From IMG/VR virus record IMGVR_UViG_3300021960_000379, positions 1 through 28,374 of that record: a stretch of 28,374 bases of DNA. One strand, given 5' to 3'. The position numbers and the translations under genes were made by a program. The notes beneath the pieces are model-generated. The model saw only the letters and a program-made list of their open reading frames with translations, ran no database searches and was not told where the DNA came from. Origin of the DNA: a virus. Below, in pieces: positions 1 through 28,374 of the stretch (its first letter is position 1; each line of letters opens with the position of its first letter).

Positions 1-898
1 CGTTCGTGATAATAAGGTCGTTGAGCTTGAGAGGGTATCGGTCTGCATCGCTCAGTTGTGGGTTGAGCATGAACTGTAACGCAAACCCTCCTCGCCCGTA
101 TGATAGTTTACGTTCCTCAAGGTCAAGGTCGGTAAATCTGGTCGGTTCGGTGCTGTGACCAATAGATTCCTTTGTGATCTGCTCAACAAGATAAGGCGAT
201 ACCTCATTGTTATAGATCTTATCCACATCATCCAGCGATGGAAAGAGTACAGGCCAGACTCTCGTTGTGTAGCCCTTGCGTTTCAGCTTGGTGTAAAGGG
301 TGTCCTCAGACTGTGGTGTGCCGAGGTAGATGATACGTGCATCAGGATTGTCTGGCTTGATAACTGCCTCTGCCTCAGTGACCTGTACCTCCAACTTGTC
401 TCGCATCCCCTGAGTCATGCTGTTATTGGGAACCTCAACATCGTCAAAGATGATAATGTCGGCTCTGGATCCTGTGATCTGGGAATTGATACCGAGTGAC
501 TTAACGGAAGTTGCGTGTGCTGGTGGTGCTAGTGCAACATCAAATCCGATTGCCGATTGCCGCTGGTGCGATTGTGGTATGAGATGCTGTAACTCTGGCA
601 TCTCTTTAATGAGCCTCAAGGTAAAGTTGGTGAACGCATCGGCACGATCCTTGGACGCTGAGATAACCAAGATATTCATGGTCGGGTCCATTAGTAGTGA
701 CCAGTCCACGAATGCGGAGGTTAGCCACGACTTTCCTAGTCCACGAAATCCTTGAATAATCTCCCGCTTAGGTCCGTGTTGCAGAAATTGGGCAACGTCA
801 TACTGTACTTCTGTTGGTTTAGGTAGACCGAGATGCTCCCATGCAATGTACAGGAAGTTGCGAAAGTCTAGTAACTCAGTGGGAACTTGGTGCTTCAA
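1..898 (-). CDS. Terminase large subunit (DNA packaging ATPase/nuclease), N-terminal part, runs off left edge
   Basis: The visible 299 codons are the ATPase half of a phage packaging motor. A Walker A-type sequence, GFRGLGKSW, lies at about residues 50-58. A Walker B strand, DIIIFDDVE, lies at about 147-155, and a YLGTP coupling-type motif at about 191-195. These match T7 gp19-type large terminases, which are usually about 580-600 aa, so the nuclease domain should lie beyond position 1. The frame is open upstream only to a TAA, and no ATG precedes the conserved region. I chose the TTG at 896-898 (MKHQVPTELL). It overlaps the preceding small ORF by 23 nt and has no clear ribosome site, so expression may depend on translational coupling. 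Its position after the small terminase and tail fibre is the T7 order. Identity is firm; the start is uncertain. Confidence 0.93.
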   Translation of the reverse strand, partial: MKHQVPTELLDFRNFLYIAWEHLGLPKPTEVQYDVAQFLQHGPKREIIQGFRGLGKSWLTSAFVDWSLLMDPTMNILVISASKDRADAFTNFTLRLIKEMPELQHLIPQSHQRQSAIGFDVALAPPAHATSVKSLGINSQITGSRADIIIFDDVEVPNNSMTQGMRDKLEVQVTEAEAVIKPDNPDARIIYLGTPQSEDTLYTKLKRKGYTTRVWPVLFPSLDDVDKIYNNEVSPYLVEQITKESIGHSTEPTRFTDLDLEERKLSYGRGGFALQFMLNPQLSDADRYPLKLNDLIITN

Positions 899-1034
899 TG
901 CAGTCGAGTAGGTTTTGGTTTACAAATAACTTCGTCTCAGGAAGTTCTACGAGTAGTCGCCGGATTGCTGTAACAGCAAGGCATTCCTCAAGTGTGGGTT
1001 CCCGCCCTAATACCACTGTCATTGTCTCTCTCAT
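876..1034 (-). CDS. Small hypothetical protein between TerS and TerL (52 aa)
   Basis: This short ORF fills the gap between the two terminase genes. Its first ATG (1032-1034) overlaps the TGA of the small terminase gene as ATGA. A second in-frame ATG at 1020-1022 has GAGAGA just upstream and would give 48 aa. The protein is acidic to neutral, begins MRETMTVVLG and ends in EAPSSH. I see no domain or membrane segment. In T7 the same interval carries small spanin genes, but this protein has no signal or transmembrane helix, so I do not assign that role. Its main function may be to carry ribosomes to the poorly initiated large terminase start, which lies inside its 3' end. Existence as a gene is moderately supported by the ATGA junction and the otherwise empty gap. 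Confidence 0.5.
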   Translation of the reverse strand: MRETMTVVLGREPTLEECLAVTAIRRLLVELPETKLFVNQNLLDCIEAPSSH

Positions 1035-1297
1035 CCCATTGCTTGCCTGCGTTCTTCTTCTTCCTGTTCCTGTGATGCCATTACTGCAAAGGGAACACGA
1101 TTCTTTAGTGTGCTGCCTGCGGATTCTGGATCAGACATATCGGAAACCACGCCGTTGTTCTTCAGCATGGAGTTGGCTTGAGCAAGTAGAGCTGCACTAT
1201 ACTCGCCCGTTTCAATCATGTGGTCTACTGCCTGAGTTAGTGCATCTGCGACCTTAACGTGCAGTTGCTCCATTGCTTCTTTCTTTGTGGTACTCAT
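1031..1297 (-). CDS. Terminase small subunit (DNA maturase A, T7 gp18-like)
   Basis: The product is 88 aa, the size of T7 gp18 (about 89 aa), and sits directly between tail fibre and large terminase, the T7 position. The N-terminal half is amphipathic helix (VADALTQAVDHMIETGEYSA), followed by a KNNGVVSD turn, a basic segment (LKNRVPF) and a very acidic C-terminal tail (EQEEEERR). This composition fits a small terminase that binds concatemeric phage DNA and stimulates the large-subunit ATPase during packaging. No Shine-Dalgarno sequence is evident. The stop overlaps the start of the next small ORF as ATGA. The sequence itself is weakly diagnostic; the call rests mainly on size, helical character and gene order. 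Confidence 0.72.
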   Translation of the reverse strand: MSTTKKEAMEQLHVKVADALTQAVDHMIETGEYSAALLAQANSMLKNNGVVSDMSDPESAGSTLKNRVPFAVMASQEQEEEERRQAMG

Positions 1298-1303
1298 GTT
1301 ATG

Positions 1304-2527
1304 TTAATTTGGAATAACAACCCTGATCTCGTCAATAGACGATCCCCACACTTCCGACGAGGTCACTCCGCCTGATCGTCGATAGAATGCAGCTTTTTGT
1401 TGGAAATTCAGTGTCAAGGAATGAGTCGATGTGTTATACTGCCAATGAACTCCTGTTGATTTAGTCGTATCTGTAAGTTCGTACATGAAACCAAGTGGGA
1501 TAGGTTTCACGTCATTAGGCAAGGCGGCGAGTCTTCCATAAATCATTAAATTACGCCAAGGGAACTCTGTGCTAATAGCAGAAGTGAGCGTCTCTGAATC
1601 CTGTGTCCCTGCTGCCGAAGATATAGACGTGCCGCCCCAACTTGTTACCCATCCACTGTCGTAAATATGCCGAGATGCACCAGAGAGAACAACCGCACCA
1701 TTCCTGTCCCACAATTGCCCTGACACTGAGGGGTCGGTGGTCGGTAAATTAAACATGGAGATTTCACCATCAGTCCCGAAGGTCATTAGGATGTTCTTTA
1801 GTGTGATATCATCGTTGTAACTCGCTAGTGCTAATGTCCCTGATCCATAACCAAGGTGCATGAAACTCTCATCGGATGCAGCAGCGTCATCATTCCAGAC
1901 TATTGTAGGGGCATCTGCAATCAATCGAAGTGTTGCCGCATCTGAGCCTCCGCCTCCAGTGTGTTGCACTGTTAGGGTTGCCTCGCCTGTGCCGTCTGCA
2001 ATTAGTATATCTCCGTGAAACTTATACTTGGAACCAGAAACGTGAGCACCACCTATTCCGAAGAAGCCTGTAGTGGAATCATAATTAAGGTCCAAAGGCA
2101 ATGCCTCCCATTGGTCCGAAGTGGAATCAAATGCCAATACACTATTGTCAGTCAATGAGGCTTTCCTAAATGCCAAATCTGCTGCTTCCTGTGCGAGATA
2201 AAGTCCGTGTCGATAAGAGCCATCCAATTGATCCCCTGTAACAACTGATCCGTCTGAGAAATCATAATCCAGTGCAGTGTCATCGTAATCCTTGCCGAGT
2301 GTGTCCCGCATCACAATGAACTTAGTCCCTCCTGTTGGTGCTACATCAAACTCTATGTTTGTTCCGTCTATATCGAAGGAATATGCACCAGCAGTCGTGG
2401 AGTCATAGCGTGTGCCGTCTGCATCCAACTGCACTATAATGTGAGAGTCACTGATCCAGTCTGAAACAGGAATAGCGTAGGTTGTTATAGATCCGTCACC
2501 TGTGTATGTTCTGTATGTGTTCGCCAT
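1304..2527 (-). CDS. Tail fibre protein with T7 gp17-type N-terminal domain
   Basis: The first 120 or so residues match the T7 tail-fibre N-terminal domain (PF03906 type), which anchors the fibre to the tail tube. Visible landmarks are the YTGDGSITTYAIP opening, the FDVAPTGGTKFIVMRDT strand pair and LYLAQEAADLAF near the end of the domain. The middle (about 120-275) is a Gly/Asp/Ser-rich repeat-like shaft. The last 110 residues (from about SGWVTSWGGTS) are beta-rich with several Trp and Tyr residues and are the likely receptor-facing tip. At 407 aa it is shorter than T7 gp17 (553 aa), and no chaperone or lyase domain is evident. The ATG at 2525-2527 has GGAG about 8 nt upstream. It follows the gp16-like gene immediately, as in T7. 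Confidence 0.9.
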   Translation of the reverse strand: MANTYRTYTGDGSITTYAIPVSDWISDSHIIVQLDADGTRYDSTTAGAYSFDIDGTNIEFDVAPTGGTKFIVMRDTLGKDYDDTALDYDFSDGSVVTGDQLDGSYRHGLYLAQEAADLAFRKASLTDNSVLAFDSTSDQWEALPLDLNYDSTTGFFGIGGAHVSGSKYKFHGDILIADGTGEATLTVQHTGGGGSDAATLRLIADAPTIVWNDDAAASDESFMHLGYGSGTLALASYNDDITLKNILMTFGTDGEISMFNLPTTDPSVSGQLWDRNGAVVLSGASRHIYDSGWVTSWGGTSISSAAGTQDSETLTSAISTEFPWRNLMIYGRLAALPNDVKPIPLGFMYELTDTTKSTGVHWQYNTSTHSLTLNFQQKAAFYRRSGGVTSSEVWGSSIDEIRVVIPN

Positions 2528-2529
2528 GA

Positions 2530-5500
2530 TTAAAACTCCAATGTGTTTATTAAATTGTCTAGTGCCTGCCCTTGCTTCTGCCTTCGCTGTACATCCTTGT
2601 ACTGCCTATGGAACTCTTGCAACTCTGGATATTCACGCAAGGCACGATCTAAACCTTCCGCACGATACTTGGAAAGAACGCTGTTAATCATTCGTATGCG
2701 TGGTGAAGGAAGTGCTGGCTCGGATCTCGGAGAGTGCTGTTGATACTCTCTGGACTTTATAAGCTTATCTAGTGCTTGGCGTAGTGTCTTGCCGCCAATA
2801 CGAACAGTTCCCGTGAGTTCTAGTCGTCGGTCGTGTGCAGATTGTCCCTTCTCGTTTTCATAACTCGTCAAGTCAATCAACCCTCGGTAGCTTGGGGAAG
2901 GGGTGGTAAATCCGTGATCTAGTGCAGCAATCTCTTCCAGTACCGCATCGGTCTTTGCGGTCTTGTATCGTATTGGGCTAATTGCATTAGCAAACGGGAC
3001 ATTGAACGTGTCTTGAGTCTCTTTCGCCTCGCCAAGCAAGTTGCGTCTAGGGTCTAGTCTTACGCCTGATCCTGTTGGGCTGTAGATGCGGAACTTATCT
3101 ACTGTGTTGCGTAGTTCCTTTACGTCATTCGCATCCATGATTTCTCCGACAACCTCCCTGCCTGTCGTCCTCCAGAATCCCGCAAGTGGAACTGTTGAAT
3201 TGACTGCAATATTTCCGAACAGCCTCTCAATACCTCTGCCGCTCTCATCTGACATTGCCTGAGTAAATTGCTCCATCCCTGCCAAGTAAGACTTATTAGT
3301 GATGTTCCGTTGAAGGGTTATCATCAGGGTGAATAGGGTCTTTTCAATAGCTGGACGATTGAACTCCCAATTTTCCTTCATCATATCCATTACGTCAGCA
3401 TATATACCGATCACAGTAGCAAGGGGGTCGAGCCTTTGATAACTCACCCATGAGTCACCCACCTTTATACTGTAAGGCTGCCATCCTGCATCTTCCAGAC
3501 TCTTTCTCGCTTTAGCATCCCTCGGCCCGCCACCAGTAAGCTTGTCACTAAATGCCAGCATTGCTCCGATGTGTGCTCCCATTGCGGTAAATGTTGTCGT
3601 GATCTTGCCCAATGCCTTAGCCTTACGCAAGGGATCGCCTGATAATATGTCAGCTTTGAGGGGCTTCATATTACGAGGGTTAATTAAACCAACGAGACTG
3701 CGATCCGCCGCATACGTGAGGATGTTTACAGGGGTCCGAATGAATGGGAAGATGAAAGATAGTACAGGATTTTGTGTGACTAATTTATGAAAGCCACCAC
3801 TTAGCGACTTGGGATCTAGGTCTTTTGTGAAAGTCAACTCCTCGGCAACATCCTTGCCGTAGTTGGATAGCAAGCTTTTGGACTCATCGAAGTTGTCCTT
3901 CACATACTGAGCTACAAAATCAATTGTATCCTCGTCATTCAAATCCATTCGCCTTGCCTCAAGAAAGCCTTCCCTTGCAACAGTGCGTTCGCTGTATAAC
4001 TCTCCGCCTTCCGTTACGATCTTCTCCAGCTTCGTCTTAACCAACTGAGCAATCTCAGTTGAACTTGTAGCCCCTTCCTCAATCGCCTCAAGGGTTGCTT
4101 TATACTTTGCAGCACGACGAGCGTTGAGTTGCTTAAAGAACTCGTCTGCTCCCGTTAGTCCACGACTCGGCCACCTTAATACTTGTGCCATCGTGTTAAA
4201 GGTATCATAGAACGCACTATCAGGCCGAATGCCCATTGCCTCAGATGTGATTGCTGCCTCTGGTCGAACATCAAGTGCTCGGTTGCTATTCGGGATGAGA
4301 AATTGCTTGTCGTCGGTTAGTGCTCTCTTGCTCCAGCGAAAAGACTCCATCCATGTGTCCATGTCTACTGCTGCCTTGATTGCTGCCTTAGCAATATCTG
4401 GCCTACCTGCAAGCAACGCACCCGCTGATTGCTCGAAAGTATCTAGTGCCATTGTGAGCATGCCGCCCATAATATTAACGGACTGAGTTGGTAATCCAGC
4501 GAGCAGGTTATTGATCCAGAACTCACGCAGCATATCAAACTTACCTCCCTTGGTGCTATCGGCTATGCTTAGTATCTGTCGCATGACCTCATCCTTATTG
4601 CCGCCTCGCTGTAGGATGTCCACCACCCGATCAATCCACGCTTTCTTCTTGTCCCTCATCCATTGCTCACTAAAGACTCGCCCTCCCATCTTGATCTCCT
4701 GAACTGGATTGACCTTCACCTTCTTATTCCTGAACAGTGCAGTCTCTCTTAATCCAAGTCCGAACTGTCTGGCAATCTGAGAGTCAATAGCAACGTACTC
4801 GTAAAGATCTTCAACTAATGCTGCGACTTGTGCCTTCTTCTCGATGTCACTAATCCCGACCATATTCTTTGCAATGTCGGTGATTTCCTCAAGATAGGAT
4901 TCAGTGACCATACGGAAGGATGTTGCACGAACACGGATCTCTTGCAGTAATCCCTTGTCCTTGAGAGCAATAGCCTTGCGGTACTCCCTAGCTTGTGAGG
5001 CAGGCAATACATTGATAGCTTCCTCAGTGGCATCCACTTCATCCTTAATGCTTTCTAATGGACGAGTGGGAGGGGTTACTTTCTCATTTTCACGAACCGC
5101 TTTATTGGCGAACTCCAGTACTCCAACTCGGTCAGCAGTAGATCCAAAGTTCACAACGCCGCCCTTGCCAATTCCTCCTACATTCTTGAGGTAGCGGTTG
5201 GCTAGGTCGTTCGCATACTCTTCCGCCTTCCCCTTGCTCTCTTGGTCTGTGAATGGAATTTTTTCTGGGTCTTCACGCAGGGAAACTTTGACGACTTCAT
5301 CCTTTTCTTTTGCTTTTGGTTTCTCCGCTTCCTTTGGCTCATCCCTTGGTGCTGTGACTTCTGTCTCTTCCTTGATCGTGTCATCAATCAAGTCTTCATC
5401 GGTGCGTGGGAGAGTTGGCTCCTCCTGTCGAATTAGTGAGTTGACGAGGCTTTCAGGATCATCGCCAAGTTGTTCACGCACAGCACTAGATACTACATCC

Positions 5501-6084
5501 GCATCGCCGCCTGCACTCTTGGCTTGCATCCCCTTCTTCATTGCCTTGACCCCTCGGAAAACACCATCGACCATCATGCCTAGCCCAAGACCTTCCAGTG
5601 CGTTCTTGAATCTACCCTCTAGTACAGTGTCATCGTCTTTGGTTGCAAGGAACTCTGTTACAGGATTCTGAAGTGCAGGGAATTGTTGAATTAAATTTGA
5701 AAGCCTTTGCTCTTGTTCGGAGAATGCAGTAAAGTCAGTAGCTATACCAGCAACAGCACTTTGAGCAACACGACTCTGTGCTGCCTTTTGTGCAAGTGAT
5801 CCAGCCTTAGCGAGCTTTCCTGCTGCTAGACCTACACGCCCTGTCACCCCTAGTATTGGAACGAACCCTGCCACAAATTGCGTTGCACCTTCCACGATTC
5901 CCCCTACTGCCGTCTGGCTAGTGCCTAATGCCCTAGTGTCCCAATCAGGTAGTATGTCGCCAGCAACGTAATCCGCTAGATTGTATGTGCTTTTCGCCAT
6001 TCCTTCCAAGCCTCGAAATGGTGCTGCAACCACATCAAGAAAAAGGTTGGGGTCGTTCTGTATCTCTAAAGGATCTTTAGCCAT
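2530..6084 (-). CDS. Large internal virion / ejection protein (T7 gp16 position)
   Basis: This very long, mostly helical protein (1184 aa) lies in the slot of T7 gp16, the ejected core protein that forms part of the trans-envelope DNA conduit. I start it at ATG 6082-6084 (MAKDPLEIQ), whose A is shared with the upstream TAA (TAATG). An in-frame upstream extension would overlap the previous gene by 46 nt. An Ala/Gly-rich hydrophobic stretch lies near residues 60-115. A highly charged Lys/Glu linker lies around 230-290. A hydrophobic region after residue 750 carries FIFPFIRTP, followed later by GWQPYSI and SYQRLDP; these resemble the LPD38-type region seen in large phage proteins. I see no transglycosylase motif like that of T7 gp16. 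Function is inferred from position, size and composition. Confidence 0.8.
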   Translation of the reverse strand: MAKDPLEIQNDPNLFLDVVAAPFRGLEGMAKSTYNLADYVAGDILPDWDTRALGTSQTAVGGIVEGATQFVAGFVPILGVTGRVGLAAGKLAKAGSLAQKAAQSRVAQSAVAGIATDFTAFSEQEQRLSNLIQQFPALQNPVTEFLATKDDDTVLEGRFKNALEGLGLGMMVDGVFRGVKAMKKGMQAKSAGGDADVVSSAVREQLGDDPESLVNSLIRQEEPTLPRTDEDLIDDTIKEETEVTAPRDEPKEAEKPKAKEKDEVVKVSLREDPEKIPFTDQESKGKAEEYANDLANRYLKNVGGIGKGGVVNFGSTADRVGVLEFANKAVRENEKVTPPTRPLESIKDEVDATEEAINVLPASQAREYRKAIALKDKGLLQEIRVRATSFRMVTESYLEEITDIAKNMVGISDIEKKAQVAALVEDLYEYVAIDSQIARQFGLGLRETALFRNKKVKVNPVQEIKMGGRVFSEQWMRDKKKAWIDRVVDILQRGGNKDEVMRQILSIADSTKGGKFDMLREFWINNLLAGLPTQSVNIMGGMLTMALDTFEQSAGALLAGRPDIAKAAIKAAVDMDTWMESFRWSKRALTDDKQFLIPNSNRALDVRPEAAITSEAMGIRPDSAFYDTFNTMAQVLRWPSRGLTGADEFFKQLNARRAAKYKATLEAIEEGATSSTEIAQLVKTKLEKIVTEGGELYSERTVAREGFLEARRMDLNDEDTIDFVAQYVKDNFDESKSLLSNYGKDVAEELTFTKDLDPKSLSGGFHKLVTQNPVLSFIFPFIRTPVNILTYAADRSLVGLINPRNMKPLKADILSGDPLRKAKALGKITTTFTAMGAHIGAMLAFSDKLTGGGPRDAKARKSLEDAGWQPYSIKVGDSWVSYQRLDPLATVIGIYADVMDMMKENWEFNRPAIEKTLFTLMITLQRNITNKSYLAGMEQFTQAMSDESGRGIERLFGNIAVNSTVPLAGFWRTTGREVVGEIMDANDVKELRNTVDKFRIYSPTGSGVRLDPRRNLLGEAKETQDTFNVPFANAISPIRYKTAKTDAVLEEIAALDHGFTTPSPSYRGLIDLTSYENEKGQSAHDRRLELTGTVRIGGKTLRQALDKLIKSREYQQHSPRSEPALPSPRIRMINSVLSKYRAEGLDRALREYPELQEFHRQYKDVQRRQKQGQALDNLINTLEF

Positions 6085-8324
6085 TACTGCTTGGTTCGTT
6101 GTATGAATTGAGAGTATTCCTTGTACCACTCACGCTGATTTTCTAAAAGTTTATCAGGAGTAACGCCAACACGTTCGGCCTTAGCCTTAATGCTATCTAG
6201 GCTTGCGTCATTGCTCTCAACTTCCTCCTGTGTGAGAATCCTGTGCTGGCGTGTGTTAATCTCCGTCACATCAATAGGGTATGTGGTATAGGAGAAGCGA
6301 CCTTGAGCGGGGTCAATCGTCTCCCTTGTGTGTATGAAAACATTAGGGTCATCTGTTGACTTCATCTTATGAATATTTGTCAACGCCCCTGATAACGCCT
6401 GCACCTGTATGTAGACTTTTTCAAACTCTTGAATGTCCTCCTCAGTGTACTCCACTGGTGGCATTGTATAAACTCCCTCTGGGTCGATTTTTGCCTCAAC
6501 CTTAAATTTGTCTTTATTGAGGATCGCCTGAACCTCGCTATGGCTGTATCGTTCCCAGAAGTTTTCGCTTGCGAGTTTGCGTTGCTCCTCTTCACCATTT
6601 GCCATGACCTTTAGATTTGCTAACATGGCTTTCGCCAACTCTTTGCCGCCACGTTCCCCTTTGTATTTATCAAGGCGAATCGCCTGCATATCTCTTGAGT
6701 GAACCTCGTCCGCCTTGACATCGGAAATCGCCTTAGCCTCTTGCTCTTGTCTCGTCAAGGCATGAGCCCTGTATGTCTCGAACTCTGCTTCTGCTGCCCT
6801 CTTGAATGCAATATTAAACAAATCCGCCTGCCTATCTAAATCGTAACTCTCTGCTTGTGCAGTGGCTAGTTCTTCGGGAGTAAAGTAACCCTTGGGATCA
6901 TTGAATGAAGCCAAAACCCCAGCGATCTCCTGTTTCTTGGCACTGAGGTCAACGACTAGATCAATAGATAGCTGCCTCATGGTATTGGCATCTAGCTTGA
7001 CCTTTTCATCTACCTCTAAGCTGTTTAAATATTTCCCGTATTCCGTACTAAATGCACGAAGCACATTGAATCGCCCATCTGCTAACTGCTGTATCCGGCT
7101 AGAGACTAAGCTTTGTGGATCACGATCCAAGTCTTTCTCTAGTCCGTCCATTATTACGTCACCATGAATGCCGCCCACCTCAATAGCGTAGTCATTGAAT
7201 GCTTGTTTTAGTTGCTGTGTACTCGTGAGAGCTTGATCCCGCCAAACTGGTTGCTCGCCTTTCTTTATGCGAGCCTCTAAGTTGGTATATGCCGCAAGGT
7301 CATTATTGGCTTTACGTTCTCCCAGCTCTTGATCCTCTCGCAAGTCTTTTAATTCTTGGTTATCTCCAACGTCCTGCTCCTTGGCGATAATGTTTTCGAT
7401 CTCACGGATCGTAGCCGACTCATCACTAAACATGCGAGAGCCAACACTAAGAGACTTTTTGGCGAACTCAAGAAACTCCGCTGCCTCGCTTGGGTCAGTC
7501 TCCGCCATCAGCTTTGCCGTCCCACGTATGACCCGCAACTGATCTGCTGGCTTTAGTGCATTCAGATCGCCCCATGCTGAAAGGATAGCTTGCTTGCTCT
7601 CAAATTCTGCTTCTAGTTTTTGTGATGAACTCAGGTCTTTATCGTTTTCTGCCTCACGCATCTTATCGTAGCCAGCAACTATGGAGTTTACTGCCGAGCG
7701 TGTTGTACCTGCCAGCATCTCTTTAGTCTTTTGATCTGAGTAGCGTTGCTGTAATTGGCGACTGCGTTGACTCCATTCTTGATTAAAAGCCTGCATCATA
7801 ATTGGATTCGCCTGAAGGCTACTGACTTCTGACTCAGCCAAGAATGCACCACGTTCCTCATCTAAAATTTGCCCAACGGTTAATTGGTTATCCCCTTGTT
7901 TTGCACCGCCTTGAAACCTGCCTCCACTTGATGTCACACGATCATGCAGTCTTGCCGCATATTCCTTGGCTAATGCACGTTGACTACGCTCCCAATTCAA
8001 GGGATTACCAAGGAAAGGGATTTTGCCATCCCTCACGCTCTTATCAAGGCGTTTCTCCATAGCCTGCTTCTGTTTCTCAAGCTGTGCGAAGGATAAGCCT
8101 TGTATCTCTTCTTCGTACATCTCGTTGAGCGTTCCACCCATTTGAGTGTATGCCTCAAGTCCTCGATTAACGGAACTGAGTCCACGAGCGAGTCCTATTA
8201 ACTTACTTTCAGGTGCTTGTTGTACTGCAACTCGGTATTGTCCCGCCGAAACATTGGCAGGTCGCAAGCCTCTTGTCGGTAAATCTTGGGTTTGCACCCT
8301 GTTGTCCGTGACGATTCTAGCCAT
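6084..8324 (-). CDS. Internal virion protein (T7 gp15-like)
   Basis: The 746-aa product is long, hydrophilic and strongly helical, with extended coiled-coil segments rich in Gln, Glu, Lys and Ala (for example around residues 85-130, 180-260 and 505-560). Its size matches T7 gp15 (747 aa), the middle ring of the ejected core. It lies between the gp14-like and gp16-like genes, exactly as in T7. The ATG at 8322-8324 is joined to the preceding gene by TAATG, with AGGA about 6 nt upstream. The N-terminus (MARIVTDNRVQTQ) has the short basic/Gln-rich leader common to these proteins. No enzymatic motif is visible. The call rests on synteny, length and helical character. Confidence 0.82.
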   Translation of the reverse strand: MARIVTDNRVQTQDLPTRGLRPANVSAGQYRVAVQQAPESKLIGLARGLSSVNRGLEAYTQMGGTLNEMYEEEIQGLSFAQLEKQKQAMEKRLDKSVRDGKIPFLGNPLNWERSQRALAKEYAARLHDRVTSSGGRFQGGAKQGDNQLTVGQILDEERGAFLAESEVSSLQANPIMMQAFNQEWSQRSRQLQQRYSDQKTKEMLAGTTRSAVNSIVAGYDKMREAENDKDLSSSQKLEAEFESKQAILSAWGDLNALKPADQLRVIRGTAKLMAETDPSEAAEFLEFAKKSLSVGSRMFSDESATIREIENIIAKEQDVGDNQELKDLREDQELGERKANNDLAAYTNLEARIKKGEQPVWRDQALTSTQQLKQAFNDYAIEVGGIHGDVIMDGLEKDLDRDPQSLVSSRIQQLADGRFNVLRAFSTEYGKYLNSLEVDEKVKLDANTMRQLSIDLVVDLSAKKQEIAGVLASFNDPKGYFTPEELATAQAESYDLDRQADLFNIAFKRAAEAEFETYRAHALTRQEQEAKAISDVKADEVHSRDMQAIRLDKYKGERGGKELAKAMLANLKVMANGEEEQRKLASENFWERYSHSEVQAILNKDKFKVEAKIDPEGVYTMPPVEYTEEDIQEFEKVYIQVQALSGALTNIHKMKSTDDPNVFIHTRETIDPAQGRFSYTTYPIDVTEINTRQHRILTQEEVESNDASLDSIKAKAERVGVTPDKLLENQREWYKEYSQFIQRTKQ

Positions 8325-9001
8325 TAGTATCCTACTGAGTAGTTTTGGTCAAATGCGGAAGTGAAAGAAGATGGTGCTGCTGGGGCCTGTGTAACTCCTG
8401 CTCCACTAGCCCTTGCCATTCCTGCACCTTTAGCCGATCCTTGTGCAACACTGGATGCGATACTTGCGATTCCCTCAAAGATGGATGGTTTGTTGACTGG
8501 TCGATTGATCCCGATCTGTGTCTGTGTGCTACGCATACCTGCATCCTGTAACGCAAGTCCTGTAGCTACATCCTGAAAGCCTTGCTCCCTTGTAAGTGCG
8601 TACTGGTAATTACCCATTTGGCGGTAGTAGTCATCTAGTAGCAAATCAACGGACCCCCCCGAAACTCCAGCTTCTCCTGCTGCTACTGTTGATCTAGCCA
8701 TGCTTGCCTTGGCACGTTGCTGCAATGCAAAGAGTTCGTTCTGTTTCGCCTGCATCTCCTGATCCTGACGAATACGCATTGCGGTCTGCTCTTGGCGTAA
8801 ACGTGCTTGCTCTTGGCGAGAAGCTACTGCTTGATATTTGGCTTGTTGCCTCGCCTGCCTGCGTTGCCCGATAAATGATGCACCTGCGGTAATGCCTTGC
8901 AAGGCTGCTGTAGTGCCGATAGTGCCAGCCATTGCAGTAGTTGACGCAACTGCACCACCAGTCAGTATTGATCCCAAAGGTGCTAATGCCATCCAACACA
9001 T
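8324..9001 (-). CDS. Internal virion protein (T7 gp14-like)
   Basis: The product is 225 aa. Residues 5-45 are a hydrophobic Ala/Gly/Thr-rich segment able to insert into a membrane. A Gln/Arg-rich coiled coil follows at about 45-100. Next comes the signature GVSGGSVD at about 112-119 with an acidic Tyr-rich continuation (LLDDYYRQMGNYQY). This pattern is typical of gp14-like internal virion proteins, which are ejected first and form the outer-membrane pore of the DNA channel. The C-terminus is low complexity. The start ATG (8999-9001) shares its A with the upstream TAA; a second Met at codon 4 is an alternative. Synteny with the gp13-, gp15- and gp16-like genes supports the call. Confidence 0.86.
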   Translation of the reverse strand: MCWMALAPLGSILTGGAVASTTAMAGTIGTTAALQGITAGASFIGQRRQARQQAKYQAVASRQEQARLRQEQTAMRIRQDQEMQAKQNELFALQQRAKASMARSTVAAGEAGVSGGSVDLLLDDYYRQMGNYQYALTREQGFQDVATGLALQDAGMRSTQTQIGINRPVNKPSIFEGIASIASSVAQGSAKGAGMARASGAGVTQAPAAPSSFTSAFDQNYSVGY

Positions 9002-9465
9002 TACGCTGCCCCCCGTCTAATGGTGAAATAACGATAACCTTGTGGTGCGTTATCTTCAGTGAACTCAGCACCAAGCCATTGTAGCCAACGCATACTTACA
9101 GTGTTGGACTCAGAAATTAGATTGTAAACGTAGAAGTAACCATCGAGCAGGAAGTCTAGCCACTCTCGGCTATACTTCAGGAATGTGTGATGCACCTTCT
9201 TCACGAGTGGAGTGCCTAAGCACCATATCACGCCCGTGTTATTAGGCCCATCTCCAACGCCAAAGCAACAGACCAGTTTCTCATCATTGGTTCTCATGCA
9301 GTGCTGCCTCTTGGAATTTGCAAAGGAATACTGGATTGCCTCTTGTGGTTTAACACCAAGACCAAGGATCTCCTCTGTGTCTTGACTTCGCAGGTTGGTC
9401 GCAAGATCCATTAAGTCAAATGGATGAGTCTCCCTTATATATGAATCTGAGTATTTAGCTTCCAA
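9001..9465 (-). CDS. Internal virion / acetyltransferase-fold protein (T7 gp13-like, DUF2833 type)
   Basis: This 154-aa protein resembles the gp13/DUF2833 family, a GNAT-like fold encoded beside the tail and core genes of T7-type phages. Landmarks are the N-terminal IRETHPFDLMDLA and helix NLRSQDTEEI, the strands MRTNDEKLVCCFGVGDG and GVIWCLGTP, and the terminal QGYRYFTIRR strand. T7 gp13 is needed for core assembly; an acetyltransferase activity has not been shown. Two TTG starts are possible. I prefer the one at 9463-9465 because AGGAG lies 8 nt upstream and the overlap with tail tubular B is only 11 nt. The TTG at 9496-9498 would add 11 residues and has no ribosome site. Confidence 0.78.
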   Translation of the reverse strand: MEAKYSDSYIRETHPFDLMDLATNLRSQDTEEILGLGVKPQEAIQYSFANSKRQHCMRTNDEKLVCCFGVGDGPNNTGVIWCLGTPLVKKVHHTFLKYSREWLDFLLDGYFYVYNLISESNTVSMRWLQWLGAEFTEDNAPQGYRYFTIRRGAA

Positions 9466-12400
9466 TGCGACGACTCCTAGTTGATACAGTTGATTCAAAC
9501 TCTGTCGATAACCATTGGAAAGGCAAGGCTGAATCAGATGAAAGGGTGATTGTAATATCGCTTATGTTTGCGTAGACAGGAAAGGGGAACGTGCCATCTT
9601 GTAGGATGAGCGTTCCAAGTTGTGTGTCACTGCCTAGTATTTGTGCGTTAAAGATGTGTTCGTGGGTATCACGATATTTCTCAGCGACTGAGACTTTGAA
9701 GTGTCCTGTGTTTGCGTACTCAATTGAGCCGTTACGCACCTGTTGTTTAGCGAAATTGGAAACGGATCTGCCGCCTCCATCTGCTGCTTGCTTCAAGATA
9801 GGTCGAGTAAGAGTGACTGTGGTTGTGACAGGTAGACCGATGTAAGCCTCTTGTGCTGTGTAGCCTAGCCCTCCACTAATAACATTGAATGACGTAACCG
9901 CATTCCCTGTAACAGTAAATTCAATATTTGCAGCAGTGTCAGGATTTCCGCCCTGTAGGATTAGCGTATGAGTCCCGTCAATGTAGCCAGAACCGCCAAC
10001 CAATCCTGTGAAGCCAGTAATCGCTCCAGTGGCATCAAGCGTAGCAATCGCACTTGCACCTGTGCCGCCAGCACTATTACTAAAGTCTGCCATTGGCTCA
10101 ATGGGGTAGCCAGTTACTCGCAGGACATTAGTAGAAACATCTGAGTTGTTGGTAGATTTCGTGCCTCCTTGAGTCCAAACCTCCGCATTGGCAATAGGGT
10201 ATCCCGCATCAATATCTGTCGTTCCTGTAGACCCATTATAGCTAGGTGACAGGGTTGATACTGTTCTACGTTTATCCAAGCTGATTACGTAGTCCTCGCC
10301 AGAATCAACTAAGCCTGATTCAAGTTGCATCTTCTCCAGATAGGTCGATACACCATCCTCTGTGACAAGGTACATGTCGGACTCGATAAAGAACACCGCA
10401 ACGATGTCGTCTTGAAAAGTGAACTTACTCCATGCTGACTGTACTCGCTCGGTTCCACGCCAGAAGTATTTGTAAACATACAAATCTGTTTCACCATTGG
10501 TTGCCGTGGTAGTGGCTACAATAATGTCCTCCGTTGAACTACCTGCAAGTTGTTTGATTGTGGCAGGAATGTACTTAGGCACATGCCCTGTAATCTCTTC
10601 AGCACGTTGCGTGTCGGTAGTTGTGTCTATAAAATATTCACTAACACCATTGAAGGAATTGCGGGGAAATGCAAAGTACAGGAAGTTGCCTTGTGCTAAT
10701 GGCGGCACAGACGTGATAGAGATATACTCGGTAGATGGCGTGACATTGATTGTCTTAGGAGTCAGCAGTTGATTGCCTTTGATAGTAAATTGTGTCTCTT
10801 CGCTGAATACAATTAGCCTTTCCTGTGTTGGAATGACATGCTTCAGGTTACTCACCTTTGTGTGACTAATCGCAACATCAATGGGTGCTGAGTCGAGTAG
10901 CTGTAAGACTGTCGTGCGGAAGAAGTTGTAGTATTCATCTACCTCGCTAAAGATAAGGTTTTGGCGGGACAGAAACCCCAGTCGGTTCTTCCAGAAAAAC
11001 AGATTTTCAATCGTTTTGCCAACAAAGGATGGATCTGGGTTTGTGGTTGTGTCACCAACTAAGCGACTTGTCCATGTGTTTGTGTCGATGTAGTATGACG
11101 CACCATCAGACATAGTAACTGTGACGCTCTCGCCACTACCACCTCCAGCTGCACTAAAGTCCAGTGTAGGTGCAGATGTGTAGCCAGCTCCATTATTCGT
11201 AATATCAATACTATCAATGACTCCAGCGGATACAGTAAATGTTCCAACTGCTGCTGTGGTTGGTGTGCCTCCCCCTGTAAAAGCCAATGCAAATGTACCA
11301 TCGGTGTACCCCGTGCCTCCACTTACAATATTGGTACTAGCAATATACAGATGCGTCTGCGGTGCTAATACCAATGGCATCGTTGCTGCGTCAACATCCT
11401 GTGGTGTGTCTGGTGCGATTGTCTCAACCCATGAACCTTCTCCAAAATCATCGGTAGATGCACCTGAGTCATTCAACTGAAACTTTACGTAATAATCATC
11501 TTCTGCAAGCTCTACACTACCTGCTACCTTTACTATAATGCCGTGAAAGCAGTTTATCGGCAAATCGGATATGCTTGCAACTTCGTTGTAAATCACACCT
11601 AAGCCCCCATTTGATAAGCCGTCATGTGTGTGTACATTAAAATCGTCGGTAGAGGTGTATTCTAGTAAGATCGAACTTGCGTTTGTGGCGGTACTGTAAT
11701 TTGTTCCAGAAGCGTCACCCTCTAAATCTGCAAGCGTGACAGTAAGATTGGCAATCGTGGCATTAAGGATTGCAGCATATACACCTTGGGCAATAACCTC
11801 TGAGGATGCTGCCTCGTCTTTTTCCGTATATCCAGCATCAGTAGATGAAGTTATTTTAGTGCCAATAGGCATTTCAGACGAACCACTGCTTGCTCCATCG
11901 CCTGATTTATAAGAGCAATGATATGTTGTTGCTCCTATGGTTATATCTGCGTGGTAGTCCTTAGCGTAGTCCCCCTGCTTAATAAACACTACCGCCTTCT
12001 TTACTGCGGCAGCTGTGTTATTACTAATCGCCCCGACTTCTGTTGCTTTATTCAGGATAAAGGTCGTGTCGGCTACTGTGAGAGCACGTAGATCACGCCT
12101 TGGATTGAGCGTATTAGTATAAGTTGAGTAGCTTGTGCCTGTTCCAGTAGAAGCATTAAAAAGATCAATACTTGTGCCATCTGCTGTGTCGTAGATTACT
12201 GGATCGGAGTTAGGTGCATCGCTAGGGGGAATAATCAACAGATGCCTGTTATCTGCATCCCGATTGATTAGGTACACGAAACTGTCTGGATCAATATCTA
12301 CATCAGTTCCAAGTTCACCTACAAACTCCGTGAAAGGGCGTTTCCTTAGTCCATCTACGACAGAACTTAGTGCGTTCTCCTGTAACTCATGTTGTCCAGA

Positions 12401-12472
12401 AAAGCGTAAGTTGTCAGGTTGCTGCGATACTCCCTGTGCAAGATTGGGTGTACTGGTATTTATCAGTGACAT
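9455..12472 (-). CDS. Tail tubular protein B / nozzle (T7 gp12-like) with two inserted repeat domains
   Basis: The opening (SLINTSTPNLAQGVSQQPDNLR, then GLRKRPFTEFV) is the hallmark of T7 gp12-type nozzle proteins, which form the distal tail tube and bind fibres. Conserved core blocks also include FFWKNRLGFLS near 492-502 and ERLIVFSEETQF near 551-562. At 1005 aa it is about 200 residues longer than T7 gp12 (794 aa). Part of the excess is two related Gly-rich beta modules at about 382-455 and 797-882. Each has a GGxGYxDGT start and a GxGYT strand near its end. Such modules are common in marine phage tail proteins and probably decorate the tail surface. The start is joined to tail tubular A by TAATG, with GAGG about 8 nt upstream. 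Confidence 0.94.
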   Translation of the reverse strand: MSLINTSTPNLAQGVSQQPDNLRFSGQHELQENALSSVVDGLRKRPFTEFVGELGTDVDIDPDSFVYLINRDADNRHLLIIPPSDAPNSDPVIYDTADGTSIDLFNASTGTGTSYSTYTNTLNPRRDLRALTVADTTFILNKATEVGAISNNTAAAVKKAVVFIKQGDYAKDYHADITIGATTYHCSYKSGDGASSGSSEMPIGTKITSSTDAGYTEKDEAASSEVIAQGVYAAILNATIANLTVTLADLEGDASGTNYSTATNASSILLEYTSTDDFNVHTHDGLSNGGLGVIYNEVASISDLPINCFHGIIVKVAGSVELAEDDYYVKFQLNDSGASTDDFGEGSWVETIAPDTPQDVDAATMPLVLAPQTHLYIASTNIVSGGTGYTDGTFALAFTGGGTPTTAAVGTFTVSAGVIDSIDITNNGAGYTSAPTLDFSAAGGGSGESVTVTMSDGASYYIDTNTWTSRLVGDTTTNPDPSFVGKTIENLFFWKNRLGFLSRQNLIFSEVDEYYNFFRTTVLQLLDSAPIDVAISHTKVSNLKHVIPTQERLIVFSEETQFTIKGNQLLTPKTINVTPSTEYISITSVPPLAQGNFLYFAFPRNSFNGVSEYFIDTTTDTQRAEEITGHVPKYIPATIKQLAGSSTEDIIVATTTATNGETDLYVYKYFWRGTERVQSAWSKFTFQDDIVAVFFIESDMYLVTEDGVSTYLEKMQLESGLVDSGEDYVISLDKRRTVSTLSPSYNGSTGTTDIDAGYPIANAEVWTQGGTKSTNNSDVSTNVLRVTGYPIEPMADFSNSAGGTGASAIATLDATGAITGFTGLVGGSGYIDGTHTLILQGGNPDTAANIEFTVTGNAVTSFNVISGGLGYTAQEAYIGLPVTTTVTLTRPILKQAADGGGRSVSNFAKQQVRNGSIEYANTGHFKVSVAEKYRDTHEHIFNAQILGSDTQLGTLILQDGTFPFPVYANISDITITLSSDSALPFQWLSTEFESTVSTRSRRIGS

Positions 12473-13059
12473 TAACTACGCCTCAGTGTGGTCTGGAGAT
12501 CTACATTATCAAAAATTGATCTATCGGAGTTCTTGCCCTCGGCTGCCTTGGCTAGTCGTTTAGCCTCCATTTCGTCTCGCAATGTAAAAACTTCGCCATC
12601 GCCATCTCCGAGGTAACGTGCGTTCATCTTGCGTCCTGCACGAATGGCAATCCAATTGCGGAATGCTTCAGGGAGTTGTGTCCATTCTAAATAGAACACA
12701 ATCTTAACCTCAAGGTCTTGTGTGAAAGTGTCGGTGTGGTTCTTTTTGTCGTACAGGGTAGTGCCTCGTTGCACCACATCAATGTCCGTGTACTTGTTTA
12801 CTTCGGTATCCACCTTCAGGACGTTACTTGCCAGCGTGATCTTGTCGCTTGCGTCCCGTACCAAGTCGTACTTCTTCTCTGTGTTAAAGTGCCACCCTCT
12901 TGTCTGTATCTCTCGACTCGTGTTATCTAGCTGTCTTTCTGCCAACACTGCTTGTCTTGGCTTCCCTGATCCAGCTTCAAGTGTGTTGATTGGATTCTCT
13001 CCCATGCAATCCAATACGATGTTGACTGCTTCCAGCTTGGTAGTGAGTGCGAGTGCCAT
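12472..13059 (-). CDS. Tail tubular protein A / adaptor (T7 gp11-like)
   Basis: The 195-aa product matches T7 gp11 (196 aa), the gatekeeper ring that joins the portal to the nozzle. Typical family features are the early LEAVNIVLDCMGENPINTLE block, AERQLDNTSREIQTRGWHFN, the YDLVRD segment, and FRNWIAIRAGRKMNARYLGD in the C-terminal helix region. The gene lies between the capsid and tail tubular B genes, as in T7. The ATG at 13057-13059 is preceded by an A/T-rich stretch with no strong Shine-Dalgarno sequence. A long hairpin occupies the 80-nt gap to the capsid gene and may influence its expression. Confidence 0.95.
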   Translation of the reverse strand: MALALTTKLEAVNIVLDCMGENPINTLEAGSGKPRQAVLAERQLDNTSREIQTRGWHFNTEKKYDLVRDASDKITLASNVLKVDTEVNKYTDIDVVQRGTTLYDKKNHTDTFTQDLEVKIVFYLEWTQLPEAFRNWIAIRAGRKMNARYLGDGDGEVFTLRDEMEAKRLAKAAEGKNSDRSIFDNVDLQTTLRRS

Positions 13060-13069
13060 GTTATTTTAT

Positions 13070-13133
13070 TCCCGACTGTAGAGGGGAGCGGCGAGGGAAA
13101 CCAATACCTCAACCACTCCCCTAACAGTGAGGG
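13070..13133 (-). other. Long imperfect hairpin between capsid and tail tubular A genes
   Basis: In the leftward transcript, AGGGGAGTGG (13113-13122) pairs with CCGCTCCCCT (13082-13091) over 10 positions, including one G-U. The stem extends outward by ACAGT (13124-13128) with ACTGT (13075-13079), then GGG with CCC, across small bulges. No U tract follows on the minus strand, so a classical intrinsic terminator is unlikely. T7 has its terminator T-phi at the equivalent place, after gene 10. This hairpin may be a weak terminator, an RNase III-type processing site, or a stabiliser of the abundant capsid mRNA 3' end. The pairing is seen; the function is inferred. Confidence 0.6.
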
Positions 13134-13139
13134 GGAAGT

Positions 13140-14210
13140 TTATGCTACAAGTTCGAGCATGGATTCAGGACGAAGAACACCATGTCCACATGCCATCTTC
13201 GCTAAGAAGACCCATGCTTGGTATTCCATTTTCCACTCCATCTCGGTAGCGAGATCCATGAGTTTAACAACGCCCACGGCAGAACCATGACCGATGACGC
13301 CAACTGTGTTACGGAAGTCGCCATTATAACCAACACCATTTCCGCCGAATACATCATTGTTCGATGCACCTTGACCAGTTGAGGTCGCTGACAAGTTGGT
13401 GGATGGGATGTGGTTGGATTTGAACACTCGGATGCCTGCAATATCCATCACCCGTCCAGTAGACAGGCTACCAGAACCACCGATGTCAGTATTAGCAGCA
13501 GACACAAGAGTGATTGCATTAGAACTATCCGCACCAGTAATGAGACTGTAATAGTCGCTTGGACTGAGGATCGCAAAACGCCCATCTTCAGGAACGTCAT
13601 TTTCGTCGAGCTTCTGAGCTGCGAGGAAGAATGCGTTAATGAGTTGGATGGCGGTATATGCAGCAGGAGTACCAGCAACGTCAGGAGCAGAGATGTCTTC
13701 ATTTGGAATGTCGACCTGTCCACCTGTCTTGCCAGTTTGGGTAAGATTAGCCGAGTCACGGGCAGCAGCAATCATCGTGCGGATATTGCTGTTGTCGTAG
13801 AACTTAGCTAGAGCATGACCGAGTTGGTGAGTGTACTCACTACGGGCGTCATAATGATTTTTGAGGTCATCCAATTGATAGAGCATCGCAGGAGCAATGA
13901 GAGCGTCATCAATAAAGATTTCCTTCTCGCTCTTGCCGATGTCCTGTAAGTAGGTCGAGGATGCCCCGCCTTCTTGGATGATGTTTTGCCCTGCGGTGTG
14001 GTAGGACGCATCTGCGTTTCCGAGGATTGGGAATGATGCCGATTTACCACTAGAGATAGACCTAGTAGTGACTAGACCTTCTGTTACGTTTTTCTCGTCA
14101 AAGTTGGCGATAATTTCACCAGCGAATACTTTAAGGAAGAGGTCGTTAAAACCACTCCCTGCCTGATTGTCGTCAAACCTTGACGGATCTGAAATGCCTT
14201 CGTTAGCCAT
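13140..14210 (-). CDS. Major capsid protein (T7 gp10-like, HK97 fold)
   Basis: The product is 356 aa, close to T7 gp10A (345 aa). It has the recognisable N-terminal block FNDLFLKVFAGEIIANFDEKN (a gp10-type helix), then FPILGNADASYHTAGQNI, the region around the E-loop. Further along are DDALIAPAMLYQLDDLKNHYD, the ILSPSDYYSLI strand, and a C-terminal WVFLAKMACGHGVLRPE strand. It assembles on the scaffold into the icosahedral shell. The ATG at 14208-14210 has AGGAG about 10 nt upstream; the flanking GAGA..TCTC could form a short hairpin over this site. The gene has its own structured leader and is separated from the scaffold gene by a terminator, consistent with separate control. No gp10B-like frameshift extension is evident. 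Confidence 0.95.
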   Translation of the reverse strand: MANEGISDPSRFDDNQAGSGFNDLFLKVFAGEIIANFDEKNVTEGLVTTRSISSGKSASFPILGNADASYHTAGQNIIQEGGASSTYLQDIGKSEKEIFIDDALIAPAMLYQLDDLKNHYDARSEYTHQLGHALAKFYDNSNIRTMIAAARDSANLTQTGKTGGQVDIPNEDISAPDVAGTPAAYTAIQLINAFFLAAQKLDENDVPEDGRFAILSPSDYYSLITGADSSNAITLVSAANTDIGGSGSLSTGRVMDIAGIRVFKSNHIPSTNLSATSTGQGASNNDVFGGNGVGYNGDFRNTVGVIGHGSAVGVVKLMDLATEMEWKMEYQAWVFLAKMACGHGVLRPESMLELVA

Positions 14211-14356
14211 TTGAGAATTTCTCCTATATGAGAGGTTAAAAGATAAGGGTTTAGTTTATCTCGCTTCCTGTACGATAGGTGTCTTCCGCAGAAGGCTACG
14301 ACATTTGTCGAAATCTGGTTTAAGCTATTTCAGATTTACTTGCGTTATGCAAGCAT
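14211..14356 (-). promoter_or_regulatory. Structured leader of the major capsid gene
   Basis: The 5' region of the capsid message is rich in inverted repeats. AAATCTG (14311-14317) pairs with CAGATTT (14331-14337). CGACA pairs with TGTCG (14299-14310). CTTGC pairs with GCAAG (14339-14353), overlapping an alternative TTATGC/GCATAA pairing (14345-14358). The strong ribosome site AGGAG is at 14221-14226. I could not identify a convincing bacterial promoter, so a phage-specific promoter or processed read-through transcript is possible. Its role is inferred to be capsid over-expression or mRNA stability. Confidence 0.5.
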
Positions 14357-14404
14357 AAAAAACCCGTAGAGCGGAGAAAGAAAGAATGACGCCCTACGGG
14401 TTTT
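14357..14404 (-). terminator. Intrinsic terminator downstream of the scaffold gene
   Basis: AAAACCCGTAG (14359-14369) and CTACGGGTTTT (14394-14404) are a perfect 11-bp inverted repeat. Three further G-C pairs close the inner part of the loop. Read leftward, the stem ends in a run of six U residues (14362 to 14357), the standard form of a rho-independent terminator. Its position is unusual: it lies before, not after, the capsid gene. Most transcripts from the portal/scaffold side would stop here unless read-through or antitermination occurs. Read rightward, the U tract is only four residues. Confidence 0.82.
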
Positions 14405-14472
14405 AGTGTGGTAGAAACCAACCAAGAATGAATAATCAATACACTACATGTAAAACTATGATCCCGTAGAAT

Positions 14473-15273
14473 CTAAATTATCTTACTGATTGCAAGCCTT
14501 TTGTGAACTTGCTCCTGCCAAGACTTGTCGCCGGACTTGTACCTCTTATCCTGCATGTCTGCTTTGTACTCTGCTGAAGAGAGATATGGCTGAACTCCAG
14601 CGGCGGATGATGTGTCGCCACGGAAAGTTTGTGAAGCAGGAGAACCATTGGCAACTTGGTAACGTGCTTGCAGGTTTTTCACTGCGGTACTCGCTTTCGT
14701 CATATCACCGGAAGTATAGTCGGCGTTAAATAACTCGATCTCCTGCGGGGTTAGGTTATTGCCTCCCCACTCCAAAAGAGAATCGTGCTGCTTTTGACCA
14801 CCTGCAACTTCGTACAGTTTGATTTGTTGCAACTCAACAGTTGCCTGTTGGTTTTCGATAAAGCTATCAACAACCTCTTTGGGCATGCCAGCTTCAGTCA
14901 ACTTTGCGTAAGTGTCATCGGAAAGTTTGCCTTCATTCTCAAAGAACTCATTGCGAGCATCATTGAGGGTTTGTGTAAACTCGGTAGGCTCTTGCGTTTC
15001 CTGTGTCTCTTGGCGTTCACTAAGCTTCTTCTGTGCCTCGCTATATGCCTTAGCTTGTTCCGCTATTGCGTCCTCAACACTGCGACCTTCAGTGAGGTAT
15101 TTATCTTGTAGCCATTCAGGGCGTTCTACCTCCGATGTGGCTTCAGGTTGTCCCTCGGTAGTGACTTCAGTAGGTTGAGTCTCGCCTGATTGCTTCTGCT
15201 TCAATTCTGCTGCTTGTTGCTCAAGGGTTGGCCCCTCGTCGGTAGTAGATTTAATTACAACTTCTTCTGACAT
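14473..15273 (-). CDS. Capsid assembly scaffold protein (T7 gp9-like)
   Basis: The 266-aa product is very acidic and Gln/Glu/Thr-rich, as gp9-type scaffolds are. After a disordered N-terminus comes PEWLQDKYLTEGRSVEDAIAEQAKAY, the conserved element of podovirus scaffolds. A helical region (120-200) and a basic C-terminal tail with YKSGDKSWQEQVHKRL follow; that tail probably contacts the capsid protein. It lies between portal and capsid genes, as in T7. I start at ATG 15271-15273 (MSEEVVIKS), one base after the previous stop and 7 nt after AAGG. An in-frame start 12 codons earlier would overlap the previous gene. A terminator lies about 70 nt downstream. Confidence 0.88.
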   Translation of the reverse strand: MSEEVVIKSTTDEGPTLEQQAAELKQKQSGETQPTEVTTEGQPEATSEVERPEWLQDKYLTEGRSVEDAIAEQAKAYSEAQKKLSERQETQETQEPTEFTQTLNDARNEFFENEGKLSDDTYAKLTEAGMPKEVVDSFIENQQATVELQQIKLYEVAGGQKQHDSLLEWGGNNLTPQEIELFNADYTSGDMTKASTAVKNLQARYQVANGSPASQTFRGDTSSAAGVQPYLSSAEYKADMQDKRYKSGDKSWQEQVHKRLAISKII

Positions 15274-15274
15274 C

Positions 15275-15613
15275 TTACAGCCTTGGTTGTGAAAGTTTTT
15301 TACCGCCATTCACATCATCGCCAATGGAGACATTGGGAACGAATGCGAGTGCATCAGAAACAGCGTGGCTACCATTTGGGTTCTTTTGCCGTGTAGTCAC
15401 AGCCACAAGGCATCCGCCACGGACTTGTTTTGCCAGTATCGCTCTTTCCAGCCCTTCTTTATGCAAACTAACCGAAGCTAATACCTCGAACATGTCAGGA
15501 TCTCCAATGATTACATCCTGATTCGTTGGTTCTTTTTGTTTTGGTTCTTCCTCCACGATTGGTTTTATCCGCTTCGTGGTAGGCTTTTTTGTTGTAGGCT
15601 TTTTACCTGACAT
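15275..15613 (-). CDS. Hypothetical protein between portal and scaffold (112 aa)
   Basis: I do not recognise the family. The N-terminal 30 residues are a Lys/Thr/Pro-rich basic tail with the repeat KKPTTK. An acidic stretch (VEEEPKQKE) follows, then a compact domain with MFEVLASVSL, the basic KQVRGGCLVAVTTRQ strand and ALAFVPNVSIGDD. The ribosome site AGGAGGAAGG directly before the ATG is the strongest in the window, so the protein is probably abundant. Sitting between portal and scaffold, it may be a head-assembly or head-decoration factor; this is inference from context only. Confidence 0.75.
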   Translation of the reverse strand: MSGKKPTTKKPTTKRIKPIVEEEPKQKEPTNQDVIIGDPDMFEVLASVSLHKEGLERAILAKQVRGGCLVAVTTRQKNPNGSHAVSDALAFVPNVSIGDDVNGGKKLSQPRL

Positions 15614-15633
15614 ACCTTCCTCCTGTGTTTGTG

Positions 15634-17199
15634 TTACTCTTGTACAGCCATTTCTTGTTGCTGCATAAATTGATCGCTTGCGGTCTTCATGGCATTAGGT
15701 CCGAGTTGTGCCGCCATTTGTGCTTGCTGTGCTTGTTGGCGAGCTTGTGCAACTTCCTCGTCGGAACGCACTAACTTGTCGGACTCGATACCAAGTGAGG
15801 TAGCTGTTCTTGCATAGAACTCTCCTGCTGACACGTACTCCTCTGTTACCTGTGGGCCAAATGCTTGTTGTCCAGCGGCTATAAAGATTTGAAGCTTCTG
15901 CTGGTCGTTGCCACGTCCTAATGCTTCCACGCCTGTTGTAATGGCAGGCTTCACCAAGTCTTTTGGAAGTGGTGGAACACGACCAGACTTGGTCATTTGC
16001 CGAAGTTTCTTTCTAGCAATAGGAAGCTGTAGTTCCACTGCCTGTAATGAATAAAGTCCTCCTAGTGCTGCCTCAAGTTCCTGTGAAAGCATACGGATCT
16101 CTTCTGCGGTCACACGTTCAGCTTGTCGCACTACGCTACTGTTGAGTAGGAATGCAGCAGAAAGTCTTTCCTCGATCTGGTTAATCTGCACCTGAGCAAC
16201 ATTAAAGTCGTTCTGCTTCTCCACACGGAGAGTTGTTAGGTCTTCTGCCCGACCCTCAATCACTGCACCATTATGGGCGTCAGTAATATCATCTGACTCA
16301 GTGATGCCATTGGGGTTATTCAAGAACAGTAGCTTTGCAGCGGCTACACTACCTTCAAGAATTGCCCTTGATAGTCCGTTGACTGCAACAAAGTCGCCTA
16401 AGTATTCCTCGACGAAACCACGCCCGTAAGACTCTCCATCAATCCGACTCCAGCGTAGGGGAATGTATTCCAGTTCGTCCTCTGTGTAAGTGCCAACTGT
16501 GGATTCGATGATGATATTCTTAACCTCTTGCCAGACTTTGTATTTTCCATCTTCTTGCCGTACTACTGCGGTATAAAGGTCTACTGTCTTCTCTTTATTT
16601 CCAGCGTTAGGAACATCTGGCAATTGGTCTTGGATCTCTTGCGGTAAAGTTTGTGGGGCTACAGTCTCAAGTGTTGCGATGTGTGTTACATTACCCATTG
16701 GGTCACGACGAACACCAAAGCGGTCCATGCGAAACATTCTCATTCCGCCATCCTTGGGCATGAATAACAATGCGTTGCCTGCTACAATGAGATGCCTGAC
16801 TGCTTCAAATATAGGAACTCGTACTGCCTCGACTTCTAACTCTTGCGAAACAGCACGTTCAATATTCGCAAGTGCTTGTTCTAACTCAGTCCGAAATCCC
16901 TCGAAGTCCTCATTTGCCTCTCCCATCTCCTCTTCCAGTTTATTGAGTTCCATTCGGTCAATGGTTAGCCGAAAGAATGGAGCATTAGGGGGGAGTAATG
17001 CCAGCAGGAGTTTGGACGCAAGATTATTGATACCTCTTGCTCCGATACTATTGTGCGGCGTGGGAAGGTCACTTGCAGGGCCAAATCCAGCAGGAGGTAC
17101 TAAGTGCGGAATAGTCAACTCAGACGCATCCCTAGCACGATCAAGAAAGATCTGGCGATTAGTCTCCAATGCGGAGTAGATGGACTGAGCGGTATTCAT
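15634..17199 (-). CDS. Portal / head-to-tail connector protein (T7 gp8-like)
   Basis: The 521-aa product fits the head-tail connector family (PF12236; T7 gp8 is 536 aa). Diagnostic blocks are FLDRARDASELTIPHLVPP near the N-terminus, then ARGINNLASKLLLALLPPNAPFFRL, and MFRMDRFGVRRDPMGNV near 175. YIPLRWSRIDGESYGRGFVEEYLGD lies near 250, and ERVTAEEIRMLSQELE near 360. The C-terminus ends in a Gln/Ala-rich helix. The dodecameric ring it forms is the DNA entry pore and nucleates the procapsid. The ATG (17197-17199) lies one base after the stop of the lipoprotein gene and lacks a clear Shine-Dalgarno sequence, suggesting coupling. Confidence 0.95.
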   Translation of the reverse strand: MNTAQSIYSALETNRQIFLDRARDASELTIPHLVPPAGFGPASDLPTPHNSIGARGINNLASKLLLALLPPNAPFFRLTIDRMELNKLEEEMGEANEDFEGFRTELEQALANIERAVSQELEVEAVRVPIFEAVRHLIVAGNALLFMPKDGGMRMFRMDRFGVRRDPMGNVTHIATLETVAPQTLPQEIQDQLPDVPNAGNKEKTVDLYTAVVRQEDGKYKVWQEVKNIIIESTVGTYTEDELEYIPLRWSRIDGESYGRGFVEEYLGDFVAVNGLSRAILEGSVAAAKLLFLNNPNGITESDDITDAHNGAVIEGRAEDLTTLRVEKQNDFNVAQVQINQIEERLSAAFLLNSSVVRQAERVTAEEIRMLSQELEAALGGLYSLQAVELQLPIARKKLRQMTKSGRVPPLPKDLVKPAITTGVEALGRGNDQQKLQIFIAAGQQAFGPQVTEEYVSAGEFYARTATSLGIESDKLVRSDEEVAQARQQAQQAQMAAQLGPNAMKTASDQFMQQQEMAVQE

Positions 17200-17200
17200 G

Positions 17201-17494
17201 TTAGTTGCCTGTTGCTGAGGTAGCCCCTACTGCTGCTGGACGCTTTAAGTCTTTGAAAGAGACGGAGATATTGCCAACAAATCTGTTGGTATGGGAAATA
17301 CTTAGGTCATCAATTACGTGCTGGCCATTCTCGAATCTGGCACCTGAAGCGGAGATACTTCCTGAGCTGGCATTACCCGCACGATTGTACGAGAACTCAC
17401 TAAACTCATGCTGTGGGATGTTATTCACTGCCTTGTCAATTGTGTCGGTAACACAACCTGTCAGCAGAATTGTGGTAAAGATTAGCTTTTTCAT
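17201..17494 (-). CDS. Small lipoprotein, possible outer-membrane lysis or exclusion protein
   Basis: The 97-aa protein begins MKKLIFTTILLTGCVTD, a lipoprotein signal peptide with lipobox LTGC and Cys14 as the predicted acylated residue. The mature part is Ser/Asn/Gly-rich with beta-like strands (SISHTNRFVGNISVSF). It follows a membrane-anchored coiled-coil protein and a DUF1353-like protein, so it could be the outer-membrane half of a two-component spanin. However, it is not proline-rich like typical Rz1. A superinfection-exclusion lipoprotein or virion lipoprotein are alternatives. Its start overlaps the previous stop as ATGA. The lipoprotein nature is clear; the role is inferred. Confidence 0.75.
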   Translation of the reverse strand: MKKLIFTTILLTGCVTDTIDKAVNNIPQHEFSEFSYNRAGNASSGSISASGARFENGQHVIDDLSISHTNRFVGNISVSFKDLKRPAAVGATSATGN

Positions 17495-18066
17495 ACCTCA
17501 AATACCTTATTTGTCTCCGTATCAAACTCAAGTTTATTCACGGAGATACCAAACCGCTGAGAGTATTCACTGATACCATACTCGACAATGTGTGGCGGGA
17601 TGACTGTCTTGTATTTCATCTTCGCTCCTATCACTACCCCAACCCAAACAAGGAATGCACGGCGATTTAGCCTTTTCAGGTGACGCTCGTACTCTTGTGC
17701 ATCAATCTGATCCTCTCTTCCAAGGAAGTAATTACGCACACCTTCTGCGATAACCGCTTCACGCAAGATTGCATCAGCAGTCCAGCGAGTAAATTGTGCT
17801 TTACGCAGTGTGCCAGTCTTGGTTTGCAACTTTCCCATACATGCTAGGTCGTGCCAGTTTCCTGACAGTGGCATAGTGCGAGGCTGTATAATCATTCGCA
17901 ACGGGTACGGGTTAATACTAGGACCATCGTTGATTGTGCCTTTTGGAACTACACCATGACTGGTTTCCTGATTCTCTAAAAGGATTTGGAAGTCAGTACC
18001 GCCAAGTGCAACCTTAGCAGGGTTGTTATGAAAGACGAACTGCGGGGATGTGATGTGCGTTATCAT
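17491..18066 (-). CDS. DUF1353-like protein in putative lysis cassette
   Basis: The 191-aa product shows the pattern of DUF1353 proteins: VVPKGTINDGPSI at 39-51 (in place of the usual VPxGFxTDxASIP, keeping Asp47), NWHDLACMGKL at 71-80 (the HD pair), and TRWTADAILREAV at 93-105 (the R..AD helix). DUF1353 genes occur widely in phages near holin, endolysin and tail genes, but the biochemical function is not established. Here it is flanked by a membrane coiled-coil protein (4-nt overlap) and a lipoprotein (4-nt overlap), so a role in lysis or cell-wall processing is plausible. A hydrophobic helix (FLVWVGVVIGAK) lies at 138-149. The family match is moderately sure. Confidence 0.65.
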   Translation of the reverse strand: MITHITSPQFVFHNNPAKVALGGTDFQILLENQETSHGVVPKGTINDGPSINPYPLRMIIQPRTMPLSGNWHDLACMGKLQTKTGTLRKAQFTRWTADAILREAVIAEGVRNYFLGREDQIDAQEYERHLKRLNRRAFLVWVGVVIGAKMKYKTVIPPHIVEYGISEYSQRFGISVNKLEFDTETNKVFEV

Positions 18067-18380
18067 TTGGTTTCAAGCTTCGTAATGATAATACCGAGTT
18101 CCTGCTTAATCTCCCCAAGGACTTTACCTTGAGATTCAGCCAACTCGAAAAGCTTATCACTATTCTGCTCGAGTCTTTTAATCTTCGACTCCTGCACCAT
18201 TGTTAAAGTCTTGTCCTCGGCTCGCTCCTCTTGGAGTTTATCGACCTTTTCAGAAAGAATGTTATTCGTCCTTTCGTTAGCCATAACCTTACTCCAGACC
18301 TTACCTAGAGCAACCGCACCTCCGACTATCGTCACGCCAAGTCCGGTGAGTCCGATTAAATCTCCCGTTGAAATTTCCAT
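18063..18380 (-). CDS. Membrane-anchored coiled-coil protein (holin/i-spanin candidate)
   Basis: The 105-aa protein has one N-terminal transmembrane segment, about residues 8-28 (IGLTGLGVTIVGGAVALGKVW). A continuous charged coiled coil follows from about 33 to 103, rich in Glu, Lys and Leu heptads. N-terminal anchor plus coiled coil is the layout of inner-membrane spanins (Rz); small phage proteins of holin-accessory type look similar. A four-base overlap joins it to the DUF1353-like gene, and a lipoprotein gene follows, so an i-spanin/o-spanin pair interrupted by one gene is possible. No separate endolysin or multi-span holin is visible in this window. Confidence 0.65.
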   Translation of the reverse strand: MEISTGDLIGLTGLGVTIVGGAVALGKVWSKVMANERTNNILSEKVDKLQEERAEDKTLTMVQESKIKRLEQNSDKLFELAESQGKVLGEIKQELGIIITKLETK

Positions 18381-18384
18381 TATC

Positions 18385-18648
18385 CTAAATTAGGTCAGGA
18401 TCTACATACCAAGCATCGTTGGGATCTGCTCTACGTGCCTTGACTTCATCGCTGGTTAAAACTGTGGTTCCGTAAAGTGCGTATGGTTTATTGCCACTGT
18501 ATTCTACGATGTAGTTCCCGTCTGGCATTGGAGTTGGTTCGATGACCACAGCGTAATCAAAGGTGTCTTGAATCTGCGTAATGTCGTCAGAGTCCAGTGA
18601 GTCCTTTTTGGTTTGGTCGATTATTGCGTATTTGTGTTCTGCACTCAT
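18385..18648 (-). CDS. Hypothetical protein (87 aa)
   Basis: I do not recognise the family. The protein is acidic, soluble and has alternating strand-like segments: YAIIDQTKK, FDYAVVIEP, NYIVEYSGNKPYALYGTT, then EVKARRADPNDAWYVDPDLI. There is no signal peptide or membrane helix. It lies between the LamG-domain gene and the lysis-like cassette with 4-6 nt gaps, so it is cotranscribed with them. A small accessory virion or tail component is possible, but nothing in the sequence decides it. Confidence 0.65.
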   Translation of the reverse strand: MSAEHKYAIIDQTKKDSLDSDDITQIQDTFDYAVVIEPTPMPDGNYIVEYSGNKPYALYGTTVLTSDEVKARRADPNDAWYVDPDLI

Positions 18649-18654
18649 GATGAA

Positions 18655-20199
18655 TTATTGGACAGTTGTTGAGAAAGTTGGGCCATTGGTGAGAGTTCCG
18701 TTGTTTGATCCACTGCCTTGATCGGTTACAGTCGTGCCTGTCCCCCCATCGTTATCTCCCATTCTCCACCATCCGACAGGAGAGTATGATGAGAGGTCGG
18801 CAGCTTTCGCAGTAGTAGCACTGGCAATTTCAAGTAAATTTGCCGCAGTTAGTTGAGTTTCACAAATGGCCACCTCGTCAATCTTGCCGTTAAACCAAGA
18901 CGAGGGAGATCCGTTCTTGTGAAGTGCTCCAACTGTAAACTTGTCCAATCCAGCAATACCACTGTGCCACACTGTTTTATCGGTAGTTAGTGTATAGGTC
19001 GCCCCAATACTAGCACCATCTACATAGATAGTTGCGTCAGTCCCATTATGAACAATAGCGACATGATGCCAGTCTGTGTCAGACCATCCGATGTTGGCTT
19101 TCTTTAGCGTCCATTGTTGTGTGCCAGCATTCAGGCAGGTTGCGGATATGTCGGTCTGACTAATGCCGCCAATCTGCAAAGAGATATAGCTATTTGCGTC
19201 ATCATCCCCAAAGGACAACATTACCTCCCCCACGTTTGGCGTTGCGTCATCTGGTGCAACCCACGCCATCCACGTTCCACCAGTGAAGCTAGAGCAAGCA
19301 CTTGCCGCCCCATCTGCTGCCATGTAATCATTCGTGCCGTCGAAGTCTACTGAGTAAGTGTTGGTGAGTTCAGGGGTACTGGTGGCGGGGCGATCTGTGC
19401 TGAAAATTGGTCCATTTACCAGAGTCCCGTTGCTGGACGATGAACCTTGATCGGTAATATTTGTTCCCGTACCACCATCATTATCACCCATTCGATGCCA
19501 AAGCACAGGGAAATAAGTAGTTAAATCAACCGGATCTCCACCATTGTATATTGCTGTGGCCTGTGTGGAGTTAATCGCACTTGGGATCACAGCCAACTCA
19601 TCAATCTTACCATTCCAATATAAGGCAGGAGTGCCATTATTGTTCTTAGCCCCGATATAAGGAACGACTGGAGAGTTAGTGTCTCCATAAGTGGACATGG
19701 TTACAGCAGTAGAGTTAGTCACCTGACTGGACCCATTAATGAAAATCTCTTGCTCTATATTGCTTCCATTCTGCTTGAATACTGCAATGATATTTGTCCA
19801 TCCCGTAAGGTCTGCACCTGATACAGTGTCAATTAATGCACTCGTCCCTACATTGTCAGCAGTATAAAAGATCGCTGCCCGACCACTGGTATTCTGGAAT
19901 AATGCCACCCTGTCTCTTGCACTTGCATTATCCATTCCAAAGATATACCTCGTGCTACCTGTGGCATCCATCTTTACCCATGCAACTATCGAGAAACTAG
20001 CCTGAAATGTAGTGGCTAGGGTGTTCGCAATTGTGATATGGTCGTTGCTTGCGTCGAAATCAACTGAGTATGTATTCGGAAATTCAGCAGGTGCAGGAGT
20101 GGATGACCCAATCTGACTCGGTAGTAGCGTAACGCCACTAGGGAAGGGGCTAATCCTAGTGATTTCGGATGGAACTACCAGTGCCGATGGATTGTCCAT
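18655..20199 (-). CDS. Two-domain LamG/concanavalin-like virion surface protein
   Basis: The 514-aa product consists of two tandem copies of a concanavalin A-like (LamG type 3) jelly roll at about 42-268 and 280-512. Each unit starts NTYSVDFD, contains a central SIVAWVK or WMAWVA strand and the NGKIDEVAI-type motif near its end, and closes with the near-identical MGDNDGGTGT..TDQGS tail. LamG domains typically bind carbohydrate. In phages they occur on capsid decorations and tail accessory proteins and may help adsorption to cell-surface glycans. The gene starts by TAATG coupling to the upstream small structural gene. Paralogue divergence between the two units suggests an old internal duplication. 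Location on the virion is inferred. Confidence 0.85.
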   Translation of the reverse strand: MDNPSALVVPSEITRISPFPSGVTLLPSQIGSSTPAPAEFPNTYSVDFDASNDHITIANTLATTFQASFSIVAWVKMDATGSTRYIFGMDNASARDRVALFQNTSGRAAIFYTADNVGTSALIDTVSGADLTGWTNIIAVFKQNGSNIEQEIFINGSSQVTNSTAVTMSTYGDTNSPVVPYIGAKNNNGTPALYWNGKIDELAVIPSAINSTQATAIYNGGDPVDLTTYFPVLWHRMGDNDGGTGTNITDQGSSSSNGTLVNGPIFSTDRPATSTPELTNTYSVDFDGTNDYMAADGAASACSSFTGGTWMAWVAPDDATPNVGEVMLSFGDDDANSYISLQIGGISQTDISATCLNAGTQQWTLKKANIGWSDTDWHHVAIVHNGTDATIYVDGASIGATYTLTTDKTVWHSGIAGLDKFTVGALHKNGSPSSWFNGKIDEVAICETQLTAANLLEIASATTAKAADLSSYSPVGWWRMGDNDGGTGTTVTDQGSGSNNGTLTNGPTFSTTVQ

Positions 20200-20519
20200 T
20201 AGTACCCAGAGGTTGAGCCTGTAGCGGAAACAGTGTAAGTTCCGTCAGTTCGTGCGGTCACATTTCCACGTAGTTGTGTGTAATGCCCGTGTTCGTCACG
20301 TACTACAATGTCACCATCTGCCGTAACTGGTTCTGAATGAATCGTTATCCAACTGCCGTTTAGTTCTGCTTGGATTGCCACTGTGCCACCAGTTGTCACA
20401 CTGGATGCGGTAATGACGTAAGTCCAACCCTTTATCTTATTGGTAGTTATGGCTGTGCCTGCACCTGTTGAGGTGACAGCACTTAGTAAAGTGTATTCTG
20501 CTAGTTTTGGGTATCCCAT
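20199..20519 (-). CDS. Small beta-rich probable structural protein (106 aa)
   Basis: The protein is Thr/Ser/Gly-rich with a regular succession of beta strands (YTLLSAVTSTGAGTAI, GWTYVITASSV, TVAIQAELNGSWITIHSEPV, TYTVSATGST), the composition of phage head fibres or decoration proteins. I know no named family for it. It is joined at both ends by TAATG junctions to the proline-rich gene before it and the LamG gene after it, so the three are probably made together. A virion surface or base role for the LamG protein is reasonable but inferred. Confidence 0.7.
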   Translation of the reverse strand: MGYPKLAEYTLLSAVTSTGAGTAITTNKIKGWTYVITASSVTTGGTVAIQAELNGSWITIHSEPVTADGDIVVRDEHGHYTQLRGNVTARTDGTYTVSATGSTSGY

Positions 20520-20728
20520 TACGTTCTTACTCCCGATTGTTGTTGCTGAATGCCGCCTAGAGTCGGTCTGGCTGAAGTTAGCTGTGAAGTGCCTTTGACT
20601 CGCTTAATGCCTCCTGTGGCTTTGCGTTTGCTTTGTGCAGTCTCGACCATTGCAGCTCGCTTAAATGGAGGAGGGGGAGCCGGAGGGGGAGGAGGAGGTT
20701 GTTGAACGGATGGGCCACCAAAACACAT
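20519..20728 (-). CDS. Small proline-rich MCFGG protein (69 aa)
   Basis: The product begins MCFGGPSV, followed by a long proline run interrupted by alanine (PPPPPPAPPPP). A basic region with KRKATGGIKRVKGTSQL and a Gln-rich end follow. Short proteins with an MCFGG start and a proline tract are recurrent near head-tail genes of podoviruses and are generally thought to be minor virion or tail-assembly proteins; the function is not known. The N-terminal Met-Cys-Phe-Gly-Gly could be lipidated or membrane-active, but there is no signal peptide. It ends with a TAATG junction into the next gene. Confidence 0.7.
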   Translation of the reverse strand: MCFGGPSVQQPPPPPPAPPPPFKRAAMVETAQSKRKATGGIKRVKGTSQLTSARPTLGGIQQQQSGVRT

Positions 20729-20741
20729 AATGAGTCCTTTG

Positions 20742-20939
20742 TTATAAAATGTTATTCTGTTGTTTGTCGTAAAGCTTCTTGAAGTGCTCGTATGCCTGTC
20801 GCTTGCCTACATTCGTCCAGATCTTGCGTTCCGTGTCGATCACGTCAGGGCATTTATCTGGGAAGATTTTATTCATGTATTCGATCAAATCTCTAGTGAT
20901 TGCAGGTTCTGTTGCATTTTTTTTTGGCACTCCCCACAC
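20742..20939 (-). CDS. Hypothetical protein, first gene of the late operon (65 aa; start uncertain)
   Basis: The product has a helical domain (ITRDLIEYMNKIFPDKCPD, then KIWTNVGKRQAYEHFKKLYDKQ) that looks like a small nucleic-acid-associated or structural factor; I do not know the family. As read, the start is a GTG at 20937-20939 without a ribosome site. An ATG at 20941-20943 lies in another frame, but a run of nine A (complement of 20916-20924) follows it. Loss of one A there would join that ATG to this frame. Either a non-ATG start, polymerase or ribosome slippage on the A tract, or a homopolymer read error is possible. Confidence 0.6.
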   Translation of the reverse strand: MWGVPKKNATEPAITRDLIEYMNKIFPDKCPDVIDTERKIWTNVGKRQAYEHFKKLYDKQQNNIL

Positions 20940-21042
20940 CCATGTACTAATTTAGATAGGGAGGCAACTTAAAAAAACTTCTTGACGGGTTTCTCCACTG
21001 TGTAGTAGGAGTGTAAGCAGAAACCAAAAACGAGAGGGAAAC
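20940..21042. promoter_or_regulatory. Divergent control region between late (leftward) and early (rightward) operons
   Basis: This 103-nt gap separates the two transcription directions and must hold the start signals of both. Rightward, TTGACG (20982-20987) is a good -35-like element, with TAGTAG at 21003-21008 as a weak -10 candidate (15-nt spacer, short). CTCC/GGAG (20993-21010) can form a small hairpin around it. GAGAGGG before the ATG at 21043 is a strong ribosome site. Leftward, I see only A/T-rich sequence without a clear promoter. The region is too short to hold another gene. Confidence 0.5.
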
Positions 21043-21420
21043 ATGACACCGACACAACGGACACTAAAAGCAATGAGAGAGCAAGGGAGACTCTGCGGGA
21101 TAGTAGAGAAGTTCCAGCAGTACGGAGGCAAATTTGGAGTACGACAAGACCTTTTTGGCTTCATTGACATTATCGCAATTGATCCGACTGAAGGTATTGT
21201 AGCAATACAATCTTGTGGGCAGGACTACTCTGGTCATGTTAAGAAGCTGACAGAAGAACGTAATGAAGCAGTCTTTGAGTGGCTAAAGCATGCACCTTGC
21301 GAGCTATGGAGTTGGAGAAGGGTAAAGCTTAAACGGGGAGGAAAAGCAATACGATGGAAGCCAAGGATTGCTGACCTTAGAATTATCAATGATGACATTG
21401 CTGTTATCGAACGTAAATAG
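21043..21420 (+). CDS. Putative nuclease-fold protein (Holliday-junction-resolvase or PD-(D/E)XK-like)
   Basis: This 125-aa protein is the first rightward gene. The core RQDLFGFIDIIAI (35-47) followed by the strand GIVAIQS (51-57) resembles the central strands of small endonuclease-fold proteins, with Asp42 in the position of the catalytic acid. Gln56 stands where PD-(D/E)XK enzymes usually have the acid of the (D/E)XK pair. The C-terminus ends with LWSWRRVKLKRGGKAIRW and RIADL. Similar small proteins of unproven activity are common in phages and prophages. GAGAGGG upstream is a strong ribosome site. It precedes an exonuclease gene, so a role in DNA processing or host DNA breakdown is plausible. 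Confidence 0.55.
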   Translation: MTPTQRTLKAMREQGRLCGIVEKFQQYGGKFGVRQDLFGFIDIIAIDPTEGIVAIQSCGQDYSGHVKKLTEERNEAVFEWLKHAPCELWSWRRVKLKRGGKAIRWKPRIADLRIINDDIAVIERK

Positions 21421-21425
21421 AAACC

Positions 21426-22211
21426 ATGAAAAATCAAATACACTACAATATGTCGTTTCCTGACTATCAGGCAATCGACGCACTAAACAGCGGCAAAGTA
21501 CGTGCTGCACTAAAGTCGTTGCGTTACATGCGGCGACAAGAGATGACGCCAGAACCAGACTACAACTACACATTTGAGTTTGGGAAAGCGTTTGCCTATG
21601 CCTGCGAGGACATACAGATCTTCCATGCCCATTGTGCAGTTGGTCCCACTAAAACACCTACAGCAAAAGCGTGGAAGGAACAATTGGAAGAAGAGCCTCA
21701 TATCGTACTCCTCACTGAGTCGGACTACAATCTTGTCAAGGTTATGCATGCAGCGATTTCGCAAGATGAAAACCTGAAGCACATCCTAGATGGCGAGAAG
21801 GAACTTACCTTCACTTGGGAAGATGAAGTGACTGGATGTGCCATGAAAGGTCGATGCGACTTACTTGTGCCAATAGGCCCAGAGGTGTATCACCTGATTG
21901 ACGTTAAGACTATTGCGGATATTCAGAAATTCGGCTGGCAGGTGCGTGACTTCAAATACGATGTGCAGCTCGCTATGTATGCAGACGGGTTGCGTCATTG
22001 CGGTAAAAACATCCTGCAAGTCAGCAACCTCTTTATTGAGAAAGAGCAGGTACTTCCTGAGATGTATATGCACACTTACAATGATGAACAACTGAGCAAC
22101 GCATGGGATCGCTACCAGATGTCAGTGAAGTCTATCAAAGATGCTCGCAGCACGGGCGTATATAGCGGCTATACTCCACCAATTAACAAGGACAGCTTAA
22201 CAGGATTTTAA
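21426..22211 (+). CDS. PD-(D/E)XK exonuclease, RecE/ExoVIII-like (DUF3799 type)
   Basis: The 261-aa product carries the catalytic core of RecE/Cas4-type nucleases: Gly-Arg-Cys-Asp at 142-145 (metal-binding Asp145), the strand HLIDVKT at 156-162 giving the D159-x-K161 pair, and the QLAMYADGL helix at 181-189 with the supporting Gln181. The N-terminal part, from YNMSFPDYQAIDALNSG on, matches the substrate-facing helices of DUF3799 proteins (PF12684). Such enzymes resect double-stranded ends for single-strand annealing recombination. The SSB-like gene three genes downstream would be its natural partner. No RecT/Erf annealase is visible in the window. The start follows the upstream stop by 5 nt without a clear Shine-Dalgarno sequence. 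Confidence 0.85.
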   Translation: MKNQIHYNMSFPDYQAIDALNSGKVRAALKSLRYMRRQEMTPEPDYNYTFEFGKAFAYACEDIQIFHAHCAVGPTKTPTAKAWKEQLEEEPHIVLLTESDYNLVKVMHAAISQDENLKHILDGEKELTFTWEDEVTGCAMKGRCDLLVPIGPEVYHLIDVKTIADIQKFGWQVRDFKYDVQLAMYADGLRHCGKNILQVSNLFIEKEQVLPEMYMHTYNDEQLSNAWDRYQMSVKSIKDARSTGVYSGYTPPINKDSLTGF

Positions 22212-22212
22212 T

Positions 22213-22608
22213 ATGACGGCACTAGAAATAATAGAAGACACATTGAAGTATTACGAAACGAATCCTAGAGGAGTCACATTCGACAATGAAGGAAATACAT
22301 CATGTGCATACACCCAAATCAATCCTGACGGAACTAAGATGCATTGTGCAGTCGGCAGATGCTTGCTACCAAAACACCAAAAGCCTAACCAAGACTGGAA
22401 TCGGGAGGCAGTTCATGACCTAGAATCCTACGAGGCAGGCGGTGATATTAATACAATGCTGCAATCGAAGTACAAAGGTCAAACCTCTGAGTTTTGGAAT
22501 GACTTACAATCCCTACATGACCACGAACTATACTGGAGTGATGATGGTGAATTAACACCTAAGGGGCTTGAACGAGCTGAAACACTAAGGGAGAAATACG
22601 CATCATGA
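22213..22608 (+). CDS. Hypothetical protein (131 aa)
   Basis: I do not recognise the family. The protein is acidic with an N-terminal helix (ALEIIEDTLKYYETNP), a Cys/His-bearing segment (CAYTQI...MHCAVGRCLLPKH, with Cys at about 31, 44 and 49) and a helical C-terminus ending KGLERAETLREKY. The cysteines and histidines could bind a metal, but spacing is not a standard zinc ribbon. It is packed between the exonuclease (1-nt gap) and the next gene (4-nt ATGA overlap), so it is cotranslated with recombination and replication accessory proteins. Confidence 0.7.
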   Translation: MTALEIIEDTLKYYETNPRGVTFDNEGNTSCAYTQINPDGTKMHCAVGRCLLPKHQKPNQDWNREAVHDLESYEAGGDINTMLQSKYKGQTSEFWNDLQSLHDHELYWSDDGELTPKGLERAETLREKYAS

Positions 22609-22967
22609 GTAACCCAATACCAGAAGGTGAAGTCATTGAAGACGCCATTACAAAACACATGGATCGGAGATTCTTGTCCAGTATCGACCTTGCCGGACAA
22701 GGTGTAGTTGATCTTAAAATCTCACGAATTGAAAAGTTACCAGAGTTGCGATACGACAATGGTAAGGTAGAGAAGAACGCCATCTTGTGTTACTTCACAA
22801 TGCCAGCAGATAGGCCATTGGTGCTTAAACCAGTACATATTAAGGCAATCATCAGTAAACTTGGAACAAACAACGTAAAAGAATGGGTTGGCAAAAGCCT
22901 CCCATTTCACGCCAAGGAAGGTAATTTCTTCGGCAAACAACAATTAGCAGTAAGAGTAGTAGAATAA
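22605..22967 (+). CDS. Hypothetical DNA-metabolism accessory protein (120 aa)
   Basis: The C-terminal half has the pattern LKPVHIKAIISKLGTNNVKEWVGKSLPFHAKEG..FGKQQLAVRVVE (residues about 75-119). This resembles a conserved phage module in which a helix is followed by W-x-GK and a terminal FG...xxRV strand, common in proteins encoded next to phage recombination and SSB genes; no activity has been shown. The N-terminal half is predicted beta (LKISRIEKLPELR, ILCYFTMPADRP). ATGA overlap with the preceding gene and a 1-nt gap to the SSB-like gene indicate a common unit. Confidence 0.65.
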   Translation: MSNPIPEGEVIEDAITKHMDRRFLSSIDLAGQGVVDLKISRIEKLPELRYDNGKVEKNAILCYFTMPADRPLVLKPVHIKAIISKLGTNNVKEWVGKSLPFHAKEGNFFGKQQLAVRVVE

Positions 22968-22968
22968 T

Positions 22969-23337
22969 ATGAGTAACCAAATCACAGGAACAGTAAAAGC
23001 AATCACGCCAGCTACACAACGGGGGAACACCATTGTGCAGACAGTAGCCATTGAGGAGCAAGCAGGAGGACAATACCCCGAAATTGCGGTAATTGACTTC
23101 GTTGGCAAGAGATACGAGAAGGCCAAGGACAAGCTGGATCAACTCAAAGTTGGTCAACAGGTCGAAGTCGGATTCAATTACAGTGGTCGTGAATGGGAAG
23201 GGAAATGGTTTGGTAGTCTGTCCGGCTGGAAGCTATTCATCCAAGGTGGATATGCAGCACCGCAACAGCAGGCACAGCCAGCACAAGGACAACCTGCTCC
23301 ATTCCCACAAGACAACAATGACGCAGCACCATTCTGA
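22969..23337 (+). CDS. ssb: Single-stranded DNA-binding protein, DUF3127-type OB fold
   Basis: The 122-aa protein has an OB-fold pattern: ITGTVKAITPAT, TIVQTVAIEE, YPEIAVIDFVGK, LKVGQQVEVGFN, then SGREWEGKWFGSLSGWKLF at 72-90. The V-x-F-N...REWxGKWF...W signature is that of DUF3127 (PF11325), an SSB-like family. After a Gln/Pro/Ala-rich flexible linker (98-114) the protein ends DNNDAAPF. This is an acidic tip closing in Pro-Phe, as in bacterial and phage SSBs, where it recruits partner proteins. It would coat single strands made by the upstream exonuclease and the DnaB helicase downstream. The family assignment is by pattern. Confidence 0.82.
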   Translation: MSNQITGTVKAITPATQRGNTIVQTVAIEEQAGGQYPEIAVIDFVGKRYEKAKDKLDQLKVGQQVEVGFNYSGREWEGKWFGSLSGWKLFIQGGYAAPQQQAQPAQGQPAPFPQDNNDAAPF

Positions 23338-23343
23338 GTAACT

Positions 23344-23508
23344 ATGAAACACACACGGAGAAAGAGTGAGCAGAACCCACGTAGAAGTCCTGCACAAATA
23401 CTGAAAGACCTTGGCCTAAGTAAAGATGAGGTGCAAAAGACCTCACTTACTATGGCGGGTCAAACAGACAAAGCGAAGCAATTCCTAAAAAACCTGAGAT
23501 ACCAATGA
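23344..23508 (+). CDS. Small basic hypothetical protein (54 aa)
   Basis: This short ORF starts at ATG 23344 (MKHTRRKSEQNPRRSP) and ends TACCAATGA, so that its stop overlaps the ATG of the next gene as ATGA. It is strongly basic at the N-terminus and helical afterwards (AQILKDLGLSKDEVQK, then TDKAKQFLKNLRYQ). This suggests a small DNA- or protein-binding factor; no family is recognised. It fills the gap between the SSB-like gene and the membrane microprotein. The tight junctions on both sides and the AACTATG start context, shared with neighbouring genes, support it as real. Confidence 0.62.
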   Translation: MKHTRRKSEQNPRRSPAQILKDLGLSKDEVQKTSLTMAGQTDKAKQFLKNLRYQ

Positions 23509-23693
23509 ATATTATCACGCACCTGCTCGCCACTATTGGCTTCCTTACGCTACTGACAGCAATCGTGCTGCCTATATGGTACTGGATTGATAATGAGTGC
23601 TGGAGAAAACGCAAGTCACGCATTTACGACTCCTACCAAGATGACGTAAACCTAAGTGAGATGCAGTCACGGAACCGGAATAGCCAACACTAA
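23505..23693 (+). CDS. Single-span membrane microprotein (62 aa)
   Basis: Residues 5-27 (THLLATIGFLTLLTAIVLPIWYW) form one strong transmembrane helix. A positively charged turn (CWRKRKSR) follows, then a soluble acidic tail. By the positive-inside rule the C-terminus should be cytoplasmic. No family is recognised. Small early membrane proteins in phages often modify the host envelope or inhibit host functions such as superinfection, but nothing here decides this. ATGA overlap couples it to the preceding 54-codon gene. Confidence 0.6.
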   Translation: MNIITHLLATIGFLTLLTAIVLPIWYWIDNECWRKRKSRIYDSYQDDVNLSEMQSRNRNSQH

Positions 23694-23699
23694 GAAACT

Positions 23700-23930
23700 A
23701 TGAAACCAAAAGAACTACAATGGCAGGAGATGTCAAACAACTGCATTGGTGCAGTGTCAGACTATGGCACGTACATCATTAATGGGAATGACAACTCAAT
23801 GCAGTTCACCCCATTTAATCCAGCAGAACGTGAACAGTGGGCGACAACAGCTCAAGTTATGGATGCAGCGGATGAGCTAAATCGCAAACACTGGAGACTC
23901 ATCGGGCTGGCAGTTACTCATGAACAATAA
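23700..23930 (+). CDS. Hypothetical protein (76 aa)
   Basis: A small acidic-neutral soluble protein of unknown family. A Trp-rich N-terminus (LQWQEMSNNCIGAVSDYGTYIING) suggests short beta strands, followed by the helix EREQWATTAQVMDAADELNRKHW. No known motif is evident. The start lies 6 nt after the previous stop in the sequence AAACTATG, and the 3' end overlaps the next gene by 11 nt. It belongs to a run of small accessory genes of the early operon. Confidence 0.6.
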   Translation: MKPKELQWQEMSNNCIGAVSDYGTYIINGNDNSMQFTPFNPAEREQWATTAQVMDAADELNRKHWRLIGLAVTHEQ

Positions 23931-24123
23931 GGAGATTAAAGAACAACTACGCTATCGTGAAGGCAGTGTGTTCGAGTGTTGTGAGGCATGCAAATACTTC
24001 ACCACTACGGAGCACAGGTATCTGCCTGAAAAGGTTTATCACAACTGCACTCGAATGACATCGCTAGGGGCTAGTGTCGGGCCAGAACCGCACTACTACT
24101 GCGATGAATATGAACCTAAGTAA
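23920..24123 (+). CDS. Small Cys-rich, possibly zinc-binding protein (67 aa)
   Basis: The protein contains Cys20, Cys21 and Cys24 (ECCEACKYF), then Cys43 (YHNCTRM) and Cys61 (YYCDEYEPK), plus nearby His residues. A CxxC pair followed by two further Cys about 20 residues apart could bind zinc. It ends in an aromatic/acidic tail. No named family is recognised; small proteins of this kind are frequent in phage early regions. Its start overlaps the end of the preceding gene by 11 nt. Confidence 0.6.
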   Translation: MNNKEIKEQLRYREGSVFECCEACKYFTTTEHRYLPEKVYHNCTRMTSLGASVGPEPHYYCDEYEPK

Positions 24124-24129
24124 CCAACT

Positions 24130-24444
24130 ATGAAAAACCAACCAAAACAAATACAGCACTTACTTACGGAAGTTAATTGCAGACTAGAGCATGGCGTAGA
24201 AGATCCACACCTGCAATACGTGCATGAGCAATTGAAGTTAGCAAACTCCGCACCCATAATACAGGAGCACCACATTGCAGATCTTTGCTCACGCATTGCT
24301 AACGAGTTCGGGAGTACTCTTGCTGATTACTGGAATACCAAGTGCGTAGAGAAAGATTTGCCACCTATTTATGATAGGGGTGATTGTCGCAGTATCATTG
24401 CATCACACGTTAAGGAATGGAGTGAAACAATCCTAACCAACTAG
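24130..24444 (+). CDS. Hypothetical helical protein (104 aa)
   Basis: A mainly helical soluble protein: IQHLLTEVNCRLEHG, LQYVHEQLKLANS, HHIADLCSRIANEFGSTLADYW and CRSIIASHVKEWSETIL. No domain is recognised. The start context AACCAACTATG is similar to those of its neighbours, without a Shine-Dalgarno sequence. It is the last gene of the tightly packed early cluster. A 165-nt non-coding segment with its own promoter-like and structured RNA elements follows. Confidence 0.6.
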   Translation: MKNQPKQIQHLLTEVNCRLEHGVEDPHLQYVHEQLKLANSAPIIQEHHIADLCSRIANEFGSTLADYWNTKCVEKDLPPIYDRGDCRSIIASHVKEWSETILTN

Positions 24445-24447
24445 AAC

Positions 24448-24475
24448 TTGACACGACTACCGCCTGCACTACTGT
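24448..24475 (+). promoter_or_regulatory. Candidate promoter for the copy A leader
   Basis: TTGACA at 24448-24453 is a perfect sigma-70 -35 consensus, 4 nt after the stop of the preceding gene. TACTGT at 24470-24475 (16-nt spacer) is a partial -10 match. A transcript starting at about 24482 would begin a few bases before the first hairpin of the leader. The copy B leader has TTGACA at nearly the same distance (43 versus 41 nt) from its first hairpin, which strengthens both calls. The -10 elements are weak. Confidence 0.55.
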
Positions 24476-24487
24476 AGGTGACTTAAT

Positions 24488-24606
24488 TCGGCCTTCTCCC
24501 CGATACATGAACAATTCTTTTTACAGTATATCCCATCTTTTGGTTGAGCGTAGAGGCACTAAGTGTCTCGGAGAAGTACGCTCCTGAGAGGTGGGATGTT
24601 TTTTTT
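24488..24606 (+). promoter_or_regulatory. Pseudoknotted structured RNA leader, copy A (unknown class)
   Basis: The elements in order are as follows. Hairpin P0 is TCGG/CCGA (24488-24491 with 24500-24503), with the 8-nt loop 24492-24499. A linker containing CATGAA follows. P1 is 14 bp with several G-U pairs (24530-24543 with 24584-24597), then a TT bulge (24544-24545). P1b is GAGCGTA/TACGCTC (24546-24552 with 24577-24583). P2 is GAGGCAC/GTGTCTC (24553-24559 with 24563-24569). The 3' bulge GGAGAAG (24570-24576) is exactly complementary to loop bases CTTCTCC (24493-24499), giving a pseudoknot. A run of eight T (24599-24606) follows P1, as in an intrinsic terminator, and GATATG starts the next gene. 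The P1 3' strand contains GAGGT, a potential ribosome site that would be sequestered. I read it as a regulatory leader or terminated small RNA. Confidence 0.72.
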
Positions 24607-24609
24607 GAT

Positions 24610-25161
24610 ATGAATAAACTTAAATTTTACCAAGATATATTAGATGTCGTGCTCACCGAGCCAGAACACAAAGGCAACTCCACTTTAGTAAACATTAAAA
24701 CACAACTACGAGGCTTAATTCAAGGGGAAGAGTTATGTGGCATGTTTGGTATTGATATTAAAGATATAGCAACACATCCAGTTCACTATAAAAAACTAAG
24801 CGAGCACCAACGCCTTGTCTTTATGGATGGCGAAAACAGAAAGATTGCTTGGCCAGATGACGGAAGGCAACCGAAAGACGAGTGGTTGTATGTAATCTCT
24901 TTCCCAACAGGGGCATATATATTTGGTAGAGATTACCCCATAAAAACCTTTGAGGCATTCTTTCAAGAATTGCGTCAGTATAGCCCTAAGTACACCGACT
25001 CAAAAAACAAAGCCTTGTACTATACCCCTGATAAAACAAGAGATGTACATGATGCGTTTAGTGAAATACTAGGACGGCACCGCAACGATGTTGATAAAGA
25101 ATTAAAAGAAATAAAAAAGCAAAAATTAAGGGAAGAGCTTGCTGCACTTGACAAAGAGTAG
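24610..25161 (+). CDS. Hypothetical protein with C-terminal coiled coil, own leader (183 aa)
   Basis: I start at ATG 24610 (MNKLKFYQD). An in-frame TTG at 24544 would place the structured leader inside the gene and has no ribosome site. The protein has an N-terminal helical part, a central strand pair WLYVISFPTGAYIFG (about 110-124) followed by the helix TFEAFFQELRQYSPKY, and a Lys/Glu coiled coil at the end (KELKEIKKQKLREELAAL). Similar SFPTGAYIFG-type proteins occur in phages, but I know no function. The gene looks more A/T-rich than its neighbours and sits between two promoter-plus-RNA elements, so it may have been acquired as an independent unit. Confidence 0.75.
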   Translation: MNKLKFYQDILDVVLTEPEHKGNSTLVNIKTQLRGLIQGEELCGMFGIDIKDIATHPVHYKKLSEHQRLVFMDGENRKIAWPDDGRQPKDEWLYVISFPTGAYIFGRDYPIKTFEAFFQELRQYSPKYTDSKNKALYYTPDKTRDVHDAFSEILGRHRNDVDKELKEIKKQKLREELAALDKE

Positions 25162-25176
25162 AGAGAGTAATTAGAT
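25148..25176 (+). promoter_or_regulatory. Candidate promoter for the copy B leader and replication genes
   Basis: TTGACA at 25148-25153 lies inside the last codons of the preceding gene. TTAGAT at 25171-25176 follows with a 17-nt spacer (3 of 6 -10 matches). A start at about 25183 would precede the first hairpin of the leader by about 8 nt, closely mirroring copy A. It would drive the initiator, helicase and methyltransferase genes independently of the upstream cluster. Confidence 0.5.
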
Positions 25177-25190
25177 ACGCATAAATCTTA

Positions 25191-25309
25191 CGGCTGTAGC
25201 AGGCCGAATGATAGACCATGAAGATTAAATATATTTACCAAACCTCGCAGTTGAGATCAATGGGTAGTTTATCGCCCACTGCTACGATTTCCTGCGAGGT
25301 TTAATTTTT
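25191..25309 (+). promoter_or_regulatory. Pseudoknotted structured RNA leader, copy B (unknown class)
   Basis: It has the same architecture as copy A with different helix sequences. P0 is CGGC/GCCG (25191-25194 with 25203-25206), with the 8-nt loop 25195-25202. The linker contains CATGAA. P1 is AAACCTCGCAG with CTGCGAGGTTT (25240-25250 with 25292-25302), a perfect 11 bp, then a TT bulge (25251-25252). P1b is GAGATC/GATTTC (25253-25258 with 25286-25291). P2 is TGGGT/GCCCA (25261-25265 with 25274-25278). The 7-nt 3' bulge CTGCTAC (25279-25285) is exactly complementary to loop bases GTAGCAG (25196-25202). A T run (25305-25309) and GATATGAA follow. The GAGGT of a possible ribosome site lies within the P1 3' strand, 12 nt before the initiator ATG. 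Confidence 0.75.
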
Positions 25310-25312
25310 GAT

Positions 25313-26086
25313 ATGAAAAACTCGTTCATACTTTATAACGACTTACTGCCGACTGTGGAAAAGCTATCAGACGAAACAGCAGGCAGGTTGCTGAAGATGA
25401 TTTTGCAGTATGCCAATGGAGACAATCCAACAACCGACGATCTTGTGCTGGATGTAATCTTTGGATTGGTGCAGCAGCAAATCAAGCGGGATACCAAGAA
25501 GTATTCTGAGTACATTAAAAAGCAACGGGATAATGGGAAAAGGGGCGGTAGGCCAAAGAAGCCAGCGGTTAATCAGGAAACCCAAAAAACCCAACCCTTT
25601 TTAGAAAAACCCAAAAAAGCTGACAATGATAATGTTAATGTAAATGACAATGTAAGTGCTAGTGTTAATGACAAACAAGATACTCCCCCCATAATCCCCC
25701 CTAAAGGTGGGAATACGCCAATTCCTAAAAAGCCACACTTTGATCTCAGTCATGCAGAACAATCCAATATGGATGGTGACTTAGCCTTTGAGATATTCGA
25801 CGATTGGGCAAGAGCCACTGGCAAGACCTATCAGGATTGGGATATTGCATGGAGGAAAGCTTGCCGTGAATGGTTGCCAGACAAATACGCAAAGGTTAAA
25901 GCCAACCAACAGATACAGAACACCGAGATCAAATCAACTCCAGTCGAGCCTATCAACTGGCATAGCTTTGCAATTGAACAATATCCACAACTCAGGGACA
26001 AGCTGGAAACCGAGTACAAGCAATGGGACGACCTGCCGCAAAGCATTCAGGAAGCCATAACCGAGGACATCAAGAATGATTCATGA
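25313..26086 (+). CDS. Replication initiator / helicase loader candidate (DUF6291-like N-terminus)
   Basis: Residues 1-80 (SFILYNDLLPTVEKLSDETAGRLLKMILQYANG..., KYSEYIKKQRDNGKRGGRPKK) match the N-terminal domain seen in many phage replisome-organiser proteins (DUF6291 type), including the basic GKRGGRPK hinge. A low-complexity Asn/Asp/Val linker at 103-119 follows. A C-terminal helical domain with DDWARATGKTYQDWDIAWRKACREW (163-187) resembles the loader domains of DnaD/DnaT-like and lambda P-like replication proteins. It is directly followed by the DnaB gene with an 11-nt overlap, the expected partner: it should recognise the origin and load the helicase. The ATG follows the copy B RNA leader by only 3 nt and has no free ribosome site. 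Confidence 0.78.
   Translation: MKNSFILYNDLLPTVEKLSDETAGRLLKMILQYANGDNPTTDDLVLDVIFGLVQQQIKRDTKKYSEYIKKQRDNGKRGGRPKKPAVNQETQKTQPFLEKPKKADNDNVNVNDNVSASVNDKQDTPPIIPPKGGNTPIPKKPHFDLSHAEQSNMDGDLAFEIFDDWARATGKTYQDWDIAWRKACREWLPDKYAKVKANQQIQNTEIKSTPVEPINWHSFAIEQYPQLRDKLETEYKQWDDLPQSIQEAITEDIKNDS
25621..25672 (+). repeat. AATGT/AATGA-type short repeat inside the initiator gene
   Basis: A run of degenerate 6-nt units (variants of AATGTA, AATGAC, AATGTT) encodes an Asn/Asp/Val linker. In replication initiators such tracts often lie in the region that separates the DNA-binding and helicase-loading domains, and in some phages the DNA itself is part of the origin. Here the repeats could be origin iterons, but they are short and imperfect, so this is only a possibility. 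Confidence 0.45.
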
Positions 26087-27362
26087 CACAGTAACAGTAC
26101 CAGACTCTACGGAGTACGAGCAGGGGCTACTTGCCTGTTGCTTTCTAGACCCTAAGTGCATTCAGGATTCGATCTGCTCAGGCATTGAGGATGCCACATT
26201 CAGCACGATGTTCCATGCAGACATCTGGAGCGTACTGGTTCAGATGGATAAAGACGGGACACATCCCAGCGAAATTGAGGTAGCTGATTGTCTAGCGAGG
26301 GATCACGAACATGACAAGGGTGGTGCCTATCGGGAACTTAACACGCTCACAGAAGCCGCACAGACCACTGTAAGCATGCCGTTCTATATTAAGGAGGCTC
26401 TTCGTATATCTAAATTACGAAAGACCCGTGAAGGATGCTTAACCGCCCTTGATAGAATTACTAAGGACGACGACCCAGAACGCATTGCCAAAGATTTACT
26501 GCAAACACTCAGCGACTCGGCAACAGAAACTAGCCAAGACACAGACATTCCGACAGTCACAGAGAGCGTAATTAACGACCTCAAGCAACGAAACCAAGAC
26601 GGCAAGAAGTTCGTCGGGCTAGGCACAGGACTATCTAACCTTGATACCATCCTTGGGGGATTTCGTGAAAGCTCATTCAACATCATTGCTGGTCGTTCGA
26701 AGGCAGGGAAAACTACACTAGCCCTGCAAGTTGCAATACATAACGCAAAGCAAGGCATCTTCACTCGCATCTGGTCACTGGAAATGTCAGACGAGCAACT
26801 GCTATTCAAGGTGCTGTGTGCAATCGCTCAAGTAAATCCCAATAGGGCTAATGATTGCCTCCTAACGCAAGCGGAGTTTGATCGCCTAGAGTCTGCAAGG
26901 CACGAGATCTGCAAGCTTCCCCTAGCAATCAAGGACATTGCCAACGTAACAACAGAGAGGATTGCAGCACAACACAAACAGGACATCGCCAAGTACGGGC
27001 AAGCCTTCTGTGTGGTAGACTACCTGCAACTCGTCAGGTCTATCGAAAGGAAACTCTCACGGGAGCAGCAAGTGGCAACAATATCACGGGACTTCAAGAT
27101 CCTTTTCAAAGACACTAAAAGCCAAGGTCTTGTATTATGCCAACTCAATCGAGGATCAGAGTCCGAGAACAGGGAGCCACGCAAATCAGACCTTAGAGAG
27201 AGTGGAAGCCTTGAGTCAGATGCAGATTCCGTCACCATCCTTTACAATGACTTGCAAGACCCAGACAAAACTTGGGCTAAAGTTGCAGCTAATAGACATG
27301 GTGCTGAAGGTAAAGCCGCATTGTCTTTCAATAAACCAATCTCACATTTCACCAACTACTAA
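26076..27362 (+). CDS. dnaB: DnaB-family replicative DNA helicase
   Basis: The 428-aa product has the two-domain DnaB layout. The N-terminal helical domain (about 12-105) begins EYEQGLLACCFLDP and contains FHADIWSVLVQMDKDG. The RecA-like ATPase starts GTGLSNLDTILGGFRESSFNIIAGRSKAGKTTLA, with Walker A at 205-213; the catalytic Glu lies in WSLEMSDEQLL (236). Walker B is FCVVDYLQLV (311-320). Motif H4 is GLVLCQLNRGSE (351-362), followed by PRKSDLRESGSLESDADSV (368-386). Walker A reads GRSKAGKT instead of the usual GRPSMGKT, a variant that keeps the Lys and Thr. It unwinds the phage replication fork and is probably loaded by the protein encoded just upstream. The start ATG overlaps that gene by 11 nt. 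Confidence 0.95.
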   Translation: MIHDTVTVPDSTEYEQGLLACCFLDPKCIQDSICSGIEDATFSTMFHADIWSVLVQMDKDGTHPSEIEVADCLARDHEHDKGGAYRELNTLTEAAQTTVSMPFYIKEALRISKLRKTREGCLTALDRITKDDDPERIAKDLLQTLSDSATETSQDTDIPTVTESVINDLKQRNQDGKKFVGLGTGLSNLDTILGGFRESSFNIIAGRSKAGKTTLALQVAIHNAKQGIFTRIWSLEMSDEQLLFKVLCAIAQVNPNRANDCLLTQAEFDRLESARHEICKLPLAIKDIANVTTERIAAQHKQDIAKYGQAFCVVDYLQLVRSIERKLSREQQVATISRDFKILFKDTKSQGLVLCQLNRGSESENREPRKSDLRESGSLESDADSVTILYNDLQDPDKTWAKVAANRHGAEGKAALSFNKPISHFTNY

Positions 27363-27365
27363 CCA

Positions 27366-28154
27366 ATGACACGAAAGGATAAGAATGTGGCACAGCGTAA
27401 ATCAGAACTTCGATCTTTCCACTTATTTGCAGGGGCTGGAGGAGGAATCCTTGCTGACCTCTTGCTCGGACACCAAGTTATCGGAGCCTGCGAAATCGAA
27501 GAGTACCCAAGAGAAGTCTTGTTGCAACGACAACGGGACGGAATCCTGCCAAGGTTCCCAATCTGGGACGATGTCTGCACCTTCGATGGAAGACCGTGGA
27601 GAGGAACAATTGACGTTATTTGCGGAGGCTTCCCCTGCCAAGACATCAGTTCAGCAGGTAAGGGTGCAGGAATTACCGGAGCACGTTCAGGACTTTGGAA
27701 GGAGTACGCAAGAATCATTGATGAGGTACGGCCTAAGTATGTCTTTGCCGAAAACTCACCACTGCTTCGCACTAGGGGACTTGGAGTTGTCCTCGAAGAC
27801 TTGGCCGAAATGGGGTACCATGCAAGATGGGGCGTGTTGGGAGCTTGGCACGTCGGTGCGCCCCATAAAAGAAATAGGATGTGGGTACACGCTTCCAACA
27901 CCTGTTTGCAACCCGTCGAAAAGAAAACTAACAAACGGGAAGAGTCTTTCAGCAAAGGGAGTGAGATACGGCATATCAATGTATCAGATATGCGGTGGAA
28001 ACCCAGACCCGCAATTAGAAGAATGGATGATGGGCTGGCCTTTGGGTTGGACAGACTTAAAGCCATTGGAAATGGACAAGTTCCAGCAGTGGCAGCACTT
28101 GCATTCACGATTCTCAAACAGCGATTAACCAACGACACGAAAGGAAACCAATGA
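27366..28154 (+). CDS. DNA (cytosine-5) methyltransferase
   Basis: The 262-aa enzyme has the ordered C5 motifs: I, FHLFAGAGGG (18-27, SAM binding); IV, GGFPCQD (87-93, catalytic Cys91); VI, FAENSPL (127-133, Glu129-Asn130); VIII, HKRNRMWV (167-174); X, AIGNGQVPAVA (233-243). The variable region between VIII and X, which reads the target DNA, is only about 55 residues, so the recognition site is probably short. Phages use such enzymes to protect DNA from host restriction; no cognate restriction gene is visible. The start lies 3 nt after the helicase stop. A second long open frame overlaps nearly the whole gene (see separate entry), and its stop overlaps the next ATG (ATGA). Confidence 0.95.
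   Translation: MTRKDKNVAQRKSELRSFHLFAGAGGGILADLLLGHQVIGACEIEEYPREVLLQRQRDGILPRFPIWDDVCTFDGRPWRGTIDVICGGFPCQDISSAGKGAGITGARSGLWKEYARIIDEVRPKYVFAENSPLLRTRGLGVVLEDLAEMGYHARWGVLGAWHVGAPHKRNRMWVHASNTCLQPVEKKTNKREESFSKGSEIRHINVSDMRWKPRPAIRRMDDGLAFGLDRLKAIGNGQVPAVAALAFTILKQRLTNDTKGNQ
27385..28128 (+). CDS. Possible overlapping gene in the +1 frame of the methyltransferase (247 codons)
   Basis: A frame shifted by one base is open from ATG 27385 to 28128, within the methyltransferase gene. Its translation is protein-like rather than random. It starts with NFDLSTYLQGLEEE and has FAEASPAKTS (79-88), SSKTWPKWGTMQDGACWEL (136-154), GYTLPTPV (167-174) and LEEWMMGWPLGWTDLKPLE (211-229). I recall near-identical strings in phage proteins annotated beside or within cytosine methyltransferases. 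Those could themselves be alternate-frame readings of methyltransferase genes. The antisense strand is also open over the same span, so openness alone is weak evidence. No ribosome site precedes the ATG. Dual coding is a hypothesis only. Confidence 0.35.
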   Translation: MWHSVNQNFDLSTYLQGLEEESLLTSCSDTKLSEPAKSKSTQEKSCCNDNGTESCQGSQSGTMSAPSMEDRGEEQLTLFAEASPAKTSVQQVRVQELPEHVQDFGRSTQESLMRYGLSMSLPKTHHCFALGDLELSSKTWPKWGTMQDGACWELGTSVRPIKEIGCGYTLPTPVCNPSKRKLTNGKSLSAKGVRYGISMYQICGGNPDPQLEEWMMGWPLGWTDLKPLEMDKFQQWQHLHSRFSNSD

Positions 28155-28374
28155 GCGAATACAAAAACCCACTAGAAACCATACCGCCACTCACAAGGGA
28201 AGAATACTTTGCACTGCCGAATGAAATAGGAGGCTACCTAAAGAAACATCTAGGTCATATCACATGGGAAAATGGAAATAAACGTCATTATATCACCACA
28301 AATGCAGGTAGATGGGCAGATCAAGATGATTGCCCTAACGCAGAATGGAAAGCCACAACCTCGTACTTCTACGG
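28151..28374 (+). CDS. Hypothetical protein, 5' part, runs off right edge
   Basis: The ORF starts at ATG 28151, overlapping the methyltransferase TGA as ATGA, and is still open at the window end (74 codons seen). The protein begins MSEYKNPLETIPPLTREEYF and continues with YLKKHLGHITWENGN, RHYITTNAGRWADQDD and a C-terminal stretch with several Trp residues. No domain is recognised from this part. Its context suggests the rightward early operon continues beyond the window. Confidence 0.65.
   Translation, partial: MSEYKNPLETIPPLTREEYFALPNEIGGYLKKHLGHITWENGNKRHYITTNAGRWADQDDCPNAEWKATTSYFY

Follow-up and report, generated by a model that had tools for sequence, protein, structure and literature searches.

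In plasmid attenuators of the pT181/pIP501 type, a leader with a terminator precedes the gene for the replication initiator and is recognized through loop-loop contacts; these attenuators depend on an antiterminator stem and on an antisense RNA that is transcribed separately, from the opposite strand. Pseudoknotted riboswitches and the leader of T4 gene 32 illustrate that a structured 5' leader with a long-range helix can control expression, and the gene 32 pseudoknot serves as a model for autoregulatory translational control. The packaging RNA of phage phi29, about 120 nt long, carries two mutually complementary loops, the sequences of which vary between phages.

The CI RNA of phage P4 relies on complementary segments within one transcript and on premature termination in the leader of the replication genes (PMC4825925). 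IsrK of the Gifsy-1 prophage is a small RNA with its own promoter and terminator. Read-through of the terminator produces the downstream phage mRNA, which makes the transcript a dual sRNA/mRNA, and IsrK regulates translation via a pairing of about 30 nt with orf45 (PMC4825925).

The DNA analysed here is a virus record of 28,374 bases, referred to below as the window. Its left part carries genes for a head-tail adaptor and for an internal virion protein, which suggests that the virus is a podovirus. The replication region occupies the right part and contains genes for an exonuclease VIII-like protein, a DUF3127 single-stranded DNA-binding-like protein, several small proteins, P0001, P0002, a DnaB helicase and a C5 methyltransferase. 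The DUF3127 protein, together with the promoters of related phages, points to a host among the Bacteroidota. P0002 and the helicase gene probably constitute a replication operon, which would be under the control of the leader in front of it.

P0001 and P0002 are each preceded by a structured leader, A and B, respectively. Both leaders fold to one plan, as the original prediction held, and every element and helix it named is present in each. A 5' hairpin, P0, carries a loop sequence, x, that pairs with a segment, x', of a terminator-like hairpin, which is followed by a U tract and an ATG (Table 1). This ATG lies within a shared sequence, GATATGAA, and each downstream gene starts with it, so that the leader spans the region from just past the putative promoter to the start codon. 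A TTGACA element, previously placed 41-43 nt before P0, is indeed present in both, at distances of 40 nt (A) and 43 nt (B). The element of leader B sits within the last codons of P0001. Both promoters are weak by consensus, and that of leader A was missed by a promoter scan. The 43 nt between the preceding stop codon and P0 of leader A differ by a single base in a related viral contig (L003).

Table 1. Positions of the leaders, their elements and the neighbouring genes (window coordinates unless a contig is named)
Feature	Position	Strand	Remarks
Leader A	24488-24609		directly before P0001
A, putative promoter	24448..24475	+	TTGACA 24448-24453, 16 nt spacer, TACTGT 24470-24475
A, P0	24488..24503	+	TCGG, loop CCTTCTCC, CCGA; x = CTTCTCC 24493-24499
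A, main hairpin	24528..24599	+	P1 24528-24543/24584-24599
A, TT bulge	24544-24545	+	in main hairpin
A, P1b	24546-24552/24577-24583	+	GAGCGTA/TACGCTC
A, P2	24553-24559/24563-24569	+	GAGGCAC/GTGTCTC
A, x'	24570-24576	+	GGAGAAG
A, U tract (T8)	24599..24606	+	abuts the stem; GATATG next
Gene P0001	24610..25161	+	183 aa, no assigned function; ATG 3 nt past the leader A U tract
Leader B	25191-25312		directly before P0002
B, putative promoter	25148..25176	+	TTGACA 25148-25153, 17 nt spacer, TTAGAT 25171-25176
B, P0	25191..25206	+	CGGC, loop TGTAGCAG, GCCG; x = GTAGCAG 25196-25202
B, main hairpin	25240..25302	+	P1 25240-25250/25292-25302, AAACCTCGCAG/CTGCGAGGTTT
B, TT bulge	25251-25252	+	in main hairpin
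B, P1b	25253-25258/25286-25291	+	GAGATC/GATTTC
B, P2 region	25261-25278	+	in main hairpin
B, x'	25279-25285	+	CTGCTAC
B, U-rich tract	25303..25309	+	AATTTTT, directly past the stem
Gene P0002	25313..26086	+	DUF6291 (PF19808), resembles phage primosomal proteins; directly behind leader B
DnaB helicase gene	26076-27362	+	next after P0002
Leader C, P0 and P1 (L003, L004)			P0 loop CTTCCACC pairs with GGTGGAAG; P1 AACCCGCAAG/CTTGCGGGTT; TT bulge
Leader C, other elements (L003, L004)			P1b GATCG/CGATC; P2 TAGC/GCTA; U tract; GATATG
x-x'-x'' leader	L111:640-818		third x ACACCAC
x-x'-x'' leader	L112:2160-2355		third x CACTACAC
x-x'-x'' leader	L113:5830-6000		third x AATCGAC

The leaders resemble the P4 CI RNA and c4 of phages P1 and P7 in being phage leaders, placed before replication genes (P4) or antirepressor genes, with complementary segments within the transcript, and the order x-x'-x'' recurs in three relatives (L111-L113). 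However, the complementary segments here are loops of a compact fold that ends in an intrinsic-type terminator, the Rfam C4 model does not match, and the phages examined are mostly without an integrase. IsrK likewise has a promoter, a terminator and read-through into a downstream phage mRNA, but a 5' hairpin that makes a kissing contact with the terminator is not described for it, and its genes and hosts are different. With the plasmid attenuators the leaders share an intrinsic terminator before a replication gene and loop-loop pairing, whereas a non-exhaustive search identified neither an antisense RNA nor an antiterminator stem. The phi29 packaging RNA is similar in length (about 120 nt) and in its complementary, variable loops; the present leaders, in contrast, stand before replication genes in phages with other sets of structural genes, are followed by a terminator and a gene, and occur in some genomes in more than one copy with different loops. 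Unlike riboswitches, the clades of leaders described below share no conserved sequence core, and this speaks against a ligand pocket built from conserved bases; moreover, no Rfam riboswitch scores above its gathering threshold: the best, PreQ1, reaches 18 bits compared to the required 39 and lies elsewhere, at 24775.

The fold is more stable than expected by chance. The minimum free energy is -41.5 kcal/mol for leader A (z = -3.74 relative to shuffled sequence) and -35.4 kcal/mol for leader B (z = -3.56). When the upstream sequence was shuffled, with the terminator hairpin kept and the partner required to fall inside a hairpin loop, an equally long loop partner arose in 20 of 400 trials for A, 9 of 400 for B and 1 of 400 for leader C of two related contigs. 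A strict descriptor, run on both strands of about 1.5 Mb, matched these leaders and one AT-rich site only. The DNA pattern T8GATATGAA was discarded as a marker of the leader: it occurs in 81 viral stretches, the 5' flanks of which, inspected by eye, contain no comparable leader.

In the search for a host, neither a structural protein (514 aa) nor DnaB led to a close relative. P0002 is common to three viral contigs (L002, L003 and L004). In L002, leader A and P0001 are absent, and leader B, 100% identical to that of the window, directly follows an A-type upstream region. This arrangement implies that leader A and P0001 come and go together, as one unit bordered at P0. The unit comprises 24487-25187, and its edges are at the P0 hairpins (GACTTAAT / ... 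AAAT / CTTACGG). Protein searches found distant relatives of P0001 (about 40%) only in the Methanosarcina virus MetMV and in L171 and L172, and the leader is not present at these three genes. P0001 thus occurs both in an archaeal virus, MetMV, and in a phage that presumably infects bacteria.

L003 and L004, in which the downstream protein is 74% identical, carry leader C, whose plan is unchanged but whose sequence does not resemble that of leader B (52% identity, compared to 49% for random sequence). The flanks of B and C are 95% (flanking gene), 98% (promoter region) and 99.5% (first 396 nt of DUF6291) identical. The leader at this position has evidently been replaced, or has diverged past recognition, with its structure kept. 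The DnaB proteins are only 45% identical (L003:3777-5036 and window:26076-27359), whereas the DUF6291 proteins next to them are nearly identical over roughly their first 130 residues, a contrast that, judged from the sequences, is due to mosaic recombination adjoining the leader.

The feature is larger than originally reported. Alignment of DUF6291 N-termini led to 80 viral loci, and the leader plan was found within 500 nt upstream of the DUF6291 start at 55 of 77 phage loci above the descriptor threshold; the descriptor and its thresholds were tuned on the first examples, and because many of the loci are related, the 55 cannot be taken as independent events. The controls gave 0.15 (shuffles), 0 (reverse strand) and 0 of 72 (downstream regions). 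Cultured carriers are the Flavobacterium phages sniff9-2, tooticki6-1 and elemoA, the Olleya phage Harreka_1 and the Cellulophaga phages phi13:2 and phi19:3; sniff9-2 has two leaders, with x = GTCGTCG and GTGAGACG. The carriers probably infect Bacteroidota for the most part. The Vibrio and Pseudoalteromonas DUF6291 genes examined have no such leader, and a profile search of genome contigs with the DUF6291 alignment returned six uninformative loci from Clostridia or unnamed metagenome-assembled genomes. In most leaders outside the window, a Bacteroidota-type promoter element, TAnnTTTG, ends 5-19 nt before x, so that the RNA would begin with P0. The leader RNA is roughly 75-130 nt long across the phages. 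The stem runs directly into a U tract in every clade; the tract is broken in a few relatives (L236, CTTTGTAAT; L209, CTTTCTATT), and the start codon is only 3-25 nt past it.

Two large clades were compared, one of 29 distinct leaders collected by a pattern scan (clade 1) and one of 32 leaders (clade 2). In clade 1, 99.0% of the cells are paired, 12 pairs have changed on both sides, and the covariation score is 0.282, compared to 0.116 for shuffled and at most 0.052 for slid controls. In its x:x' helix, pairing reaches 98.5%, and both partners have changed at 4 of the 9 pairs (AU/GC/CG, AU/UA, UA/GC and GC/CG). Clade 2 is 98.4% paired and scores 0.260 (0.113 shuffled, at most 0.085 slid); compensatory change in its x:x' helix is confined to one pair (AU/CG/GC). 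The leaders thus contain a long-range loop helix backed by covariation, as expected of a kissing loop or pseudoknot. The original prediction had proposed selection on the structure, the loop/bulge pairing included, and had named a loss of this complementarity in homologues as evidence against it. The opposite is seen: related phages keep the pairing through compensatory changes. Pairing kept while the letters change marks a real RNA device, and conserved G-U pairs in clade 1 (columns 58:106, 28 of 29 rows) indicate that RNA, not DNA, is under selection.

Diversifying selection on x and x' within clades was considered and rejected, the entropy in clade 1 being 0.47 for x and 0.41 for x', compared to 0.40 for P0 and 0.41 for the linker. 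One genome (G020) has two leader copies, in which x and x' differ at one pair only. The internal loop between P1 and the apical stem of clade 2 (L117-L169) has an invariant 5' AGTA facing 3' GAAAG and resembles the sarcin-ricin/loop E motif. Covariance models of clade 1 (R1) and clade 2 (R2) do not detect the window leaders, so shared descent of the window copies and the large clades is not proven; the two are tied by architecture, gene context and position, and the likeness could be due to convergence.

The leaders of clade 1 precede three types of replication protein, a methyltransferase and small proteins. Because these first genes are unrelated, the leader appears to be a portable cis control element rather than a part of one gene. 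In several clade 1 records (L098, L216, L229 and others) the N-terminal halves of the replication proteins differ (MKKSF, MNSRDTC and MKRKKAF), while the C-terminal half is similar and the leader type identical, a case of domain swapping under a constant leader.

The original prediction could not name the class, and no Rfam 15 family matches. At the gathering threshold there are no hits in the window and 16 related loci, permissive scans give chance-level scores only, and no published description of the leader was found in the open-licence literature. The absence from Rfam is probably explained by a sequence that changes almost wholly between lineages while the pairing plan stays. The layout is that of an intrinsic terminator or attenuator, in which a G+C-containing stem followed by a U tract lies between promoter and start codon.

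The leader is best interpreted as an attenuator that regulates the replication operon in cis through a kissing loop, with a short terminated RNA as a by-product (probability about 0.55). Transcription would start at or just before P0, making the leader the 5' end of the replication-operon transcript, and P0 would expose the 6-10 nt sequence x. Some 45-80 nt further on, RNA polymerase would produce the long hairpin and U tract, which together make an intrinsic terminator and leave 3-25 nt to the start codon. As the 3' strand of the hairpin leaves the polymerase, the internal x' would pair with x to form a kissing-loop or pseudoknot helix spanning the leader, and this pairing in cis would set whether and when the terminator stem closes ahead of the polymerase. 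Some transcripts would end as a short terminated RNA, about 110-125 nt long in the window, while others would read through into the mRNA of DUF6291/DnaB or of P0001, and the device would limit the amount of replication protein.

This interpretation is favoured by the fold, the complementarity and covariation of x and x', the position between promoter and start codon and the U tract. Moreover, the order of promoter, P0, terminator hairpin and start codon leaves no room for a second promoter, so expression must pass the terminator. From the structure and its conservation, which are observed, we infer with moderate confidence that termination occurs and that x:x' pairing affects it. The leaders showed no antiterminator hairpin that could compete with the terminator. 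Judged by geometry, the terminator stem and x:x' could form together, so which way the pairing would act is a guess. The signal may be a ligand, a protein or the terminated RNA acting in trans. The interrupted U tracts of L236 and L209 suggest that strong termination may not be needed everywhere. Against attenuation stand the weak promoters of the window and a link to the large clades that is architectural and positional only. The earlier shortlist of an attenuator, an autoregulatory site or a terminated small RNA still appears right, with the attenuator favoured.

Attenuation through a leader peptide was rejected because clades 1 and 2, judged by eye, do not preserve an open reading frame through the hairpin. 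Such a frame begins at an ATG downstream of P0 in A, B, C, phi13:2 and phi19:3, and its start or frame is lost in L109, L194, L199, L126, L153 and sniff9-2. Between phi13:2 and phi19:3 (L088 and L176) two T runs carry one-base changes that offset each other and so preserve the frame, and this lineage possibly does encode a leader peptide.

Control could instead be exerted on translation, the hairpin or pseudoknot acting as a standby site, a roadblock or an operator for a phage protein (autoregulation by the replication protein), and the U tract as a landing site for the ribosome or S1. The proximity of the start codon to the U tract in every clade agrees with this, a structure conserved with little sequence fits recognition of shape, and the AGUA/GAA internal loop of clade 2 is reminiscent of a sarcin-ricin motif. 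Nevertheless, a stem with an immediate U tract, as present in all clades, is the hallmark of intrinsic termination, and autoregulation by one protein is hard to reconcile with clade 1 leaders preceding unrelated N-termini, including that of a methyltransferase. Translational control is accordingly regarded as unlikely, although it deserves to be weighed.

It is also possible, but rather improbable, that the terminated short RNA acts in trans, through loop-loop contacts with new leader transcripts, in self-recognition, copy-number control or superinfection control, in the manner of P4 CI RNA, P1 c4 RNA or IsrK of Gifsy-1. Two complementary loops in one RNA permit such pairing. The trans version is attractive because B and C are wholly different between near-identical flanks, as expected for an exchangeable specificity, x differs within one genome (A and B of the window, sniff9-2, G020), and in L111-L113 a copy of x, x'', lies just before the DUF6291 start codon, an order like seqA-CI-seqC of P4 (PMC4825925). 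In these three, x' could pair with either copy of x. However, the third copy is absent from the window leaders and nearly all others, x and x' do not clearly change faster than other parts within clades, and the multi-copy genomes are only three, with a single differing pair in G020. Furthermore, Phage_integrase is missing from the window and 18 of 19 relatives (19 of 20 records, which may be partial), so that lysogenic immunity is unlikely.

A 5' cap, in which the terminal P0 and the kissing fold protect the mRNA from 5'-end-dependent decay and the U tract is incidental, is in line with P0 at the inferred transcript start of most relatives; it leaves the terminator-like stem and U tract by the start codon, as well as the long-range helix, unexplained, and is improbable. 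Least credible is a DNA-level feature (a single-stranded DNA hairpin, replication origin or recombination site), because the G-U pairs are conserved, the U tract and promoter are strand-specific and non-replication genes such as the methyltransferase lie downstream, even if the site is at replication genes and the leader/gene units look exchangeable with boundaries at P0.

Returning to the cis-acting attenuator, little is known about gene regulation in Bacteroidota phages, and here one RNA device recurs at the starts of replication operons. It is an RNA of the kind that sequence-led searches miss, and its presence in cultured phages makes it directly testable. A more far-reaching and speculative proposal, to which we give little weight, is that the leaders are an undescribed, widespread phage class in which replication genes are controlled by self-recognition through a kissing code, x/x', that can be exchanged freely. 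If so, termination at each leader would be set by its own terminated copy or by its own cis partner only, and leaders with different codes would be insulated from each other, whether they share a genome or belong to phages in competition. Given the free natural variation of x/x', the leaders may also be a source of orthogonal attenuator parts.

Follow-up and report, generated by a model that had tools for sequence, protein, structure and literature searches.

Two C5-cytosine methyltransferases whose conserved motifs are divided between chains are the closest systems described. In M.EcoHK31I the large subunit carries motifs I-VIII and X and the small subunit only motif IX (PMC3404938), and in M.AquI the split separates motifs I-VIII from motifs IX-X (PMC3404938). 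The predicted target-recognition domain of EcoHK31I has been placed in the large subunit (PMC3404938). Phage methylase genes may also contain an out-of-frame HNH gene, the ShiLan element (PMC11855218). Monomeric members of the family (PF00145), such as M.HhaI and Dcm, hold motif IX and the recognition domain in one chain. The small-subunit ORF of M.EcoHK31I reportedly also sits inside the gene for the large subunit, in another frame; this is a single restriction-modification system, and its beta chain is shorter (176 aa).

The window analysed here, a stretch of 28,374 nucleotides, represents part of the genome of a tailed phage and has genes for a major head protein, a head-tail adaptor, tail and internal virion proteins, an exonuclease and a DnaB-like helicase. 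The methyltransferase ORF (27366-28154, alpha) adjoins the DnaB gene and lies directly downstream of it. A second ORF (beta) is open in the +1 frame over almost all of alpha. Our analysis suggests, with a probability of about 0.8, that alpha and beta are the subunits of one heterodimeric C5-methyltransferase encoded in two frames of the same strand. The features of the locus, in window coordinates, are as follows.

27359..28138, minus strand: antisense open frame, a by-product without stop depletion
27360..27387, plus strand: direct repeat, left copy (28 nt, 24/28 identical), bearing the Shine-Dalgarno-like sequence and the beta ATG
27366..28154, plus strand: alpha ORF, C5-cytosine methyltransferase with motifs I-VIII and X and no IX (262 aa; PF00145, phrog_363)
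27374..27379, plus strand: Shine-Dalgarno-like AAAGGA, read from the sequence, with spacers of 5 nt to the beta ATG and 7 nt to the alpha GTG
27385..27389, plus strand: overlapping starts ATGTG, beta ATG at 27385 and alpha GTG at 27387 (ATGTGG also in L026, L048 and L057)
27385..28128, plus strand: beta ORF, proposed second subunit, 247 codons from ATG, spanning almost all of alpha
27417..27446, plus strand: alpha motif I, FHLFAGAGGG (profile match to M.HhaI)
27624..27650, plus strand: alpha motif IV, GGFPCQDIS, with the catalytic Cys (profile match to M.HhaI)
27742..27855, plus strand: beta conserved block SLPKTHHCFALGDLELSSKTWPKWGTMQDGACWELGTS (A1 consensus SSWKTxQCSL...TWPxWGxMxxGECWEL); observed/expected same-codon use in frame 0 is 1.5-1.7
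27744..27764, plus strand: alpha motif VI, FAENSPL (profile match to M.HhaI)
27861..27887, plus strand: alpha motif VIII, PHKRNRMWV (profile match)
27883..27903, plus strand: beta PTP element GYTLPTP (A1 alignment), start of the WPTP modules, which are common to the split variants and there lie in the +1 frame only
27994..28071, plus strand: beta motif-IX-like block GGNPDPQLEEWMMGWPLGWTDLKPLE (motif IX matrix), at the peak of frame-0 codon conservation (2.3-2.6 times expected)
28056..28097, plus strand: alpha motif X, LKAIGNGQVPAVAA, from the sequence and a confident C-terminal helix in the model
28072..28092, plus strand: beta C-terminal MDKFQQW (A1 alignment), on the same bases as alpha motif X
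28126..28153, plus strand: direct repeat, right copy, bearing the Shine-Dalgarno sequence and the ATG of the next gene (28151)

Analysis of frame 0 revealed a C5-cytosine DNA methyltransferase (PF00145, E 1.1e-31; phrog_363, E 1.3e-63) with motifs I, IV, VI and VIII, the catalytic PC and motif X. The first-pass annotation had assigned motifs VI to X to this frame; motifs VI-VIII and X are present and motif IX is missing. The profile match to M.HhaI (E 3.4e-21) is confined to residues 15-179, and the alpha profile aligns to M.HhaI and Dcm no further than motif VIII. A search of frame 0 with the canonical motif IX matrix found no motif IX, the mean score of 213 genes (-10.2) being level with that of synonymous shuffles (-10.3). 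The AlphaFold model of alpha (pLDDT 80) contains the catalytic domain and the C-terminal motif X helix, the stretch between VIII and X being disordered or of low confidence, and it superposes on M.HhaI with Z about 20-22 over 196/327 residues (rmsd 3.0-3.2). In the model alpha is without the small domain. Alpha has motifs I-VIII and X and the catalytic fold in common with monomeric M.HhaI and Dcm; motif IX and the recognition domain, which those enzymes hold in a single chain, are absent from it, and the +1 frame of the canonical genes is not conserved.

The starts of the two frames are interlocked. Alpha more likely begins at GTG 27387 than at ATG 27366, because AAAGGA precedes it at 27374-27379 and relatives L026 and L048 begin at the same ATGTGG. 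Among 212 loci, 154 keep a fused double start, xTGAATGAG, in which frame 0 begins at xTG and the +1 frame at the ATG four bases on, immediately after a stop in its own frame. For Asn-2, whose codon creates the beta ATG, 178 genes use AAT and a single gene uses AAC, the commoner codon in gene bodies.

Comparison with shuffled sequences indicates that the length of the +1 frame is not a matter of chance. The first-pass annotation had described a 247-codon +1 frame across almost all of the methyltransferase gene, as found here, and had proposed that the gene is dual-coding, a proposal which frequent +1 stops in homologues or synonymous rates at normal levels would contradict; neither was seen. 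For the window gene, a +1 open run of at least 252 codons arose in 0.025% of 20,000 within-gene synonymous shuffles, and a run of 252 codons in 0/20,000 back-translations with phage codon usage. Loci were sampled from IMG/VR with the methyltransferase as query (80), the +1 protein (10) and the +1 profile (80), and from GTDB genomes with the methyltransferase profile (80); a methyltransferase lies underneath all 80/80 loci found by the +1 profile. Using synonymous shuffles that preserve the protein and the codon usage, the core of the +1 frame holds one stop in 73 class-1 genes against 284 expected; another 165 genes hold 3 stops where 610 were expected, the core being open in 163/165. In the +2 frame of the same 165 genes 2,123 stops were observed against 1,738 expected. 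In 44 full-length canonical C5-methyltransferases, Dcm included, +1 stops were at the expected number (525 observed, 541 expected).

The antisense strand is relevant to the possibility that methyltransferase sequence and codon bias leave the +1 frame open as a mere by-product. The first-pass annotation had cautioned that the antisense frame is open too; it is (27359-28138; P 0.023 for the window gene alone), which would suggest that open frames come easily in this sequence. Over 76 genes the antisense frame shows no selection (275 stops observed, 302 expected), and the antisense ORF was rejected as a second gene. Since neither the canonical genes nor the antisense strand are depleted of stops, the openness of the +1 frame is not general to such genes or to that strand. 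The depletion of +1 stops against shuffles and the conservation of the beta sequence where it is the sole open frame (see below) likewise stand against a by-product, to which we assign a negligible probability; the shuffle, canonical-gene and split-locus controls already refute it.

Beta also leaves its mark on the substitutions. DnaB, tried as control family, gave one relative only in IMG/VR, so the controls were flanking genes and canonical methyltransferases; the relatives are not independent sequences, and weight is placed on the contrast with controls and not on P values. In 33 independent pairs, change synonymous in frame 0 but not in +1 (dSN) amounts to 0.26 per site; flanking genes matched for protein identity have 0.69. 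In the same pairs the +1 dNN/dNS is 0.45 against 0.80, and dSN/dSS is 0.12 against 0.53. At an equal frame-0 identity of 86%, the +1 identity is 79% against 64% in flanking genes. The share of change at codon position 3 differs little (0.48, against 0.53 in flanking genes), and the site-class test is more telling. Between diverged genes (protein identity of 60% or less), reuse of the same codon is 1.37 times the level predicted from codon usage; the corresponding value for canonical methyltransferases is 1.02-1.04. The excess is focused at alpha residues 100-135 (1.5-1.7) and in the last 50 codons (1.7-2.6), and is highest, 2.6, over the motif IX of beta. The Arg codon that yields the Glu of this motif in beta is AGA or CGA in 141/141 genes, against 57% overall. 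The first ~100 codons of beta are under weaker constraint (1.1-1.3) and have no counterpart in canonical methyltransferases. With its frame kept open beyond synonymous expectation and dSN suppressed, the +1 ORF at 27385-28128 is, as judged from these sequence comparisons, a real gene under selection.

Analysis of relatives in which the two frames have come apart revealed what the +1 frame can carry. After scanning with the L361, L048 and L026 tails, the split class-1 loci numbered 22. In these loci frame 0 stops after motif VIII, and the +1 ORF overlaps the whole of alpha and then continues with WPTP modules, an EWLMGWP block and motif X in its own frame, so that motifs IX and X both lie on the second chain, as in M.AquI. 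Downstream of motif VIII, frame-0 stops number 6.1 per 100 codons in split loci against 0.24 in the window type. The beta tails of split loci are homologous to the dual-coded tails (E 3e-13 to 9e-79), and the overlapped upstream part of their +1 frame holds 7 stops in 2,991 codons. As these tails are coded in the +1 frame only and are homologous nonetheless, the +1 sequence corresponds to a real protein able to carry the C-terminal motif of the methyltransferase itself. M.AquI (CYCGRG) resembles the split variants L361 and L373; the window gene, whose alpha keeps motif X, differs from it. Beta of the split variants also overlaps the whole upstream alpha, and M.AquI is not known to have such an overlap. 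Two loci considered as single-frame monomeric fusions (L378, L442) were rejected, being frame swaps by a single indel.

The split loci also bear on a programmed +1 frameshift, which would produce one long polypeptide of alpha motifs I-VIII continued in the +1 frame. In split variants such as L361 and L373, this would bring IX and X onto one chain with motifs I-VIII. The +1 frame is, however, open and has a conserved start of its own upstream of any shift point, which a frameshift would not need, and in the split variants it is almost free of stops across the overlapped I-VIII part. In window-type genes motif X lies in frame 0 after the +1 IX-like block, and a single shift would lose it. We consider a frameshift very unlikely.

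Motif IX is one basis for reading alpha and beta as two subunits. The C-terminal consensus of beta, LNPxWxEWLMGWPxGWTDLKPL, resembles the canonical motif IX (LTPRECARLMGFP), and its block NPxWxEWLMGWPxGW shares bases with the motif X region of alpha. With the canonical matrix the +1 frame has a mean score of -1.1 over the 213 genes, against -12.1 for the +2 frame and the values of frame 0 and the shuffles given above. The +1 score exceeds that of the gene's own shuffles at P <= 0.05 in 143/213 genes, the motif being degenerate. The beta profile aligns best to canonical methyltransferases on motif IX, at E 0.09-0.19, which is not significant alone. Profile searches of beta against Pfam, NCBIfam and PDB gave no significant family match, and a chimeric alpha-beta-X sequence did not extend the match to PF00145. 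Beta matches phrog_1008, phrog_35493 and phrog_26627. Modelled alone in AlphaFold, beta is poor (pLDDT 55), a result that fits an obligate partner and equally a disordered protein; matches of this model to viral structures are meaningless at such a pLDDT and were rejected.

These observations may also be read as a real overprinted gene whose product is no subunit but a protein with a role of its own; candidates are a regulator, an anti-restriction factor and an inhibitor, either of the methyltransferase or of host enzymes. The coding evidence is silent on the role of beta, which has no AlphaFold fold and no family of known function except phrog_1008, a label probably inherited from the overlap. 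Furthermore, beta is kept where alpha is broken: seven loci (L124, L154, L306, L323, L346, L360 and L363) have a nonsense codon in frame 0 and a whole +1 frame, single cases of which may be sequencing errors, and the reverse occurs in few loci only (L027, L176, L326). The seven may be decaying prophage enzymes, or beta alone may still be useful there. Against a separate protein, alpha has no motif IX and the +1 frame has a block like it; in the split relatives the +1 frame carries motif X, so that alpha is there an incomplete enzyme by itself; and every locus drawn by the +1 profile has a methyltransferase beneath it. A separate protein is thus unlikely, though the least improbable of the alternatives.

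Under the two-subunit reading, alpha would contribute the catalytic domain fold, the AdoMet pocket, the catalytic Cys and motifs I-VIII, with the C-terminal helix of motif X taken back into the same chain; it lacks motif IX and almost the entire small domain that reads DNA. Translation of beta would be served by the same ribosome-binding site as alpha, from a start few bases apart. Beta would provide motif IX and probably the target-recognition region (WPTP modules), since alpha of the split variants ends after motif VIII and the modules sit in beta. The two chains, if both are translated, would form a complex in which both are needed for methylation, beta reading the target site, and would thus assemble into one active enzyme marking the phage's own DNA. 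Such an enzyme would presumably shield phage DNA from restriction.

Consistent with this reading, the two-polypeptide M.EcoHK31I (YGGCCR) divides its motifs between chains as the window gene does. The large chain of the latter has I-VIII and X without IX, and IX lies on the second polypeptide as judged from the +1 IX-like block, the profile E-values alone being weak; the AquI-type split, which puts both IX and X in the second chain, does not apply to the window, where X is in frame 0. The window pair differs from M.EcoHK31I in several ways: beta lies over alpha along its whole length, the starts are fused, the arrangement is spread over phages and prophages from several phyla, and the recognition region would lie in beta, contrary to its predicted placement in EcoHK31I. 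The ShiLan element is likewise an overlapping ORF in phage methylase genes, but it is an inserted homing endonuclease that is patchily distributed; beta is encoded by the very DNA of the methylase and is nearly universal in the family.

The two-frame arrangement was found in hundreds of phages and prophages, with more than 200 examples whose alpha is about 44-81% identical to that of the window. The loci come from Pseudomonadota, Verrucomicrobiota, Spirochaetota and others, one being on a Leptospira plasmid record, and phrog_1008 (beta) is present in 14/200 Pseudomonadota genomes. Rctr197k-type and SG4-type genes (L211-L290, L183, L185) have a +1 block NPxFxEWLMGFPxGWT and a beta start ~20-60 codons further in, with no fused start; their +1 stops number 107 against 369 expected (n=70) and 15 against 56 expected (n=15), respectively. 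The +1 frame of L073 reaches 382 codons, so the window gene is not, as had been suggested, one of the longest dual-coding genes even within its own family. We propose tentatively, at somewhat below even odds, that a large part of the C5-methyltransferases of phages and prophages function only as two chains, the second overprinted on the first before the divergence of the classes sampled here, and that the WPTP modules are interchangeable target-reading cassettes that have to remain readable in both frames.

Public records annotate one frame only: alpha in S9-5 and ZQ26, and beta in phPA-G, Shamal and SOVA965. The SOVA965 protein WWO60469.1, called a DNA-cytosine methyltransferase, is the +1 frame, and phrog_1008 and phrog_363, both labelled DNA methyltransferase, are different frames of the same DNA. 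The first-pass annotation had cautioned that database relatives of the +1 frame may be mis-called alternate frames; phrog_1008 and WWO60469.1 are indeed the +1 frame, and the split variants indicate that it is a real protein all the same. Many phage methyltransferase entries in databases would thus be half an enzyme, or the other half misnamed, and cloning alpha alone may yield an inactive protein. It is rare for two conserved genes to overlap completely on one strand, and rarer still for such an overlap to divide one enzyme between two frames. With more than 200 natural examples and intermediate forms, the origin, persistence and separation of overlapping genes are open to direct study. We found no paper describing the overlap in phage methyltransferases in a search that covered the subscription literature in part, and make no claim of priority.

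The pair moves as a unit. In the window a 28-nt repeat with ribosome-binding site and start codon brackets alpha and beta, and in a near relative of the phage (G001; L186, L371), with a dnaB 97% identical, an unrelated ORF lies between dnaB and the next gene. Given the unrelated ORF at the same place and the flanking repeat, alpha and beta are gained or lost together, swapped as a cassette. Elsewhere at the locus, the ORF upstream of dnaB (25313-26086) matches PHROGs of unknown function and, weakly, primosomal proteins; it is likely a replication accessory gene.

Beta proteins of L048, L050, L361, L370 and others contain modules of ~30 aa starting with WPTP, whose number and order vary between unrelated phages like shuffled cassettes; examples are WPTPxVCGNYNRKGxSxxSGDGLATxV and MxKGSSPAALTRKxGxSRxNDRLDHAV. 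In L101 (+1 frame open 2425-4078) beta continues in frame into a downstream N4/N6-type DNA methyltransferase (SPPYW ... DPFCGSGTTG) within a 551-codon open frame, possibly a natural case of beta fused to a second enzyme that modifies DNA.
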